A DNA stretch of 64,000 bases from Hymenobacter ginkgonis (GTDB lineage: Bacteria; Bacteroidota; Bacteroidia; Cytophagales; Hymenobacteraceae), in NCBI RefSeq assembly GCF_009755225.1, contig NZ_WQKZ01000003.1, positions 558,001-622,000 of the forward strand, read 5' to 3'. Each line of letters starts with the position of its first letter. Position 1 is the first letter of the stretch. Shown piece by piece: positions 1-64,000 of this stretch. Under the pieces are notes generated by a model. It was not told where the DNA came from. It saw nothing but the letters and a program-made list of their open reading frames with translations, and did no database searches. The translations under genes and the position numbers were made by a program.

Positions 1-122
1 TGGAAGTTGCCCCGCTGGGTAGGGGTAGGGCTGCCCTTCACTACGTAGCGCACGCGCCAGCATCTGAGCAGAACCGTAAAAAAAGCTGGCTGCCCTGCGC
101 AGCGGCGTCCAAGCGCAGTAGT

Positions 123-1163
123 TTAGCTGCGCGCAGTTTGGGCGTGCCAAGCCTGGGCTTCGGCCAGCGCTGCCAGTAGTTGTGCCGTGTCAATCTCGTG
201 GGCGCAGCGAAAGTGCCCGAGCGGGCAGCGCGCGTGCCCGTGCAGCCCGCACGGCCGGCAAGCCAACGGCCCCGGGTGCTCCACAATGCGCGAGAACGAA
301 CTCAGGGGCCCAAACCCGAACGCCGGCACCGTGGAACAAAACACGGCACACACCGGCGCGTCTACCGCCGAGCACAAGTGCATAGGCGCCGAGTCATTGA
401 CGTAATTGAGCACTGCGCCGCGCATCAGCGCCGCCGAGGCTAGCAGCGACAGTTGGCCCGAAAGGTTGACCAGCCCCGGCCGGCTCGCCGTGGCTGCCAG
501 CTGCGCGCAAGCGGCCGCGTCGGGCGGCCCGCCGAGCAGGTATACCGGCAACTGGGGGGGTAGGGCCGCCAGCAGCTCCAGCCACTTTTCCTGCGGGTAT
601 TGCTTAGTGAACCACACCGAGGTAGGGGCAAGGCAGATGTACCCGCCCACGGCCGCATAGGGCGCGGCCGCAGCTTCGTCGGTGGGAGTAGGGTAGAGGC
701 GCGGTTTTAAGGAACCGGTCCCTACCCCCTCCGCCCCAAGCAAGCGCGCATTGCGCACAACCTCGTGCGTGCCATCACCGATGATGTGAGAGACCCGCCG
801 CGAAAAAAAACGGCTGAACGGGTTCTCTGCAAAACCCACCCGCTCGGCCGCACCCGAAAACGCTGTGAGAAACCCTGTGCTGGCGAAACGCTGCAACGTC
901 ACCACGCGGCCGTATTGCTCCTGCCGAATCTGCTGTAGCAGCCGCAGCAGGTTTGGGTATTTCTGGGTTTTTTTATCCCAAATCAATACCCGCCGAATGT
1001 GCGGGTTGCCGGCCAGCAAGCCTTCGTTGCCGCGCCGCACCAGCACATCGAGAGGCAAGCCGGGTTCGTGCTGGGCGAGAAATTCGACCAGCGCCGTGGC
1101 CAGAATAACATCGCCGATAAAGGCCGTTTGAATAAGGAGGGTAGGAAGCGGCGGGGCAGCCAT
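123..1163 (-). CDS. Glycosyltransferase family 9 (heptosyltransferase-like) protein
   Basis: The 346-residue product resembles ADP-heptose:LPS heptosyltransferases (GT9, GT-B fold), which add sugars to lipopolysaccharide core at the inner membrane. The N-terminus shows the family's glycine-rich entry strand (IQTAFIGDVILATAL, about residues 11-25). The C-terminal half carries NDSAPMHL near residue 255, which matches the conserved (N/T)D(T/S)GPMHL nucleotide-sugar site. I chose the ATG at 1163, because an upstream in-frame start at 1220 would run through the terminator hairpin at 1182-1211 and add 19 residues unlike the family. The C-terminus has several cysteines (CRPCGLHGHARCPLGHFRC), also seen in some GT9 proteins. 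The exact acceptor sugar cannot be told from sequence. It follows mdh on the same strand but is separated by a terminator. Confidence 0.85.
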   Translation of the reverse strand: MAAPPLPTLLIQTAFIGDVILATALVEFLAQHEPGLPLDVLVRRGNEGLLAGNPHIRRVLIWDKKTQKYPNLLRLLQQIRQEQYGRVVTLQRFASTGFLTAFSGAAERVGFAENPFSRFFSRRVSHIIGDGTHEVVRNARLLGAEGVGTGSLKPRLYPTPTDEAAAAPYAAVGGYICLAPTSVWFTKQYPQEKWLELLAALPPQLPVYLLGGPPDAAACAQLAATASRPGLVNLSGQLSLLASAALMRGAVLNYVNDSAPMHLCSAVDAPVCAVFCSTVPAFGFGPLSSFSRIVEHPGPLACRPCGLHGHARCPLGHFRCAHEIDTAQLLAALAEAQAWHAQTARS

Positions 1164-1181
1164 AGGCACAGAACAAACGAA

Positions 1182-1211
1182 AAAAGCGGGTGGCCCAGGC
1201 CACCCGCTTTT
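1182..1211. terminator. Bidirectional intrinsic terminator downstream of mdh
   Basis: A 14-base perfect inverted repeat (AAAAGCGGGTGGCC and its complement) with almost no loop and A/T tracts on both sides. It lies between the end of mdh (1240) and the start of the glycosyltransferase gene (1163), so it most likely ends the mdh transcript. Confidence 0.75.
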
Positions 1212-1239
1212 CAAATTCAACTAAAAACTACGGACAAAA

Positions 1240-2184
1240 CTACGCAGCTGGCGCCGCGCTCATCTTGTCCAGGGCGTCCATTACTTCTTTTACGTGGCCG
1301 CGCGAGGTTTCGAGCAAGGCCTTTTCGTCGTCGTTGAGCTGAAGTTCAATCACGCGCTCTACGCCGTTTTTGCCTAGGATAACCGGGGCGCCGAGGTACA
1401 CGCCGTTGATGCCGTACTCGCCCTGCAGCTCGAGGCACACCGGGAACACGCGGCGCTGGTCGCGCACAATGGCTTCGACCATTTGGGCCGCGGCCGCGCC
1501 AGGCGCGTACCACGCCGACGTACCCATGAGCTTCACGAGCTCGCCGCCACCCACGGCAGTGCGCTGCACGATGGCATCCAGTTTCTCCTTAGAAATCAAC
1601 TCGGTAACTGGGATGCCGCCCACGGTAGTGTAGCGGGGTAGGGGCACCATGGTATCGCCGTGGCCACCCATGAGCACCGCCTGAATATCCTTGGGGCTCA
1701 CGTTGAGGGCTTCGGCCAAGAAGGCGCGGTAGCGGGCCGTATCGAGAATACCGGCCATGCCGAACACTTTTTCGCGGGGCAGCTTGGCGGTGAGATGCGC
1801 TTGGTAGGTCATCACGTCGAGCGGGTTGCTCACCACAATGATGATGGCGTTGGGCGAATGGGCCACCACCTGCTCGGTTACCGATTTCACGATGCCAGCG
1901 TTGGTCGCAATCAGGTCGTCGCGGCTCATGCCGGGCTTGCGGGGTAGGCCCGAGGTAATCACGACCACCTCCGAGCCCGCCGTGCGCGCATAGTCATTCG
2001 TTACGCCCACGGTGCGGGTATCGTAGCCGAGAATCGGGGATTTCTGCCAGATATCCAGAGCTTTGCCTTCGGCAATGCCCTCTTTGATATCAACTAAAAC
2101 TACTTCGTTGGCAATTTCGCGGGTGGCAAGTACATCGGCGCAGGTAGCGCCCACATTGCCAGCCCCAACTACGGTAACTTTCAT
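1240..2184 (-). CDS. mdh: Malate dehydrogenase (LDH-like type)
   Basis: This cytoplasmic TCA-cycle enzyme interconverts malate and oxaloacetate with NAD. The 314-residue protein starts with the Rossmann motif GAGNVG at residues 7-12. It has the mobile-loop sequence LPRKPGMSRDDL, whose first arginine is the malate rather than lactate discriminator. NPLDVMTYQ follows, and near residue 175 is GGHGDTMVPL with the catalytic histidine. Length and motifs fit the bacterial LDH-like malate dehydrogenases. I took the ATG at 2184, since the 32 codons upstream to 2280 are unlike the family and precede the Rossmann strand. A strong terminator follows at 1182-1211. No nearby TCA gene suggests an operon. 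Confidence 0.95.
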   Translation of the reverse strand: MKVTVVGAGNVGATCADVLATREIANEVVLVDIKEGIAEGKALDIWQKSPILGYDTRTVGVTNDYARTAGSEVVVITSGLPRKPGMSRDDLIATNAGIVKSVTEQVVAHSPNAIIIVVSNPLDVMTYQAHLTAKLPREKVFGMAGILDTARYRAFLAEALNVSPKDIQAVLMGGHGDTMVPLPRYTTVGGIPVTELISKEKLDAIVQRTAVGGGELVKLMGTSAWYAPGAAAAQMVEAIVRDQRRVFPVCLELQGEYGINGVYLGAPVILGKNGVERVIELQLNDDEKALLETSRGHVKEVMDALDKMSAAPAA

Positions 2185-2336
2185 GGGGTAAGAATGAGGG
2201 TGGGGAGTAACAAAGCCAGCAATTCTGGCGCGGTAAAAGTACACCCGAAATCTATGCGCTGGCCCGCGTGAGGCCACCATTTTTGTGGGGGGTAGGCGGG
2301 CCAGCTAGGCCGTTGGCAGGCGCCTACCTCCCAGCC

Positions 2337-3665
2337 TCACAGGCGCTGCACGGCCAGCACGCGGGTGGTGGCCTCGTCTACTTTAAAGCGGTCGTCGACG
2401 CGCCAGCCCACCACCCAGCAGATTTTGCCGTCGGCCGAAGTCAGCACGCGCACTTCGTCCTTCAGGTTCAGCGGCACTTTTTGGTCGATGAGAAAATCGC
2501 TCAGGTGTTTTTTACCCTTCATGCCCAGCGGCATAAACCAATCGCCCTCCTGCCAGCGCCGCAGGGTAAGTGGAAACTTGAGCTTGTCTGCGTCGAGCGC
2601 CGCCGTGCTGCGCGAGCGGGGGATTTCGTAGTCGGCCGCGTTGTGGGGGGTAGCGCGCAGGCGCAGGCCATCGGCCAGCAAGTCTTCCTGCCCCTCGGCC
2701 AGCTGAAACGTGCCGTACTGCGCCAGCCGCCGCGGGGTGATGACCAGCTGCCCGCGGTCCTTCACTAGGCGGTGGGTAGGCGAGTCGAACTGCTTGCCGG
2801 CGGGGCCATCAAAAGCGGCCACAATTTCTTTCACCACGGGCCATGCAAAACCAAACTCGCGCAGCAGCTCGTGCAGGACCAAGGCCGGGGCGGCAGCCTG
2901 GGCTAGGGGGGGTAGGGCCAGGTACGTTGCATCGGGCTCGTCGCGGCGGGCTTCGGCGGCCAGGGTAGCCACGTAGCGGCGCACTATCTCTTCGGCGCCG
3001 CCCACACGCTCGGCGGTGGCAGCCAGTGTGTTGTCGAGGTTGGGGTTGATGGCGCGCAGCACGGGCAGGGCCTCTAGCCGCAGGCGGTTGCGCTGGTACA
3101 CGGGGCTGTCGTTGCTGGCATCTTCACGCCAGATAAGGCGATTTTCAACCACGTAGTCGTAGATATCATCTTTGGCGCAGGCGAGTAGCGGGCGCACCAC
3201 GCGCCCGTTTTTAGCCTGAATCCCGTGCAAGCCCGCCAGCCCAGTGCCGTGCGTGAGGTTGAGCAGCATGGTTTCGGCAGCATCGCGGCGGTGGTGGGCC
3301 GTGGCCAGCACGGCGTAGTCGTTGGCCGCCCGCACCTGCTCAAACCAGCGGTAGCGCAGCAGCCGGGCGGCCATCTGGGTCGAAATTCCTTCGCGCTCCG
3401 CAAAGGCTTTGGTTTGAAAAAACTCGACGAAGTAAGGTGCCTCGTACTGCTTGGCTAGCTTGCGCACAAATTGTTCGTCGGCGTCGGCTTCTTCGCCGCG
3501 CAGCCCAAAGTGGCAGTGTGCCACGGCCAGCGGCACGCCCAGCCGGTGCAAAATATCAAGCAGCACCACCGAGTCGAGGCCGCCGCTGACGGCCACTAGT
3601 ACGGTGTCGGTGGGGATGGCGAAAAGATTTTCTTGGGTTATAAACTGGCGAACTTGGTCGAGCAT
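2337..3665 (-). CDS. tilS: tRNA(Ile)-lysidine synthetase
   Basis: TilS modifies the wobble cytidine of the CAU anticodon of tRNA-Ile to lysidine, which is essential for reading AUA codons. The PP-loop signature SGGLDS is at residues 27-32 of the 442-residue protein. It is followed by HCHFGLRGEEAD and AHHRRDAAETMLLNL, both typical of the N-terminal ATP-pyrophosphatase domain. The C-terminal part (about residues 365-442, with LRRWQEGDWFMPLGMKGKK and LSDFLID) matches the TilS C-terminal substrate-binding domain. I chose the ATG at 3665; the open frame continues to 3956 but that stretch overlaps the divergent promoter region and the opposing gene. It is divergent from the OstA-like gene, with 94 bases between the start codons. 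Confidence 0.95.
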   Translation of the reverse strand: MLDQVRQFITQENLFAIPTDTVLVAVSGGLDSVVLLDILHRLGVPLAVAHCHFGLRGEEADADEQFVRKLAKQYEAPYFVEFFQTKAFAEREGISTQMAARLLRYRWFEQVRAANDYAVLATAHHRRDAAETMLLNLTHGTGLAGLHGIQAKNGRVVRPLLACAKDDIYDYVVENRLIWREDASNDSPVYQRNRLRLEALPVLRAINPNLDNTLAATAERVGGAEEIVRRYVATLAAEARRDEPDATYLALPPLAQAAAPALVLHELLREFGFAWPVVKEIVAAFDGPAGKQFDSPTHRLVKDRGQLVITPRRLAQYGTFQLAEGQEDLLADGLRLRATPHNAADYEIPRSRSTAALDADKLKFPLTLRRWQEGDWFMPLGMKGKKHLSDFLIDQKVPLNLKDEVRVLTSADGKICWVVGWRVDDRFKVDEATTRVLAVQRL

Positions 3666-3710
3666 GGCAGGAAACAGTGCCCGGCAAAGGAGGGGGTAGG
3701 GCACTACGCT

Positions 3711-3718
3711 GCAAAGAT
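3711..3718 (-). promoter_or_regulatory. Candidate -7 box for tilS
   Basis: On the minus strand this reads CATCTTTG, one base off the Bacteroidota -7 consensus TAnnTTTG. It sits 46 bases upstream of the tilS start. No convincing -33 TTG was confirmed. Confidence 0.4.
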
Positions 3719-3743
3719 GCGCGTTAGCCCCGGCCTCCGCCCG

Positions 3744-3751
3744 TACCTTTG
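3744..3751 (+). promoter_or_regulatory. Candidate -7 promoter box (TACCTTTG) for the OstA-like gene
   Basis: TACCTTTG matches the Bacteroidota housekeeping -7 consensus TAnnTTTG. It ends only eight bases before the ATG at 3760. With the usual distance to the start of transcription, the mRNA would begin at or next to the start codon. Confidence 0.55.
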
Positions 3752-3759
3752 GCCCCTGA

Positions 3760-5523
3760 ATGCCGCAACTCCGTTTTTTACTTTTTCTGCTTTTGCTGGC
3801 CTTGCCCAGCTCTTTGCTGCTGGCCCAAACCCGGCCTACCCCCCCGCCCGTCGCCAAGGGCGCCCCTGCGCCGCCCGCGCCGAAAGGTGCCCCCGTGCAG
3901 CTGCTGCACGCCGACGAACTCCGCGGCGGCGATTTCAACGGCGTAAAAATTCGCAAGCTGCTGGGGGCCGTCAGCTTTAAGCAGGAGGATACCTTTCTGT
4001 ACTGCGACTCGGCCTACCAGTACCTCGAACGCAATGAGGTAGAGGGGTTTAGCAATGTGCGCATCGTGCAGAACGATACGCTGACTATCACCGGCGACCA
4101 CGGCTACTACGACGGCAACCGCCGCACGGCCCGCATGACCGGCAACATCGTGACGATGCGCGACCCGCGCATGACGCTCACCACCACGGCCCTCGACTAC
4201 GACCTGACCCGCAAAACGGCTTATTACACCGTGGGTGGCCACCTCGTAGACCCCAAAAATACCCTCGATAGCCAGCAGGGATTCTACGATACCAATAGCA
4301 AAGTCTTTGTCTTTAAGCGCGATGTGCACCTAATTTCGCTCGATGAAACCGGCGCGCCCACCGATCTGCGCAACGATACGCTGACGTTTAACACCATCAG
4401 CAAAATCGCGTATTTCGATGGCCCTACCCGTATTAAGGGCTCGCAAGGTGACCTGTACGCGGAAAAGGGCAACTACAATACGGTTACCAGAGTGGCGTTT
4501 TTCCAGCGGAATGCCAAGATTGACACGCCCGGCTACCTGCTCGGCGGCGACCAGCTGGTGTACGACCAGGTGAAGCTCTACGGGGTGGCCAAAGGGCACG
4601 TTTCGCTTACTTCGAAGAAGGACAATGTGGTGCTGCGCGGCGATAATGGCCGCTACTGGCGGGCGCTGGGCCGCACCAAAATATTCGGTGCCCGCCCGGT
4701 AGTGCGTAATATTTCGGGCCGCGATACCCTCTACCTCGCCGCCGATACGCTGCTGAGCGTAGAAACCCGGCCCGGCCGCGCCGTGCAGCGCCCAGTGCTC
4801 TACGCCTGGCCTAAGGTGCAGATTTTCAGAGGTAAAATGCAGGGCCGCTGCGATTCACTGACGTACGACCGGCAGGATAGCATTATCTACCTCAACCGGG
4901 ACCCCGTGATTTGGCAAGCACGCAACCAGCTTACGGCCGACTCGATGAACATGCGCTTTAAGCACGGCCAGCTCGACCGGGCCAACCTGTTTTCTAGCGC
5001 GTTCGCGATTCAAGAGGATACCCTGTCTGACTACAACCAGGTGAAGGGCCGCAACATGATTGCCTACTTCAGCCAGGGCAAAATGGCGCGCATCGACGTG
5101 CTGGGCAACGCGGAAAGCCTCTATTTTTCGCTCGACGGCGACACCGTGATGAGCGGCATGAACAAGTCGGTATCGGCCAGCATGACACTGCGCTTCGCCA
5201 ACAACAAAATCAAGCAGCTGACCTGGCTCACCAACCCCGAAGCGGTGTACACGCCCACCCACGAGCTAAAAGATGGGGACAAGCAGCTCAAGGCGTTTCG
5301 CTGGCGGCCCACGGAACGCCCAACCCGCGGGGTAGTGTTTGGAAAGCATTTCGCCAGCGACTTGCGCCACAAAGCCAAGCCCAAAGCAAAGGCTAAAACC
5401 TCTAAAACGAAAGCTAAGGCAGTGCCCCGTAAGCGGGCGCCTACCCCCGCTAAAAAGGCTAAGCCCCAACCGCCAGCTACTCTGCCCAAGGCGCCGCTGC
5501 CCGCCGCTGCAACCCGCCGCTGA
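3760..5523 (+). CDS. OstA/LptA-like periplasmic protein (LPS transport)
   Basis: The 587-residue protein has a cleavable signal peptide (residues 1-22, ending LLLAQ) and then repeated short beta-strand units. Examples are VEGFSNVRIVQNDTLTITGD and the ADTL and GDNGRY type turns that are characteristic of the OstA/LptA domain. LptA-type proteins bridge lipopolysaccharide across the periplasm; Bacteroidota have long versions like this one. The last 60 or so residues are a low-complexity Lys/Ala/Pro tail (KAKAKTSKTKAKAVPRKRAP), probably disordered. The ATG at 3760 follows a TACCTTTG box by eight bases. bamD follows 70 bases downstream, so an outer-membrane biogenesis neighbourhood is plausible. 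The exact partner in the Lpt bridge cannot be read from the sequence. Confidence 0.85.
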   Translation: MPQLRFLLFLLLLALPSSLLLAQTRPTPPPVAKGAPAPPAPKGAPVQLLHADELRGGDFNGVKIRKLLGAVSFKQEDTFLYCDSAYQYLERNEVEGFSNVRIVQNDTLTITGDHGYYDGNRRTARMTGNIVTMRDPRMTLTTTALDYDLTRKTAYYTVGGHLVDPKNTLDSQQGFYDTNSKVFVFKRDVHLISLDETGAPTDLRNDTLTFNTISKIAYFDGPTRIKGSQGDLYAEKGNYNTVTRVAFFQRNAKIDTPGYLLGGDQLVYDQVKLYGVAKGHVSLTSKKDNVVLRGDNGRYWRALGRTKIFGARPVVRNISGRDTLYLAADTLLSVETRPGRAVQRPVLYAWPKVQIFRGKMQGRCDSLTYDRQDSIIYLNRDPVIWQARNQLTADSMNMRFKHGQLDRANLFSSAFAIQEDTLSDYNQVKGRNMIAYFSQGKMARIDVLGNAESLYFSLDGDTVMSGMNKSVSASMTLRFANNKIKQLTWLTNPEAVYTPTHELKDGDKQLKAFRWRPTERPTRGVVFGKHFASDLRHKAKPKAKAKTSKTKAKAVPRKRAPTPAKKAKPQPPATLPKAPLPAAATRR

Positions 5524-5552
5524 AATAGGGACTCTTAGCCCTGGCAGCTGGC

Positions 5553-5585
5553 TTGTAGCTAACGGCCCAAATTTTCGTACCTTTG
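5553..5585 (+). promoter_or_regulatory. Candidate promoter of bamD (TTG and TACCTTTG)
   Basis: TACCTTTG at 5578-5585 fits the TAnnTTTG -7 box, and a TTG at 5553-5555 lies 22 bases upstream as a possible -33 element. The bamD ATG is at 5594, eight bases after the box, the same arrangement as at 3744-3760. Confidence 0.5.
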
Positions 5586-5593
5586 TTAATCGT

Positions 5594-6433
5594 ATGCGAT
5601 TCCACCGTCTTATTACCGCCGCCCTCCTCACCAGCATGCTTGCGCTGGGTAGCTGCACCGGCTACCAAAAGCTGCTCAAGAGCACCAATGTCAACGAGAA
5701 GTACGCGGCGGCCATCAAGTACTACGAAAAAGGCGATTATTTCCGCTCGGGCGCGCTGCTCGAAGAAATGATTCCGCTGCTGAAAGGCCGGCCTGAGGCC
5801 GAAAAAGCGCAGTTTTACTTCGCCAACACCAATTACATGCAACGCAACTACGTGCTGAGCGCGTACTACTTCAAGCAGTTTATCGATACCTACCCCAACT
5901 CGACAATGGTTGAGGAGGCGTCGTTTTTGCGGGCAAAATCGCTGTTTCGCGACTCGCCGAGCTACGAGCTGGACCAGACGAATACGGTGTCGGCCCTCGA
6001 AACCATTCAGGATTTCTTGAACAACTACGCGACCAGCCAATTCCGGACGGAAGCCGAGAGCATGTCGCAGGAATTGCAGCGTAAGATTGAGAACAAGGCT
6101 TTCCAGAGCGCCAAGCTCTACTATGCCCTGCGCTACAACCAGGCCGCGGCCACGGCCATGACCAACTTCATGCAGCAGTATCCGGGCTCGGTATATGGCG
6201 AACAGGCTGACTACCTGCGCTTAGCTGCGCAATATGCCTGGGCCAAGGAAAGTATAGAAACTAAGCAGCGCGAACGTTTTCTGGACGCCGTAGCTTTTTA
6301 TCAGCACTTTGTGGATACCTATCCTCAGAGCAAAAACCTCCGCACCGCCCAGTCGATGTACGACGACAGCCGCGCCGAGATAGAAAAGCTGAAAAGCCTA
6401 CCCACCGAAGGCGCTGCCAGCACCGTTAATTAA
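5594..6433 (+). CDS. bamD: Outer membrane protein assembly factor BamD
   Basis: BamD is the lipoprotein partner of BamA in the machine that folds beta-barrel proteins into the outer membrane. The 279-residue product has a lipoprotein signal peptide with lipobox LGSC (Cys21). Tetratricopeptide-like repeats follow, including YYEKGDYFRSGALLEEMIP, AQFYFANTNYMQRNYVLSAY and FKQFIDTYPNS, a pattern typical of BamD. The open frame extends upstream to 5339, inside the previous gene; the ATG at 5594 gives a proper lipoprotein signal and is eight bases after a promoter box. The gene order bamD-rpoZ-coaBC-DUF4835-recN is a common Bacteroidota arrangement and supports the call. Confidence 0.93.
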   Translation: MRFHRLITAALLTSMLALGSCTGYQKLLKSTNVNEKYAAAIKYYEKGDYFRSGALLEEMIPLLKGRPEAEKAQFYFANTNYMQRNYVLSAYYFKQFIDTYPNSTMVEEASFLRAKSLFRDSPSYELDQTNTVSALETIQDFLNNYATSQFRTEAESMSQELQRKIENKAFQSAKLYYALRYNQAAATAMTNFMQQYPGSVYGEQADYLRLAAQYAWAKESIETKQRERFLDAVAFYQHFVDTYPQSKNLRTAQSMYDDSRAEIEKLKSLPTEGAASTVN

Positions 6434-6455
6434 TTTGAATAATTCATTCAGCATC

Positions 6456-6794
6456 ATGAAAGCTCCCGCCTCCGCCTCCATCATCACCCGCAACCTGGCC
6501 GACATCACGACCGATAAAAACAACGTGTACGAGGCGATTTCCATCATCTCGAAGCGCGCTAATCAGCTGTCGCTAAAGCTGAAAGAAGAGCTGACCGACC
6601 GTCTGGCCGAGTTTGCTACCACCGTCGACAACCTCGAAGAAGTATTCGAAAACCGCGAGCAAATCGAAATCAGCAAGCAGTACGAGCGTCAGCCCAAGCC
6701 TACTAGCCAAGCCATTGAGGAATTCATTGCGGGTGAGCTGCACTACGAAACACCCGAGGTTGCGCCCATCATTATCCCCCGCGAGCTGTTCTAG
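6456..6794 (+). CDS. rpoZ: RNA polymerase omega subunit (RpoZ-like)
   Basis: The 112-residue protein has the compact omega fold signature NNVYEAISIISKRANQL near residues 25-45, where omega proteins normally read (N)ryelv.i.akRArql. Omega stabilises the beta-prime subunit of RNA polymerase. A TTG at 6435 is in frame but overlaps the end of bamD, so the ATG at 6456 is preferred. It lies 22 bases after bamD and is probably cotranscribed. The C-terminal 50 residues (QPKPTSQAIEEFIAGEL and onward) are the extension seen in Bacteroidota versions. Confidence 0.85.
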   Translation: MKAPASASIITRNLADITTDKNNVYEAISIISKRANQLSLKLKEELTDRLAEFATTVDNLEEVFENREQIEISKQYERQPKPTSQAIEEFIAGELHYETPEVAPIIIPRELF

Positions 6795-6839
6795 GTCGCT
6801 TCAGGTTTGTTAGTTGCTGCCCGTTAAGCACCTTCTATA

Positions 6840-7406
6840 ATGGCTGCCGACCAGCAACAACCAGCCTTGAAAAACCGCCGCCTGCTGCTAGGGGTGAGTG
6901 GCAGCATTGCAGCCTACAAAGCGGCGGCGCTGACCCGTTTGCTAGTGCAGGCCGGCGCTGAGGTACAAGTTATCTTGACGGAGGCCGCCGCCGCCTTTGT
7001 TACGCCCCTCACGTTGGGGACCCTCTCCAAAAAGCCCGTCTTGACGGGCTTTTTGCGTGATGCGGCCAGTGGGCAGTGGCACAACCACGTCGAGCTAGGC
7101 CTGTGGGCCGAAGCGCTGCTTATCGCCCCGGCTAGCGCCAATACCATTGGCCAGCTGGCTAATGGCTTGTGCCCTAATCTGCTGAGCGCGGTGTATCTGT
7201 CGGCTCGCTGCCCAGTTTTTCTGGCCCCCGCAATGGACCTTGATATGTATGCCCACCCCGCCGTGACGCAGAACATCCAGCGGCTGCGCTCGTTTGGCAA
7301 CCACGTGTTTGACTCGCCCAGCGGCGAGCTGGCCAGTGGCCTGAGTGGCCCCGGCCGCATGCTAGAACCCGAGCAGATAGTGGTCGAACTAACAGCTTTT
7401 TTTTGA
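6840..7406 (+). CDS. coaC: Phosphopantothenoylcysteine decarboxylase (CoaC half of a split CoaBC)
   Basis: This FMN enzyme decarboxylates 4'-phosphopantothenoylcysteine in coenzyme A synthesis. The 188 residues contain LGVSGSIAAYKAAAL (flavin phosphate loop), HNHVELG with the catalytic histidine region, APASANTIGQLANG, and APAMDLDMY, the PxMNxxMW equivalent with Asp for Asn. The substrate flap ASGLSGPGRM has Ser where E. coli Dfp has the catalytic Cys, a variation I believe is usual in Bacteroidota. In most bacteria this domain is fused to CoaB. Here a TGA stop at 7404-7406 ends it at the interdomain linker, just before a palindromic element. A terminator-like hairpin lies inside the coding sequence at 7029-7054. 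Confidence 0.9.
   Translation: MAADQQQPALKNRRLLLGVSGSIAAYKAAALTRLLVQAGAEVQVILTEAAAAFVTPLTLGTLSKKPVLTGFLRDAASGQWHNHVELGLWAEALLIAPASANTIGQLANGLCPNLLSAVYLSARCPVFLAPAMDLDMYAHPAVTQNIQRLRSFGNHVFDSPSGELASGLSGPGRMLEPEQIVVELTAFF
7029..7054. other. Terminator-like hairpin inside coaC
   Basis: A perfect 12-base inverted repeat (AAAAAGCCCGTC, two-base spacer, complement) ending in five Ts. It looks exactly like an intrinsic terminator in either direction, yet it lies inside the coding sequence (LSKKPVLTGFLRD). Whether it stops transcription is unknown. Confidence 0.6.
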
Positions 7407-7408
7407 TT

Positions 7409-7501
7409 AAAAATCAGGAGTTAAAAATTAAAAAGCGCTCGTCTGTAGTCAGTTGCTCGAAGGCAATTCCACGGTCTAGGCGCTTTTAACTCCTGATTTT
7501 T
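7409..7501. repeat. Palindromic element between the coaC and coaB halves
   Basis: Perfect 18-base inverted repeat (AAAAATCAGGAGTTAAAA at 7409-7426, complement at 7484-7501) with a second inner pair AAAAGCGC/GCGCTTTT and a 40-base core. It fills nearly all of the 119-base gap between the two coaBC domains and shifts the frame between them. A related TTAACTCC-type inverted repeat lies at 41731-41806. Confidence 0.8.
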
Positions 7502-7525
7502 GATTCCTATTTCTTACTGCCAAAG

Positions 7526-8179
7526 ATGCACGTTCTGCTAACTGCCGGCCCCACCTACGAGCCCCTGGACCCTGTGCGTTTTTTGGGCAACCGTTCGACG
7601 GGCAAAATGGGCTACGCGCTGGCCGAGGCTTTTGCCGAAGCGGGCGCCGACGTAACGCTGGTTAGTGGGCCAGTGGCGCTCCCTACCCCCCTGCACCCGA
7701 ACATCCGCACGGTGCGCGTCGAAACGGCCCAGCAGATGTACGAGGCCGCTGCTGCTGTAGCACCGCAGGCCGACGGCTGGGTATTTGCAGCGGCGGTAGC
7801 CGACTATCGCCCGGCGCACGTGGCATCAGAAAAGATTAAGAAAGACGGCGATACGCTGACGCTGGAGCTGGTGAAGAACGTGGATATTGCCGCTACCCTG
7901 GGCCACACGAAACGGCCTGAACAATTTGCCGTGGGTTTTGCGTTGGAGACTACGAACGAGCTGGCCCACGCCCAGGCCAAGTTGCACCGTAAAAACTTTG
8001 ACTTAGTCGTGCTCAATTCGCTGCGCGATGCGGGCGCAGGCTTCGGCCACGACACCAATAAAGTAACGGTGCTCGACCGGGCTGGGCAGGTGCTTAACTT
8101 CGAACTGCAAGCTAAAACCGAACTGGCCCGCGTGCTGGTGCGGCTTATTCTGACCCGTTTTTCTGCTGCGTATGCGTAA
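7526..8179 (+). CDS. coaB: Phosphopantothenate-cysteine ligase (CoaB half of a split CoaBC)
   Basis: The enzyme joins cysteine to 4'-phosphopantothenate using a nucleotide triphosphate (CTP in most bacteria). The 217 residues begin directly at the conserved strand HVLLTAGPTYEPLDPVRFL. NRSTGKMG, AAAVADYRP, KIKK, ELVKN and GFALET follow, all typical of the Dfp C-terminal domain. In fused proteins a linker precedes this strand; here the ATG is at its very start. Together the two halves (188 + 217 residues) add up to a normal CoaBC length of about 400. The start is not in the frame of coaC. The 3' end overlaps the next gene by eight bases, so the two are translationally coupled. Confidence 0.9.
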   Translation: MHVLLTAGPTYEPLDPVRFLGNRSTGKMGYALAEAFAEAGADVTLVSGPVALPTPLHPNIRTVRVETAQQMYEAAAAVAPQADGWVFAAAVADYRPAHVASEKIKKDGDTLTLELVKNVDIAATLGHTKRPEQFAVGFALETTNELAHAQAKLHRKNFDLVVLNSLRDAGAGFGHDTNKVTVLDRAGQVLNFELQAKTELARVLVRLILTRFSAAYA

Positions 8180-9089
8180 GCTATTTGCCCCTATTCTGTT
8201 TTTGTTGCTGCTGGTTGGCACGTTGCCTAGCCAGGCGCAGGCGCTGAGAGGTACCGTAGTTATCACTACAGAAAATGCCGTGGTAGTAGACCAGAGTCTC
8301 ATCCGGGACATGGGCAATGCCATGCAGAACTACTTAAACACCAATCCCTGGACTCGCCAAACGTACCAGCCTATCGAGAGCGTGCAGTACCGGATGTTTG
8401 TGGGCATCACGGCCATTCCGCAGAATGGCAGCTACCAGGCCACGATGCGCCTCATCGCTACCCGCCCCGTTTATGGCACCGGTTACGAAACTAACCTGCT
8501 GAATATCAACGACCGTAGTTTTAATTTTAACTACACCCCTCAAACAGTTTTCGCCCCGACAACCAATAGCTTCGAGAATAACTTGTCGTCGCTGCTGAGC
8601 TTTTACGCCTACATGATGCTGGGCACTGACCAAGACACGTTTGCCCGGCTTGGTGGCTCGACGTATTACGACCAAGCGCGCGTTATTCTGCAATATTCGG
8701 CTGGCCAATCGACTACGAATGAGACGGATGAGGGCTGGACTGACAGCGGCTCGCGCAACCGCTACTGGTTGCTCAACAACCTCACCGACCCGCAGCTCGA
8801 AGCCTTTCGCACGGCGCTTTATGCCTACTACCGGCAGGGCATGGATATCTTTATCGAAAAGCCCGATGAGGCGCGCACGTCCATTCTAGCTGCGCTTACG
8901 GGCATCCAAAAAGCCAACGTAATACGCCCCAACACCTTATTCCTAAGGGCTTTCTTCGATGCTAAGGCTGATGAAATTACCAACATCTTCCGCACCAGCA
9001 CCGATGCCCAGCAGAAGCAGCAGCTATTAGCCCTCCTTACCGATGTGGACCCCGGTAACCTAGCTAAGTATCAAACTATAAATCGCTGA
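8172..9089 (+). CDS. porD: DUF4835 family protein (PorD-like, type IX secretion associated)
   Basis: The 305-residue protein has a signal peptide (residues 1-22, ending SQAQA) and matches the DUF4835 family. Markers are the N-terminal strand GTVVITTENA, the motif NSFENNLSSLLSFYAYMMLGTDQDTFA (about residues 135-162) and an alpha-helical C-terminus. Members sit between coaBC and recN across Bacteroidota, as here. Some databases name the family PorD and link it to type IX secretion; I give that as remembered family knowledge and cannot confirm a mechanism from sequence. The ATG at 8172 overlaps the end of coaB by eight bases. Confidence 0.8.
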   Translation: MRKLFAPILFLLLLVGTLPSQAQALRGTVVITTENAVVVDQSLIRDMGNAMQNYLNTNPWTRQTYQPIESVQYRMFVGITAIPQNGSYQATMRLIATRPVYGTGYETNLLNINDRSFNFNYTPQTVFAPTTNSFENNLSSLLSFYAYMMLGTDQDTFARLGGSTYYDQARVILQYSAGQSTTNETDEGWTDSGSRNRYWLLNNLTDPQLEAFRTALYAYYRQGMDIFIEKPDEARTSILAALTGIQKANVIRPNTLFLRAFFDAKADEITNIFRTSTDAQQKQQLLALLTDVDPGNLAKYQTINR

Positions 9090-9254
9090 TTGAGTAGGTA
9101 GCGTAGATTTGAGTGTCGGTAATTTGTTGTTTAATAGAGTATTAGCAGAGCAACCTGAAGGGTAAAAAGTATAAGCAAATAAAGTAAAAAGTATTAACCA
9201 GAATGAGCCGCTCGAAGCTACGGTAGCAGCTCAATCTGCGAAAATCAGCGATTT

Positions 9255-10928
9255 ATGTTAATTGACTTACGGATTCAGAATTACGCCCTTATCGAGCAAC
9301 TGGAGATGCGGCCTTCGCCGCTGCTCAACATTATTACGGGGGAAACCGGGGCGGGCAAGTCCATTATGCTCGGGGCCATTGGCCTGCTATTGGGTAACCG
9401 CGCCGACTCGCGGATGCTCTTCAATACGGAGCGTAAGTGCGTGATTGAGGGGCAGTTCGATATTAAGAATTACCAACTGCAAGATATTTTTGATTCGGAG
9501 GACTTGGATTATGATACGCAGTGCATTCTGCGGCGCGAAATCAGTCCATCGGGTAAGTCGCGGGCGTTTGTGAATGACACGCCAGTGACGCTGGAAGCGT
9601 TGCGCAAGATTGGGGCAAACCTCATGGATATTCATTCGCAGCACGATACACTGCTGCTAGGGGATGCCGTATTCCAACTCAACCTGCTCGACCTCTACGC
9701 GAACCTGGTGCCTACCCGTACCCAATACGGCAATGCCTACCGGCAATACCGCAAACTCGAAACCGACCTCAAAGCACTCGAAGACCAGTCGGCTCAGGCT
9801 AGTAAGGAGTTGGATTACAATAGCTTTCTATTGAGCGAACTGGAGGATGCCAACCTTGATAAGGAAGACCAAGAAGCCCTGGAGCAAGAAGTAAAGCAGC
9901 TCGAACACGCCGAGGAAATTAAGTACAAGCTTAGCCAGGCGCTGCACGGCCTGCGCGACAGCGAAAGCTGCGCCACGGGCACCATGAAGGACGCTTCGAC
10001 GCTGCTAGGGCAGGTAAGCGCCTACTCGGAGAACTTTCGGGAGCTGCGCCAGCGCCTCGAAAGCTGCCTAATTGAGCTGCACGACATTGCCGACGAGGTA
10101 GAAACGGCTGAGCGCCGCACCGAGGGCGACCCCGCCCGCGCCGAGGAGCTGCAGGCTCGCCTTACGGTGCTCTACAACTTGCAGCGCAAACACCAGCGCC
10201 GCGACCTGCCCGGCCTGCTTGAAACCCGCGAGATGCTGCGCCAGAAAGTAGGCTCGGTGCTTAATCTAGATAAAGAAATTACGCGTTTGCGTAAAGATTC
10301 GGACGCCGCGCTGGCTCAGGCTACTAAGCAAGCTGCTAAGCTGTCGGAGAGCCGCCGCAAGGCCTTTCCCAAGTTTGAAAAGGAACTGAGTGCGTTGCTC
10401 GCCGACCTAGGGATGCCCCACGCCCGCATCGTGGTGGAGCACAAAACGGGGCCGTTAGCTGCCAGCGGCTCCGACTTGGTCAGTATCCTGTTCACGGCCA
10501 ATAAGGGGGCTCAACCGCAGACGCTGAGTAAGGCTGCCTCGGGTGGCGAGTTTTCGCGGTTGATGTTGTGCATCAAGTATATGCTGGCCGATAAGACGGC
10601 GTTGCCGACAATAGTATTCGACGAAATCGATACGGGTATCAGCGGCGAAATTGCGGTGAAAGTAGGCCGCATGATGCAGCAGATGGCCCACAAGCACCAG
10701 CTAGTAGCCATTTCGCACTTGCCGCAAATGGCCGCCGCCGGCGATACGCATTATTTCGTGTATAAGGAAGACCGGGCCGACCGCACGGTGAGCCGCATCC
10801 GGCAGCTTTCGGCCGACGAGCGCATCCGGGAAATCGCCCACATGATTGCCGGTGCCAAACCCAGCGAAAATGCTTTGCAAAGCGCCCGCGAGCTGCTGGC
10901 CCTGCGGGGCGAGGAGTTGGTAGGGTAG
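9255..10928 (+). CDS. recN: DNA repair protein RecN
   Basis: RecN is an SMC-like ATPase that acts at double-strand breaks. The 557-residue product has Walker A GETGAGKS at residues 29-36 and a central coiled coil (about residues 150-375, rich in Glu, Leu and Lys, with QALEQEVKQLEHAEEIK-type heptads). The ABC signature region KAASGGEFSRLMLCIK and Walker B IVFDEIDTGISG (about residues 453-465) follow near the C-terminus. Length and order fit RecN. The 165-base upstream gap is AT-rich and contains two copies of GTAAAAAGTAT, but I found no clear promoter. Confidence 0.95.
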   Translation: MLIDLRIQNYALIEQLEMRPSPLLNIITGETGAGKSIMLGAIGLLLGNRADSRMLFNTERKCVIEGQFDIKNYQLQDIFDSEDLDYDTQCILRREISPSGKSRAFVNDTPVTLEALRKIGANLMDIHSQHDTLLLGDAVFQLNLLDLYANLVPTRTQYGNAYRQYRKLETDLKALEDQSAQASKELDYNSFLLSELEDANLDKEDQEALEQEVKQLEHAEEIKYKLSQALHGLRDSESCATGTMKDASTLLGQVSAYSENFRELRQRLESCLIELHDIADEVETAERRTEGDPARAEELQARLTVLYNLQRKHQRRDLPGLLETREMLRQKVGSVLNLDKEITRLRKDSDAALAQATKQAAKLSESRRKAFPKFEKELSALLADLGMPHARIVVEHKTGPLAASGSDLVSILFTANKGAQPQTLSKAASGGEFSRLMLCIKYMLADKTALPTIVFDEIDTGISGEIAVKVGRMMQQMAHKHQLVAISHLPQMAAAGDTHYFVYKEDRADRTVSRIRQLSADERIREIAHMIAGAKPSENALQSARELLALRGEELVG

Positions 10929-10952
10929 GGCATGAGCTTGCCCGTAAATGCC

Positions 10953-10960
10953 TACTTTTG
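10953..10960 (+). promoter_or_regulatory. Candidate -7 box (TACTTTTG) for fabI
   Basis: TACTTTTG fits TAnnTTTG and lies 42 bases before the fabI ATG at 11003. The nearest upstream TTG (10938-10940) is only 12 bases away, closer than usual for a -33 element. Confidence 0.4.
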
Positions 10961-11002
10961 CCCCGTATTTTGCTTTACGGCAAGCTAACGCCTACCCCCC
11001 CT

Positions 11003-11836
11003 ATGTCCAGTAACCTCCTCGCCGGCAAAGTCGGCATTATTTCCGGCGCGCTCAACGAACAGTCTATCGCCTGGAAAGTGGCTCAAAAAGCACACGCCGA
11101 AGGCGCCCGCATCGTGCTTACCAATGCACCGCTGGCCATGCGCATGGGCGAAATCAAGAAACTGAGCGCCGAGATTGATGCCCCTATTATTCCGGCCGAC
11201 GCTACGTCGATGGAGGAGCTAAACACGCTTTTTAGCGAAGCGCAGAGCCACTTCGGTGGTAAAATTGACTTTTTGCTGCACTCGATTGGTATGAGCGCCA
11301 ATATTCGCAAAGGCAAGAGCTACGGCGACCTCGACTACAAATTTTTCCAGCAAACACTCGACGTATCGGCCTTGTCGCTGCACAAGATGCTAGCCGTAGC
11401 CGAGAAGCAAGACGCTTTCAACGAGTGGGGTAGCGTAGTGGCCCTTAGCTACATCGCGGCGCAGCGCGCCTTCCTCGACTACACCGATATGTCGCAGGCC
11501 AAGGCCGTGCTCGAAAGCATTGCCCGCAGCTACGGCCAGCGCCTGGGCCACCTCAAAAAAGTGCGTGTGAACACTATTTCGCAGTCGCCAACCAAGACTA
11601 CCGCTGGCACTGGCATTACCGGTTTCAACGCGTTTTATGAGTATGCCGACAAAATGGCCCCACTCGGCAACGCGCCCGCCGAAGCCTGCGCCGACTACTG
11701 CGTATCGTTGTTCTCGGACCTCACACGCTTCGTGACGATGCAAAACCTGATGCACGACGGCGGTTTCAGCAGCACCGGTATTTCGGAGGCTATTGTAGAA
11801 GCCATTACCAATGCCGGCGAAACGGCGGCCCAATAA
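11003..11836 (+). CDS. fabI: Enoyl-[acyl-carrier-protein] reductase (NADH) FabI
   Basis: FabI carries out the last reduction of each fatty acid elongation cycle. The 277-residue protein is an atypical SDR: it has IISGALNEQSIAWKVAQ (the SIA nucleotide-binding signature) at the N-terminus. It also has the catalytic Tyr-x6-Lys pair in YTDMSQAK (about residues 160-167) and VRVNTISQSPTKT. I chose the ATG at 11003; a TTG at 10958 is in frame but overlaps a promoter box. It ends at a strong bidirectional terminator shared with the convergent SDR gene. Confidence 0.93.
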   Translation: MSSNLLAGKVGIISGALNEQSIAWKVAQKAHAEGARIVLTNAPLAMRMGEIKKLSAEIDAPIIPADATSMEELNTLFSEAQSHFGGKIDFLLHSIGMSANIRKGKSYGDLDYKFFQQTLDVSALSLHKMLAVAEKQDAFNEWGSVVALSYIAAQRAFLDYTDMSQAKAVLESIARSYGQRLGHLKKVRVNTISQSPTKTTAGTGITGFNAFYEYADKMAPLGNAPAEACADYCVSLFSDLTRFVTMQNLMHDGGFSSTGISEAIVEAITNAGETAAQ

Positions 11837-11853
11837 GCTTCCCTACCCCCTCT

Positions 11854-11895
11854 AAAACAGAAAAGCCCGGCTGTACAGCCGGGCTTTTCTGTTTT
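11854..11895. terminator. Bidirectional terminator between fabI and the SDR gene
   Basis: A 42-base perfect palindrome with G+C-rich core (AGCCCGGCTGT/ACAGCCGGGCT) flanked by AAAACAGAA and TTCTGTTTT, between two convergent genes. The outer 16 bases AAAACAGAAAAGCCCG are identical to those of the terminator at 39074-39117. Confidence 0.9.
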
Positions 11896-11905
11896 AGCCA
11901 TTACC

Positions 11906-12706
11906 TTATTTGCTTTCGTTGACGGGTACGCTTTCGCTATGTACTTTGGATGCCACGAGCGAATCAGGAATGATGTTGCTGACCGCAACCTGCACTTTGT
12001 TCATAAAGCCGGATACCACTTTCTTATCGCCCGCCAGCAGTGCTTTGTAGCCATCCTTAGCTACGTCGGCGGGGGAGGCCGGATTGCCTTCGGCCACGTT
12101 TTTGGCCTGCGTCATATCGGCTTTGCGGAAGAAGTCGGTATCCGTCAGGCCGGGCTGCAACGCCGTAATGGTCACTTTGCTGTCCTTGGTTTCTTCCTGA
12201 ATAGCCTCGGTGAAGGAAAGCACAGCCGCCTTGGTGGCGTGGTAAATAGCTTGTAGCGGGCCCGGTAGCTCGCTGGCAATGCTGGCCACTTGCAAAATTT
12301 TGCCGTCGTTGCGAGCCAGCATCTCTTTGAGGTAGAGCTTGGTAAAGGTTACGTAGGCGCCAATGTTGAGCTGGATAATATCTAGCTCGCGGTTAATATC
12401 GGTGTCTTTAAACTCGCCGTATTGGCCCTGTCCGGCGTCATTTACTAGCGCATCTATTTGAATACCTTTCGCTTTGATTTCGTCATACACGTCGAACGGA
12501 GCCTGGCGCTGAAACAAGTCCTTGGCAATAGTCGTGACTTCAACGCCGTACTGCTGCTGAAGCTCGGCGGCGGTCTGGCTCAGTTCATCTTGGCTGCGGG
12601 CCACGATAACGAGGTTGTACTTGTCCTGCGCAAAAAGTTTGGCCAATTCGCGGCCGATGCCGCTGGTAGCGCCCGTAATAAGGGCGTGCTTTGGGGAGTC
12701 TGCCAT
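11906..12706 (-). CDS. SDR family oxidoreductase
   Basis: Classical short-chain dehydrogenase of 266 residues. It has the cofactor loop TGATSGIG (residues 11-18), NDAG in place of the usual NNAG, a serine in VASIASE, and the catalytic YHATK. LQPGLTDTDFF after it is typical of the DltE/YqjQ-like group. The substrate cannot be inferred. The tail beyond residue 215 (VVSGFMNKVQVAVSNIIPDS) is common in SDRs annotated as acting on hydrophobic substrates. It is convergent with fabI and divergent from the M28 peptidase gene; no operon partner is visible. Confidence 0.88.
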   Translation of the reverse strand: MADSPKHALITGATSGIGRELAKLFAQDKYNLVIVARSQDELSQTAAELQQQYGVEVTTIAKDLFQRQAPFDVYDEIKAKGIQIDALVNDAGQGQYGEFKDTDINRELDIIQLNIGAYVTFTKLYLKEMLARNDGKILQVASIASELPGPLQAIYHATKAAVLSFTEAIQEETKDSKVTITALQPGLTDTDFFRKADMTQAKNVAEGNPASPADVAKDGYKALLAGDKKVVSGFMNKVQVAVSNIIPDSLVASKVHSESVPVNESK

Positions 12707-12887
12707 GAGAAGAGAAAATTGGTGGGTAGGGATTTTTTAACGACCTTGGCGCGGTAGCGGTTATGGTCCAGCTTAAAGCTTGGCCGCCAGTAGGGGGGTA
12801 GGGAACCCCGACGCAACGCCAGCCTATCTGCGTTGTCCTTAAGCAGGATCACCGCCAGTTACCCATTTCAACCAAGCCTGTTTTTTG

Positions 12888-14462
12888 ATGCAGAAATTTC
12901 TCCTCGCGCTGGCTGCCGCTGGCTACCTGGCCACGCCGGCCCTGGCCCAAACCACCGAAAAGCTGGACGCCGCAGCCCTGGCCAAAATCAAGGATGAGGG
13001 CCTGAACCGCTCCAAAGTGATGGAAACGGCCTTTTACCTCACCGACGTGTGCGGCCCGCGCCTTGCCAATTCGGAAGGCTTGGCCCGCGCCAACGCCTGG
13101 ACCAAGAAGCGCCTCACCGACTACGGCCTTGCCAACGCCAACGTGGAGGCCTGGGGTGATTTTGGCCGCGGCTGGGATATCGACAAGAGCTACGTGGCCA
13201 TGACGGCACCCTACTACCACGCCCTCATTGGGGTGCCCAAGGCCTGGACGCCCAGCACGCCCGGCAATTTGCGCAAGTCGGTAGCCTATGTGAACGTGAA
13301 AACGGAGGCCGATTTTGACAAATACAAAGGCCAACTGCGCGATAAAATAGTGGTGTTGCCAGTGGCTACTCCACCCCAGCCCAACTTCGAGCCCGATGCT
13401 AAGCGCCTCACGGCGGATGATTTACAGAAAATGGCCGATGCCCCCGCAGGCGGCGCGCCCACCGCGGCCAACCGCCCTGCCGAGCCCAATACGGCCGACC
13501 GCATGGCCGCTATGCGCGTCGCCCGCGAGCTGCGCCTGAAGCTAACGGACATGCTGCTGGCCGAAGGCGCGGCCGCTATCCTCAGCCCCGGCCGCGGCAC
13601 CGACGGCACCGTGTTCACTACCAACGGCGCCCCCTATGCCGCCGATGCCAAGCCAGTGCTACCCGAGCTAGAAATGTCGAGCGAGGACCAACTGCGCCTC
13701 ATCCGCCTCGTGGAGGCTGGCATTCCGGTGGAAGTCGAAATGGAGACCAAAACCCATTTCCAAACCCAAGATTTGAAAGGCTACAACGTGGTAGCCGAAA
13801 TTCCCGGCACGGATAAGAAGCTGAAAAGCGAAGTGGTCATGCTCGGTGGCCACCTCGACTCGTGGCACGCCGCCACCGGCGCCACCGACAATGCTGCCGG
13901 CGTAGCCGTGATGATGGAAGCCGTGCGCATCCTGAAAGCCAGCGGCTTGAAGCCGCGCCGCACCATTCGCATTGCCCTGTGGGGCGAAGAGGAAGAAGGC
14001 TTGCACGGCTCGCGCAACTACGTGAAAAACCACTTTGCCGACCCCGCTACCATGCAGATCAAGCCCGACCATGAGAAGCTGGCGGCTTACTTCAACCTCG
14101 ACAACGGCGCCGGCAAAATCCGCGGCATCTACGCCCAAAGCAACGAGGCCGTGAAGCCGATTTTCACCGCCTGGCTCCAGCCTTTCGCCGACATGGGCGC
14201 TAGCACCGTGACGCTGCGTAATACCGGCAGCACCGACCACATCGCCTTCGATGCCGTGGGCCTGCCCGGCTTTCAGTTCATCCAGGATGGGCTGGACTAT
14301 TTCTCGCGCACCCACCACTCCAACCAGGATACTTACGACCGCCTCGTGCCCGACGACCTCAAGCAGGCCTCGGTAGTAGTAGCCTCGTTTGTGTATAACG
14401 CCGCCATGCGCGACCAGAAGCTGCCCCGCAAGCCGTTGCCTGCCGCAGTGAAGCCGCAGTAG
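12888..14462 (+). CDS. Secreted M28 family zinc peptidase
   Basis: The 524-residue protein has a signal peptide (MQKFLLALAAAGYLATPALAQ). A protease-associated-like insert covers about residues 120-270. The M28 catalytic domain has GGHLDSWH (zinc His and nearby Asp), ATDNAAGVAVMMEAVRIL (bridging Asp), LWGEEEEGLHGSR (catalytic and ligand Glu), and STDHIAFD with the last zinc His. It is probably an aminopeptidase or carboxypeptidase acting in the periplasm or outside. The start is the ATG at 12888; a TTG lies directly before it. It is followed by a clear terminator. Confidence 0.9.
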   Translation: MQKFLLALAAAGYLATPALAQTTEKLDAAALAKIKDEGLNRSKVMETAFYLTDVCGPRLANSEGLARANAWTKKRLTDYGLANANVEAWGDFGRGWDIDKSYVAMTAPYYHALIGVPKAWTPSTPGNLRKSVAYVNVKTEADFDKYKGQLRDKIVVLPVATPPQPNFEPDAKRLTADDLQKMADAPAGGAPTAANRPAEPNTADRMAAMRVARELRLKLTDMLLAEGAAAILSPGRGTDGTVFTTNGAPYAADAKPVLPELEMSSEDQLRLIRLVEAGIPVEVEMETKTHFQTQDLKGYNVVAEIPGTDKKLKSEVVMLGGHLDSWHAATGATDNAAGVAVMMEAVRILKASGLKPRRTIRIALWGEEEEGLHGSRNYVKNHFADPATMQIKPDHEKLAAYFNLDNGAGKIRGIYAQSNEAVKPIFTAWLQPFADMGASTVTLRNTGSTDHIAFDAVGLPGFQFIQDGLDYFSRTHHSNQDTYDRLVPDDLKQASVVVASFVYNAAMRDQKLPRKPLPAAVKPQ

Positions 14463-14485
14463 GGGGGTAGGGCTTGAGGCAGCAG

Positions 14486-14514
14486 CGCCCCGTTGAGCTT
14501 AGCTCGGCGGGGCG
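14486..14514 (+). terminator. Intrinsic terminator of the M28 peptidase gene
   Basis: Stem CGCCCCGTTGAGCT / AGCTCGGCGGGGCG with two mismatches, followed by TTTTT. It lies 24 bases after the stop codon. Confidence 0.8.
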
Positions 14515-14569
14515 TTTTTGGGCTTTATGGAGTAAACGTCAACTTAAAGCTATGTAGGCAAGTCGTGAA

Positions 14570-14664
14570 AACGTTCTGTTGCGCCCCGCGAAGCAGCTCT
14601 GCCGCATTCATTGAGTGACTCAAACGGAACGAGCGTTCTGCTTCGCGGGGCGCAGCAGAACGTT
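14570..14664. repeat. Intergenic inverted repeat (hairpin family member)
   Basis: 27-base arms (14570-14596 and 14638-14664) with one mismatch, containing AACGTTCTG at the outer end and GCGCCCCGCGAAGCAG within. The outer end AACGTTCTG is shared with the hairpin at 37591-37643. It precedes the molybdopterin gene. Confidence 0.8.
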
Positions 14665-14745
14665 CTATTTTGATTTATTTCCTAAACAGCTTCCTTGTAA
14701 AAGGCGTAGAAACGCAAGCTATCGTTTCTCTATACGCAATTCTTT

Positions 14746-16950
14746 ATGCAAACCCCCGCCATTGGCCAGCCCCGCAGCCGCGTCGACGGCCGCCTGAAAG
14801 TAACCGGCCAAGCCCGCTACGCCGCCGAACACGCCGTAACGGGCTGCGTGCATGGGGTGTTGGTAACAAGCACGATAGCTGCCGGGCGCATCGCCCATCT
14901 CGAACTAGTTGACGCTGCCAAAGCGCCCGGCGTGCTGGCTATTGTCTCGCACTTGAACTCGCCTAAAGTGCCCGGCTATGAGAACCCTCAGCCCGACGAG
15001 CGCGTGGAAGGCCAGCAACTGCGGGTATTTTTTGATGATAAAATTCACTACAACAACCAGCCAGTGGCCCTGGCCATCGCCAATACGCTGGAGCAGGCGC
15101 AGCACGCTGCCTCGCTGGTGCGCGTGACCTATGAGCAAGGCCAGCACCAGACAGATATAGTGCAGAGCTTGGCCAACAGCTACAAGCCCAAAAAAGCGGA
15201 AGATTATACCCGTGGCCAGCCCCAGGCCTACAAAACGGCCCCGGTGCAAGTGGCGCACGAGTACCAAACGCCACTGCAAGTGCACAACCCTCTGGAAATG
15301 CACGCCGCCATTGCCGAATGGCAAGGTAACCAACTGACAGTGTGGAATAAAACCCAAGCACCCACGCTGGCGCAGAAGGACTTAATGAAACTATGGGCCC
15401 TACCCAAGGAAAGCGTGCAGGTGCATTCGCCGTTCGTGGGGGGGGCATTTGGGGGCGCGTCGCGCATTTGGCCGCCCGAGATGGCAGCTATTTTGGGGGC
15501 CAAAGTGGTGGGCCGCCCGGTAAAAGTGGTGAACCAGCGCGAACAAGAGTTTAACATGGTGGGCTACCGGCCGCGCTCGGTGCAGCGCGTAGCGCTGGGC
15601 GCGCAGGCCGATGGCACGCTGGTGGGCGTGTCGCACGAGGCATTTGGCGCCACGTCGCGCTACGAGCAGTTTACCGAGCGCACGCTGCACCCGACTAAGT
15701 CGGGCTACCGCTGCCCCAACGCCGAGCTGACTTACCGCCTCGTGCCGCTTGATATGAGCACGCCCTGCTGGGCGCGCGGCCCCGGCGAAACTACGGGCTC
15801 GTTTGCCATCGAGTCGGCCATGGATGAGCTGGCCTACGCCTTGAAGATGGACCCGCTGGCTTTGCGCCTGAAGAACTTTGCCGACCTCGACCCTGAGGGT
15901 GATAAGCCTTGGAGTAGCAATTACTTGCGCGAATGCTACGCTCAGGGTGCCGCCGCATTTGGCTGGAGCAAACGCAACCCTACCCCCGGTGCTAACCGCG
16001 AGGGCGACTGGCTTATCGGCCAAGGCATGGCGATGGGTATCTACCACGCCTCGCGGGCCAAGGCGAGCGCCCGTGCCCGCCTACTGCCCGATGGCACGCT
16101 GCTGGTACAAAGCGCCACTGCCGACGTAGGCCCGGGCACCGCCACCGTCATGACGCAGATAGCGGCCGATGCCAGCGGTGTGCCGCCCGAAAATATTCGC
16201 TTCGAGCTGGGCGATGCCGCCTACCCCCCTGCACCCGGCCAGTTCGGCTCGCATACGGTGGCTTCGGTGGGCGCGGCGGTGCACGATACCTGCACCGCCT
16301 TGCGCCATCAATTGCTTACGCTGGCCATTAATGCCCCCGATTCGCCCTTCGCCAAAGCCCAACCGGGCGACTTACTCGCCGACAGGGGCACCGTGCGCCT
16401 AGTTAGCCACCCCGCCACCAGCCGCAGCTACGGCGATGTGCTGCGCCAACTCGGCCAGCCTTCGCTGGATGTCACGCGCGAGTCGCCCGAAGTGCCGGAG
16501 AAAGGACCTAAGTCGGGCAAGTCCTTCTGCGCCAGCTTTGTGGAGGTGCGAGTGAATGCCCACACCCACGAAGTGAGGGTAAGCCGCGTGGTGTCGGCCA
16601 TCGACGCGGGCCGCATCATGAACCACAAAACCGCCCGCAGCCAGGTGTACGGCGCCATCACCTGGGGCCTGGGTTTGGCGCTGATGGAAGATGCCGTGCT
16701 CGACCACCGCTTCGGCCGCATCACCAACCACGATTTGGCCAATTACCACGTGCCCGTCAACGCCGATATCCCGACTACTATCGACGTCATTTTTATTGAT
16801 AAACCGGATACTTATTTAGACCCAATGGGCGCAAAGGGCTTGGGTGAAATCGGCATTGTCGGTTTTAGCGCCGCTATTGCCAATGCGGTGTACCACGCGA
16901 CTGGCAAGCGTGTGCGGGAATTGCCAATTACGCCGGATAAGTTGCTGTAA
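14746..16950 (+). CDS. Molybdopterin-binding xanthine dehydrogenase family large subunit
   Basis: The 734-residue protein matches the molybdenum-cofactor subunit of the xanthine oxidase family, PaoC/YagR type. It opens with the characteristic RVDGRLKVTGQARYAAEH. It has PFVGGAFGG (cofactor loop), ARGPGETTGSFAIESAMDELA, GPGTATVMTQIAADASG, SHTVASVGAAV and, near residue 695, GAKGLGEIG with the catalytic glutamate. Such subunits oxidise aldehydes or purines and need a 2Fe-2S subunit and an FAD subunit. Neither lies next to this gene: upstream are a terminator and an inverted repeat, downstream a non-coding stretch. The partners must be elsewhere or this subunit is orphaned. There is no signal peptide. 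Confidence 0.9.
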   Translation: MQTPAIGQPRSRVDGRLKVTGQARYAAEHAVTGCVHGVLVTSTIAAGRIAHLELVDAAKAPGVLAIVSHLNSPKVPGYENPQPDERVEGQQLRVFFDDKIHYNNQPVALAIANTLEQAQHAASLVRVTYEQGQHQTDIVQSLANSYKPKKAEDYTRGQPQAYKTAPVQVAHEYQTPLQVHNPLEMHAAIAEWQGNQLTVWNKTQAPTLAQKDLMKLWALPKESVQVHSPFVGGAFGGASRIWPPEMAAILGAKVVGRPVKVVNQREQEFNMVGYRPRSVQRVALGAQADGTLVGVSHEAFGATSRYEQFTERTLHPTKSGYRCPNAELTYRLVPLDMSTPCWARGPGETTGSFAIESAMDELAYALKMDPLALRLKNFADLDPEGDKPWSSNYLRECYAQGAAAFGWSKRNPTPGANREGDWLIGQGMAMGIYHASRAKASARARLLPDGTLLVQSATADVGPGTATVMTQIAADASGVPPENIRFELGDAAYPPAPGQFGSHTVASVGAAVHDTCTALRHQLLTLAINAPDSPFAKAQPGDLLADRGTVRLVSHPATSRSYGDVLRQLGQPSLDVTRESPEVPEKGPKSGKSFCASFVEVRVNAHTHEVRVSRVVSAIDAGRIMNHKTARSQVYGAITWGLGLALMEDAVLDHRFGRITNHDLANYHVPVNADIPTTIDVIFIDKPDTYLDPMGAKGLGEIGIVGFSAAIANAVYHATGKRVRELPITPDKLL

Positions 16951-17384
16951 ACCACTGGCCGCTATGCCAAGCTAGGTAGACAAGTGCAAATGCGCAGGTG
17001 TTCTAGCCTGCCAAGAGCCAACATGGGTAAATGCTTTGAGGCCAGTATGCTACTGGCCTCTTGCGTAGCTGTGCGCCTTAAATATCTGGTTAGCAGCCTC
17101 CAAATACACCGCGGCACTTATGGCACAGCAAACTGCACAAGCTTGGCTTGCCGCGCCAAAAGGTCTTTGATAATTTTCAGCGGAATGCCATAAAAAATAA
17201 TAGAGTTTTTTATTGGCTGCTAGTAAACTATTGTCTAACTAATTAATCAATGTTTTGAATAAAGAATAAAAGTGCCTGCACGTAATTGCTTTAAGCAAAT
17301 GAAAATCAGATTAATTATTACTTTTTGCACAGGATAAATGAAGAAGCAATGTGTAGTGCTTATCATTCCTTCATTCTTTGTGTG
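16951..17384. other. Intergenic region with a hairpin, AT-rich upstream of the CotH gene
   Basis: No convincing gene. A 69-codon frame (16984-17193) has no recognisable features. A perfect 10-base hairpin (GAGGCCAGTA, loop TGC) at 17038-17060 may end the upstream transcript although it lacks a T tract. From about 17190 the DNA becomes strongly AT-rich, as expected for a promoter region, but I see no exact TAnnTTTG box. Confidence 0.5.
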
Positions 17385-19037
17385 ATGAAAACTGTTTTTC
17401 TGCTAATTACGCTACTTATACCATACACTGGATGGGCACAAACGGAGCCTCCGGTTAGCATTGTATTTACTTCTTCTGATTTACCAATCATTAGCATTGA
17501 TACGCACCAGCAAGCAATTTTGGATGACCCAAAAATAACGGCTGCTATGGGAGTTATATATAACGGCCCCGGTGCCCGCAATTTTATAACGGATAAACCC
17601 ACTGCTTATAAAGGAAAAATAGGAATTGCTTTGCGCGGAAGTTCTTCGCAATGGTATTCACCCAAAAAATCGTATAGCCTGACCACCCAGGATAGCACAG
17701 GGGCCAACCTGAATGTGGGCCTGCTTGGCATGCCGGCCGATAACGACTGGGTATTATCGGCGGTGTACAGCGACAAAACCATGATACGCAATGCCTTGAC
17801 GTATGGAATTGGCCGCGATGCGGGTAGCTACGCCAGCCGCACGCACTATTGCGAGGTAGTGCTCGATGGCGTGTACCAGGGAGTCTACACGTTTATGGAG
17901 AAAATAAAGCAGGGTAGTAACCGCGTCAATATCAGCAAGCTAAAGAGTACCGATAACACCGGCGATGCCGTGACGGGCGGGTATATCCTGAAGCTTGATA
18001 AGACGACGGGTTCGCCGTCGGCTAGTTGGCTTTCGAAGTACCAAAACCCAGCCGACACCACGGAGAATAACATCCTTTTTCAGGTAGACTATCCCAAGTT
18101 GGCCGACATCACGGCGCCGCAGCGCACCTACATCGAAGCATACGCCGATAGCTTCGAGACGGCCTTGAGTACTAAGCCGTTTGCTGATGCGCGCAAGGGT
18201 TACCGGCACTACATCAACACACCGTCATTTGTTGATTATTTCTTACTTACGGAGCTTACCCGCAACATTGATGGGTACTGTTTCAGTACGTATTTTTACA
18301 AGGACCGCGCTAGCAAGGGGGGTAGGCTGACGATGGGGCCGCTGTGGGACTACGACCTGGCCTGGGGCAATGCGGGCTTTTGCGCCGGCGATTCGGCGGC
18401 GGGCTGGGTATATAACAACGCGCATTGTAGCGGGCACAAAATTCCGTTTTGGTGGCGCCAGCTCTTGGCCGACAGCACCTTTAGCCAAGAACTGCGCACC
18501 CGCTGGACGAGCCTGCGCACCACAGTGCTGAGCGAGGACAGCCTCGACCAGCGCATCGACGCCAATGCCGCCCAATTGCAGGAAAGCCAGGCGCGTAATT
18601 ACCAGGCCTGGCCAGTGCTGGGTACGTACGTGTGGGCCGATGCCAACGCGTTTGCCACGTACCAAGAGGAGGTTGACTACGTGAAGCGCTGGACGCACGA
18701 GCGCCTGCTGTGGATGGATGGCAACCTGCCGCGCCCGGCGGCCACCGCCCTGAGCAGCCGGGCGGCCGTGGCTTTCTCAGATGCCACGGCGTTTCCGGTG
18801 CCTTCTGCTACGTCGCTCACCGTTGACTATTCCCTACCCCAGGCATCGGCCGTGACGGTGGTGCTCCTTGATGTGCTCGGCCAGCCGGTGTATCAGCAGG
18901 CGCTGACTACGCAAGGCATTGGTAATCATGAGGTAGCTATTGCCATTTTTGCTGATTTGTCGCCTGGGGTTTACTCATTGCGGCTTACATCTAACGAGGG
19001 CAGCCGCACACTGCGCGTGGTGCGCTCAGCGCTTTAG
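17385..19037 (+). CDS. Secreted CotH family protein with C-terminal sorting domain
   Basis: The 550-residue protein has a signal peptide (residues 1-19, ending GWAQ). A CotH domain covers about residues 60-440: FRGSS-like ALRGSSSQWYSPKKSY, ADNDWVLSAVYSDKTMIRNAL, CEVVLDGVYQGVYTFMEKIK, and GPLWDYDLAWGN, the CotH metal-binding/active motif. CotH proteins are atypical kinases of spore coats and are also found in bacterial secreted proteins. The last 80 residues (FPVPSATSLTVDYSLPQAS ... GVYSLRLTS) are a type A sorting domain for type IX secretion. I chose the ATG at 17385 because it starts the signal peptide. The 5' third is less GC-rich than neighbouring genes. Confidence 0.88.
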   Translation: MKTVFLLITLLIPYTGWAQTEPPVSIVFTSSDLPIISIDTHQQAILDDPKITAAMGVIYNGPGARNFITDKPTAYKGKIGIALRGSSSQWYSPKKSYSLTTQDSTGANLNVGLLGMPADNDWVLSAVYSDKTMIRNALTYGIGRDAGSYASRTHYCEVVLDGVYQGVYTFMEKIKQGSNRVNISKLKSTDNTGDAVTGGYILKLDKTTGSPSASWLSKYQNPADTTENNILFQVDYPKLADITAPQRTYIEAYADSFETALSTKPFADARKGYRHYINTPSFVDYFLLTELTRNIDGYCFSTYFYKDRASKGGRLTMGPLWDYDLAWGNAGFCAGDSAAGWVYNNAHCSGHKIPFWWRQLLADSTFSQELRTRWTSLRTTVLSEDSLDQRIDANAAQLQESQARNYQAWPVLGTYVWADANAFATYQEEVDYVKRWTHERLLWMDGNLPRPAATALSSRAAVAFSDATAFPVPSATSLTVDYSLPQASAVTVVLLDVLGQPVYQQALTTQGIGNHEVAIAIFADLSPGVYSLRLTSNEGSRTLRVVRSAL

Positions 19038-19182
19038 AAGCTGTTTGAGGTAGCTTTTACCCTTCTAAAACGGTTTTTGTTAATTCAAACAGTGATATAA
19101 AAATAGGTTAGTTTCCTACATGACCAATTAGGAATTGATATTTATGCTGAATGAGTTTGTGTAAATGATTTCCTAAATTCGA

Positions 19183-19608
19183 TTAGTGAAGGGTTAGAAG
19201 CGGAATATTGGAGAATGCAACGCCGTATTCTTGTTGCATATAAGTATCCAATTCCTGTAAGAATATTCTCAGGCAATGCGTTATTTCTCCTAAGCCAAGT
19301 ATGTTATCGGCGTAGCTTTCGACCCAGGCAGAATGTAGAGTGTAATAGTGGTTATTTATTCGGGAAAAATGTAAAACAGGATTCTCTTCATATTCGTTGG
19401 ATGAATAATCGAAATCCAGAAAAGAGCCGGTAGCTATTTCTTTAAGCCATTTGCCGACACACATTGCAAAATCAAGAAGAGAAATCCCTTCGTTATCAAA
19501 AAACATTACCTCCTTGATAAGAACAGTTAGGCTACCATCAAGGGCAGCATAAGGATATTTTATCAGCAAAGCTTTATTTACTTCCGTGATTCTGAAAAGG
19601 AATTTCAT
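19183..19608 (-). CDS. Hypothetical protein, 141 residues
   Basis: I do not recognise this protein. It has no signal peptide or membrane segment, is acidic, and has alternating hydrophobic stretches (LDGSLTVLIKEVMFF, LDFAMCVGKWLKEIA, EITHCLRIFLQELDTYM) suggesting a small alpha/beta domain. Similar small acidic proteins sometimes act as immunity or accessory proteins, but that is speculation. The ATG lies four bases after the stop codon of the dienelactone-hydrolase-like gene, so the two are probably cotranscribed. The gene is clearly poorer in GC than its neighbours, which suggests recent acquisition. Confidence 0.7.
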   Translation of the reverse strand: MKFLFRITEVNKALLIKYPYAALDGSLTVLIKEVMFFDNEGISLLDFAMCVGKWLKEIATGSFLDFDYSSNEYEENPVLHFSRINNHYYTLHSAWVESYADNILGLGEITHCLRIFLQELDTYMQQEYGVAFSNIPLLTLH

Positions 19609-19612
19609 CCTT

Positions 19613-20470
19613 CTATCCTAGTTTATCCTTAAACAGCTTCAACGTACGCTCCCATGCCAATTTAGCGGCCTCAGCATTGTAGCGGGCGGGCGATGTGTCG
19701 TTGTTGAAAGCGTGGTTAACGCCTTCGTACACGAATAGCTCGTAGGGAATATGATTGGCCTTCAAAGCCACTTCGTAGGCTGGGATGCCGGCGTTGATGC
19801 GTTGGTCGAGGCCACCGTAGTGCAGCAGGATGGCCGCTTTTATTTGGGGCACGTCTTCGGCTTTGGGTTGCTGGCCGTAATAAGCCACGGCTACGTTGAG
19901 CTTGGGGTCGTGCACGGCCAGCTGGTTGGCGAGGCCGCCGCCCCAGCAAAAGCCTACGCAGCCGGTATGGCCGTTGCACTCGGGCCGGGCGCGCAGGTAG
20001 GTGAGAGCGGCGAGGTAATTATTCAGGTTTTTTTGCGGGTCGAGTTGGCCGATTAGCTCGCGGCCTTTGTCCTCGTCGGCGGGCGTGCCGCCCGCTACAG
20101 ACAGCGCATCGACGCCCAGCGCGAGGTAGCCGGCCTGCGCCACGCGGCGCGTCACATCTTTGATATGGGGGGTAAGGCCCCGATTTTCGTGAATAACGAC
20201 CACCGCGCCGCGTTTTTTCTTGCCCTTGGCGTGCACTAAATAGCCACTCACGGTGGCGCCGTCGCCGGGCCAGGTCACGGTTTCCTCCACCAAGTCCTCG
20301 GCGAGCGTCGAAATGGTGGCAGCTTGGGCGTAGCCGGGCTCCAGCATGGCCAGCGCTGCGGCCGCTAGGGCCGTGCCGCCGGCCAGCGCCGCCAGCCGGT
20401 CCAGAAACTCCTTGCGCGAAAGCGGGCGGTGGGTATACTCGTCGAAGAGGTTGATAATGCGCTGGTCCAT
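19613..20470 (-). CDS. Dienelactone hydrolase family protein, exported
   Basis: Alpha/beta hydrolase of 285 residues. Motifs include VVIHENRGL (with the family's Glu), GFCWGGGLAN with a cysteine nucleophile near residue 175, YGGLDQRI with the acid Asp, and GVNHAF with the catalytic His. The Cys-Asp-His triad is characteristic of dienelactone hydrolases. The N-terminus has LSRKEFLDRLAALAGGTALAAAALAML, a Tat-like signal with Lys in place of the second Arg, so export is likely. The start at 20470 removes 17 residues of improbable upstream frame. The substrate is unknown. It sits next to, but opposite to, the phenylacetate cluster and shares no visible operator with it. Confidence 0.88.
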   Translation of the reverse strand: MDQRIINLFDEYTHRPLSRKEFLDRLAALAGGTALAAAALAMLEPGYAQAATISTLAEDLVEETVTWPGDGATVSGYLVHAKGKKKRGAVVVIHENRGLTPHIKDVTRRVAQAGYLALGVDALSVAGGTPADEDKGRELIGQLDPQKNLNNYLAALTYLRARPECNGHTGCVGFCWGGGLANQLAVHDPKLNVAVAYYGQQPKAEDVPQIKAAILLHYGGLDQRINAGIPAYEVALKANHIPYELFVYEGVNHAFNNDTSPARYNAEAAKLAWERTLKLFKDKLG

Positions 20471-20538
20471 AGACGGCGGGGTAGGGGAGAAGAATAGAGC
20501 CGCAAAGTAGGGCGCATCCACTCAACTACCAGCGGCGC

Positions 20539-20897
20539 TTAGCTGAGCAGCGCTAGCAGCAGGCGCTTTAGCTCGCCGGGCGTGCGCCCGGTATGCTTTT
20601 TCACGATGCGAATAAAGTGGCTCCTATCCTGAAAGCCCGTGCGAAAATACACGTCGGTGAGTGTATTGCGCGGGTCGAGCAGCAGGAGTTTGGCTGCCTT
20701 AACGCGCGCGCTTGTTGAATGTACTCGAGTGCCGTGAAGCCGAGCTCATGCTTGAAGCAGTGAAAGAAATGTGCCTTGCTCATGCAGGCCTGGCTGGCCA
20801 GCTGCGGTTAGTAATCCTCACGGTGCGAGCGAGATGCCTCAACGAGCTCGGCATGATGTTCTTTAGTATCATAGTTGTAGCATGCGTTGGCCGATAG
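20539..20897 (-). pseudogene. Broken AraC-family regulator (C-terminal remnant)
   Basis: Read on the minus strand, the frame from 20810 encodes PQLASQACMSKAHFFHCFKH... and ELGFTALEYIQQAR, the first helix-turn-helix of an AraC-type DNA-binding domain. A tract CGCGCGCGC at 20703-20711 then shifts the frame. Removing two bases restores VKAAKLLLLDPRN, VYFRTGFQDRSHFIRIVKK and HTGRTPGELKRLLL up to a stop at 20539-20541. Upstream, an in-frame TAA at 20808-20810 interrupts the preceding part (ELVEASRSHREDY), and no N-terminal domain is found. Two independent lesions make a pseudogene likely, although sequencing errors are possible. Confidence 0.75.
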
Positions 20898-20968
20898 TAA
20901 CTAGGCTTACGCGAAGAGATAGCTTTAAAGTCCGGCTTATTTCCCCTTTTCAGTGGCAACTTTTTGCC

Positions 20969-20998
20969 TTGTAAAATAACAAACGTTCGTTAGTTTTG
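20969..20998 (+). promoter_or_regulatory. Promoter of paaK (TTG and TAGTTTTG)
   Basis: TTG at 20969-20971 and TAGTTTTG at 20991-20998, with 19 bases between, match the Bacteroidota -33/-7 promoter. The operator at 20980-20993 lies inside this promoter, so a bound repressor would block polymerase. Confidence 0.65.
20980..20993 (+). promoter_or_regulatory. PaaR-like operator upstream of paaK
   Basis: CAAACGTTCGTTAG matches all fixed positions of the palindrome CNAACGNNCGTTNG, the PaaR (TetR family) site I recall from Thermus. A close relative lies in front of paaA (24886-24899). The shared core of the two sites is TAACAAACGTT. Confidence 0.65.
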
Positions 20999-21045
20999 TC
21001 CTTCCTAGCAAGGGCTCACTCCCGATACCTTATAGCACGCCGCCG

Positions 21046-22395
21046 ATGCTCTTCAACCCTGAAATCGAACAGATGCCGCTGCCGCAACTGCGGGCCCTGC
21101 AAAACGACCGCCTGAAAGAGCAAGTGGCGTACCTCCACGCGAGGGTGCCGTTCTACCAGCGCAAATTTGCCGAGGCGGGCATCGACCCCGCCACTTTTCG
21201 CGGGCTAGAAGACTTGACTAAGCTCGGCTTCACCAAAAAAACGGACTTTCGGGATAACTACCCCTTCGGCCTTTTCGCGGTGCCCGAGGCCGAAGTAGCG
21301 CGGCTGCACTGCTCTAGCGGCACCACGGGCAAGGCCACGGTGGTAGGCTACACGGCCGGCGACCTGGATATTTTTGCTGAAGTAGTGGCCCGCTCGCTCG
21401 CCGCTGCCGGCTGCCGCCCCGGTATGAAACTGCAAAACGCCTACGGCTACGGCCTCTTCACGGGCGGCCTGGGCATCCACTACGGCGCCGAAAAGCTGGG
21501 CCTCACGGTCATCCCGGTTTCGGGGGGTAGCACCGACCGGCAATTGCAGCTACTTCAGGATTTTCGGCCCGAGATAATTTGTGCTATCCCCTCTTACGCA
21601 CAAGTGCTGGCCGAGGAAATGCAGCGGCGCGGCATCGCCCCCGAGGCCATCAACCTCCAGCTGGCCGTGCTCGGCGCCGAGCCCTGGACGGAAGCCATCC
21701 GCCAGCAAGTGCAGGCCGGTTTGCACGTGGCCGCCACCAACATCTATGGCCTGAGCGAGATACTCGGCCCCGGCATTTCGCAGGAAGACGTGGACGAGCG
21801 CGGCACCGGCAGCTACGTTTGGGAAGACCATTTTTACCCCGAAGTAGTAGACCGCCTCACTGGCGAGCCCGTGGCAGAGGGTGAGTTGGGCGTGTTGGTA
21901 TTCAGCACGCTTACCAAAAAGGCCATGCCTATTTTGCGCTATTGGACGGGCGACATCACGAACATCTACTACGACCACTCCGTGAAGCGCACCCACGTGA
22001 AAATGGGCCCCATCCGCGGCCGCGCCGACGATATGCTCATCATTCGCGGGGTCAACTTTTTCCCGACGCAAGTAGAGGATATTATCAGCAACATGGCGCA
22101 GGTTAGCCCCTACTACCAGGTAGTGGCTACCCGCCGCGGCAGCCTCGACGAGGTAGAAGTAAACGTGGAAGTAGCCGAATCGCTGCTGCGCGAACTGGGC
22201 CTGGCCACGGCCGCGCTCACGGCCGAGCACCTCCAACAGCACGAATGCCTGCGCCAGCTTCAGGGCTCATTTGCCAAAAAGATTAAGGACAATATTGGCC
22301 TTAGCATGCGGGTAAATTTGCTGGGCTGCGGCCAGCTGCCGCGCAGCGAGGGGGGTAAGCTTAGCCGTGTGAAGGACCTGCGGGAGTTGAAGTAA
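21046..22395 (+). CDS. paaK: Phenylacetate-CoA ligase
   Basis: PaaK activates phenylacetate with ATP and CoA to phenylacetyl-CoA, the first step of the pathway. The 449-residue protein is an ANL-superfamily enzyme: P-loop-like CSSGTTGKATVVGYT near residues 87-101, NIYGLSEI (adenylate motif), YWTGDIT, and the hinge GRADDMLIIRGVNFFPTQVE. The C-terminal AMP-binding domain is complete (to GGKLSRVKDLRELK). Length is close to other PaaK proteins. It stands 47 bases after a promoter overlapped by a PaaR-like operator. It begins the cluster that continues with paaE. Confidence 0.95.
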   Translation: MLFNPEIEQMPLPQLRALQNDRLKEQVAYLHARVPFYQRKFAEAGIDPATFRGLEDLTKLGFTKKTDFRDNYPFGLFAVPEAEVARLHCSSGTTGKATVVGYTAGDLDIFAEVVARSLAAAGCRPGMKLQNAYGYGLFTGGLGIHYGAEKLGLTVIPVSGGSTDRQLQLLQDFRPEIICAIPSYAQVLAEEMQRRGIAPEAINLQLAVLGAEPWTEAIRQQVQAGLHVAATNIYGLSEILGPGISQEDVDERGTGSYVWEDHFYPEVVDRLTGEPVAEGELGVLVFSTLTKKAMPILRYWTGDITNIYYDHSVKRTHVKMGPIRGRADDMLIIRGVNFFPTQVEDIISNMAQVSPYYQVVATRRGSLDEVEVNVEVAESLLRELGLATAALTAEHLQQHECLRQLQGSFAKKIKDNIGLSMRVNLLGCGQLPRSEGGKLSRVKDLRELK

Positions 22396-22424
22396 AAGTT
22401 GGTTAAAAAAGAATAAAACAGAAT

Positions 22425-22508
22425 GTCATGCTGACGAAGGAAGCATCTTGGTCGCTTCATTGAATGGCTTAGAGGAAGCGGCCAACATGCTTCCTTCGTC
22501 AGCATGAC
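22425..22508. repeat. Intergenic hairpin between paaK and paaE
   Basis: Perfect 22-base arms (22425-22446 and 22487-22508) built on GTCATGCTGACGAAGGAAGC. The 40-base core has a second imperfect stem (GGTCGCTTC/GAAGCGGCC). It may act as a terminator or an mRNA processing hairpin, and belongs to the dispersed hairpin family. Confidence 0.8.
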
Positions 22509-22533
22509 TTCGTATAATCAGTTGTATTTATAA

Positions 22534-23610
22534 ATGAGTCGCTTCCATAAATTAACTATCAAAAGCATCACTCGCGAAACGCCTGACTGCGTGTCGCTGG
22601 CCTTCGAGGTGCCGGCCGAGCTGCGCGACACGTTTCGCTACACGCCCGGCCAGTACCTGACCCTGCGCCGCGAGCACGAGGGCGAGGAGCTGCGGCGCTC
22701 GTATTCGCTATGCAGCAGTCCATTAGAAGAGGAGTGGCGCGTGGCTATCAAGCAAGTGCCCGGTGGGCGCTTCTCGACGCTGGCTGTGGCCGATGGCCTA
22801 CGCCCCGGCGACACCCTGGACGTGATGCCGCCCCAGGGCCGCTTTACCGCCCAGCTGCACCCTGCCCAGGCCAAGCTCTACGTGTTGTTTGCGGCTGGCA
22901 GCGGCATCACGCCGGTGTTTTCCATTGCCAAAACCGTGCTGCTAACCGAGCCCAACAGCCGCGTGTACCTGGTGTATGGCAACCGCGGCCGTAACTCCAT
23001 TATTTTCAAGGAAGCCATTGAGGGGCTGAAGAATAAGTTCTTGGAGCGCCTAAGCGTGTACCATGTGCTGAGCCGCGAGCAGGGCGACGCCGATCTGTTT
23101 TTTGGCCGCATTGACAAGGGTAAGGCCGCGCAGTTTTTGCAGAAAATTGTGCCCGCCGACCGCATCGACGAGTGCTTCATCTGCGGGCCCGAGGACATGA
23201 TATTGGGCGTGAAAGAGGCGCTGGCTGAGGCCGGAGTGGCCCCCGAAAAAATTCACTTCGAGCTATTTGCTACGGCGGGGGGTAGGCAGGCGGCGCGCGG
23301 CCCGGTGCGCCCGGTAGGGGAGGACGACCAGAAAAGCCAGGTAACCGTGCGCCTCGATGGCCGTGCTTATCGCCTCGACATGTCGTACTACGGTGATACG
23401 GTGCTTGATGCCGCGCTGGCCGCCGGGGTAGAAGCCCCCTATTCCTGCAAAAACGGCATGTGTAGCACTTGCCGCGCCCGCGTGACAAGCGGCACCGCCG
23501 AGATGGACGTCAACTACTCGCTCTCCGAAACCGAAGTAGCGAAGGGTTATATTCTCACTTGCCAGGCCCGGCCCACGGCAGCCACAGTCACCGTCGATTT
23601 TGATGAGTAA
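22534..23610 (+). CDS. paaE: Phenylacetyl-CoA epoxidase reductase subunit PaaE
   Basis: PaaE passes electrons from NAD(P)H through FAD and a 2Fe-2S cluster to the PaaA diiron site. The 358-residue protein has the ferredoxin-reductase part first: RRSYSLCSSP near residue 53 (FAD), FAAGSGITPVFSIAK and VYGNRG (nicotinamide), then CGPEDM. The C-terminal plant-type ferredoxin domain has YSCKNGMCSTCRARV (about residues 303-317) and a fourth Cys in ILTCQA. The domain order is typical of PaaE. It is separated from paaK by a hairpin and from paaABCD by a permease gene. Confidence 0.93.
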   Translation: MSRFHKLTIKSITRETPDCVSLAFEVPAELRDTFRYTPGQYLTLRREHEGEELRRSYSLCSSPLEEEWRVAIKQVPGGRFSTLAVADGLRPGDTLDVMPPQGRFTAQLHPAQAKLYVLFAAGSGITPVFSIAKTVLLTEPNSRVYLVYGNRGRNSIIFKEAIEGLKNKFLERLSVYHVLSREQGDADLFFGRIDKGKAAQFLQKIVPADRIDECFICGPEDMILGVKEALAEAGVAPEKIHFELFATAGGRQAARGPVRPVGEDDQKSQVTVRLDGRAYRLDMSYYGDTVLDAALAAGVEAPYSCKNGMCSTCRARVTSGTAEMDVNYSLSETEVAKGYILTCQARPTAATVTVDFDE

Positions 23611-23706
23611 GCGCCCAACGAGTGGCCGTAGCAGCGCACGGGGGCATTTCTCCGTAAAGCCTGAATAGCTTGGCGCCTTTGCCGGCCTTTCTCCCGCACT
23701 AGCCCT

Positions 23707-24774
23707 ATGGAACAGCCTACCCCCTTCAATCGCCTTTCCCAATCGGCTTACGTGCAGCGGGTACTCGTAGCGGTGGGTCTCGCGCTGCTGCTACTGGGGT
23801 TGCTGGGGCTGCTGGGGTTGGCCTTTAGCGTGTGGCTGCGGGTGCTGGCGGCGCTGCTTATTGCGTTGCCGTTGCGGGCCGGGGGCGACTGGCTGCACCG
23901 CCGCGCTGGGCTGCCAGCCGGGCTGGGGCTGCTGCTCGTAACGCTGGTAGTAGCGGCCCTGCTGGGCGGCATGGTCTGGCTGTTTTCGGCCCGCATTGGC
24001 GAGCAGGTAGAGGGGCTGCAACAGCAGCTGCCGCAGGCAATTCATGATGTGCAGCTGCGCGTGCAGGGCACCGAGTGGGGCCAGTGGCTGGCCCGCGAAA
24101 ACGTCGATTTTACTAGGGTCACGGGGGGCACGTCGGAGTGGCTGGGTCGGGCCACGGGCATCTTTTCGACTACCCTTAGCGTGGTGGCCGACGGCTACGT
24201 TATCATCTTTCTGGCACTGTTTCTGGCCTTGCAGCCCAAGGTGTATCGAGCGGGCTTGGTGATGCTGGTGCCCAAAGCTGGCCGGCCGCGGGCCAACGAA
24301 GTGCTCGACTGCATCAGCAGCACGCTGGTGAAGTGGGTATTAGGCCGGCTGGTGTCGATGTTGTTTGTGGGCGTGTTTACTTGGCTGGGCCTCACGTGGT
24401 TGGGTATGCCCATGGGTGCGGTGCTGGGATTATTTGCGGGGCTGGTCACGTTCATCCCCAACATCGGCCCGGTTATCTCGATGGTGCCGGCCGTGTTGCT
24501 GGCGTTTGTGCATGGTGGGCCGCACCAGGCGTTGTATGTGGTGCTGCTTTACCTGGCCGTACAAACTCTGGAAAGCGCCGCCGTATCGCCGCTGGTGCAG
24601 CAGCGCCTCATCCTGATGCCGCCGGCGCTCATTCTCATCGGGCAGCTCATTATCGGGTCATTTACGGGCCTGCTGGGCCTGACGCTGGCTACGCCCATTA
24701 TCGCCATCATCATTGTGCTGGTGAAGATGCTATATGTGCAAGATGTGCTCGATGATGATTCCGTAGCAGTCTAG
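23707..24774 (+). CDS. AI-2E family transporter (PerM-like permease)
   Basis: The 355-residue protein has about eight membrane segments: two long hydrophobic blocks in residues 15-95, one near 160, and several from 210 to 345. It has the family's soluble region between residues 100 and 150 and motifs such as PNIGPVISMVPAVLLAF and GLLGLTLATPIIAII. Members have been linked to export of autoinducer-2 and to ion transport; function varies and cannot be fixed here. It is inserted between paaE and paaA. Whether it moves a pathway substrate is unknown. Confidence 0.85.
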   Translation: MEQPTPFNRLSQSAYVQRVLVAVGLALLLLGLLGLLGLAFSVWLRVLAALLIALPLRAGGDWLHRRAGLPAGLGLLLVTLVVAALLGGMVWLFSARIGEQVEGLQQQLPQAIHDVQLRVQGTEWGQWLARENVDFTRVTGGTSEWLGRATGIFSTTLSVVADGYVIIFLALFLALQPKVYRAGLVMLVPKAGRPRANEVLDCISSTLVKWVLGRLVSMLFVGVFTWLGLTWLGMPMGAVLGLFAGLVTFIPNIGPVISMVPAVLLAFVHGGPHQALYVVLLYLAVQTLESAAVSPLVQQRLILMPPALILIGQLIIGSFTGLLGLTLATPIIAIIIVLVKMLYVQDVLDDDSVAV

Positions 24775-24872
24775 CTTTACTTGCCAGTAATGGTGAGCGC
24801 CAACCCTATTTGGTGTCTTGTCCAAACGGTATAGGCCGGTAGAAAGAACTACCTGATTACGCATTTTTTCCT

Positions 24873-24880
24873 TACCTTTG
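24873..24880 (+). promoter_or_regulatory. Candidate -7 box (TACCTTTG) for paaA
   Basis: TACCTTTG fits TAnnTTTG and lies five bases before the palindromic operator at 24881-24904, so the operator would cover the start of transcription. No clear TTG was found at the usual -33 distance. Confidence 0.55.
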
Positions 24881-24904
24881 AAAAACTAACAAACGTTAGT
24901 TTTT
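24881..24904 (+). promoter_or_regulatory. PaaR-like operator upstream of paaA
   Basis: Perfect 10-base inverted repeat AAAAACTAAC-AAAC-GTTAGTTTTT. Its core CTAACAAACGTTAG (24886-24899) fits CNAACGNNCGTTNG at all but one fixed position, and shares TAACAAACGTT with the site at paaK. It ends 11 bases before the paaA ATG. Confidence 0.65.
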
Positions 24905-24915
24905 GTTCGCTACTC

Positions 24916-25866
24916 ATGGAAACGTCCACGCTCACCCCCGAAGAACAATTTCAGGCCCGCATCGACGCCGACGTGCGCATCGAGCCCAAAGACTGGATGC
25001 CCGACGCCTACCGCAAAACCTTGATTCGGCAGATTTCGCAGCACGCGCACTCCGAAATTGTGGGGATGCTGCCCGAAGGCAACTGGATTACGCGGGCGCC
25101 TTCGCTCAAGCGCAAGTCTATCTTGCTGGCCAAGGTGCAGGACGAAGCCGGCCACGGCCTCTACCTCTACAGCGCGGCCGAAACGCTGGGCGCGAGCCGC
25201 GACCAGATGCTGGCCGACCTGCACTCGGGTAAGGCGAAATATTCGAGTATTTTCAATTACCCTACCCTCAGCTGGGCCGATATGGGCTGCGTAGGCTGGC
25301 TCGTGGACGGCGCCGCCATCCTCAACCAAGTGCCGCTGTGCCGCACCTCGTACGGGCCGTACGCGCGGGCCATGGTGCGGGTGTGCAAGGAGGAGAGCTT
25401 CCACCAGCGCCAGGGCTTCGAGGTGATGCAAACCTTGTGCGAAGGCTCGGCCGCGCAAAAGGAAATGGCGCAGGAGTCGCTCAACCGCTGGTGGTGGCCC
25501 ACGCTGATGATGTTTGGCCCCAAAGACGCCGACTCGCCCAACACCGAGCAGTCGATGAAGTGGCGCATCAAGCGCTTTACCAACGACGAGCTGCGCCAAA
25601 AATTTGTGGACATGATGGTGCCCCAGGCCGAATTTCTGGGCCTGACCGTGCCCGACGAAAAGGTGCAGTGGAATGAGGAGCGCCAGGCCTACGACTTCGG
25701 CGAAGTGAACTGGGACGAGTTTTGGGCCGTGGTAAAAGGCAACGGCCTTTGCAACCACGACCGCCTGCAAGCCCGCGTACAAGCCCACGAAGAAGGCGCC
25801 TGGGTGCGCGAGGCGGCGCTAGCGCACGCAGCCAAGCGGGCGGCACGGGCGGCAGTTGCGGCGTAA
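24916..25866 (+). CDS. paaA: Phenylacetyl-CoA epoxidase oxygenase subunit PaaA
   Basis: PaaA is the catalytic diiron subunit that turns phenylacetyl-CoA into the ring 1,2-epoxide. The 316-residue protein has the two carboxylate-His ligand motifs: [17 protein letters not shown] (about residues 76-92) and [13 protein letters not shown] (about 158-170). It also has [14 protein letters not shown] PaaR-like operator and promoter box lie directly upstream. It heads a tightly packed operon paaA-B-C-D, with gaps or overlaps of 12, -1 and -7 bases. The C-terminal [12 protein letters not shown] tail is probably disordered. Confidence 0.96.
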
Positions 25867-25878
25867 CAATAAAAGTAT

Positions 25879-26166
25879 ATGAACCAGCAAGAATGGCCGC
25901 TGTGGGAGGTCTTTATCCGCAGCAAGCAAGGCCTCGACCACAAGCACGTGGGTAGCCTGCACGCCGCCGATGCGGTGATGGCTGTGCAAAACGCCCGCGA
26001 TGTGTACACGCGCCGCCTAGAAGGCGTGAGCATCTGGGTGGTAGAGTCGAAGCACATCCACGCCTCCAACCCCGATGAGGCCGCCGAATTTTTCGACCCG
26101 GCCGCCGATAAGGTGTATCGGCACCCCACGTTCTACGACGTGCCCGATTCCATTAAGCACATGTAA
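25879..26166 (+). CDS. paaB: Phenylacetyl-CoA epoxidase subunit PaaB
   Basis: Small subunit of 95 residues needed for the assembled epoxidase. It has the family's pattern WPLWEVFIRSKQGLDHKHVGSLHAADA at the N-terminus and ENARDVYTRR-type VQNARDVYTRRLEG. It ends in the SIWVVESKHI and DKVYRHPTFY parts that contact PaaA/PaaC. Its TAA stop overlaps the paaC start (TAATG), indicating translational coupling. Confidence 0.96.
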   Translation: MNQQEWPLWEVFIRSKQGLDHKHVGSLHAADAVMAVQNARDVYTRRLEGVSIWVVESKHIHASNPDEAAEFFDPAADKVYRHPTFYDVPDSIKHM

Positions 26167-26981
26167 TGCCCCGGTTTATGCCCGCTCCTCAGCCTGAAGT
26201 TTCTGTGGCGCCTACCCCCTCGGTGGCGGCCAACCCGTTGTTCCCGTTTGTGTTGCAGCTGGCCGATACTAGTCTCATCCTGGCCCACCGCCTGTCGGAG
26301 TGGTGTGGGCACGGCCCCATTTTGGAGCAGGACTTGGCTTTGGCCAATATTGCCCTCGACCTGCTGGGCGAAGCGCGCAGCTACTACCAGTACGCCGCCG
26401 AATTGGAGGGCAAGGGCCGCACCGAAGATGACCTCGCCTACCTGCGCAGCGCCGTAGAATACCGCAACCCGCTGCTGGTAGAGCAGCCCAACGGCGACTT
26501 TGCCCACACCATCGTGCGGCAGTTTCTGTTTGATAACTTCCACTACGAACTGCTGAAGGCCCTAAAAAACGGCCCCGATGCGCAATTGGCCGCCATCGCC
26601 GAGAAGTCGATGAAGGAAGCCACTTACCACCTCAAGTGGAGTTCCGAATGGATGATTCGCCTCGGCGACGGCACGCCCGAAAGCCGCCAGCGCCTCGACA
26701 AAGCTCTAGCCGTGCTCTGGCGGTATGCTGGCGAACTTACCACGCCTACCCCCGCCGAAACCAACTTGCAGGAACTGGGCCTGGTGCCCGACTATGCCGC
26801 GCTGCTACCCGCCATGCAAGCCCACCTAGCACACGTGCTGGCTGAGGCCACGGTGCCCATGCCCACTACCCCCGCCTTTGCGCAGCAGGGCGGCAAGCAG
26901 GGCCGGCACTCCGAGCACCTGGGGTATTTGCTCACCGAGCTGCAATACATGCAGCGCACCTACCCCGGCCTGACGTGGTAA
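26166..26981 (+). CDS. paaC: Phenylacetyl-CoA epoxidase structural subunit PaaC
   Basis: PaaC is the non-catalytic ferritin-like partner that forms the heterodimer with PaaA. The 271-residue protein has LADTSLILAHRLSEWCGHGP, EQDLALANIALDLLGEARSYYQYAA and MKEATYHLKWSSEWMIRLGDGT, all typical. Its N-terminus carries about 20 extra residues (MPRFMPAPQPEVSVAPTPSV), possibly disordered; a start a few codons later (MPAPQ) is also possible. Its first base is the last base of the paaB stop codon. Its 3' end overlaps paaD by seven bases. Confidence 0.95.
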   Translation: MPRFMPAPQPEVSVAPTPSVAANPLFPFVLQLADTSLILAHRLSEWCGHGPILEQDLALANIALDLLGEARSYYQYAAELEGKGRTEDDLAYLRSAVEYRNPLLVEQPNGDFAHTIVRQFLFDNFHYELLKALKNGPDAQLAAIAEKSMKEATYHLKWSSEWMIRLGDGTPESRQRLDKALAVLWRYAGELTTPTPAETNLQELGLVPDYAALLPAMQAHLAHVLAEATVPMPTTPAFAQQGGKQGRHSEHLGYLLTELQYMQRTYPGLTW

Positions 26982-27490
26982 CGGCTGCTGCAACAGCCCC
27001 CGCCGAAGCTCGCATCTGGCAATTGCTGGAGGAGGTGAGCGACCCCGAAGTGCCGGTGCTTAGCATCCTGGACTTGGGCATTGTGCGGGGGGTAGCAATT
27101 GACGGTGAGCAGATTACCGTCACTATTACGCCTACTTATTCGGGCTGCCCGGCCATGAATACCATTGCCACCGATATCCGGCTGCGGCTGTTGGCCGAAG
27201 GCTACACCAAGCTGGTTATCAAAAACCAAATCAGCCCCGCCTGGACGACCGATTGGATGAGCCCGGCGGGCCGCGATAAGCTCGAAGCCTACGGCATTGC
27301 CCCGCCCATCGACGGCACAGCCACTGGCCACGTGCTCAACCTCTTTGACAAGGAAACCGCCGTGCGCTGCCCGCTCTGTAAGTCAGCGCACACGCACCTA
27401 GTTAGCCAGTTTGGCTCCACGGCCTGCAAGGCACTTTATCAGTGCGACGACTGCCGCGAGCCGTTCGATTATTTTAAGTGCCATAGTTGA
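26975..27490 (+). CDS. paaD: PaaD, MIP18-type iron-sulfur assembly protein of the epoxidase
   Basis: PaaD is needed for activity of the epoxidase, probably in iron or iron-sulfur handling. The 171-residue protein has a DUF59/MIP18 domain (VSDPEVPVLSILDLGIVRGV, SGCPAMNTI with a conserved Cys). A C-terminal zinc-ribbon-like segment has CPLC near residue 132, CKALYQCDDC and a final KCHS. The start is a GTG at 26975 overlapping the end of paaC; no ATG fits. A small hairpin (GCGGTT/AACCGC, 27491-27505) and a larger inverted repeat follow. Confidence 0.93.
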   Translation: MVTAAATAPAEARIWQLLEEVSDPEVPVLSILDLGIVRGVAIDGEQITVTITPTYSGCPAMNTIATDIRLRLLAEGYTKLVIKNQISPAWTTDWMSPAGRDKLEAYGIAPPIDGTATGHVLNLFDKETAVRCPLCKSAHTHLVSQFGSTACKALYQCDDCREPFDYFKCHS

Positions 27491-27513
27491 GCGGTTCAAA
27501 ACCGCCTTGTTAT

Positions 27514-27590
27514 AGCGAGCACAGCGCGGCAATCGTCCGTGAGCGACACCTAAACGACTTGTTCTGGGGCGATTGCCGCGCTGCGCTCGC
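27514..27590. repeat. Intergenic inverted repeat between paaD and paaG
   Basis: Arms of 21-22 bases (27514-27535 and 27570-27590), left AGCGAGCACAGCGCGGCAATCG and right CGATTGCCGCGCTGCGCTCGC with one mismatch. No stop codon interrupts the paaG frame through this element, so a longer reading frame (from a TTG at 27487) is an artefact or an optional extension. Confidence 0.75.
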
Positions 27591-27621
27591 AATGACAGAT
27601 GATTTTACCTACTCTCCCACC

Positions 27622-28404
27622 ATGCCCGACACCTCCCTGCTTTTCTCCCTCACCGACGGCGTAGCTACGCTGACCTTCAACCGGCCCCAGGTTTTTAATA
27701 GCGTGAACAAGCCGCTGGCGCTCGCCCTTCAGCAACACTTGCGCGACTGCCAAGCCGATGCCAGCGTGCGGGCCGTGGTGCTCACCGGCACTGGCCGCGC
27801 CTTCTGCGCCGGCCAGGACCTGGCCGAGATAACGGGGCCGGATGCGCCCGACGTAGCCGACATCGTGACGGCGCATTATAACCCAATTGTGCAGCTAATC
27901 AGAACCTTGGACAAGCCCGTTATTGCCGCCGTCAATGGCGTGGCGGCAGGCGCGGGCGCCAACCTGGCGCTGGCCTGCGACTTGGTAGTGGCCAAAGAGT
28001 CGGCTTCCTTTATTCAGGCTTTCAGCAAGATAGGCTTGATTCCGGACAGCGGCGGCACGTATTTCCTACCCCGCCTCGTGGGCATGCAGCGGGCCAGCGC
28101 GCTCATGCTGCTCGGCGACAAGGTGAGCGCTGCCGAAGCCGTGCAAATAGGTATGATTTACAAGGCGTTTGCCGACGACGTGTTTGACGAGGAAGTGGCC
28201 GCGTTGGCCAAAAAGCTGGCGGCCATGCCTACCAAAGGCCTGGCTTACACCAAGCAGCTGCTCAATGCCAGTTTCGGCAACGACCTCACCCAGCAATTGC
28301 AAGCCGAGGCCGACTATCAGCTGCGCGCTGGCAACACCTCCGACTACCGCGAGGGGGTAGGGGCCTTCCTCGAAAAACGCCAGCCCACCTTCACTGGCCA
28401 ATGA
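27622..28404 (+). CDS. paaG: Enoyl-CoA hydratase/isomerase PaaG (ring 1,2-epoxyphenylacetyl-CoA isomerase)
   Basis: PaaG isomerises the ring epoxide to the seven-membered oxepin-CoA and also shifts double bonds later. The 260-residue crotonase-fold protein has AFCAGQDLAEI (oxyanion loop), NGVAAGAGANLALACDLVVA, and ASFIQAFSKIGLIPDSGGTYFLPRLVG. The Asp in IPDSGG is the isomerase acid of the PaaG family, and the hydratase Glu of the first motif is absent (Asn). I chose the ATG at 27622, since the frame upstream reads through an inverted repeat; an ATG at 27592 is an alternative. It overlaps paaH by four bases (ATGA). Confidence 0.9.
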   Translation: MPDTSLLFSLTDGVATLTFNRPQVFNSVNKPLALALQQHLRDCQADASVRAVVLTGTGRAFCAGQDLAEITGPDAPDVADIVTAHYNPIVQLIRTLDKPVIAAVNGVAAGAGANLALACDLVVAKESASFIQAFSKIGLIPDSGGTYFLPRLVGMQRASALMLLGDKVSAAEAVQIGMIYKAFADDVFDEEVAALAKKLAAMPTKGLAYTKQLLNASFGNDLTQQLQAEADYQLRAGNTSDYREGVGAFLEKRQPTFTGQ

Positions 28405-29594
28405 GCAGCGCACCCCTATCCATCGGTATTATCGGCAGCGGCGCCATGGGCGCGGGCATCGCGCAGGTGGTCGCCACAGCGGGCCACCCAGTGCAGCTGC
28501 TCGACCAGAACGCCGCCGCGCTCGAACGCGCCACTGCCAGCATCGCCGCCAACCTGCGCAAGCTCGCCGAGAAGGGCAAGCTGACCCAAGCCGCCGCCGA
28601 TGCGGCCGCGGCTCGGCTGCACCCCACGGCCAACATGCAGGATTTTGCCGCTTGCGGCCTGGTTATCGAGGCCATTGTGGAAGACTTAGCGGTGAAGCAG
28701 CAGATTTTTAGGCAAGTCGAAGGCATTGTGTCGGCCGAGTGCATTTTGGCTAGCAATACGTCGTCGCTTTCGGTTACCTCCATTGCGGCAGCGTGCCAGC
28801 GGCCCGAACGGTTTTTGGGCATCCATTTCTTCAATCCGGCCCCGTTGATGCAACTGGTCGAAGTCATTCCGGCGGTGCAAACCCGGCCCCGGCTGGCCGA
28901 AGAAATCAAGCTGCTCGTCCAAAGCTGGGGGAAACGCCCGGTGCTGGCGCAGGATACGCCCGGCTTCATCGTGAACCGCGTGGCGCGGCCGTTTTACGGC
29001 GAGGCCATTCGAATTTTGGAAGAAGGCCTCGCCGATATGGCTACCATTGACTGGGCCATGACGGAGCTGGGTGGCTTCCGCATGGGGCCGTTTGCGCTGA
29101 TGGATTTTATCGGCCACGATGTCAATTACCGGGTCACGGAATCGGTATTTACCGCCTTTTTCTACGACCCCCGCTACCGGCCCTCCTTCACCCAGAAGCG
29201 GCTGTTTGAGGCCGGCTACTACGGGCGCAAGGCTGGACGCGGCTTCTACAACTATGCCCCCGGCGCGGCCCAGCCCGAACCCCGGCGCGATGAAAGCCTG
29301 GGGTTCAGTATTCTGAACCGCATTCTGGCCATGCTCATCAACGAAGCTGCCGATGCGCTGGCCCTGAATGTCGCTTCCAAGGCCGACCTGGAGCTGGCCA
29401 TGACCACCGGCGTTAACTACCCCAAAGGCCTACTGGCCTGGGCCGACGAGCTGGGCCTGCTGCAAGTGCTGGCCACGCTCGACGCGCTCTACACCGAGTA
29501 CCACGAGGACCGCTACCGGGCCAGCCCGCTGCTGCGGCGGCTGGTGCGCGGCCAACAAACCTTCGCTACTTATGAACCCGTCGCAACCCGCTAG
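28401..29594 (+). CDS. paaH: 3-hydroxyacyl-CoA dehydrogenase PaaH
   Basis: PaaH oxidises 3-hydroxyadipyl-CoA to 3-oxoadipyl-CoA. The 397-residue protein has the NAD site GSGAMGAGIAQ (residues 12-22), IEAIVEDLAVKQQIF, ASNTSSLSV, and HFFNPAPLMQLVEVI with the catalytic His. C-terminal dimerisation domains follow (DTPGFIVNRVARPFYGEAIRILEEG, KAGRGFYNY). It is about 80 residues shorter than E. coli PaaH but keeps both domains. It overlaps paaG by four bases and paaI by 23, so it is part of a coupled unit. Confidence 0.93.
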   Translation: MSSAPLSIGIIGSGAMGAGIAQVVATAGHPVQLLDQNAAALERATASIAANLRKLAEKGKLTQAAADAAAARLHPTANMQDFAACGLVIEAIVEDLAVKQQIFRQVEGIVSAECILASNTSSLSVTSIAAACQRPERFLGIHFFNPAPLMQLVEVIPAVQTRPRLAEEIKLLVQSWGKRPVLAQDTPGFIVNRVARPFYGEAIRILEEGLADMATIDWAMTELGGFRMGPFALMDFIGHDVNYRVTESVFTAFFYDPRYRPSFTQKRLFEAGYYGRKAGRGFYNYAPGAAQPEPRRDESLGFSILNRILAMLINEAADALALNVASKADLELAMTTGVNYPKGLLAWADELGLLQVLATLDALYTEYHEDRYRASPLLRRLVRGQQTFATYEPVATR

Positions 29595-30015
29595 CTTGCC
29601 GGCCCCCACCACGGCGCAGGCCGTGAAAGAGCTGATGCTTCAACACGACACCTACAGCCAGTTTCTGGGCTTGGAAGTGGAGGAAGTGGGCCCCGGCTAC
29701 TGCCGGCTGCGCTTCACGGTGCGGCCCGACATGCTCAACGGCTTTGGGGCGCTGCACGGCGGCGTCACGTTTTCGGCCGCCGACACGGCGTTTGCCTTTG
29801 CCTGCAACAGCCACGGCCGCCAAAGTGTGGGCCTCACCGTCACCATCGACTACCTCGAGGCTGGTCGGCCCGGCGATGTCATCACCGTGGAAGCCCGCGA
29901 GGAGAGCCTTAAGCATAAAATCGGCGTGTACCACGTGCGCGTCACCAACCAAGGGGGGGTAGGGCTGGCTTTGTTCAAAGGCACGGCCTACCGAACAAGC
30001 AACGAAATTTTGTAA
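29572..30015 (+). CDS. paaI: Hotdog-fold thioesterase PaaI
   Basis: PaaI hydrolyses CoA thioesters that accumulate when the pathway stalls, releasing CoA. The 147-residue protein has GFGALHGGVTFSAADTAFAFACN (about residues 58-80) with the HGG loop and the catalytic Asp, and VTIDYLEAGRPGDVITVEA. It starts inside the end of paaH (ATG at 29572). After its stop codon comes a degraded inverted repeat. Confidence 0.92.
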   Translation: MNPSQPASLPAPTTAQAVKELMLQHDTYSQFLGLEVEEVGPGYCRLRFTVRPDMLNGFGALHGGVTFSAADTAFAFACNSHGRQSVGLTVTIDYLEAGRPGDVITVEAREESLKHKIGVYHVRVTNQGGVGLALFKGTAYRTSNEIL

Positions 30016-30041
30016 TTGAATCACTAAAATCAGTTGAAAAA

Positions 30042-30131
30042 GAACGTCATGCGGACGACAGGAAGCAGTTCGCTCCCTTCGTTGCAGGCAATTGATTTTA
30101 CTGCTGCACGCGAGTTGCTTCGCGGTGCTCA
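30042..30131. repeat. Degraded hairpin element between paaI and paaJ
   Basis: Starts with GAACGTCATGC like other family members but its arms no longer match well. It shares an 18-base stretch TTTACTGCTGCACGCGAG (30097-30114) with the element at 31389-31491, which shows common descent. Confidence 0.6.
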
Positions 30132-30168
30132 GCAAGACCTCCTCTTTTAAAATACTGTACCCTACTTA

Positions 30169-31377
30169 ATGACTTCAGCTTACCTCATCGACGGCGTGCG
30201 CACGCCCATTGGCAACTTTGGCGGCACGCTGGCCGCCGTGCGCCCCGACGACCTCGCCGCCCTCACCATTCGCGAGCTGCTCGCCCGCAACCCTGGCGCC
30301 GACCCGGCGGCTGTGGCCGACGTTATTATCGGCTGCGCCAACCAGGCCGGCGAAGACAACCGCAACGTGGCCCGCATGGCCGCGCTGCTAGCAGGCCTAC
30401 CCCCCACCGTACCCGGTGAGACGATAAACCGATTGTGCGCCAGCGGATTATCAGCGGGTATTGCAGCTGCCCGCGCCATCCAAAGCGGCGATGGCGACTT
30501 GTTCGTGGCCGGGGGGGTAGAGAACATGACCCGCGCTCCGCTGGTCGTGTCCAAGCCTTCAAAAGGTTACGGCACTGATTCTCAGATGTATGATTCCAGC
30601 TTCGGCTGGCGCTTTATCAACTCCGACTTGCAAGCGCGCTACGGCACCGACGCCATGGGCGAAACGGCCGAAAACCTGGTGGACCGCGACGGCATCAGCC
30701 GCGAAGACCAGGACCAGTTTGCGCTCGCCTCGCAGCAAAAAGCGGCCGCGGCCCAGCAGCGCGGCCGCTTCAAGCAGGAGATTGTGGCCGTGCCCATTCC
30801 GCAGCGCAAGGGCGAGCCGGTGCTTTTTGCTGAAGACGAATTTCTGAAACCCACCACCACGCTCGACGGCCTGGCCAAGCTGCGCCCGGCCTTTCGCAAA
30901 ACCGGCGGCACCGTGACGGCCGGCAACGCTTCGGGCCTCAACGACGGAGCGGCGGCCCTGCTCTTCGCCTCCGAAGCCGGCATCAAGCAGCACCACCTCA
31001 CGCCCAAAGCCCGCATCGTGTCGATGGGGGTAGCGGGCGTCGAGCCGCGCATTATGGGCATCGGGCCGGTGCCCGCCAGCCACCTCGCGCTCAAAAAAGC
31101 CGGTTTGACGCTGAACGACATCGACATTATTGAGCTGAACGAAGCCTTTGCGGCGCAGTCGTTGGCCTGCATCCGGGCCTTGGGCCTGGCCGACAACGAC
31201 CCGCGCCTCAACCCCAACGGCGGCGCCATTGCTCTAGGCCACCCGCTGGGCATGAGCGGCGCCCGCCTCCTGAACACAGCCGCGCTGGAGCTGCACGCGC
31301 AGCAAAAACGCTACGCGCTCGTGACGATGTGCATCGGTGTGGGGCAGGGCTACGCCGTGATTATCGAGCGGGTGTAA
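30169..31377 (+). CDS. paaJ: 3-oxoadipyl-CoA/3-oxo-5,6-dehydrosuberyl-CoA thiolase
   Basis: The thiolase splits the beta-keto CoA intermediates to acetyl-CoA and succinyl-CoA. The 402-residue protein has [11 protein letters not shown] with the acylated Cys near residue 90, [42 protein letters not shown] with the catalytic His, and CIGVGQG with the second Cys. The length and VENMTRAP box fit the PaaJ/PcaF group. It is flanked by two related repeat elements. Confidence 0.93.
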
Positions 31378-31388
31378 CTCTTATTAAA

Positions 31389-31491
31389 GAACGTCATAGC
31401 AGCGCGTAGTGAAGCGTTTTGCTCGTGGTCGCCTCCACAGTTAGGTTTACTGCTGCACGCGAGATGCTACGCTACGCGCTGCATGACGTTC
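31389..31491. repeat. Intergenic hairpin between paaJ and paaZ
   Basis: Imperfect inverted repeat with outer arms GAACGTCAT-GCAGCGCGTAG and GCTACGCGCTGCATGACGTTC, one-base bulge. The loop contains TTTACTGCTGCACGCGAG (31446-31463), identical to 30097-30114. Confidence 0.75.
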
Positions 31492-31522
31492 GACTGGCCA
31501 AATTCTTAACTACTTATTCCCT

Positions 31523-33586
31523 ATGACTCCCACCGTCGAAAACTACGCCCTGGGCCACTGGCTACCCGGCTCGGGCCCGCAGCAGGAGCTGCTGGATGCC
31601 AGCACCGGCGACCTCATCGCCACGGCCAATACCGAGGGCATGGACTTTGAAGCCATCCTCGACTACGGCCGCCGCGTGGGCAACTCTGCCCTGCGCCGCA
31701 TGACTTTTCACGAGCGCGGGCGCATGATTAAGGCGCTGGCCTTCCACCTCGACGCCAAAAAAGAGCAGTTCTACGAGCTGAGCTACCGCTCGGGCGCCAC
31801 CCGCGCCGACTCGTGGATTGACATTGAAGGCGGCATCGGCAACCTGTTTGCCAACGCCTCGCTGCGGCGCAAGTTTCCCGACAAGCCGTTCTACGTGGAG
31901 GGCGAGCCCGTGGGCTTGTCGAAGGGCGGCACCTTCATGGCGCAGCACCTGCTGGTGCCCAAGGAGGGGGTAGCCGTGCACATCAACGCCTACAACTTCC
32001 CCATTTGGGGAATGCTGGAGAAAATCGCCGTCAACCTGCTGGCCGGCATGCCCGCCGTGGTGAAGCCGGCCACGCCTACCGCCTACCTCACCGAGGCCGT
32101 GGTGCGCGAAATTATTGCCTCCGGCATCTTGCCGGCCGGAGCCTTGCAGTTGGTTATTGGCTCGGGCCAAGGTATTCTGGACCACGTCACGTATCAGGAC
32201 GTGGTAACGTTCACTGGCTCGGCAGCCACGGGCCGCAAGCTGCGGGCGCACCCCCGCATCTTGGCCGAGGCGGTGCCCTTCAACATGGAAGCCGACTCGC
32301 TCAATGCGGCCGTGCTGGGCCCCGATGCCGTGCCCGGCACCGCTGAGTTTGACTTGTTTATCAAGGAAGTGCGCAAGGAAATGACGGCCAAGTGCGGGCA
32401 GAAGTGCACCGCCATCCGCCGCGCCATTGTGCCGGCCCACTTGGTTGAAGACGTGCAAATTGCGCTCGGCAAGGCGCTGGCCCAAACTACCATCGGCCAC
32501 CCGCAAGCCGAGGGCGTGCGCATGGGCGCGCTGGCTGGCCGCGACCAGGCCGCCCGTTTGCGCGAGCAAATACAGCTGCTCGCCAAAAACACGCCCATCG
32601 TGTACGGCGACCTCGACCACGTAGAAATTCTGGGAAAAGAGCGCGGCGCGCACGCCCAAAAAGGCGCGTTCATCTCGCCCATTGTGCTGCTGAACGAGCG
32701 GCCCTTCGAGCACCTCGACTCGCACGAAATCGAAGCTTTCGGCCCGGTGGTGACGCTGATGCCCTACCACGATTTGGGCGAAGCCGTGCAACTGGCCAAC
32801 CTCGGCAAAGGTTCGCTGGTGTGCTCGCTGGCCACCAACGACCCGCGCGCGGCCCAGGATTTTGTGCTGGGCGCGGCTACTCACCACGGCCGTATTTTGA
32901 TATTGAACCAAGAGATGGCTAAGGAGAGCACGGGCCACGGCTCGCCGCTGCCGCAGCTCATTCATGGGGGGCCGGGTAGGGCGGGCGGCGGCCAGGAAAT
33001 GGGTGGCATGCGCGGCGTCGAGCACTTTATGCAGCGCGTAGCTCTGCAAGGCTCGCCGAGCATGATTACGGCCATCACGGAGGTGTACCAGACGGGCGCC
33101 AAGATTATTGAGCACGACAAGCACCCCTTCCAGAAATATTTCGAGGAGCTGGAAATCGGCGAAACCTACGTTACGCACAAGCACACCGTGACGGAGGCCG
33201 ATATCTCAAATTTTGCCAACGTATCGGGTGATAATTTCTACGCCCACGTTGATGCTACTTCGCTGGAAGGCACGCTCTTTACTGGCCGAGTTGCCCACGG
33301 CTACTACATTCTCAGCAAGGCGGCCGGCATGTTTGTGGACCCGCGCAAAGGCCCGGTTTTGCTCAACTACGGCCTCGATGAGTGCCGCTTCACCAAGCCC
33401 GTGTACCCCGGCACCACCATCGGCGTGCAGCTCACGGTGAAGGAGAAAATTGGCCAGGAAAAGCGCGACGCCGACGACATCGCCAAAGGCATTGTGCGCT
33501 GGCTGGTGACCGTAACCGACGAAACCCGCGAAACCGTGGCCGTCGCCACTATTTTGACTATGGTTAAGAAGAAAGACCAAGCATAG
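31523..33586 (+). CDS. paaZ: Bifunctional PaaZ: oxepin-CoA hydrolase / semialdehyde dehydrogenase
   Basis: PaaZ opens the oxepin ring and oxidises the resulting aldehyde to 3-oxo-5,6-dehydrosuberyl-CoA. The 687-residue protein has an N-terminal aldehyde dehydrogenase domain (about residues 1-520): NAYNFPIWGMLEK, the Glu in NMEADSLN near 256, and KCGQKCTAIRR with the catalytic Cys near 294. A C-terminal MaoC-like hydratase domain (about 535-680) has ISNFANVSGDNFYAHVDATS and FTGRVAHGYYILSKAAG. Both domains are intact. It lies between two repeat elements, so it may be a separate transcript. Confidence 0.95.
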   Translation: MTPTVENYALGHWLPGSGPQQELLDASTGDLIATANTEGMDFEAILDYGRRVGNSALRRMTFHERGRMIKALAFHLDAKKEQFYELSYRSGATRADSWIDIEGGIGNLFANASLRRKFPDKPFYVEGEPVGLSKGGTFMAQHLLVPKEGVAVHINAYNFPIWGMLEKIAVNLLAGMPAVVKPATPTAYLTEAVVREIIASGILPAGALQLVIGSGQGILDHVTYQDVVTFTGSAATGRKLRAHPRILAEAVPFNMEADSLNAAVLGPDAVPGTAEFDLFIKEVRKEMTAKCGQKCTAIRRAIVPAHLVEDVQIALGKALAQTTIGHPQAEGVRMGALAGRDQAARLREQIQLLAKNTPIVYGDLDHVEILGKERGAHAQKGAFISPIVLLNERPFEHLDSHEIEAFGPVVTLMPYHDLGEAVQLANLGKGSLVCSLATNDPRAAQDFVLGAATHHGRILILNQEMAKESTGHGSPLPQLIHGGPGRAGGGQEMGGMRGVEHFMQRVALQGSPSMITAITEVYQTGAKIIEHDKHPFQKYFEELEIGETYVTHKHTVTEADISNFANVSGDNFYAHVDATSLEGTLFTGRVAHGYYILSKAAGMFVDPRKGPVLLNYGLDECRFTKPVYPGTTIGVQLTVKEKIGQEKRDADDIAKGIVRWLVTVTDETRETVAVATILTMVKKKDQA

Positions 33587-33619
33587 GTCTTAGCACGCCC
33601 AAAAATTTACCTCAAAAAA

Positions 33620-33708
33620 AGAACGTCATGCTGAGCTTGCCGAAGCATCTCTACCAAGCCGTCTGACGAAGCGGTAGAGATGCTTCGGCAAGCTCAGCAT
33701 GACGTTCT
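33620..33708. repeat. Perfect intergenic hairpin between paaZ and paaF
   Basis: 36-base perfect arms (33620-33655 and 33673-33708) with a 17-base loop; outer sequence AGAACGTCATGCTGAGC, inner TTGCCGAAGCATCTCTACC. The 22-base piece GCTGAGCTTGCC...GCATCTC (33630-33651) is identical to 46261-46282. Confidence 0.9.
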
Positions 33709-33723
33709 CTTCTAAATAATAGT

Positions 33724-34506
33724 ATGATTACCAGCACCCTCACCGCCGGCACCGTTATCACTTCCACCGATGCCCACGGCATTGCGACCATTGCCTTTTT
33801 TCATCCGTCGCACAACTCGCTGCCCGGCGTGCTGCTCACCCAGTTGGCCACCACTATCACGGCCGTGGGCCAAGCGGCCACTACTAAAGTCATCATTCTG
33901 AAGAGCGAAGGCGCGCGCACATTTTGCGCCGGGGCGAGCTTCGACGAGCTGATAGCCATCGGGGACGAGGCGCAGGGCCAGCAGTTTTTTTCGGGTTTTG
34001 CCCAGGTGATTAACGCCTGCCGCACCTGCCCCAAGGTGATTATTGGCCGGGTGCAGGGCAAGGCCATTGGCGGGGGGGTAGGCGTGGCTGCGGCCACCGA
34101 TTATTGCCTGGCCACGGCCCAGGCGGCCGTGAAGCTCAGCGAACTGGTGGTTGGCATCGGGCCCTTCGTGGTGGGGCCGGTAGTGGAACACAAAATTGGC
34201 CGCGCGGCCTACGCCCAGCTGGCGCTCGACGCCGGCGAGTTTCGCTCGGCGGCCTGGGCCGAAGCGCGGGGCTTGTACGCGCAGTGCTTCGAATCGATAG
34301 AGGAACTGGATGCGGCGGTGCAAGCCTTCGCCACCAAGTTGGCCGGCTATAACCCCGAGGCCCTAACTGCCCTCAAGCAGGTGCTGTGGGAAGGTACCGA
34401 ACACTGGGACAGCCTACTAGCGCAGCGCGCGGCCATCAGCGGGCGGCTGGTTTTGTCCGATTTTACCCGCCAGGCCATTCAGCAATTTAAGCGTGCTGCG
34501 CGGTAA
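33724..34506 (+). CDS. paaF: Enoyl-CoA hydratase/isomerase family protein (PaaF-like)
   Basis: Crotonase-fold protein of 260 residues, presumably hydrating 2,3-dehydroadipyl-CoA. It has FCAGASFDEL (oxyanion loop), GKAIGGGVGVAAATDYCLA, and VKLSELVVGIGPFVVGPVVEHKIG. The Glu in SELVVGIGP aligns with one hydratase catalytic Glu, but the other, normally in GGGxEL, is Gly here. Its position at the end of the cluster points to PaaF; divergence from ordinary hydratases leaves some doubt. A perfect hairpin separates it from paaZ. It is convergent with the YgjP-like gene. Confidence 0.75.
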   Translation: MITSTLTAGTVITSTDAHGIATIAFFHPSHNSLPGVLLTQLATTITAVGQAATTKVIILKSEGARTFCAGASFDELIAIGDEAQGQQFFSGFAQVINACRTCPKVIIGRVQGKAIGGGVGVAAATDYCLATAQAAVKLSELVVGIGPFVVGPVVEHKIGRAAYAQLALDAGEFRSAAWAEARGLYAQCFESIEELDAAVQAFATKLAGYNPEALTALKQVLWEGTEHWDSLLAQRAAISGRLVLSDFTRQAIQQFKRAAR

Positions 34507-34559
34507 GGCGCGCCAGTTGGTCGTTTAGTAACTATAAACAGCTTGAACCAGCAACCACG

Positions 34560-35282
34560 CTAGTCTACCTCGTGGCCGGGCAGGGGGGTAGGCGCGCCCT
34601 GGTTAAGCTCGCGCTGGCGGGCTTGCCAGTCGGGCATGGCCTGGCCCACCAGGCCCCAAAAACGGGCGTTGTGCAGGCGCTCGTGCAGGTGCACAAGTTC
34701 GTGCACCACCACGTATTCGAGGCAGGGTAGGGGGCGCTTTATCAGTTCCAAATTCAGCCAGATGCGCTTGGCCCTAATGCTGCACGTGCCCCAGCGCGTG
34801 CGCATCTGCTTGATGCCCCAGGCATTGGCTTGCGCGCCTACCACGGGCTCCCACTTGGCCAGCAGTGCTGGCACTTGCGCCTTAAGCTGAGCGCGGTACC
34901 AGGCCGCGAGCACCTGCGCGCGTTGGGCGGGGGTAGCCTCGGCGGGCGCATAAAGGTCCAAAAACCCCGCTTCGGCCAGCACCACGCGGGGCCGGCCGGC
35001 GTGCGCTGGTAGCCGCAGCTCGTAGGGCCGGCCTTGGTAATAGTGGGTTTCGCCGGCTGCGTAGGCGAGCACCAGGGCGGGCACCCGCGCCCGAAAAATG
35101 GCTTGTTGCTTGTGTATCCACGCCAGCCGGGCTGCTACCATCGTGCGGATAGCCGCCTCGGGTGTGCCCCACGGCACCGAAAGGCGTACCTGCCCATCGG
35201 GCATGTGCACCGATAGGCGCAGGTAGCGCACCCGCTTGCGGGTGACCTCCACCGCAAGGCCATCAATAAGAAGCTGGGCCAT
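34560..35282 (-). CDS. YgjP-like (DUF45, M48-type) metal-dependent hydrolase
   Basis: The 240-residue protein has the zinc motif HELVHLHERLH, an HExxH with a third ligand nearby, at about residues 190-200. It also has MRTRWGTCSIRAKRIWLNLELI, a segment characteristic of the YgjP/SprT-like group. It is cytoplasmic (no signal peptide). Such proteins are usually genome neighbours of restriction or repair genes and their substrates are unknown. It is convergent with paaF and its upstream region has an inverted repeat at 35297-35314. Confidence 0.88.
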   Translation of the reverse strand: MAQLLIDGLAVEVTRKRVRYLRLSVHMPDGQVRLSVPWGTPEAAIRTMVAARLAWIHKQQAIFRARVPALVLAYAAGETHYYQGRPYELRLPAHAGRPRVVLAEAGFLDLYAPAEATPAQRAQVLAAWYRAQLKAQVPALLAKWEPVVGAQANAWGIKQMRTRWGTCSIRAKRIWLNLELIKRPLPCLEYVVVHELVHLHERLHNARFWGLVGQAMPDWQARQRELNQGAPTPLPGHEVD

Positions 35283-35296
35283 GAAAAAACCGTTGT

Positions 35297-35314
35297 TAGT
35301 TAGGTAACTAACTA
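35297..35314. promoter_or_regulatory. Inverted repeat upstream of the YgjP-like gene
   Basis: TAGTTAG-GTAA-CTAACTA, 7-base arms with a 4-base spacer, 15 bases before the YgjP start and within the divergent region shared with the AraC gene. The shape suits a dimeric repressor. The protein that might bind it is unknown. Confidence 0.4.
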
Positions 35315-35528
35315 AAAAACAAGTTGGTAGTGAGTATTAAGTAGTTACTAGCCCACAAAAATACGGGTACTGGTTGAGCTGGCCGGGGTAGGCTTGCCTC
35401 ACTTCGCGCAGGTTTTTGCTATCTTAATGGCACTTCGGTGGTTACATAAAGCAGCAGGCTAGCCTGCGCAGCTAGAACGTTGGCACACCGGCTAGTGCTG
35501 GCCGCGCCTACCCCCTTATTTTTCGCCC

Positions 35529-36437
35529 ATGCCCACCAGCGAATCGCTCACGGAGTTTTACCAGACGTACCTGCAAGCCGATTTTCCGGCCCCGCCGCAG
35601 CAGTTCAACGTGTTTGCTATCGAGGCAGGAGCGAGCGGGCAAGCGTTGCCGTTCAGCCGCCGCGATTTCTACAAAATCACCCTCTACACGAGTGGTACCA
35701 GCCGCCTCTACGTGGGCGGCGAGCGCCGCGACTACACCGGCCCCGCGCTGGTGCTCTACAACCCGCTGGCGCCGTATTCGTGCGAAGCCGTGACGCCGAT
35801 AAGGGGCTTTTTCTGCTTGTTTACGGCTGATTTTCTGCACGGTACCGGGGCCTCAACGCTCCTACAGGAGTCGCCGCTGTTTCAGCTCGGCACCGACCCG
35901 GTGCTGCTACTGAGCGAGGCGCAAAGCGCAAAGCTCAGCCAGCTTTTCCAAGAAATGCTGACCGAAATAGAATCGGCCTACCGCTATAAGTTTGACCTGC
36001 TACGCACCCACGTGCAGCTGCTCTTGCACGAGGCGCTGCGCATGCAGCCCACGCCCAGCCAGCCGGGCCCACCCACGGCCGCCAGCCGGCTAGCGGCGCA
36101 GTTTGTGCAGGTGCTAGAGCAGCAATTTCCGGTGCAGTCGCCTGCGCTGCCGCTACGGCTGAGCACGGCCGAGGCCTTCGCCGCGCATCTCGAGGTGCAC
36201 GTCAACCACCTCAGCCGGGTGCTGCGCGAGGTAACGGGCCGCCCAACCAGCGCGCACGTAGCCGGGCGCATCGCCCAGGAAGCCAAGGCGTTGTTGCTGC
36301 ACACCGATTGGCCCATTGCCGACATTGCGGATAGCCTGGCTTTTGCCGACCCCACGTATTTCAACCATTTTTTTCGCAAGCACGCGGGCACATCGCCCAA
36401 AGCATTTCGGCAGCAAGCACTGCTAGCGGCCGGCTAG
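35529..36437 (+). CDS. AraC family transcriptional regulator
   Basis: The 302-residue protein has an N-terminal cupin-like sensing domain (about residues 20-150, FNVFAIEAGASGQALPFSRRDF). A C-terminal double helix-turn-helix (about 200-300) has VHVNHLSRVLREVTGRPTSAHV, EAKALLLHTDWPIADIADSLAF and DPTYFNHFFRKHAGTSPKAFR. It is probably a ligand-responsive activator. The aldo/keto reductase genes downstream on the same strand are the likeliest targets; that is inference from position only. Confidence 0.9.
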   Translation: MPTSESLTEFYQTYLQADFPAPPQQFNVFAIEAGASGQALPFSRRDFYKITLYTSGTSRLYVGGERRDYTGPALVLYNPLAPYSCEAVTPIRGFFCLFTADFLHGTGASTLLQESPLFQLGTDPVLLLSEAQSAKLSQLFQEMLTEIESAYRYKFDLLRTHVQLLLHEALRMQPTPSQPGPPTAASRLAAQFVQVLEQQFPVQSPALPLRLSTAEAFAAHLEVHVNHLSRVLREVTGRPTSAHVAGRIAQEAKALLLHTDWPIADIADSLAFADPTYFNHFFRKHAGTSPKAFRQQALLAAG

Positions 36438-36578
36438 CGCACCCCGCTGGAAGAATGGCCGAATGGCCGCGATTGTTTGATTTGTGCAAGTACCCGCTTG
36501 ATAGTCGCTTAGGCAGGGGGTAGGGCTCGCGGACCTTTGTAGGGTAACGCAATCTTCTTAAATTCCCTACCCCCTCAC

Positions 36579-37574
36579 ATGAGCGATATCAAAAAAGTAG
36601 CCCTGGGCAGCCAGGGCCTAGAAGTACCCGTTGAAGGCCTGGGCTGCATGGGCATGACGGGCGGCGTCGGTGGCATGTCGGTGTACGGCACGGCCGACGA
36701 AACGGAAAGCCTCGCTACCCTGCACCGCGCGCTGGAGCTAGGCGTTAACCTGCTGGATACGGCCGACTTATATGGCCCCATGCTGAATGAGCGCCTGGTG
36801 GCAAAGGTCATCGCCGACCGGCGCAACCAAGTGATTGTGGCCACCAAGTTTGGCTTTGAAGTAGATGACAACGAGCAGTTCACGGGCCAGCTAAACGGCC
36901 GGCCCGAGTACGTGCGCAAGAGCATCGAGCGCTCGCTGCGCAACCTGGGCACCGACTACATCGACCTCTATTACCTGCACCGCCTCGACCCTAATACCCC
37001 CATCGAGGACAGCATCGGGGCCATGAGCCGGCTGGTGGAAGAGGGCAAAGTGCGCTACCTGGGCGTGTCGGAAGTGGCGCCCGATATCCTGCGGCGGGCG
37101 CACGCCGTGCACCCGCTCACGGCCCTGCAAACCGAATACTCGCTCTTCGACCGCGGCGTGGAAGAAACTGGCTCTCTGCAGGCCGCGCGCGAACTGGGTA
37201 TTGGTTTTGTGGGCTATTCGCCGCTAGGCCGGGGCTTTTTATCGGGTGATATTAAGACGCCCGACGACTTCGAGCCCAACGATTCGCGCCGCATTTTTCC
37301 GCGTTACCAGGGCGAGAATTTCTATAAAAATCTGGCCTTGGTGGAGAAGTTAAAAGCCTTCGCCGAAGCCAAAGGGGCGTCGGCCGCGCAGCTAGCACTA
37401 GCCTGGGTACTGGCACAGGGGGTAGTGGCTATTCCTGGCACCAAGCGCCGCAAGTACCTCGAAGCTAATGTGGCTGCCGCTAGCCTCGCCCTTAGCCCCG
37501 CCGAACTGGCCGAACTAGAGGCGATAATGCCGGTCGGTAGCTCGGTAGGCGATGCCTACCCGGCTGGTTTTTAA
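36579..37574 (+). CDS. Aldo/keto reductase (1)
   Basis: TIM-barrel NADPH oxidoreductase of 331 residues. The catalytic tetrad is visible as Asp in NLLDTADLYGP, Tyr in ADLYGP, Lys in VATKFGF and His in LYYLHRLDPN. GVSEVAPDILRRAH and FVGYSPLGRGFLSG follow; the latter is typical of the AKR13 or YakC-like group. IPGTKRRKYLEANV is the cofactor phosphate-binding part. Substrate unknown. It follows the AraC gene after 141 bases and is separated from the second aldo/keto reductase by a hairpin. Confidence 0.9.
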   Translation: MSDIKKVALGSQGLEVPVEGLGCMGMTGGVGGMSVYGTADETESLATLHRALELGVNLLDTADLYGPMLNERLVAKVIADRRNQVIVATKFGFEVDDNEQFTGQLNGRPEYVRKSIERSLRNLGTDYIDLYYLHRLDPNTPIEDSIGAMSRLVEEGKVRYLGVSEVAPDILRRAHAVHPLTALQTEYSLFDRGVEETGSLQAARELGIGFVGYSPLGRGFLSGDIKTPDDFEPNDSRRIFPRYQGENFYKNLALVEKLKAFAEAKGASAAQLALAWVLAQGVVAIPGTKRRKYLEANVAAASLALSPAELAELEAIMPVGSSVGDAYPAGF

Positions 37575-37590
37575 TAGTATATCATATTAG

Positions 37591-37643
37591 AAATTAGAAA
37601 GAACGTTCTGCTGACGAAGGAAGCAGAACGTTCTTTCTAATTT
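37591..37643. repeat. Perfect hairpin between the aldo/keto reductase genes
   Basis: 22-base perfect arms AAATTAGAAAGAACGTTCTG(CT) (37591-37612) and complement (37622-37643) with a 9-base loop GACGAAGGA. It is probably a terminator (A/T-rich outside). AACGTTCTGCTGACGAAGGA links it to the family member at 22425-22508. Confidence 0.85.
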
Positions 37644-37669
37644 CTACTCCCCTCATCTGATTCATATCC

Positions 37670-38722
37670 ATGTCTCTTACCGATTTTCGTACGCTGGGCC
37701 GCTCGGGCTTAGTAGTCAGCCCGTTGGCGCTGGGCACCATGACCTTTGGTGCCCAGCGTTGGGGCTCGGCCGACGATGTTTCGCGCGCCATTCTCGATGC
37801 CTATACCGAGGCTGGTGGCAACTTCCTCGACACCGCCGATGTGTACGCCGGTGGACGTAGTGAAGCCTTGATTGGCAGCTACGTAGCCGAGCGCAACCTG
37901 CGCGACCAACTGGTGCTGGCCACCAAGTTTGGCTTCAATGCCCAGCCCGGCAACCCCCACGCCGGCGGTAATGGCCGCAAAAACATTTACCGCGCCCTCG
38001 AAGGCTCGCTACGCCGCCTCCAAACCGACTACGTTGACCTCTACTGGCTGCACGTGTGGGACATGGTGACGCCCGTGGAGGAGGTGCTGCAAACGCTCGG
38101 CGACCTCGTGCGGGCGGGCAAAATCCGCTACTTCGGCTTCTCCGACATGCCAGCCTGGTACACGGCCCAGGCCGCCACGCTGGCCGTGGCGCATGGCGTG
38201 CCCGGTCCCATTGCCATGCAGCTCGAATACTCGCTGGTGTCGCGCAGCATCGAGCACGAGTACGTACCTGCCGCCCAGCACCTGGGCCTTGGTATCACGC
38301 CGTGGAGCCCACTGGCCGCCGGCTTCTTGGCCGGCAAGTATCAGCGGGCCGGGGCGGGCGCGGCCACCGGCGAAGGCCGCCTCAATGGCCCCAATCCCTT
38401 CGGCAACACAAAGTTTACGGACCGCAACTGGCAGGTGCTTGAGGCCCTGCGGGCGGTAGCTACGGCTGCCGAGCGCCCGCTAGCGCAAGTGGCGCTTGCC
38501 TGGGCCGCGGCGCAACCTGGCATCAGTTCCCTCATTTTGGGGGCCAGTAGTGTGGCACAGCTCCACACTAATTTGGCCTCGCTCGACCTCTCCCTCACCC
38601 CCGAGCAGCTCGGCGCCCTCGACGCGGGCAGCGCCCTTGATGCCGCCTTTCCATACGGCATTTTCACGCCGGCTATCAACCGCGGCATCTTTGGCGGTGC
38701 TTCTGTGCGGGGCTGGCAATAG
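37670..38722 (+). CDS. Aldo/keto reductase (2)
   Basis: 350-residue aldo/keto reductase. The tetrad is Asp in NFLDTADVYAGG, Tyr in DVYAGG, Lys in VLATKFGF and His in LYWLHVWD. GFSDMPAWYTAQAATLA, ITPWSPLAAGFLAGKY and SSLILGASSVAQLHTNL complete the pattern, which resembles the YajO/Gfo-like AKR group. It is about 30% related by eye to the upstream reductase, so not a recent duplicate. It ends before a 405-base stretch without a recognised gene. Confidence 0.9.
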   Translation: MSLTDFRTLGRSGLVVSPLALGTMTFGAQRWGSADDVSRAILDAYTEAGGNFLDTADVYAGGRSEALIGSYVAERNLRDQLVLATKFGFNAQPGNPHAGGNGRKNIYRALEGSLRRLQTDYVDLYWLHVWDMVTPVEEVLQTLGDLVRAGKIRYFGFSDMPAWYTAQAATLAVAHGVPGPIAMQLEYSLVSRSIEHEYVPAAQHLGLGITPWSPLAAGFLAGKYQRAGAGAATGEGRLNGPNPFGNTKFTDRNWQVLEALRAVATAAERPLAQVALAWAAAQPGISSLILGASSVAQLHTNLASLDLSLTPEQLGALDAGSALDAAFPYGIFTPAINRGIFGGASVRGWQ

Positions 38723-39127
38723 CTATTGCTGCCGGTAGGGGGTAGGCAATTTGCCAAACCTCGGCAACTAATTGTCAGAAGAGTAATTTGCAAAATAGCA
38801 GCCGAGGGCAACTGATTTATAAAATGCTTCAGCCGCTGAATTTTGATTTGGCTAATACCTAATAAAGCGACTGTCTTATTGTTGTAGAAGTAAAAGCTCA
38901 CCAGCAATTAGCTGCTAGTAGCAATAGAAAAAAGCAGCACAATATTTGCGCAGCCGTCTTATTTTTTAATCAACTTTTTAACAAGGTTGAAAGTCTATTT
39001 GCCACGAGTAAGCTTTTGGTAAAAGCACGGGGTAGGGCAAAAGCAACGAAGCATCATAACTACTTAATTGCTTAAAACAGAAAAGCCCGTTCGCTACCGA
39101 ACGGGCTTTTCTGTTTTAGGTAGCTGC
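38723..39127. other. Intergenic region without a gene; contains a terminator
   Basis: AT-rich, no recognisable gene on either strand. A GGTAGGGGGTAGG repeat of the abundant word lies at about 38736-38748. The terminator at 39074-39117 closes it; the only other frame (39068-39325, plus strand) overlaps that terminator and the opposing gene. Confidence 0.5.
39074..39117. terminator. Intrinsic terminator of the 99-residue protein gene
   Basis: Perfect 20-base arms AAAACAGAAAAGCCCGTTCG / complement with loop CTAC. It is A/T-flanked in both directions. Its outer 16 bases equal those of 11854-11895. Confidence 0.9.
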
Positions 39128-39427
39128 TTATTTCGAGCGGCCGGGCTTGTGTTTGGGCGTGCCGTCTTTCTTGCGGCCATAGGGAGCTTCGGGGTCTACC
39201 TCAGCAGCGCCGTCAACCTGGGCCACGCGGGGCGTGCGGGCTTTGCGCTCCTTTACGGTAGGCGTATAATCATCACTCAGCAAAGATTCGGCTTCGTCTA
39301 CCGCGCCTTGCAGATTAACGAGTAAAGACGATACTTTACGCAATGCACGTTTAACATCGCCTTTAAAAGCATCTGCCTTCTGCGCATTGTCAAGTATTTG
39401 CTGGAGTTGGGCGAGGTCTACTGCCAT
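39128..39427 (-). CDS. Hypothetical protein, 99 residues
   Basis: I do not recognise this protein. The first half (LAQLQQILDNAQKADAFKGD, VKRALRKVSSLLVNLQGAVDEAESLL) is predicted to be alpha-helical with coiled-coil character. The second half is low-complexity and basic (VKERKARTPRVAQ ... YGRKKDGTPKHKPGRSK), suggesting nucleic-acid contact; that is inference. It ends at a clear bidirectional terminator, which supports its being a real gene. Confidence 0.7.
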   Translation of the reverse strand: MAVDLAQLQQILDNAQKADAFKGDVKRALRKVSSLLVNLQGAVDEAESLLSDDYTPTVKERKARTPRVAQVDGAAEVDPEAPYGRKKDGTPKHKPGRSK

Positions 39428-39676
39428 CAGTGAAAAAAAATCAAGTTATTAAATCGATGATGCAAAGCAACAGCTAATTATTGGTAATAACAAGCGGCGC
39501 AAATGCTTTCAAACAACCTGCGTAAATTAATTCGGCAAAGCCAAGCAATAGGCTGCACTAATTAATTAGTTAATGACAAGTGCAAATCCCGATTATCCAG
39601 CAGCTGTAAATAATGGCCTGAGCATTGTTAAAGTAGTAATCTGAAGCATTAATACCTAAGTAATTAAATAGTTTAT
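39428..39676. other. AT-rich intergenic region
   Basis: No gene seen. Rich in TTAATTA/TAATTA runs. It probably holds the upstream region of the 99-residue protein gene and the 3' end of the DUF4861 transcript. No box fitting TAnnTTTG was found. Confidence 0.4.
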
Positions 39677-40861
39677 TTACTTAACGGATATGGCCAGTGG
39701 CGAAGCTATGCGCTGGGCAAACTCGGCGAGGTAGGCATCCCAGGCGGCGGCCGAGGCAAACTGCCCGCTCTTCTGCCAGCCAAAACCAGCGTAAAAAACC
39801 ACGGTGTTTTGCCGGGGCTTGGTCACCATATAAAGCTGGTTCGCGTCTTTGTCGGCGCTGCGGTGGTCTTGGTAGTCAACCAAGTAGCTGGGGGCTACCA
39901 CCACCCCCGTGCCCAGGTACGAGTCGTCGATTTTTTCCCAGTAGCGGCACCAGCCGGCGGGGCGGTCGGCCTGCACAGCGCCCTTTTGCTCGTGCAAAGT
40001 CAGGCCGATGGTGCAATTGGGCGGGGGGGTAGGGGCCGACAGTTGCTCCTCGTAGCGCGTCAGGTTCGAGCCCAGGTCGAGGCTGATGGTTTTCTTTTCG
40101 GTCACTGTTTGCCCGGCGGCCTCCCACGGCGCGTAGGTCAGCTCAAACACCGTGCGGATGGGCCCAGTAGCCAGCACTTTGTAGGTGGCGAAGTTGCGCG
40201 AAATGTAGAGTTTGCCATCCTTGAGCACGCCGGTGCCGCCCACACCGCGGCTGCTGCCCACGTGGTAGGGGTCGTAGCCTTCGCCGGTATCGGTGTGGTA
40301 GGCAAAGGGTTTTTCGTGCACGTGGCGCCCGTACCACTTGTCGATGATGGGGTACGATACGCGCTTCAACCAGCAATCCATGCCGCTGCTAAGGGTGCCG
40401 GCGGGGTCCTTTTTATCGAATAATTGCTCGGCGACTGGGCCGTAGGTGCGGAAGGCCACCCGGTCGTTTTCCCAGGCAAAATCGTCGGTGCGCTCGGGCA
40501 CGAAGCGGGCAAACGTGGTGAGCGGGCTGGTGGGCACAGCCTCGGTGCTGGCCGCCAGCACAAAGCTTTTGGTACCCTTAGCCGGCATGTCGGTTTGAAA
40601 CAGCAACTCGTCGGGCTGGCCATCGCCATTATTATCCAGCAGCTGGCTGACCAGCAGAGCTTTATTAGCAGCATCGCGTACCCGCAGGCTACCTGCCTCA
40701 AGCTGGCGCACTCCCGCAGGCAGCTGCGCCAGCGGCAAGCTGATGGTTTCGGCGCGGCGCGCCAGGTTCAGCGCGTTGCGTACCGTGATGGTGGCCGTGG
40801 GCGCGGGTGCTAGGCCCCTCCCGAGCACCAGGAGGGGTAGGGCAAGCAGCAAGAGTTTCAT
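39677..40861 (-). CDS. DUF4861 domain protein, secreted
   Basis: The 394-residue protein has a signal peptide (MKLLLLALPLLVLGRGLAPA). It matches DUF4861, shown by NGDGQPDELLFQTDMPAKGTKSF and the later RYEEQLSAP and VVFYAGFGWQKSG blocks. DUF4861 proteins occur in pectin and other uronate polysaccharide loci next to GH105 and KduI/KduD, as here; their activity is not established. It is the last gene of the minus-strand arm, directly downstream of kduI (18 bases apart), and probably cotranscribed. Confidence 0.85.
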   Translation of the reverse strand: MKLLLLALPLLVLGRGLAPAPTATITVRNALNLARRAETISLPLAQLPAGVRQLEAGSLRVRDAANKALLVSQLLDNNGDGQPDELLFQTDMPAKGTKSFVLAASTEAVPTSPLTTFARFVPERTDDFAWENDRVAFRTYGPVAEQLFDKKDPAGTLSSGMDCWLKRVSYPIIDKWYGRHVHEKPFAYHTDTGEGYDPYHVGSSRGVGGTGVLKDGKLYISRNFATYKVLATGPIRTVFELTYAPWEAAGQTVTEKKTISLDLGSNLTRYEEQLSAPTPPPNCTIGLTLHEQKGAVQADRPAGWCRYWEKIDDSYLGTGVVVAPSYLVDYQDHRSADKDANQLYMVTKPRQNTVVFYAGFGWQKSGQFASAAAWDAYLAEFAQRIASPLAISVK

Positions 40862-40879
40862 AGCAGCAGCAAGAAAAGC

Positions 40880-41710
40880 CTAGCGGAGGTCGGCCAGGGC
40901 GACGGGGTCCATATCGGTGTATTCGAGGTTTTCGCCGGCCATGCCCCAGATGAAAGCGTAGGCGCTGGTGCCGCAGCCGGTGTGGATGGACCAGGGCGGG
41001 GAGAGGATGGCCTGCTCGGTGCTCACCCACAGCGGGCGGGTTTCTTGGGGCTCGCCCAATAGGTGCAGCACGCGCTGGCCGGGGGGCAGGTTGAAGTAGA
41101 GGTAGGCCTCCATGCGCCGGTCGTGCACGTGCGCCGGCATGGTGTTCCACACGCTGCCTTCCTTGAGCTGGGTCAGGCCCATGACGAGCTGGCAGCTGGG
41201 CAGGCCCTCGGAGAAGATGTACTTGTAGATGGTGCGCTGGTTGGCCGTTTCCAGGGCCCCCATTTCCACGGGCGTGGCCTCGGCCTGGGTGCGCCGGGCG
41301 GTAGGATATTCTTTATGGGCCGGGGCCGAGAGCAGGTAGAACTTGGCCGGGTTGGCTGCCTCCAGGCTGCGGAACTCGACCTGCTGGCTGCCCTTGCCGA
41401 TATACAAGCAGTCCTGGTAGCCTAACTCATAACTGGTGTCATCGACCACGATGTGGCCTGGCCCGCCCACGTTGAGGGCGCCCAGCTCGCGGCGCTCCAG
41501 AAAGTACTGGGCCTTGAGGCTCGCGGGGTTGGGCAGGGGCAGGGCCACCTCGGTGGGCATGGCCCCGCCCACTAGCATGCGGTCGTAGTGGGTGTAGGTC
41601 AGCTCAATAGCGCCGGGCGTGAAGATGTTCTCGATAAGGAAGTGCTCGCGCAAACCGGCCGTATCGAGGCTGGCAGTTTCGCGGGGACCAAGGGCAAAGC
41701 GGGTAGTCAT
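40880..41710 (-). CDS. kduI: 5-keto-4-deoxyuronate isomerase
   Basis: KduI isomerises 4-deoxy-L-threo-5-hexosulose uronate, produced by unsaturated uronyl hydrolases, to 3-deoxy-D-glycero-2,5-hexodiulosonate. The 276-residue cupin has GGPGHIVVDDTSYELGYQDCLYIGKG. The metal-binding AHVHDRRMEAYLYF (two His and a Glu, about residues 190-203) and SIHTGCGTSAYAFIWGMAGEN follow. I chose the ATG at 41710, as the frame above reads through the inverted repeat between kduD and kduI. It precedes the DUF4861 gene. Confidence 0.95.
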   Translation of the reverse strand: MTTRFALGPRETASLDTAGLREHFLIENIFTPGAIELTYTHYDRMLVGGAMPTEVALPLPNPASLKAQYFLERRELGALNVGGPGHIVVDDTSYELGYQDCLYIGKGSQQVEFRSLEAANPAKFYLLSAPAHKEYPTARRTQAEATPVEMGALETANQRTIYKYIFSEGLPSCQLVMGLTQLKEGSVWNTMPAHVHDRRMEAYLYFNLPPGQRVLHLLGEPQETRPLWVSTEQAILSPPWSIHTGCGTSAYAFIWGMAGENLEYTDMDPVALADLR

Positions 41711-41730
41711 GTAGAGAAAGTAAGAAGTAA

Positions 41731-41806
41731 GAGTTAAGAAGTAGAAATTGGCAAAACGCCGCACGAGCGCCATTTACTGGAGTCAGGAATTTCTAGTTCT
41801 TAACTC
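41731..41806. repeat. Inverted repeat between kduD and kduI
   Basis: 19-base arms GAGTTAAGAAGTAGAAATT (41731-41749) and AATTTCTAGTTCTTAACTC (41788-41806), one mismatch. The TTAACTC core resembles the element between coaC and coaB (7409-7501). Confidence 0.7.
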
Positions 41807-41822
41807 CCAATTCCTGACTTCT

Positions 41823-42587
41823 TTAGCGGCCCATCCAGCCGCCATCAACGGTGAGGATGGTGCCGTGCACGTAGGCACTGGCCGGGGAAGCCAGAAACAC
41901 GGCGGGGCCTTTGAAGTCGGCGGGCTGGGCCCAGCGGCCGGCCGGGATGCGGCTCAGGATGCTGGCCGAACGCTCGGCGTCCTGGCGCAGGGCGGCCGTG
42001 TTGTCGGTGGCCACGTAGCCCGGGGCAATAGCGTTGACGTTCACGCCCCTACCCCCCCATTCGTTGGCCAGGGCCTTGGTCAGCGAGCCGATGGCGCCCT
42101 TGCTGGCCGCGTAGCCCGGCACCGTGATGCCGCCCTGAAACGTCAGTAGCGACGCCGTGAAGATGATTTTGCCGCGGCCGCGCGCTAGCATCTGGCCCCC
42201 GATGGCGCGGGCCAGGCGGAAGGGTGCGTCCAGATTCACGGCCAGCACCTCGTCCCAGTCCGCGTCGGAGTGTTCGGCGGCCGGTGCCCGGCGGATAATG
42301 CCCGCGTTATTTACTAAGATGTCAATCTTTTCAAAGTCAGCCAGTACTTGCTGAGTGAAGGCGTCGGCCGACGTACGCTGCCCAAAATCGGCCTGGTAGG
42401 CGTGGAACTGCCGGCCCAGCGCGCGCACTTGCTCGCCCGTGTCGCCGCCGTCGGCGGCCAGCGAGGCCGATACGCCGATAATATCGGCGCCCGCTTCGGC
42501 TAGGCCCAGGGCCATTGCCTGGCCAATGCCGCGGTTGCAACCCGTGACGAGCGCCAGCTGGCCCGTTAAATCAAAGAGTGAAGTCAT
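41823..42587 (-). CDS. kduD: 2-dehydro-3-deoxy-D-gluconate 5-dehydrogenase (KduD, SDR)
   Basis: KduD reduces the KduI product to 2-keto-3-deoxygluconate. The 254-residue SDR has TGCNRGIGQAMALGLAEAGADI (cofactor site), NNAGIIRRAPAAEHSD, the catalytic Tyr/Lys in PGYAASKGAIGSLTKALANEW, and NAIAPGYVATDNTAALRQD, a KduD-type signature. Its position next to kduI supports the assignment over gluconate dehydrogenase. Confidence 0.93.
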   Translation of the reverse strand: MTSLFDLTGQLALVTGCNRGIGQAMALGLAEAGADIIGVSASLAADGGDTGEQVRALGRQFHAYQADFGQRTSADAFTQQVLADFEKIDILVNNAGIIRRAPAAEHSDADWDEVLAVNLDAPFRLARAIGGQMLARGRGKIIFTASLLTFQGGITVPGYAASKGAIGSLTKALANEWGGRGVNVNAIAPGYVATDNTAALRQDAERSASILSRIPAGRWAQPADFKGPAVFLASPASAYVHGTILTVDGGWMGR

Positions 42588-42629
42588 GAAAAGGAGGTAA
42601 GCACTTGAAAGTAAAGGATAACCAACTGC

Positions 42630-43574
42630 CTACTGCGGCAGCTTGGCCAGCTCTTGCTGGCTGATGCGCAGCACGGTGCCGTGGCGCGTGCCCGCGGGGA
42701 AATGCACTTGGTCGGAAATGTCGGTCCAGTGCGTTAAATCAGTGGAGGTGACGGCGCCGTATTTGTGCTCAGTGTATTTGTCGAAGTACACCAACCACTT
42801 ATTGCCCAGTTGAATAGCCGTTGGCCCTTCGGCCCAGTACTTGCCCGTAATGGGGGCCGAGGGCGCACCATACGGCCCGGCCGCCTGGTCGGCAAATGCC
42901 ACGCGCAGGTTTTTCTGGGCCGGCTCGCGGGTTTCATCTTTCAAAAACATCACAAACCGCTGGCCGTCGGGCTGCACCGTGGCGTCAATCACGTTGAAGT
43001 CTTTGTCATACAAGACCTTGGCCGGCGTATACGTCTTAAAGTCCTTCGTGGCGGTGTAGTAAATGCGGTGGTTGTTGCCGCCCTCTACGGTGGTTTCGCC
43101 CGCTGGGAAACGGCCCGGAATAGTGGTGGCCCAGTAGATAATATACTGCTTGTGGGGCGCGTCGTACGTGATTTCGGGCGCCCAGCAGTTCTTGGCTTCC
43201 GGCTCTTGCTCCATCACGGGGAGGTATTGCTGCGGGCTCCAGTGCACCAGGTCTTTCGAGTTGGCGTAGCCAATGCCGCGGTCGTGCCAGCTGGTGGTCC
43301 AAACCATGTGAAACTGCCCGTCTTGGCCCCGAATAATGCAGGGGTCACGCATCAGCTTGTCCTTCGAAACCGTGGGCGTTAGCACCGATTTATCTTGGTT
43401 GAGCGCCGCCCACTGCAAGCCGTCGGGGCTGGTAGCTAGGTGTAGGCCATCCTCGCCATTGCCTTTGAAGTACGCAAACAGCAATACTTCGTCCTTTTTG
43501 AGCGGCTTTTGAGCTAAGCCCGGCAACGTAGTCAACAGTAAAGCACCAGCGTAGAGTAAGCGGAAGTAGCGCAT
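42630..43574 (-). CDS. Glycoside hydrolase family 43 (arabinosidase-like), secreted
   Basis: The 314-residue protein has a signal peptide (residues 1-21) and a five-blade propeller pattern. Markers are FAYFKGNGEDGLHLATSPDG, MRDPCIIRGQDGQFHMVWTTSWHD with a candidate catalytic Asp, and NCWAPEITYDAPHKQYIIYW. VIDATVQPDGQRFVMFLKDE carries the modulator Asp, and YWAEGPTAIQLGNKWLVYFD the acid Glu. GH43 enzymes mostly remove arabinose or xylose. The exact subfamily is not set by eye. It lies between kduD and the DUF2264 gene and is on their strand. Confidence 0.85.
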   Translation of the reverse strand: MRYFRLLYAGALLLTTLPGLAQKPLKKDEVLLFAYFKGNGEDGLHLATSPDGLQWAALNQDKSVLTPTVSKDKLMRDPCIIRGQDGQFHMVWTTSWHDRGIGYANSKDLVHWSPQQYLPVMEQEPEAKNCWAPEITYDAPHKQYIIYWATTIPGRFPAGETTVEGGNNHRIYYTATKDFKTYTPAKVLYDKDFNVIDATVQPDGQRFVMFLKDETREPAQKNLRVAFADQAAGPYGAPSAPITGKYWAEGPTAIQLGNKWLVYFDKYTEHKYGAVTSTDLTHWTDISDQVHFPAGTRHGTVLRISQQELAKLPQ

Positions 43575-43684
43575 ATTGTGTGTTAAATGTAGGGCTTACA
43601 AAAAGCCCAGTTGTCCTTGCGTCGCATCAAAACGAGTTGCTCGGGTGCGGTTGCTTCGCGCTGCTTGCAACGACAGATGATGGC

Positions 43685-44938
43685 TCACAACGCATGGTCG
43701 GTTTTTACATCCTGCCCCGACCAGATTTTGCGGGCCGTCCAATCCTGGGCGGGGTCAGCCCAAAAGGGGTGGGTAGGCGGCAAGCCCAACGGCAAAAACG
43801 CCGTGGTGCACAAGTATAGGCTCCCCGTCGAAATATAGCCCTCGCCGATGCCCGGTTGGTGCCCGCACAGCCCAATTTGAAGCCAGCCTTGCGCATCGAA
43901 GGTGCCCTTGGGCTCCAGCGTGCGCCGAATAACGGCCGTGAGCGCGCTCCGCGCTTGGCCGGGGGGTAGAGCTTCGGGCAGCAAGCCCTGCAAGCTGCCC
44001 TGCGCCAAGTGCTGAAACGCGCCGCAGCGGTACGCCAGCGAGCGCCCAAAGGCGGCAAACGAGCCGTCGGGCCCAATTAGGCGCTCCTGCACCCCGGCGT
44101 AGCGCCGGGCGCGGGCGCGCAGGGTTTCGAGCAGCTCGGGGCGCTCTTTGCCGGCGGCTACCAGTGTGCCTACCACGTCGAGCAGCATGGGCTGGATAAC
44201 GTAGCTGTTGTAATAATCCCAATGAAAATCAGGGCCATCGCCGTAGGTGCCATCGCCCTTATACCAGGTTTGGTGCTCCCGAATGGCGTAGTCCATCCGC
44301 ATGAGGTCGCCCGCGCCGGTGAACTGGAGCAGCGCTGCCTCAATAATAGCGCTGAACAGCAGCCAGTTGCTATACACGGGCTTGATGACGCGGCTGCTTT
44401 GCAGGGCCTGCACCAGCTGGGTCTGGGTGGCGGCCGGTAGTTTGGCCCACAGCTGAGTAGGCGCACGCAGCAGCGCATGGGCCAAAAAAGCGGCATCCAC
44501 CACCGGCTGCCCGCCCTGGGTAAAGTTTAGAAAATCAGGCGACTGCGGGTCTACGGCGCTGGCAATGGCTTTGCGGGCCGACGAAGCAGCGTCGGCTTGG
44601 CGCACTGCTTCATCGGCGGGCACCTCCTTTAATTCGAGCCAGGGTGCTAGGCCGGCCAGGGTGCGGCCCAAGGCTTCGAGGTGCGTCACCGCGCGGCGGC
44701 CGTCCTGCTGGCCCGGCGCTGCCTCCACGGGCATGGCTGTTTTAAGGCGACCCGCCTCAGCATTAGCGAGCACTGGCCGCGCCACGCGCAGCAGCGTAGT
44801 CAGCCAGTAGGTGCGCTCGGGCAGCGGGCGGGGGGAGAGTGGAGTAGCTAGCCCTACCCCCCCAGCGGTGGGCAAGCCCAAGGCCGGCACCGCCGACAAA
44901 CCTGCCGCCAGCTGGCCCACAAATAAGCGCCGTTTCAT
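43685..44938 (-). CDS. DUF2264 family protein (1), secreted
   Basis: The 417-residue protein has a signal-like N-terminus (MKRRLFVGQLAAGLSAVPALG). The alpha/alpha-barrel-like DUF2264 signature includes YSNWLLFSAIIEAALLQFTG, IREHQTWYKGDGTYGDGPDFHWDYYNSYVIQPML and GLCGHQPGIGEGYISTGSLYLCTTAFLPLGLP. DUF2264 proteins are glycosidase-like; some relatives are recalled as exo-beta-glucuronidases, which suits a uronate-degrading locus, but the activity here is not shown. A second, longer family member is at 59245. The 110-base gap to the next gene holds a degraded repeat. Confidence 0.83.
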   Translation of the reverse strand: MKRRLFVGQLAAGLSAVPALGLPTAGGVGLATPLSPRPLPERTYWLTTLLRVARPVLANAEAGRLKTAMPVEAAPGQQDGRRAVTHLEALGRTLAGLAPWLELKEVPADEAVRQADAASSARKAIASAVDPQSPDFLNFTQGGQPVVDAAFLAHALLRAPTQLWAKLPAATQTQLVQALQSSRVIKPVYSNWLLFSAIIEAALLQFTGAGDLMRMDYAIREHQTWYKGDGTYGDGPDFHWDYYNSYVIQPMLLDVVGTLVAAGKERPELLETLRARARRYAGVQERLIGPDGSFAAFGRSLAYRCGAFQHLAQGSLQGLLPEALPPGQARSALTAVIRRTLEPKGTFDAQGWLQIGLCGHQPGIGEGYISTGSLYLCTTAFLPLGLPPTHPFWADPAQDWTARKIWSGQDVKTDHAL

Positions 44939-44944
44939 GCGTGC

Positions 44945-46066
44945 TTAGCGTTTGAGCTTCAACACCTCAGAGCCGGCCAGCAGAAACGCGCCGGTGCCGT
45001 ATACCTCCCAGCTATCGGCCGAAAAATCGCGGCGCGGGTCGGCCCCGATGGGCTGCACCCAGCCCACGCGGCCCTCGGGCGAGACTACTTTGGTGAGCGC
45101 CACCCAAGCTTTTTGCACCGCAGGCAGGTAAGTGGGCTTGTCCAGAATGCCCTGGTTGAGGCCCCACGCCATGGCGTAGCAATCGAAGCCCGAGCCCGAG
45201 GTTTCGCCGCCGGGGTAGGCGGCCGGGTCAAGCAGGCTGGAGCGCCACAAGCCGTCGGGCTGCTGCAACTGGATGAGCCGCGTGCTCATTTCCTTAAACA
45301 GGCCGAGGTAGAACGGGCGGGTAGGGTGGTTGGCGGGCAGCTCTTGCAGAATTTGCACCAGGCCGCCCATCACCCAGCCGTTGCCGCGGCTCCAGAATAC
45401 GCGCTGGCCGTTGCTCTCCTTTTTGCCCTCGCCGGCGGCATTCCAGAGGTAGCTGGCATCGCGTGAAAATAGGTGCTCCGGGTGGTTGAAGAGGCGCTTG
45501 TACGTCTGCTGATACAGCGTGTCGCTAAAGGCCAAGTACTGGGGCTGGTTGTCGATAAGGCCAACTTTCACCAGCACGGGCGGGCCCATAAACAGGGCAT
45601 CGCACCACCACCACGTGATGCCGTGGCCCTGCACCTCGGGGCCGGGGGTAGTGCGCAGCTTCTCCACCACGGCCAGCGTGGGCGCTATCATGCGCCGGTC
45701 CTTTTTGAGGCGGTAGAGGTTGAGGTAGGTCTGGCAGATGGCGATGTCGTCGGCGTGGTCGTAGCGCTGGTCGGGCTGCCAGTGGGTGCGCTCGCCCATC
45801 GCCAGTAGCGAATCCAAAATGAGCTTGGATTTAGTAGCCTGGTAAGCGGCAAACACCCCCGAGTAAAACGCCCCATTGGTCCAGTCCGTAACCTTGTGGC
45901 GGGGGTGAGCCAGCTGCCACTGCGTGGTTTTCAGCAGTTGCGCTTTAATGTAGGTGGGCTTAAATAGGGCCGCGTCGGCGGGGCTGGTTTGGGCGTGGGC
46001 GCGGGGCGTAAAGCTGGTAGCTAGCAGCAGGCCGCCGAGCCACGCAGTCCGTAAAGTGCGGAGCAT
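44945..46066 (-). CDS. GH105 unsaturated rhamnogalacturonyl hydrolase, secreted
   Basis: GH88/105 enzymes cleave the unsaturated uronic acid left by polysaccharide lyases from oligosaccharides. The 373-residue protein has a signal peptide (MLRTLRTAWLGGLLLATSFTPRAHAQ). Motifs include TDWTNGAFYSGVFAAYQAT, ITWWWCDALFMGPPVLVKVG with the catalytic Asp, FWSRGNGWVMGGL and ETSGSGFDCYAMAWGLNQG. I chose the ATG at 46066 because it starts the signal peptide; the upstream ATG at 46153 is unlikely. Its stop is six bases before the DUF2264 start, so they form an operon. KduI and KduD then handle the released sugar. Confidence 0.9.
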   Translation of the reverse strand: MLRTLRTAWLGGLLLATSFTPRAHAQTSPADAALFKPTYIKAQLLKTTQWQLAHPRHKVTDWTNGAFYSGVFAAYQATKSKLILDSLLAMGERTHWQPDQRYDHADDIAICQTYLNLYRLKKDRRMIAPTLAVVEKLRTTPGPEVQGHGITWWWCDALFMGPPVLVKVGLIDNQPQYLAFSDTLYQQTYKRLFNHPEHLFSRDASYLWNAAGEGKKESNGQRVFWSRGNGWVMGGLVQILQELPANHPTRPFYLGLFKEMSTRLIQLQQPDGLWRSSLLDPAAYPGGETSGSGFDCYAMAWGLNQGILDKPTYLPAVQKAWVALTKVVSPEGRVGWVQPIGADPRRDFSADSWEVYGTGAFLLAGSEVLKLKR

Positions 46067-46435
46067 AGCAAAAATTGGGTGGGAAAAAGAAGCGGAGCCA
46101 GCGCGGGCCGGCTCGCAATACCGCTGCAATACTAGCCACCAGCCCGCCAGCAAGCCGGGGTATTCTCGCGGATTACGGGGGGATTTTTCGATTCGGCCAA
46201 TTTTGCCAGCAGCAACGGGTAGTACCTAGGAGTAATTTGAAAAATTAAAAAGGCGGGCCTGCTGAGCTTGCCGAAGCATCTCGACCCAATCCGGTTGGGT
46301 GCTATTCAATGATGCGAGCGCGATGCTTCGGCAAGCTCAGCAGGCCCGGCTTTTTTTGGTTTTGTTAAAATCCAAACAGCTTCTAAGGAACTAGCTAGGA
46401 ACAAACAAGTGGCAAGGAGAATTAGCGCCGCCGCG
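46067..46435. other. Intergenic region between the HTCS gene and the GH105 operon, with hairpin
   Basis: No gene. 46254-46348 is a 27-base perfect hairpin (CGGGCCTGCTGAGCTTGC... arms) followed by T runs on both strands. It probably ends the HTCS transcript before the GH105 operon promoter, and it shares a 22-base identical piece (46261-46282) with the paaZ-paaF hairpin. Confidence 0.6.
46254..46348. repeat. Hairpin/terminator of the dispersed family downstream of the HTCS gene
   Basis: Arms 46254-46280 and 46322-46348 are perfect complements over 27 bases. On the plus strand TTTTTTT follows; on the minus strand CCTTTTTAATTTTT follows. It is likely a bidirectional terminator. Confidence 0.85.
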
Positions 46436-49400
46436 CTACTCGGCCGCGGCGCGGCTGAGGCGGTGCTGCTTAGCGTAGTCGGAGGGGGTAAGGCCGTAGA
46501 TTTTTTGGAACGCCTTGCGGAAATATTTGGCATCCTCGATGCCCACTTCAAAAGCCACTTCCGACACCCGCATGGTGGTTTGAGCCAGTAGCTGGGCGGC
46601 GCGCTTGAGGCGCACATCGCGGATAAACTCTACCGCCGTTTGGCCCGTGATGCTCTTGATGCGGCGGTAGAAAACCGACTGACTCATGGCCATTTCGCGC
46701 ACCAGCACCTGCACGCTGAATTCGGCATCGCCCAAGTGCTTTTCGACCACGCTCATGGCGCTTTCCAGGAACTCGCGGTCGGCGTCGGCCACCACTATCT
46801 CGGTGGGTTGCAGCAAGATGTGGCGCTGGTAAAACTCGTGCAGCTTGCGGCGGTTGCGCAGCAGCGCGTCGGCCTTGGCGTGGAGCAGCGTGGGGTTGAA
46901 GGGCTTGCTCACGTAGTCGTCGGCACCCGTGCCCAGGCCTTCGAGCTCGTGGGTTTCGGCGGTGCGGGCCGTGAGCAGCAGCACCGGAATGTGGCTGGTT
47001 TTGGGGTGCTGCTTCAGGCGCTGGCACAGTTCGAGGCCGTCGCTGCGCGGCATCATCACATCCGAAATAATGAGGTCGGGTAGCTGGCTAAGCGCTTGCT
47101 GCCAGCCGGTTATGCCATCTTCGGCGGTCAGCACCTCGTAGTCAGCCTCAAAAAGCTGGCGCAAGTACTGGCGCACCTCGTCATTGTCTTCTACCACTAG
47201 CAGGCGCGGTGGGCCAGCCGCGGCCGCCGGTTGCACCTCGGTTTCGAGCAGCATCGGGAGCAGGGGTTCGGCCGCGAGCGAGGGGGTAGGGGCCGTGAGC
47301 GCAAGCTCCTCCGGCTGCACATCCTCGGGCCGCAAGTGCTGCCGCCCAAACGGCAGGCGCAGCTCAAACGTGGTGCCTACCCCCGGCGTACTGGCCACCG
47401 TGAGCTGGCCGCTGTGCCGCCGGGCAAACTGCTGGGCCAGCGACAGGCCAATGCCGGTGCCCGCCATGCGCAGCGTGTTGGGGTGCGAGGCTTGGTAATA
47501 GGGGTCGAAAATGTGGTCTAGTTCATGAGCGCTAATGCCCACGCCGGTATCAGTCACGGTGATTTTGAGGTAGTTGCCCGTGAGCTGGCCGTGGCTGAAC
47601 ACGGCTTCGCCCCCGGCATTGCCCACTACGGTAGCCCCCAGCTCGACCCGGCCTCGGTCGCGGGTATACTTAAAGGCATTGGCCAGCAGGTTGGTCAGAA
47701 TAATTTCCAGCTTGCTGCGGTCGAAGTACAGCGGCACCGGCTCGGCGGGCAGGTCGAGCACGTAGTTTACGGCGCGCTCCTGGGCCTTGAGCTGAAAGAC
47801 GGCGTAGGTGTCGGCCAAAAAGCGCCCGGCATCGCCGTAGCTGGCGCGCAGCGGCACGTGCCCCGACTCTACCTTGCGAAAATCGAGCAGCTGGTTGACC
47901 AGCTCCAGCAGCTTCTGGGCCTGGCGGTGCATGAGCTGCACCTTGCCGCGCAGGTCGGGCACCGGGCCGGGGCTGCGCAAGATGTCGGCCATCGGCCCGA
48001 GTATCAAGGTCAGCGGCGTGCGCAGCTCGTGCGAAACGTTGGTGAAGAAACCCAGTTTGAGGCCGGTCAATTCCTTTTCTTTTTCGGCCTGAAATTGCTC
48101 TAGTACCAGCTTATTTTTCAGCTCTTGCTGGGCCATCTCGAAGCGCCGGTACAGGGCGATGGCGCCTAACAAAGCGCTGGCGTAGAGCAGGTATGCCCAG
48201 CCCGTCTTGTACCACGGAGCCAGCACGTCGAACTGCATGGTGGCCGTGGCCTTCGACCAAGCGCCCTCGCCGTTGCTGGCCTTCACTTGCAGCGTGTACT
48301 GGCCGGGCGGCAGGTTGGCAAAGCTGGCCGTGCGCTGCCCCGGCCCCGGGTACACCCAATCTTGGTTGTAGCCGAGCAAGCGGTAGGCGTAGCGGTTTTT
48401 CTGCGGGTTGGCGTAGTTGAGGGCCACAAAATCCACCGAAAAGTCATTCTCAGCCGCCTTAATGGTCAGCTGTTGGGGCTGCGAGAGGGGGTAGGGCAGC
48501 AGCGCGCGGCCATTAAACACCTCGCCCACCGCCACGGGCTTGTTCATCACGCGCAGGTCGGTGAGCTGCACTACGGGCGGGCGCGGGTCGGCCTGAATGG
48601 CGGCGGGCTGGAAGTAGTTCAAGCCATTGATACCCCCAAAATACAGCGTGCCATCCTGCGCCCGGGCCGCCGCCCCAATCTTGAAAGAATTGCTCTGCAG
48701 GCCATCGGCCACGTCGTAGCGCAAGTACTGGCGGGTGCTCGGCGTGAAGCGGTAGAGGCCGGTGCCGCCCAGCCAAAGGTTGCCCGCATCGTCAGCTAAA
48801 ATGCTTTCTACATCGCTCTCCGGCAGGTTGTTGGCAAAGCTGCGCACCGTGGCTTGCTCGCGTGCATCGGTGGTGAGCTGGTGCAGGCCCCCGCCGATGG
48901 TGCCAATCCAGAGCGTGCCCTGGCGGTCGAGCAGCAGCGGCCACACGTAGTTGACGCGCAAGCCGTTGGCCCGGCCCGGCGCGTACTTAAACTGCCGCAG
49001 CAGCTGGAGCGAGTCAGCCGTGGGGCGCAGTTGGAGCAGGCCCGCATCGTGGGTGCTGGCCCACAGCACATCGCGCGGCTGGTCGTAGAGTAGGTAAGTA
49101 AACTGGTTGGTAGGCAGCGCGCTAGCACCTTGGCGATACGTGCCCAGGTAGCGCCCCGCAGCGCTGAAGCGCAGCAGCCCCGTCGAAAAAGTGGCTACCC
49201 ACAAGGTGCCGCGGCGGTCCTGGGCCATGTGCTCGATGCTCATACGCGTGAGGTCGGGGCCGCCGGGCAGCTGCGTGTAGTGGGTTAGCTGCTCGCGCCC
49301 GCCGGTGCGGCGCAGCGCCGCCAGGCCGTTGTTGCGGGTGCCAAACCACAGCGTGCCATCCGCCGCCTGAAAAATCATGGCTACGTCCACGCTGTGGGTG

Positions 49401-50788
49401 GCGTCGGCGGGCTGGTTGAGGTAGTTGCGGTAGGTGTGGCGCGTGAGGTCGTACCCCGACACCCCGTTGCGGGTGCCAAACCACAAGGTATTGGTAGCCT
49501 CTTCTTTATAAATGGTATTGATGTAGTTGTTGGCCAGCGTGAGCGAGCCTGCCCGCCGGCGGCGCAGCCGGCCAAAGGCTTTTTGGCGCAGGTCTACCTT
49601 GTTGAGGCCGCCCGCCGAGGCACACAGCCACACCACTTGGTTGCGGTCCTCAAAAATCTGGTGTACCCGCTCCGAATTCAGGCTGTGGGTGTCGTCGTCT
49701 TCGGGCAAAAAGAGCGTAGGGGCGGCCGCCAGCACCGGCGGCGCGCTGCCCGTCAGGGCCCCCGCCGGCCACACATACAGCCCATACAAAGTGCCCACCC
49801 ACAGGTGCCCCCTGGTATCGAGGTAAATGCTCTGCACTAGCGGCAGGTGGGTGGGTAGGGGGCGAGCGCTCAGCTCGCGCAGGGTGCGCCGGTTGGCGGC
49901 GGCCACCCAATACACCTGCTGGTCGGTGCCAATCCAGAGGTCGCCGCGGCGGTCGAGGTGCAGCGCCCGGATGGGCGTGCCCGCCAGCGAAGTGGACTGC
50001 ACCGGCAAGCCGGGCTCCGTCGAGCGAATGACTTGCAGGCCCGCTTCGAGGGTGCTCACCCAGGCATTGCCTTCGGTATCAAGGGCTAGTCCCGTGATGT
50101 GCTCTAGGCTAGGCTGGCCCGGGCGCGTGGCCGGCAGCTGGCGCAGGCTGCGCAACTGCCCCTGGCCATCGAATGCCAGCACAAACACGCCGGCCTGGTC
50201 GGTGCCCACCCACAGGCGGCCCTGCGCGTCGGTGGTGAGGGTGTTGATGTTGCTTTGCGCCAGCTGCTGGGCGGGCTGCTGGTACGCCGCGGGCACGGCC
50301 CACGCATCGAAGCTGAAAAAAGCATCGCGGTTGGCATCGTAGCGAATGAGGCCCGAGCGCTCGGCGCCTACCCATAGGTGCCCGTCGGGCGTCGTGGCCA
50401 AGGCCTTGATGCGGTTGCTGGCCAGGCCGTTGCGCGGGTTAATGGGCAGCGCGTACTGTTTGAGGCGGTAGCCATCGTAGCGGTTGAGGCCGCGGTTGGT
50501 GCCAATCCAGATGAAGCCCGCCATATCCTGCGCCACGGCCATAGCATCGCTGTGCGACAGGCCTTGGTCAACGGTGATGTGCTCGAACCGAAACTCGCTG
50601 GGGGCCGCATCTTGCCCCCAGGCGGCGGGGGCTAGCCAAAGCATTGCAAGTAGGCAGGTAAGCGCCCGCGTAAAGCCCGATACTAGTTGCACGGCAGGAA
50701 TATGGAATAGGATAGGGCGAAGACACCAGCTGCGCAGCAAAGGCGTATGGTGCTGGCCCAAGGTAGCAAAGCCGCGGCAAGAAACCAT
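46436..50788 (-). CDS. Hybrid two-component system regulator (HTCS)
   Basis: This is a one-protein two-component system that senses oligosaccharides in the periplasm and drives locus transcription. The 1450-codon frame has an N-terminal signal or membrane segment. Many Reg_prop propeller repeats follow (LWVGTDQAGVF, LWFGTRNNGLA, LWASTHDAGLL), then a Y_Y_Y domain near residues 760-835. A membrane segment (LLYASALLGAIALYRRF) and the HisKA H-box FFTNVSHELRTPLTLILGPM (His near 923) come next. An ATPase domain, a receiver domain (Asp in IISDVMMPRSDG, near 1243) and a C-terminal AraC domain (about 1360-1445) complete it. The start is uncertain: a GTG at 50692 gives a cleaner signal peptide than the ATG at 50788. 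Confidence 0.93.
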   Translation of the reverse strand: MVSCRGFATLGQHHTPLLRSWCLRPILFHIPAVQLVSGFTRALTCLLAMLWLAPAAWGQDAAPSEFRFEHITVDQGLSHSDAMAVAQDMAGFIWIGTNRGLNRYDGYRLKQYALPINPRNGLASNRIKALATTPDGHLWVGAERSGLIRYDANRDAFFSFDAWAVPAAYQQPAQQLAQSNINTLTTDAQGRLWVGTDQAGVFVLAFDGQGQLRSLRQLPATRPGQPSLEHITGLALDTEGNAWVSTLEAGLQVIRSTEPGLPVQSTSLAGTPIRALHLDRRGDLWIGTDQQVYWVAAANRRTLRELSARPLPTHLPLVQSIYLDTRGHLWVGTLYGLYVWPAGALTGSAPPVLAAAPTLFLPEDDDTHSLNSERVHQIFEDRNQVVWLCASAGGLNKVDLRQKAFGRLRRRRAGSLTLANNYINTIYKEEATNTLWFGTRNGVSGYDLTRHTYRNYLNQPADATHSVDVAMIFQAADGTLWFGTRNNGLAALRRTGGREQLTHYTQLPGGPDLTRMSIEHMAQDRRGTLWVATFSTGLLRFSAAGRYLGTYRQGASALPTNQFTYLLYDQPRDVLWASTHDAGLLQLRPTADSLQLLRQFKYAPGRANGLRVNYVWPLLLDRQGTLWIGTIGGGLHQLTTDAREQATVRSFANNLPESDVESILADDAGNLWLGGTGLYRFTPSTRQYLRYDVADGLQSNSFKIGAAARAQDGTLYFGGINGLNYFQPAAIQADPRPPVVQLTDLRVMNKPVAVGEVFNGRALLPYPLSQPQQLTIKAAENDFSVDFVALNYANPQKNRYAYRLLGYNQDWVYPGPGQRTASFANLPPGQYTLQVKASNGEGAWSKATATMQFDVLAPWYKTGWAYLLYASALLGAIALYRRFEMAQQELKNKLVLEQFQAEKEKELTGLKLGFFTNVSHELRTPLTLILGPMADILRSPGPVPDLRGKVQLMHRQAQKLLELVNQLLDFRKVESGHVPLRASYGDAGRFLADTYAVFQLKAQERAVNYVLDLPAEPVPLYFDRSKLEIILTNLLANAFKYTRDRGRVELGATVVGNAGGEAVFSHGQLTGNYLKITVTDTGVGISAHELDHIFDPYYQASHPNTLRMAGTGIGLSLAQQFARRHSGQLTVASTPGVGTTFELRLPFGRQHLRPEDVQPEELALTAPTPSLAAEPLLPMLLETEVQPAAAAGPPRLLVVEDNDEVRQYLRQLFEADYEVLTAEDGITGWQQALSQLPDLIISDVMMPRSDGLELCQRLKQHPKTSHIPVLLLTARTAETHELEGLGTGADDYVSKPFNPTLLHAKADALLRNRRKLHEFYQRHILLQPTEIVVADADREFLESAMSVVEKHLGDAEFSVQVLVREMAMSQSVFYRRIKSITGQTAVEFIRDVRLKRAAQLLAQTTMRVSEVAFEVGIEDAKYFRKAFQKIYGLTPSDYAKQHRLSRAAAE

Positions 50789-51067
50789 CCCGGTAAGGCA
50801 GCTAATTCGAATAGGCCTACCCCCCTCAGTGCCTTCGAGCAGTAGCTATTGCCAGTCCCTAGCTCTCGAGCTTCCCAAACCTCATTTTTTGCGCTGGTAG
50901 TCAATTTTGACCACTTTTCTGCCGAAAATACCCCTGCTTGGGGCATAGCGAGGCGGGTACTTTTGCCTCGCAATCCAGCTGCTCGGCGCCTCTTCTAGCG
51001 AAGGTTTCTTTGCTGAAAGCCCGTCGCCAGTTCGTCTTCGTCTCTCCCACCCAAACTACGCTATCCG
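50789..51067. other. Divergent intergenic region between the HTCS and GH35 genes
   Basis: No gene. It contains GGCCTACCCCCCT of the abundant word near 50813 and the GH35 promoter boxes. It probably also carries the HTCS promoter, of which no clear box was seen. Confidence 0.5.
50938..50965 (+). promoter_or_regulatory. Candidate promoter of the GH35 gene
   Basis: TTG at 50938-50940 and TACTTTTG at 50958-50965 with 17 bases between fit a Bacteroidota promoter. Confidence 0.55.
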
Positions 51068-52930
51068 TTGCGGCTACTTCTACCTCTTCTGCTGCTGGGC
51101 GGCTTGGCCCCGAGCACAGTACGGGCCCAGGCCCAGCCGGGCCCTACCCCCCGCCACACGTTTGCGCTGGGCCCCAACCAGTTCTTACTCGACGGCCAGC
51201 CGCTCCAGATGATTTCGGGCGAGCTGCACTACCCCCGCATTCCGCGCGAGGCGTGGCGCGCCCGCCTAAAAATGGCTAAGGCAATGGGCCTCAATACCAT
51301 CGGCACCTACGTCTTCTGGAACGTGCACGAGCCTCAACCGGGCAAGTACGATTTCACGGGTAATAACGACGTGGCGGCCTTCGTGAAAATGGCCCAGGAG
51401 GAAGGCCTGTGGGTGATACTGCGGCCCAGCCCCTACGTGTGCGCCGAGTGGGAATTTGGCGGCTACCCCTACTGGCTCCAGAACGTGCCCGGCCTGAAAG
51501 TGCGCAGCCAGGAGCCGCAGTACGTGGCCGCCTACAAGCGCTACATCGAGGCCGTGGGCAAGCAGCTGGCGCCGCTGCAAGTCAACCACGGCGGCCCCGT
51601 GCTGATGGTGCAGGTAGAAAACGAATATGGTTCTTACGGCGCTGATAAACAGTACTTAGCTCTCAATAAAAAGCTGTTTGAAGACGCTGGCTTCGACGGC
51701 CTGCTTTATACCTGCGACCCGGCCCGCGACGTGGCCGCGGGCCACCTGCCCGGCTTGCTACCCGCCGTCAATGGCATCGACAAGCCCAGCCAGGTGCGCA
51801 AAATCGTGCAAACCAACCACGACGGCCAGGGGCCTTACTACATCGCCGAGTGGTACCCCGCGTGGTTCGATTGGTGGGGCACGCCGCACCACACCGTGCC
51901 GGCCGCCAGGTACACCGCGCCCCTCGACTCGGTGCTGAAGGCGGGCTTGTCGATTAACATGTACATGTTTCACGGCGGCACTACGCGGGGCTTTATGAAC
52001 GGGGCCAACTTCAAGGGCGACACCACGCACTACGAGCCCCAAGTGAGCAGCTACGACTACGACGCGCCCCTCGACGAGGCCGGCAATGCCACGGCCAAGT
52101 ACCGGGCTTTCCGCGACGTGATTGCCAAGTACCGGCCTGCTAATCAGCCTCTACCCCCCGTACCCGCCGCCAAGCCCGCCGTGGCGCTGCCCGCCTTGCA
52201 GCTCACGCGCAGCGCCAGCCTGCTCGACCAATTGCCCACGCCCGTCGCCAGCCCCAAGCCCCTCACGTTTGAGGCGCTAAAGCAGGCTTACGGCTTCGTG
52301 CTCTACCGCACCACGGTGCCAGCAGGAGGGGGTAGCAAAATGTTGAAAATCCGCGATTTGCGCGACTATGCTGTAGTGCTCGTGAACGGCAAGCGCGTGG
52401 GCACCCTCGACCGCCGCCTGCGCCAGGACAGCCTGCGCCTGACGCTGCCCGCCGGCGCGGTGCAGCTCGATATTCTGGTCGAAAACCTGGGCCGCATCAA
52501 CTTCGGCAAGTACCTGCTGCAGAATAATAAAGGCATTACGAACAGTGTGGTGCTGGGTGGTAAAGAGCTGACGGGCTGGCGCATGTATGGCCTGCCCTTC
52601 GACCAAGCCCCAACCGTGGCGAAGGCCAGCGGCGCGGCCCCGGCGGCTAGCAGCGGCCCGGTACTTCGTTCGGCCACCTTCCCCGTGGCCACGCCCACCG
52701 ATACCTACCTCGACCTGCGCCAGTGGGGTAAGGGCAGCGTGTGGGTGAACGGCCACAACCTGGGCCGCTACTGGGCCATCGGCCCGCAACAAACGCTTTA
52801 CGTGCCCGCCGAGTGGCTCCGCAAAGGCGCCAACGACATCACCGTGCTGGAGCTGCTCAAACCCGAGCAGGCCACCCTACCCACCCTCGACCACCCCATC
52901 CTCAGCGAGTTAACCCAGTTGCAGCCCTGA
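51068..52930 (+). CDS. Beta-galactosidase, glycoside hydrolase family 35, secreted
   Basis: GH35 enzymes remove terminal beta-galactose from glycans such as pectic galactan side chains. The 620-residue protein has a signal peptide (MRLLLPLLLLGGLAPSTVRAQ). The GH35 catalytic barrel shows ISGELHYPRIPREAWRARLKMAKAMGLNTI and RPSPYVCAEWEFGGYPYWL. QVENEYGSYG has the acid/base Glu near 186, and AEWYPAWFDWWG has the nucleophile Glu near 260. The C-terminal beta-domain ends in VNGHNLGRYWAIGPQQTLYVPAEWL. No in-frame ATG lies before the signal, so it must start at TTG 51068, just upstream of a stop-free segment. Confidence 0.92.
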   Translation: MRLLLPLLLLGGLAPSTVRAQAQPGPTPRHTFALGPNQFLLDGQPLQMISGELHYPRIPREAWRARLKMAKAMGLNTIGTYVFWNVHEPQPGKYDFTGNNDVAAFVKMAQEEGLWVILRPSPYVCAEWEFGGYPYWLQNVPGLKVRSQEPQYVAAYKRYIEAVGKQLAPLQVNHGGPVLMVQVENEYGSYGADKQYLALNKKLFEDAGFDGLLYTCDPARDVAAGHLPGLLPAVNGIDKPSQVRKIVQTNHDGQGPYYIAEWYPAWFDWWGTPHHTVPAARYTAPLDSVLKAGLSINMYMFHGGTTRGFMNGANFKGDTTHYEPQVSSYDYDAPLDEAGNATAKYRAFRDVIAKYRPANQPLPPVPAAKPAVALPALQLTRSASLLDQLPTPVASPKPLTFEALKQAYGFVLYRTTVPAGGGSKMLKIRDLRDYAVVLVNGKRVGTLDRRLRQDSLRLTLPAGAVQLDILVENLGRINFGKYLLQNNKGITNSVVLGGKELTGWRMYGLPFDQAPTVAKASGAAPAASSGPVLRSATFPVATPTDTYLDLRQWGKGSVWVNGHNLGRYWAIGPQQTLYVPAEWLRKGANDITVLELLKPEQATLPTLDHPILSELTQLQP

Positions 52931-52972
52931 TTTTCTCCGCTTCCCTGCGCTGCACTTACTCCGCTTGCCACT

Positions 52973-54127
52973 ATGAAAAACGCTTTTTTAGTAACCGCGC
53001 TGCTCGGGCTAGCCACCGCCACCCAGGCGCAGCGCACGGCTTTCGAGCCCGGCAAGGTGTGGCCCGACAACCACGGCACCCACCTCAACGCCCACGGCGC
53101 GGGCGTGCTCTTCGATAAGGGCCGCTATTACCTGTTTGGCGAGCACAAGATTGCAGGGCCCAAAGGTAATAGCGCCCAGGTAGGCGTACACTGCTACTCC
53201 TCGAAAGACCTGTATAACTGGCAGGATGAGGGCATTGCGCTGGCCGTGGCGCCCGCCGGCTCGGGCTCCGAAATCGAGCAGGGCTGCATTTTAGAGCGTC
53301 CCAAGGTGGTGTATAATAAGCTGACCCATAAGTATGTGATGTGGTTTCACCTGGAGCTGAAGGGCCAGGGCTACGCCGCCGCGCGTACCGCCGTGGCCGT
53401 GAGCGACCGGGCCACCGGGCCGTTTCGCTACGTGCGCTCGTACCGGCCGGGCGCCGGGCAGTGGCCGCTGGGCTTTCAGGATGAGTGGAAGCAGCCCGTG
53501 CCGGGAGAGGCCGCCCTAAAATGGTGGACGCCCGAATGGCGCACCGCCGTGGCCGCGGGCCTGTTTGTGCGGCGCGATTTTGCGAAAGGCCAGATGGCCC
53601 GCGATATGACCATCTTCGTCGATGACGACGGCAAGGCCTACCATGTTCATTCCTCGGAAGATAACCTAACGCTGCACCTGGCCGAACTGACGGCTGACTA
53701 CCAAGATTTTACCGGGCGCTGGAGCACCATTGCGCCGGCTGGCCACAACGAGGCCCCGGCCTTGTGCAAGCGTGGCGGCAAGTACTACCTCCTCACCTCG
53801 GGCTGCACCGGCTGGGCGCCCAATGCGGCGCGCTCGTTCGTGGCGTCGTCCATCTGGGGGCCGTGGCGGCAGCTCGAAAACCCCGCTACTGGCGCCGATG
53901 CCGATTCGACCTACCACTCGCAAAGCACCTACATTTTGCCGGTGGCGGGCAAGCCGGACGCTTTCCTTTTTATGGCCGACCGCTGGACGCCCAAGAACCC
54001 TATCGACGGCGGCTACATCTGGCTGCCACTCAGCTTCGAGGGCGACCAGCCGCGCCTGCGCTGGGCCGACCGCTGGAGCCTCGGTGTGTTCGACCAACCC
54101 CGGCCCAAGGCTACGGCGGCCCAGTAG
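52973..54127 (+). CDS. Glycoside hydrolase family 43 protein (2), secreted
   Basis: The 384-residue protein has a signal peptide (MKNAFLVTALLGLATATQAQ). A GH43-type propeller follows: NAHGAGVLFDKGRYYLFGEHKI, LERPKVVYNKLTHKYVMWFHLE, SRDMTIF-like ARDMTIFVDDDGKAYHVHSSEDN, and NEAPALCKRGGKYYLLTSGCTGWAPN with an acidic residue for catalysis. It resembles the long GH43 group found in arabinogalactan and pectin loci. The exact specificity (arabinose, galactose or other) is not readable. It directly follows the GH35 gene by 42 bases. Confidence 0.83.
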   Translation: MKNAFLVTALLGLATATQAQRTAFEPGKVWPDNHGTHLNAHGAGVLFDKGRYYLFGEHKIAGPKGNSAQVGVHCYSSKDLYNWQDEGIALAVAPAGSGSEIEQGCILERPKVVYNKLTHKYVMWFHLELKGQGYAAARTAVAVSDRATGPFRYVRSYRPGAGQWPLGFQDEWKQPVPGEAALKWWTPEWRTAVAAGLFVRRDFAKGQMARDMTIFVDDDGKAYHVHSSEDNLTLHLAELTADYQDFTGRWSTIAPAGHNEAPALCKRGGKYYLLTSGCTGWAPNAARSFVASSIWGPWRQLENPATGADADSTYHSQSTYILPVAGKPDAFLFMADRWTPKNPIDGGYIWLPLSFEGDQPRLRWADRWSLGVFDQPRPKATAAQ

Positions 54128-54303
54128 CTGCCGCCCAGGCGGCACCGGCGGGGGGTAGGGATAGTAGCAGAGTAGGCGCTTGAAGTATTGCATTGATTGC
54201 CAGCACGAAGCGCGGCGCCTATTAAAGGGCGGCCGGGCTGGGTAGTCGAATTTGCCCCTCGTTTTTACTCAAAATATCCCTGTTAATCCTCCGCTAAGGA
54301 CAA

Positions 54304-54311
54304 TACTTTTG
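54304..54311 (+). promoter_or_regulatory. Candidate -7 box (TACTTTTG) for susC
   Basis: TACTTTTG fits TAnnTTTG and lies 154 bases upstream of the susC ATG, giving a long leader. No -33 TTG was found at a normal distance. Confidence 0.35.
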
Positions 54312-54464
54312 AGCAGGCTTTGAGCGACGCTTTCCCGGTCATTTTCAAAGCCAAGCGTACTGATTCCCCCGGCTTCAGAGCCACCGTGAGGGGTAGTAGT
54401 ACGCACTTGCACTGCGATTCTTTTTCCCACCCTGGCTGCTTTGGCGGCCAATTTTCCTTTCCTT

Positions 54465-57400
54465 ATGCAGGCAAAGTCTATTCTTCTGTGCGGGGCCCTG
54501 CTGCCACTGGCCGTGGCAGCGGCCCCGAAGCCCCGCGCCGGCGCCACCTGGGCGCTGCACCAGCCTGCCGCCGACGCTACCGTCACGGGCACGGTGCTCG
54601 ATGAAAAAGGCACCGGCATGCCCGGCGCCACGGTTGTGCTAAAAGGCACCACGCTGGGCACTACCACCGACGCCGACGGCAAGTTCAGCCTGCGCATCCC
54701 CGATGGCACGGCCACGCCTACCCTCGTTATCTCGTCTATCGGCTACGTGCGGCAGGAAATCGTGGTGGGCGGCCGCACTACGCTCTCGGTGAAGCTGGCC
54801 ACGAATGCGCAGGACCTTAACGAGGTAGTAGTAGTGGGATACGGCGCCCAGAAGCGCTCCGACATTACGGGCTCGGTGGTGTCGGTGCCGACGGACCGCC
54901 TGGAGAAAATCCCGGTGTCGAACGTGGCGCAGGCGCTCGAAGGCGCGGTGGCGGGCGTCAATATCACCACCACGTCGAGCGTGCCGGGCAGCCAGCCCAA
55001 CATCCAAATCCGGGGCGTGCGCTCGATTACGGCCAGCACCAACCCGTACCTGATTGTGGACGGGGTGCCGTTTCCGGGCAACCTCAACGACATCAACCCC
55101 AACGACATCGGCTCGATTGAGATTCTGAAGGATGCCAGCTCGACGGCCATCTACGGTACGCGCGGCTCCAACGGGGTAATTCTGGTGACGACCAAGCGCG
55201 GCAAAACCGGCAAGCCCCAGATTCGCTACAACGGCTACGCCGGGCCCGAGTACATGGTGAACAAGCTGCACCCGCTCGACGGGCCGGCGTTTTCGGCCAA
55301 GTGGCAGGAGTTTACCCGGCAGCGCGGCATCAACCTGACGCCGGTGCCGAATACGGGCGAGCTAGACAACTACAACGCCGGCCGCACCGTGAACTGGATG
55401 GATTTGATTAAGCAGCAAGGCTTTATCCAGGACCACAACGCGTCCATCTCGGGCGGCACCGACAACGTGAAGTACTTCGTGTCGGGCGACTACTTCAAGC
55501 AGAAGGGCATTATCCAGGGCTACCAATTTCAGCGCATTAGCCTGCGCTCCAACATTGATGCTACCCTCACGCCCTGGTTGCGGGTGGGCACCTCGGCCTT
55601 CTACTCGACTTCTAACGACGACGGGGGCCGCGCCGACCTGAGCCTGGCCCAGGTGCTGAGTCCCTACGGCTCGGTGTACAACGCCGACGGCACCTATACT
55701 ATTTACCCGCAGCCGCCCGAGCAGCTGGTCAAGAATGCCTTGCTGGGCCTCACCACCCAGCGCCTCGACCGCATCAACCAGCTCACGGGCACGGGCTACG
55801 CCGAAGTGGAGCCGACCTTTTTGAGCGGGCTCAAGTACCGCCTGAACGCGACTTACTCGAACCGGCCCGGCCGCTACGCCAGCTATACCGGCCGGGCGTC
55901 GGGCGACTTGCGGGGCACGGCCCAGCTCATCAACGACGAGCGCCAGAACTACACGATTGAGAACCTGCTGTTTTACAACAAGACCTTCGACAAGCACCAC
56001 TTCGACGTGACGGCGCTGTACAGCGCGCAGCAAAACAACTACTTTACCACCACCGAGAACGCCAGCGGGTTTATCAACGACCAGATTGGCTTCAACAGCC
56101 TGGGCTCGGGCAGCATCACGCCTACCCTCAGCTCGTACAGCGAGCGCCGCACGCTGGTGTCGCAGATGGCGCGCCTCAACTACAACTACGACAGCCGCTA
56201 CCTCTTCACGGCTACGGCCCGGCGCGATGGCTCGTCGGTGTTCGGGGCCAACGCTAGCAAGTACGCCACCTTCCCGTCGGTGGCGGTGGGCTGGAATATC
56301 GGTAATGAGGCGTTCCTGAAAGACAACGCGGCGGTGAGCGTGCTCAAGCTGCGCTTCTCGTACGGCACCACCGGCAACGAGGGCATCAGCCCCTACGGCA
56401 CCATCACGGGCAGCGCCCTGCTGCAATACGCCTACAACGGGGTGCCCGCCGTGGGCCTGCGTGCCAACAACATCGGCAATACCAACCTCAAGTGGGAGCA
56501 AACGACCAGCTCCAACGTAGCCCTCGATTTCGGCTTCCTCAAAAACCGCATTACGGGTACCGTGGAGTACTACAATGCCAAAACCAGCGACCTGCTCCTG
56601 AACCGCCAGATTCCGATTGTGACCGGCTACGGCAACATCCTGGACAACATTGGCTCGGTGAATAACAAGGGGGTAGAGGTGAGCCTGACCACGGCTAACG
56701 TGCAGACGTCCAGCTTTACCTGGGAGACTACCCTCAACTTTTCGGCCAACCGCAACCGGCTGCTCGAGCTGGGCTACACCAGCACCGACGACATCGGCAA
56801 CCGCCTCTTCCTGAACCGGCCGCTGGGCGCCGTGTACGACTACGTGAAAACCGGCGTGTGGCAAACCGGCGAAGATGCCAGCAAGCTGGACCCCGGCGCC
56901 AAGGCTGGCGACCTGAAATTTGCCGACCTCAACAACGACGGCAAGATTGACAGCAACGACCGCCAGTACCTGGGCTCGTCGCTCCCCACCTGGCAGGGCG
57001 GCATCACCAACACCTTCACCTATAGGGGGATAAGCCTGCGCGTGTTTATCCAAACGGTGCAGGGCGTGCTCAAGAGCAACCAGAACCTGAACTTTGTGGA
57101 CCTGGGTGGCCGCCTCAACACCCCGCAGGAAGTGGGCTACTGGACCGCCGCCAACCAAAGCCAGGACCGCCCCAGCCTGAGCTATATCAACCCCCGCGGC
57201 TACGCCTACCCCAGCAACGCCAGCTTTACGCGCCTCAAGGACGTGACGCTCAACTACACCTTCCCGGCCGCGCTCGTGGATAAGCTCAAGCTGGGCACGC
57301 TCTCGGTGTACGTGAGCGGGCGCAACCTCTACACCTGGACCAAGTGGATAGGCTGGGACCCCGAGCAGAACTACACCATCGGCAACGGCACCGGCAACAT

Positions 57401-57539
57401 CGACAACCCCATTAGCCTGCTCAGCTCGTCCACGAGCTTTAGCCCCACCACGAGCGTGAATAGCTCAACGGCGGGTAGCAACCCCAACTTCCCGCAGGTC
57501 CGCAGCTTCGTGTTCGGCCTCAACCTGGGCTTGCGCTAA
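54465..57539 (+). CDS. SusC-family TonB-dependent outer-membrane receptor
   Basis: SusC proteins import oligosaccharides across the outer membrane with the help of a SusD lid. The 1024-residue product has a signal peptide and an N-terminal carboxypeptidase-regulatory-like domain (VTGTVLDEKGTGMPGATVVLKGT). A linking LNEVVVVGYGAQKRSDITGSV segment (TonB box region) leads into the plug (QIRGVRSITASTNPYLIVDGVPF, GSIEILKDASSTAIYGTRGSNGVILVTTK) and a beta-barrel. The ATG at 54465 starts the signal; a TTG 24 bases earlier is unlikely. It pairs with SusD 36 bases downstream. Confidence 0.95.
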   Translation: MQAKSILLCGALLPLAVAAAPKPRAGATWALHQPAADATVTGTVLDEKGTGMPGATVVLKGTTLGTTTDADGKFSLRIPDGTATPTLVISSIGYVRQEIVVGGRTTLSVKLATNAQDLNEVVVVGYGAQKRSDITGSVVSVPTDRLEKIPVSNVAQALEGAVAGVNITTTSSVPGSQPNIQIRGVRSITASTNPYLIVDGVPFPGNLNDINPNDIGSIEILKDASSTAIYGTRGSNGVILVTTKRGKTGKPQIRYNGYAGPEYMVNKLHPLDGPAFSAKWQEFTRQRGINLTPVPNTGELDNYNAGRTVNWMDLIKQQGFIQDHNASISGGTDNVKYFVSGDYFKQKGIIQGYQFQRISLRSNIDATLTPWLRVGTSAFYSTSNDDGGRADLSLAQVLSPYGSVYNADGTYTIYPQPPEQLVKNALLGLTTQRLDRINQLTGTGYAEVEPTFLSGLKYRLNATYSNRPGRYASYTGRASGDLRGTAQLINDERQNYTIENLLFYNKTFDKHHFDVTALYSAQQNNYFTTTENASGFINDQIGFNSLGSGSITPTLSSYSERRTLVSQMARLNYNYDSRYLFTATARRDGSSVFGANASKYATFPSVAVGWNIGNEAFLKDNAAVSVLKLRFSYGTTGNEGISPYGTITGSALLQYAYNGVPAVGLRANNIGNTNLKWEQTTSSNVALDFGFLKNRITGTVEYYNAKTSDLLLNRQIPIVTGYGNILDNIGSVNNKGVEVSLTTANVQTSSFTWETTLNFSANRNRLLELGYTSTDDIGNRLFLNRPLGAVYDYVKTGVWQTGEDASKLDPGAKAGDLKFADLNNDGKIDSNDRQYLGSSLPTWQGGITNTFTYRGISLRVFIQTVQGVLKSNQNLNFVDLGGRLNTPQEVGYWTAANQSQDRPSLSYINPRGYAYPSNASFTRLKDVTLNYTFPAALVDKLKLGTLSVYVSGRNLYTWTKWIGWDPEQNYTIGNGTGNIDNPISLLSSSTSFSPTTSVNSSTAGSNPNFPQVRSFVFGLNLGLR

Positions 57540-57575
57540 TTCTTCTTCCCACCCGATTTTATGGCTCTGATTGAT

Positions 57576-59153
57576 ATGAAACGCCTCACCCTAGGATTTG
57601 TGGCGCTGCTGGGCACCGCGCAGCTGCTTAGCTCTTGTAAGAAAGATTACCTCGACGAAACCCCCGCCTCGCTTTACACGCCCCAAACGGTGCTGGTCGA
57701 TTCGCTGGGCTTCGAGTCGGCCATGGCCGGCTTGCAGAGCGTGGTGCGCGAGCAGTACACCCGCTCCGACGAGCAGGGCCTGCTCGGCATGATGCAGGAA
57801 GGCACCGACGTGGCCATCCCCGGCCAGGTGCAGGGCGCCGAAATCCCTTACTACAACTACAACTTGCTCAACGCCCAGGACCAGGCGGCCAGCGTAATGT
57901 GGAGCTGGGCCTACCGCACCATCAACAACTGCAACCAGATTATTGCGGGGGCGGCCGCCGCGCCGGCCACCCTGCGGCAGGGCTACAAAAACCGCATTAG
58001 CGCCGAGGCGCGCTTCTACCGCGCCTACGCCTACGACTTCCTGGTGACGCTCTGGGGCGACGTGCCCCTGGTGGATATGCCCGTGACCACGCCGCGCAAC
58101 GACTTTACGCGCACGCCGGTAGCCACGGTCAATGATTTCATTGCTAATGACCTGACCACGGCCATCCCGAGCTTGTTCAACGCCAGCAAGGCGGCCTCGG
58201 GGCGCATCACGCAGGGGGCCGCCCAGCAACTGCTGGGCCAGGTGTACCTGCGCATGGGCAAGCCCGATTTGGCTCAGGTGCAGTTGCAAGCCGTTATCAA
58301 CGGCGGCCAGTACGCGCTCATTAGGGCCCGCTACGGGGTGCGGAGTACCCAGCCGGGCGACTACTTTTCCGATATGTTTGTGGTGGGCAACCAGCGCCGC
58401 AGCCAGGGCAACACGGAGGTAATCTGGTCCGAAGAGCAGCAATTGCTCGTGCCCGGTGCCACCACCAGCGCCCAGCAGCGCCGCATGTGGGTGCCGGCCT
58501 ATTACAACATCAAGGGCATGACGCTGGCCGACTCGCTCGGCGGGCGCGGCCTGGGGCGCCTGCGCCTCAGCAATTGGGTAGACTACCGCCTCTACCCCGC
58601 CCAGGACATGCGCAATTCGAAGTACAACTTGAAGCGGCGCTTCTACTACAACGATGCCACCATGCCCGCCACCTTCGGCAAGCGCGTGACGGGCCTGGCG
58701 GGCTCGGATACCATCTACAACATCACGCCCTACACCACCAAGTGGAACCAGTTTGACCCCACCGATACCTTCGGCTTCGGCACCATCAAAGACTTGATTA
58801 TGATGCGCCTGGGCGAAACGTATCTGCTGCTGGCCGAGGCCCAGTTCAAGCAGGGCAACACGGCCGGGGCCGCCGCCAGCATCAACGCGCTGCGCACCCG
58901 GGCCCAGGCCCCGCAGGTAACGGCCGCCCAAATGACGCTCGATTTCATCCTCGATGAGCGCGCTCGCGAGCTGATAGGGGAGGAGCAGCGCCGCCTCACG
59001 CTGGTGCGCACCGGCACCCTCGTTGACCGTGCCACTCGCCTGAACGGCGCCTCCATCACGGGCCTGAAGCAGACGAACACCCTGCTGCCCATTCCGCAAT
59101 CCACAATCGACCTGAACGGGGGCGCTACCCTCGCACAAAACCCGGGCTACTAG
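57576..59153 (+). CDS. SusD/RagB family nutrient-binding outer-membrane lipoprotein
   Basis: SusD lipoproteins lie on the cell surface and hand glycans to SusC. The protein has a lipoprotein signal ending in LLSSC, then KKDYLDETPASLYTP. The SusD pattern includes RAYAYDFLVTLWGDVPLVDMPV, AAQQLLGQVYLRMGK, DLIMMRLGETYLLLAEAQFKQG and INALRTRAQAPQVT. The ATG at 57576 (MKRLTLG) gives the best lipoprotein signal; one at 57561 is possible. A rho-independent hairpin at 59175-59211 follows. Confidence 0.94.
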   Translation: MKRLTLGFVALLGTAQLLSSCKKDYLDETPASLYTPQTVLVDSLGFESAMAGLQSVVREQYTRSDEQGLLGMMQEGTDVAIPGQVQGAEIPYYNYNLLNAQDQAASVMWSWAYRTINNCNQIIAGAAAAPATLRQGYKNRISAEARFYRAYAYDFLVTLWGDVPLVDMPVTTPRNDFTRTPVATVNDFIANDLTTAIPSLFNASKAASGRITQGAAQQLLGQVYLRMGKPDLAQVQLQAVINGGQYALIRARYGVRSTQPGDYFSDMFVVGNQRRSQGNTEVIWSEEQQLLVPGATTSAQQRRMWVPAYYNIKGMTLADSLGGRGLGRLRLSNWVDYRLYPAQDMRNSKYNLKRRFYYNDATMPATFGKRVTGLAGSDTIYNITPYTTKWNQFDPTDTFGFGTIKDLIMMRLGETYLLLAEAQFKQGNTAGAAASINALRTRAQAPQVTAAQMTLDFILDERARELIGEEQRRLTLVRTGTLVDRATRLNGASITGLKQTNTLLPIPQSTIDLNGGATLAQNPGY

Positions 59154-59174
59154 CGGTGGGCTAGTTGCCGGTTG

Positions 59175-59215
59175 GGCCGGGGTCTGCCTGTGAAGCGGGT
59201 AGGCCCCGGCCTTTT
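59175..59215 (+). terminator. Terminator after susD
   Basis: GGCCGGGG (59175-59182) and CCCCGGCC (59204-59211) with a 21-base loop, then TTTT. It separates the SusC/D unit from the following DUF2264 gene. Confidence 0.7.
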
Positions 59216-59244
59216 GCATTCCTCCTTACTTACGCTTCCCACCC

Positions 59245-61296
59245 ATGAAAACCCTGTTGCTATTGGCCGGGGCGCTGGCCGCCCTACCCCCCGGTGTGGC
59301 CGTGGGGCAGGCTGCGCCCGCCCTACCCCCCTTCGCCACCGCCGTAGCCCCGCCTGCCGCCAAGCTGCCGCTTTTTGAGGTGAAGCAGCCCGATAAAAAG
59401 CGAAGCCCCTACACCGGCATGACGCGCCAGCACTGGCAAGCTGCCGCCCAGTACCTGCTGAGTGGGGCCTTCAGCTACGTGCGCACGCTCGATGACCCGA
59501 TGCAGTTTCCGAAGCTGCTGGGCAAAAGCTACCCCCGCACCGCCAGCCAGGTGCCCACCGAAAAGCTCGAAGGCCTATGCCGCACGCTCTTCATGGCCGC
59601 GCCCCTGCTGAAGGAAAACCCTAGCCTGACGCTGAACGGCGTGAAGGTAGGCGACTACTACCGCCACCAGCTGGCGCTGCTCGTAGACCCGGCCAGCCCC
59701 AGTTACATCGCACCCCGCACCCCGGATGGCGGCCCCAGCCAAAACCTGGTCGAGTTCGGCGGCCTGTCGGTGGCGCTGTTTGCGGCCCCCAAAATCTTGT
59801 GGGACCCTTTACCCGAAGCCACCAAAAAGGCCTTGGCCGCTACCATGCTCAGCTACGGCGACGGCCCCACGGTGCCCCAAAACTGGCGCTATTTCAACAT
59901 CTTTATCCTCAGCTTTTATGAAAGCCGGGGCTACACCGTCAACGAGAAGCTGCTGGAAGAATACTTGCAAAAGCAACTGGGCCACTACCGCGGCGAGGGC
60001 TGGTACGACGATGCGCCCACCTTCGACTACTACAGCATGTGGGCCTTCCAAATGTATGGCCGGCTGTGGAGCGAGTACTACGGGCGCCAGCACTACCCCC
60101 AGGTAGCCGCCCAGCTCACTGCCAATTTTGCACCGCTCAAAAACACCTACCCCTACCAGTTTGGGCGCTCGGGCGAAATGATAATGTGGGGCCGCAGCAT
60201 CACGTACCGCTTTGCGGCGGTGGTGCCGTTTCCGCTGATGGGCTTGCGGCCCGAGGCGGGCACCAACTTCGGCTGGATGCGGCGCATCGCGTCGGGGGCC
60301 ATGTTGCAATTTTTACAAAACCCGAACTTCTTGCAGGATAATATTCCGACGCTGGGCTTCTATGGGCCGTTCGACCCCGCGGTGCAGGCGTACAGCTGCC
60401 GGGGCAGCGTGTTTTGGATGAGTAAGGCCTTTTTGGGCCTGCTGGTGCCGGCCGATAGCCCTTTCTGGACGGCCACCGAAAATGAAGGCCCCTGGGAGAA
60501 AGAGCTGAAGCCGAACACGGTCTTCAACAAGTTTGAGCCCGGCCCCAACATGCTCGTGACCGACTACCCCAACAGTGGCGCGGCCGAAATTAGGGATGCC
60601 CCGCACCAGCCCGCCAGCGATGCCAACCGCGGCAACGAGAACTACAACCGCTTGAGCTACAACAGCGCCTTTCCGTGGCAGGCCGACGGCCCCAACGGCG
60701 AAGTGGCCATGAGCTACGTGTTCCAAAACAGGGAGAATAAGTGGGAAGCGCTGCGCTTCTACACCTTCCAGAAGTACGAGAACGGCGTGTACTACCGCGA
60801 CGCGGCCCTAGAATCCAACCCCGCTATCAGGCTGCGCCTGGCCGACGTGCCGCTGCCCAACGGCATCCTGCGCGTGGACCAAAACGCCAGCACCGAGGCT
60901 ACCCCCCTGCGCCTGGGCCACTACGCGCTGCCCAACCTTACGGGCACCATCCGGCGTAGCACGCGCCGGGTAAAAGGCCACGAAGTGCACCTGCTCGACA
61001 ACGGCACTTATCAGCTGGCGCTGGTGCCCCTCAGCGGCTGGGACAAGGTAGAAGCCGTGGACGCCACCGGCCTCCACCCCGTGCGCGCCGCCAGTACCGT
61101 ACTCAACGCACTGGGCACCACGGCCCCTACCCCCCAAGCCAAGCTTTACGCCACGCTGCTGCTTTGGAAAAAATCGGGCACCGCCTGGACTGATGCCGAA
61201 CTGCTGCCCGTGCTGAACGTAGCTTCGGCAGCCGATGGCAGCGCCACCGTATCGTTTGCCGATGGCAGCCGCAAGCAAGTGAAGTTCAAGGAATAG
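59245..61296 (+). CDS. DUF2264 family protein (2), secreted, long form
   Basis: The 683-residue protein has a signal peptide (residues 1-22). The N-terminal barrel-like DUF2264 domain (about 55-440) has GMTRQHWQAAAQYLLSGAFSY, NWRYFNIFILSFYESRGY and GEGWYDDAPTFDYYSMWAFQMYGRLW. GRSGEMIMWGRSITYRFAAV and the C-terminal beta-rich part (about 450-683) complete it. It is longer than the family member at 43685-44938, which lacks the C-terminal part. Such proteins are thought to be glycosidase-like; no activity is proven here. The GH43 gene follows 84 bases later. Confidence 0.85.
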   Translation: MKTLLLLAGALAALPPGVAVGQAAPALPPFATAVAPPAAKLPLFEVKQPDKKRSPYTGMTRQHWQAAAQYLLSGAFSYVRTLDDPMQFPKLLGKSYPRTASQVPTEKLEGLCRTLFMAAPLLKENPSLTLNGVKVGDYYRHQLALLVDPASPSYIAPRTPDGGPSQNLVEFGGLSVALFAAPKILWDPLPEATKKALAATMLSYGDGPTVPQNWRYFNIFILSFYESRGYTVNEKLLEEYLQKQLGHYRGEGWYDDAPTFDYYSMWAFQMYGRLWSEYYGRQHYPQVAAQLTANFAPLKNTYPYQFGRSGEMIMWGRSITYRFAAVVPFPLMGLRPEAGTNFGWMRRIASGAMLQFLQNPNFLQDNIPTLGFYGPFDPAVQAYSCRGSVFWMSKAFLGLLVPADSPFWTATENEGPWEKELKPNTVFNKFEPGPNMLVTDYPNSGAAEIRDAPHQPASDANRGNENYNRLSYNSAFPWQADGPNGEVAMSYVFQNRENKWEALRFYTFQKYENGVYYRDAALESNPAIRLRLADVPLPNGILRVDQNASTEATPLRLGHYALPNLTGTIRRSTRRVKGHEVHLLDNGTYQLALVPLSGWDKVEAVDATGLHPVRAASTVLNALGTTAPTPQAKLYATLLLWKKSGTAWTDAELLPVLNVASAADGSATVSFADGSRKQVKFKE

Positions 61297-61380
61297 CCGT
61301 AGGCCAGCCTATCCCCGCAGGGGAGGGGGCGTGGCAGCTCGTTTAGTTTCAGTAAATAAATTGTTAGTAACCAGAAGCGT

Positions 61381-62367
61381 ATGCGTTTAACAAGTGTGCT
61401 ATTCACGGCGCTGTGCAGCCTGGCTAGCCTCGCCGCCAGCCAGGCCCAAACCGCGCCCACCGACACGCTGCACGCGCCGCCGCCCGCGCTGCCCGGCCTC
61501 TACGCCGACCCGCACCTGGCGGCTTTTGGCGACACGTATTATCTCTACCCCACCACCGACGGCATGGCGGGTTGGGGCGCCACATCGTTCACCTGCTGGT
61601 CGTCGAAAGACCTGGTGAAGTGGCGCAACGAAGGCGTAATACTGGACTTGCCGCGCGACCTTACCTGGGCCGCCAAAAACGCCTGGGCCCCGGCCATCGC
61701 CACCAAAAACGGCAAGTATTATTTCTACTACTCGGCTGCCCAAAGCATTGGGGTAGCCGTGGCCGACCGGCCCACGGGCCCCTTCAAAGACCCGCTGGGC
61801 AAGCCGCTGGTGGCCAAGGGCCAGTTTAAGGGCCAAATGATTGACCCCATGGTGCTGGTCGATGACGATGGCAGCGCCTACCTCTACTTCGGCCAGGGCC
61901 AGTGCCACGTCGTGAAGCTGAACGCCGACATGGTGAGCTACGACCCGGCCACCGTGGTCGAGTTTAAGCCGCCAGGCTACAACGAGGGCTCGTTTGCCTT
62001 CAAGCGCCAGGGCAAATATTACCTCATGTGGAGCGAGTACGACACCCGCGACCCGCGCTACTCGGTGGCCTACGCCACGGCCAGTTCGCCGCTGGGGCCG
62101 TTCACGAAAGCCGACCACAACCCCGTGCTGAAGGGTAGGGGCGTGGTGCAGGGTGCCGGCCACCACTCGGTACTGCAAGTGCCTGGCACCGACCAGTGGG
62201 TAATGGCCTACCACCGCTTCCATATTCCGGGCGGCAACGGCTACAACCGCGAAACCTGCCTCTCGCCCATGCGCTTCGATGCGCAAGGCAACATACTGCC
62301 GGTTCTTGTATTTGAAGTAGTTAAGCCGACAAAAATCAAAAAGCCTACCCCCGTTGCCCGCCCCTAA
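61381..62367 (+). CDS. Glycoside hydrolase family 43 protein (3), secreted
   Basis: The 328-residue protein has a signal peptide (MRLTSVLFTALCSLASLAASQAQ). GH43 motifs are LYADPHLAAFGDTYYLYPTTDG with the general-base Asp, NAWAPAIATKNGKYYFYYSA, MIDPMVLVDDDGSAYLYFGQG with the modulator Asp, and YNEGSFAFKRQGKYYLMWSE with the acid Glu. All three acidic residues are present, so it should be active, probably as an arabinofuranosidase or xylosidase. It precedes the GH51 gene. Confidence 0.88.
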   Translation: MRLTSVLFTALCSLASLAASQAQTAPTDTLHAPPPALPGLYADPHLAAFGDTYYLYPTTDGMAGWGATSFTCWSSKDLVKWRNEGVILDLPRDLTWAAKNAWAPAIATKNGKYYFYYSAAQSIGVAVADRPTGPFKDPLGKPLVAKGQFKGQMIDPMVLVDDDGSAYLYFGQGQCHVVKLNADMVSYDPATVVEFKPPGYNEGSFAFKRQGKYYLMWSEYDTRDPRYSVAYATASSPLGPFTKADHNPVLKGRGVVQGAGHHSVLQVPGTDQWVMAYHRFHIPGGNGYNRETCLSPMRFDAQGNILPVLVFEVVKPTKIKKPTPVARP

Positions 62368-62442
62368 GGCCTGGCCTTGGCGCTCGCCTGCTGCGCAGGG
62401 CGCATGAGCAGCGCGGGCAGCTAAAAATAATTTGCCTGAATA

Positions 62443-62456
62443 CACAATCGATTGTG
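62443..62456 (+). promoter_or_regulatory. 14-base palindrome upstream of the GH51 gene
   Basis: CACAATCGATTGTG is a perfect palindrome with a central CG, as in LacI-family operators. It lies 89 bases before the GH51 ATG. Whether it is an operator is unproven; no LacI gene is in the window. Confidence 0.4.
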
Positions 62457-62544
62457 CAAGCGCCCCCAACTTTACGGCTTGCAAAGCGGCTACCCACCTA
62501 GCACCCGCCGCTTTGCGCCACTCCCTATCCCACCTACTTTTCGA

Positions 62545-64000
62545 ATGTCCTACCTCCGCTCTTTTGCTGCCACGCTCGCCCTAGCCGCGCCGCTGCTCAC
62601 CGCCGCCCAAACCGTGCAGCTGACCGTGCAGCCCGGCGACCCGAAGCTCCTCATCAGCAAGCACATTCAGGGGCAATTTGCCGAGCACTTGGGGCGCTGC
62701 ATCTACGGCGGTTTTTGGGTTGACCCCGGCCTGAGCGTGCCCAAGCAGGGCCGCTTGCGGCTCGACATCGTGGAGGCGCTCCAGAAGATTCACGTGCCCA
62801 ACCTGCGCTGGCCCGGCGGCTGCTTTGCCGATACCTACCACTGGCACGATGGGGTAGGGCCCGCCGCCCAGCGCCCCAAAATGCTGAACCTGTGGTGGGG
62901 CAATACCTTGGAAGACAATAGTTTCGGTACCCACGAATTTATGGAGCTGTGCGGCCTGCTGGGTACCGAGCCCTACCTGGCCGCCAACGTGGGCAGCGGC
63001 ACGGTGCAGGAAATGAGCAACTGGATGGAGTACCTCAACTCGAACGAGGACACGCCCATGGTGCAGGAACGCAAGAAGAACGGCCACGCCGAGCCCTACA
63101 AAGTGAGCTGGTGGGGCATCGGCAACGAAAGCTGGGGTTGCGGCGGCAACATGACGCCCGAGTACTACTCGGATGTGTACAAGCGCTACGCCACCTTCGC
63201 CCACGACTACCCCGGCACGCCGCTCAAGCGCATCGTGAGCGGTGCCAACGCCGACGACCCGCACTGGACCGAAACGTGCATGAAAAACATCGGCCCCGGC
63301 AAAATGTGGGGCCTCACCCTGCACTACTACACCCTGCCCACCGGCAGCTGGAGCGGCAGCAAGGGCAAAGCCACCGGCTTTGGCGAAGACCAGTACTTCA
63401 GCACCCTGCGCAACTGCCTGAAAATGGACGCCATAGTGACCAAGCACGCGGCCATCATGGACAAGTACGACAAAGACAAAAAGGTGGCGCTACTGGTGGA
63501 CGAGTGGGGCGTGTGGACCGACGTGGAGCCCGGCACTAACCCCGGCTTCTTGTACCAGCAAAACACGCTGCGCGACGCGCTGGTGGCTGGCACTACCCTC
63601 AATATCTTCAACAACCACTGCGACCGGGTGCGCGGGGCCAACCTCGCCCAGGCCATCAACGTGCTGCAAGCCTTAGTCTTAACCGACAAGGAAAAGATGC
63701 TGCTCACGCCCACCTACCACGTGTTCGACCTCTACCAGGTGCACCAGGATGCCGAGTACCTGCCCCTACAATTCGCCAGCCCCGACTACGTGTTCAACGG
63801 CGAGAAAATCCCGGCCCTGAACGCCTCGGCCTCGAAGGATACGAACGGCGCGGTCCACCTATCGCTCGTCAACCTCGACCCCACCAAAACCCTGACCCTC
63901 GAAACGGCCCTGCCCGGCGTGAACTGGAAAACGGTGACCGGCCGCGTGCTCACCTCAGCCAAAGTGAGCGACTATAACAGCTTCGACAAACCCGACAATA
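62545..64000 (+). CDS. Alpha-L-arabinofuranosidase, GH51 (partial, runs off the end)
   Basis: GH51 enzymes release arabinose from arabinan and arabinoxylan side chains. 485 codons are in the window; no stop codon is reached, so the 3' end is missing. It has a signal peptide (MSYLRSFAATLALAAPLLTAAQ). Typical motifs include GQFAEHLGRCIYGGFWVDPG, LRWPGGCFADTYHWHDGVGP and GIGNESWGCGGNMTPEYY with the acid/base Glu. LVDEWGVWTDVEPG has the nucleophile Glu, and NIFNNHCDRVRGANLAQ follows. It lies downstream of GH43 (3) and probably shares its substrate. Confidence 0.92.
   Translation, partial: MSYLRSFAATLALAAPLLTAAQTVQLTVQPGDPKLLISKHIQGQFAEHLGRCIYGGFWVDPGLSVPKQGRLRLDIVEALQKIHVPNLRWPGGCFADTYHWHDGVGPAAQRPKMLNLWWGNTLEDNSFGTHEFMELCGLLGTEPYLAANVGSGTVQEMSNWMEYLNSNEDTPMVQERKKNGHAEPYKVSWWGIGNESWGCGGNMTPEYYSDVYKRYATFAHDYPGTPLKRIVSGANADDPHWTETCMKNIGPGKMWGLTLHYYTLPTGSWSGSKGKATGFGEDQYFSTLRNCLKMDAIVTKHAAIMDKYDKDKKVALLVDEWGVWTDVEPGTNPGFLYQQNTLRDALVAGTTLNIFNNHCDRVRGANLAQAINVLQALVLTDKEKMLLTPTYHVFDLYQVHQDAEYLPLQFASPDYVFNGEKIPALNASASKDTNGAVHLSLVNLDPTKTLTLETALPGVNWKTVTGRVLTSAKVSDYNSFDKPDN

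Follow-up and report, generated by a model that had tools for sequence, protein, structure and literature searches.

The main sigma factor of the Bacteroidota, sigma-ABfr, recognizes promoters with a -7 element, TAnnTTTG, and a -33 element, TTTG, which have been studied in Flavobacterium johnsoniae (PMC6847099; statements on this and the other published systems are taken from the accessible parts of the papers cited). In this organism 87% of the leaders are longer than 10 nt, with a mean of 33 nt, and 4-5 nt separate the box from the transcription start at probable promoters (PMC6847099). Leaderless or very short-leader mRNAs amount to 5.5% in F. psychrophilum (PMC9723704), and in Bacteroides thetaiotaomicron approximately 3.7% of the leaders are under 10 nt, with transposases among the genes concerned (PMC7366714). 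Near-leaderless mRNAs are already known as a minority in the Bacteroidota. The method of Zheng et al. detects only Pribnow-like boxes and may undercount in this phylum (PMC3160421). Bacteroidota are without Shine-Dalgarno sequences (PMC6847099, PMC10783764). Leaderless mRNAs are bound by 70S ribosomes at an AUG that lies directly at the 5' end or close to it; in some bacteria translation is lowered by the distance of the AUG from that end (PMC9031893). Outside the phylum, an ORF-adjacent -10 motif of the sigma-70 type gives rise to leaderless mRNA in Deinococcus-Thermus (PMC12340547).

Putative promoter boxes next to the start codons of two genes in Hymenobacter ginkgonis

The window, a stretch of 64,000 nt of the H. 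ginkgonis genome, contains two forward-strand boxes that match TAnnTTTG (TAHHTTTG), the published -7 element of the main Bacteroidota sigma factor. The original prediction had placed both boxes eight bases before an ATG and named the genes as OstA-like and bamD, and exact pattern matching and profile searches confirmed these positions and names. The features are the following.

3744..3751, + strand: putative -7-type promoter box of the OstA-like gene, TACCTTTG; exact TAnnTTTG match, N8 to the ATG at 3760
3756..3760, + strand: predicted transcription start zone of the OstA-like gene, leader of at most 4 nt (Flavobacterium 4-5 nt rule)
3760..5523, + strand: OstA-like gene (OstA_2, LptC/LptA-like stretches), 587 aa; PF13100, 1.6e-52
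5578..5585, + strand: putative -7-type promoter box of bamD, TACCTTTG; exact match, N8 to the ATG at 5594
5590..5594, + strand: predicted transcription start zone of bamD, leader of at most 4 nt (4-5 nt rule and purine-poor spacers in relatives)
5594..6433, + strand: bamD, outer-membrane assembly lipoprotein, 279 aa; TIGR03302, 2e-28; lipobox LGSC

The start codons of both genes look sound, because a signal-peptide-like N terminus can be read in the OstA-like protein and a lipoprotein signal with LGSC in BamD. The ATG of bamD follows the stop codon of the OstA-like gene after 70 nt on the same strand, and downstream of bamD an omega-like gene (RNA_pol_Rpb6), coaC, coaB, porD and recN follow in this order. 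CoaBC is encoded by two open frames (6840-7406 and 7526-8179) that are split at the domain boundary and cover positions 1-176 and 188-391 of the CoaBC model, respectively. Upstream of the OstA-like gene lies the divergent tilS. On the - strand, CATCTTTG (3712-3719) differs from the box by one mismatch, lies roughly 46 nt upstream of the ATG of tilS (3665) and may represent a divergent tilS promoter that overlaps the ostA promoter region; CAAAGATG is fairly conserved within the genus.

From the observed box, its spacing and conservation, the gene class and the spacing gap described below, we infer promoter identity, start sites and the route of translation. The boxes are most probably sigma-ABfr-type -7 elements of housekeeping promoters that belong to a near-leaderless class. 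Owing to the proximity of each element to its gene, the mRNA would have a leader of 0 to about 4 nt; the ribosome would encounter the AUG at the 5' end or directly beside it, and initiation would proceed in the manner of a leaderless mRNA.

Conservation of the boxes in the genus

Nineteen Hymenobacter genomes, including that of the window, were compared after alignment of the loci by protein start, and TAnnTTTG was present 7-9 nt before the bamD ATG in all 19. Box-anchored rows were collected with TA[CA]CTT[TC]G only, a choice on which the column figures depend; in these rows all 19 bamD boxes read TACCTTTG, with a spacing of 7 (six genomes), 8 (twelve) or 9 (one), and across the 45 columns upstream the most frequent base reaches 46% on average. 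The box-anchored spacing at ostA is 7 (13 genomes), 8 (five) or 6 (one), six of the eight box columns are at 100% and the other two at 95% and 89%; conservation upstream of the box is higher than at bamD (57% versus 46% for the most frequent base). With alignment by protein start, the full ostA box lies at 7-8 nt in 16/19 genomes. Two genomes have TACCTTCG, and the sequence of one locus without an assigned ATG (L022) contains TAACTTTG six nt before an ATG. Outside the genus, the box was found at 3-9 nt in only 1/10 ostA loci, which counts against the near-leaderless reading. The distance of exactly eight bases that was originally proposed thus applies to both sites of the window, and in relatives it widens to 7-9 for bamD and 6-8 for ostA within the genus and to 4-8 for bamD elsewhere.

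Three distinct genus loci (L029, L035 and L120) carry a second TAnnTTTG 35 nt before the bamD ATG beside the close box, an arrangement that may represent tandem promoters, of which one would give a leadered and the other a nearly leaderless mRNA. Such a second box would suit the reading that the close box is a promoter but a minor one, and that most bamD mRNA is a leadered polycistronic transcript reading through from ostA, as would the common strand and the 70 nt between the two genes. This distribution of transcripts is unlikely, since a minor promoter poorly explains why the close box is invariant in the 19 genomes while the flanking sequence drifts. Read-through can be compatible with near-leaderless transcription as the main reading.

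A class of genes with short box-to-ATG spacing

Within the window, TANNTTTG-N8-ATG occurred twice versus an expectation of 0.22 in shuffled sequence (at least two matches in 4 of 100 shuffles), and the box alone was not enriched (21 observed versus 22.9 expected). Across the whole genome (5.67 Mb), with real starts unfiltered, the N8 pattern was found 34 times versus 16 times for its reversed form, and TTTGN{3,9}ATG, again with no start filter, was barely more frequent than its control (4649 versus 4386). Unfiltered patterns give a weak signal, as the majority of ATGs do not act as start codons. A stronger test was made with a start-filtered sample that comprised 1.664 Mb (29% of the genome) with 1296 called genes, 999 of them with ATG starts; gene starts were taken from an in-house codon-model script and not from curated annotation. 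TAnnTTTG preceded a candidate in-frame ATG by 3-9 nt in 37 genes and by 10-16 nt in three, and 26 counts of the 3-9 nt class were at the predicted start. As a control, the box letters were permuted in all 30 ways; apart from TAnnTTTG itself, the 29 permuted boxes gave a mean of 4.7 genes at 3-9 nt (sd 2.4, maximum 10). At a distance of 17-44 nt, the box was present in 79 genes versus about 16 on average when all permutations are considered. The original prediction had held that a lack of genome-wide enrichment of the spacing would speak against it; what emerged is a separate class of genes (37 versus 3). The same shape was seen in 400 kb of a second member of the genus, G012, with 13 genes at 3-9 nt and one at 10-16 nt. 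The class is weak in 400 kb of G027, a genome of another family (7 genes at 3-9 nt versus 5 at 10-16 nt, controls up to 4), which counts against the near-leaderless reading, and these counts neither support nor contradict the gap at 10-16 nt.

Both ostA and bamD would be part of this genome-wide class, in which 3-9 nt separate the box from the ATG. The gap that separates the class from leadered genes would indicate that leaders are tolerated if they are nearly absent or long enough, and not in between. A box distance of 10-16 nt corresponds to leaders of about 5-12 nt, and the gap therefore fits a leaderless translation that is lowered by distance.

The class includes genes that we take to be hslV, gmk, truA, pheS, glyS, ruvC, folE and others, named from reading of their sequences. 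The two genes of the window had suggested a common factor in outer-membrane biogenesis and a shared way of starting translation for such genes. An outer-membrane signature was dropped as the class consists mostly of other genes, and the spacing is common to what are mainly housekeeping enzymes. In G012, two genes with identical first 20 residues have the box N3 before the ATG, and another short-class gene is presumably transposase-like. The variant TACCTTTG accounts for 9/11 short-class boxes at 7-9 nt and 4/23 at 3-6 nt in the 1.664 Mb sample; a link between TACCTTTG and a spacing of at least 7 is a lead that was noticed and tested in the same data. A -33 TTTG (about 19-21 nt upstream) showed no peak in either the short or the leadered class, and F. 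johnsoniae is without a clear one too. That no -33 element stands out is a further point against the near-leaderless reading.

The conserved block before bamD could also act as a translational or protein-binding element within a longer mRNA. The spacer is indeed patterned in other families, with C at position 1 in 25/27, a purine at position 2 in 24/27 and C at position 5 in 22/27 loci. Still, the core equals the sigma-ABfr -7 element letter for letter, the box recurs at 37 unrelated genes, leadered genes have the same box further upstream (the 79 genes at 17-44 nt) and no Rfam family matches: a search of positions 2000-12000 of the window found nothing, and the block is not a known structured RNA. 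A function other than that of a promoter is thus very improbable. Chance spacing of box and ATG, to which the 4 of 100 window shuffles and the barely raised unfiltered counts might point, can practically be dismissed, and the arrangement is not chance, because the bamD box and its distance are conserved in relatives and the start-filtered sample is enriched (37 genes versus a permuted mean of 4.7).

The bamD box beyond the genus

For a wider count, one row was kept per distinct bamD locus, and five genus duplicates were dropped. The loci from the rest of the order included 20 drawn mainly from families that were previously unrepresented; the 20 loci from the rest of the class were hand-picked, before inspection of their sequences, among the 69 genomes outside the order in which a match had been obtained. 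The box was located 3-9 nt upstream of the ATG in 40/40 genus loci, in 27/44 loci of the rest of the order (two without an ATG candidate are counted as misses) and in 14/20 of the rest of the class (one such miss). The remaining 17 and 6 loci lack a close box, which counts against the near-leaderless reading, and none of two unplaced Bacteroidetes MAG loci has one. The commonest spacing is N8 in the genus (32/40), and N4 (7/14) and N6 (5/14) prevail in the class outside the order; examples of N7 are found in Pontibacter (L106), a Flammeovirgaceae MAG (L108) and Shiella aurantiaca (L109).

For comparison, other members of the short class in the genome of the window were considered. In the order sample, with the own genome included, a close box was found at hslV in 1/30, gmk in 4/30 and truA in 8/30 loci, where 0, 5 and 12 loci, respectively, without an ATG candidate are counted as misses. 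Even though truA illustrates that other genes are fairly often close too, bamD is exceptional. The hslV gene has N4 in the genomes of the window and of G012 but was rejected as a second conserved case on its order-sample count.

Predicted transcription start sites

The box of F. psychrophilum is located at -12 to -5 (PMC9723704). According to the Flavobacterium rule of 4-5 nt between box and start, N8 would leave 3-4 nt of leader, and the strictly leaderless spacing would be N4; the box position at both genes permits a predicted leader of at most 5 nt. N8 exceeds the 4-5 nt required for strict leaderlessness, which is a point against the near-leaderless reading. It had been expected that a typical -7 position lets the transcripts begin at the start codon itself. 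As "-7" refers to the centre of the element, this expectation is not upheld. Of the proposed leaderless mRNAs, the conserved box geometry and the gene class stand, and a leader of strictly zero length gives way to a predicted 3-4 nt.

In the box-anchored genus rows, ostA loci with N7 mostly have G as the fifth base downstream of the box (CGCCGAAATG), and a start at this G, giving GAA-AUG, is plausible. A leader of 2-4 nt would fit best for the OstA-like gene because the base at the predicted start is a purine in most relatives. A different picture emerges for bamD, where 20/27 spacers from other genera, all 6-8 nt long, contain no purine from position 5 on. The expected number of purine-free spacers is 11.2 when drawn from starts of the own genome (3 of 5000 draws reach 20) and 3.6 when drawn from G027 starts (0 of 5000), although the bamD loci are related and the draws thus overstate the significance. 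RNA polymerase prefers purines for starting. As the gap is purine-poor, the bamD start may be shifted to the A of the AUG; the alternative is a start 3-4 nt before the AUG. Tentatively, and with slightly less than even confidence, near-leaderless transcription of bamD can be regarded as an old, selected trait of the Bacteroidia, with bamD at the head of the omega, coaBC, porD and recN run in many families and a spacer from which purines have been removed so that transcription is initiated on the AUG or directly beside it.

Comparison with known systems

The arrangement at bamD over many families provides a named test case for leaderless-type starts. From the gap at 10-16 nt, the leader lengths that Bacteroidota ribosomes tolerate can be predicted, and annotators would gain a rule for the choice of start codons in this phylum. 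In the searched literature no report of bamD as a leaderless-type mRNA was found, and supplementary start-site tables may hold a bamD start unremarked; as far as this literature goes, the depth of the arrangement at bamD is the new part.

The sigma-ABfr promoters of F. johnsoniae have the same box as reported here, but leaders are mostly long there and the box abuts the start codon here. The short leaders of F. psychrophilum and B. thetaiotaomicron share the phylum, the box family and the restriction to a minority of genes, with starts that were measured there and are predicted here. The accessible parts of both accounts contain no mention of bamD, of conservation across families or of a spacing gap (PMC9723704, PMC7366714). 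The nearest parallel is the motif of Deinococcus-Thermus, which is also a promoter element located a few bp before the ORF. It belongs to another phylum, reads TANNNT and precedes approximately 30% of ORFs (PMC12340547), whereas a different element is used here at approximately 3% of the called genes (37/1296).
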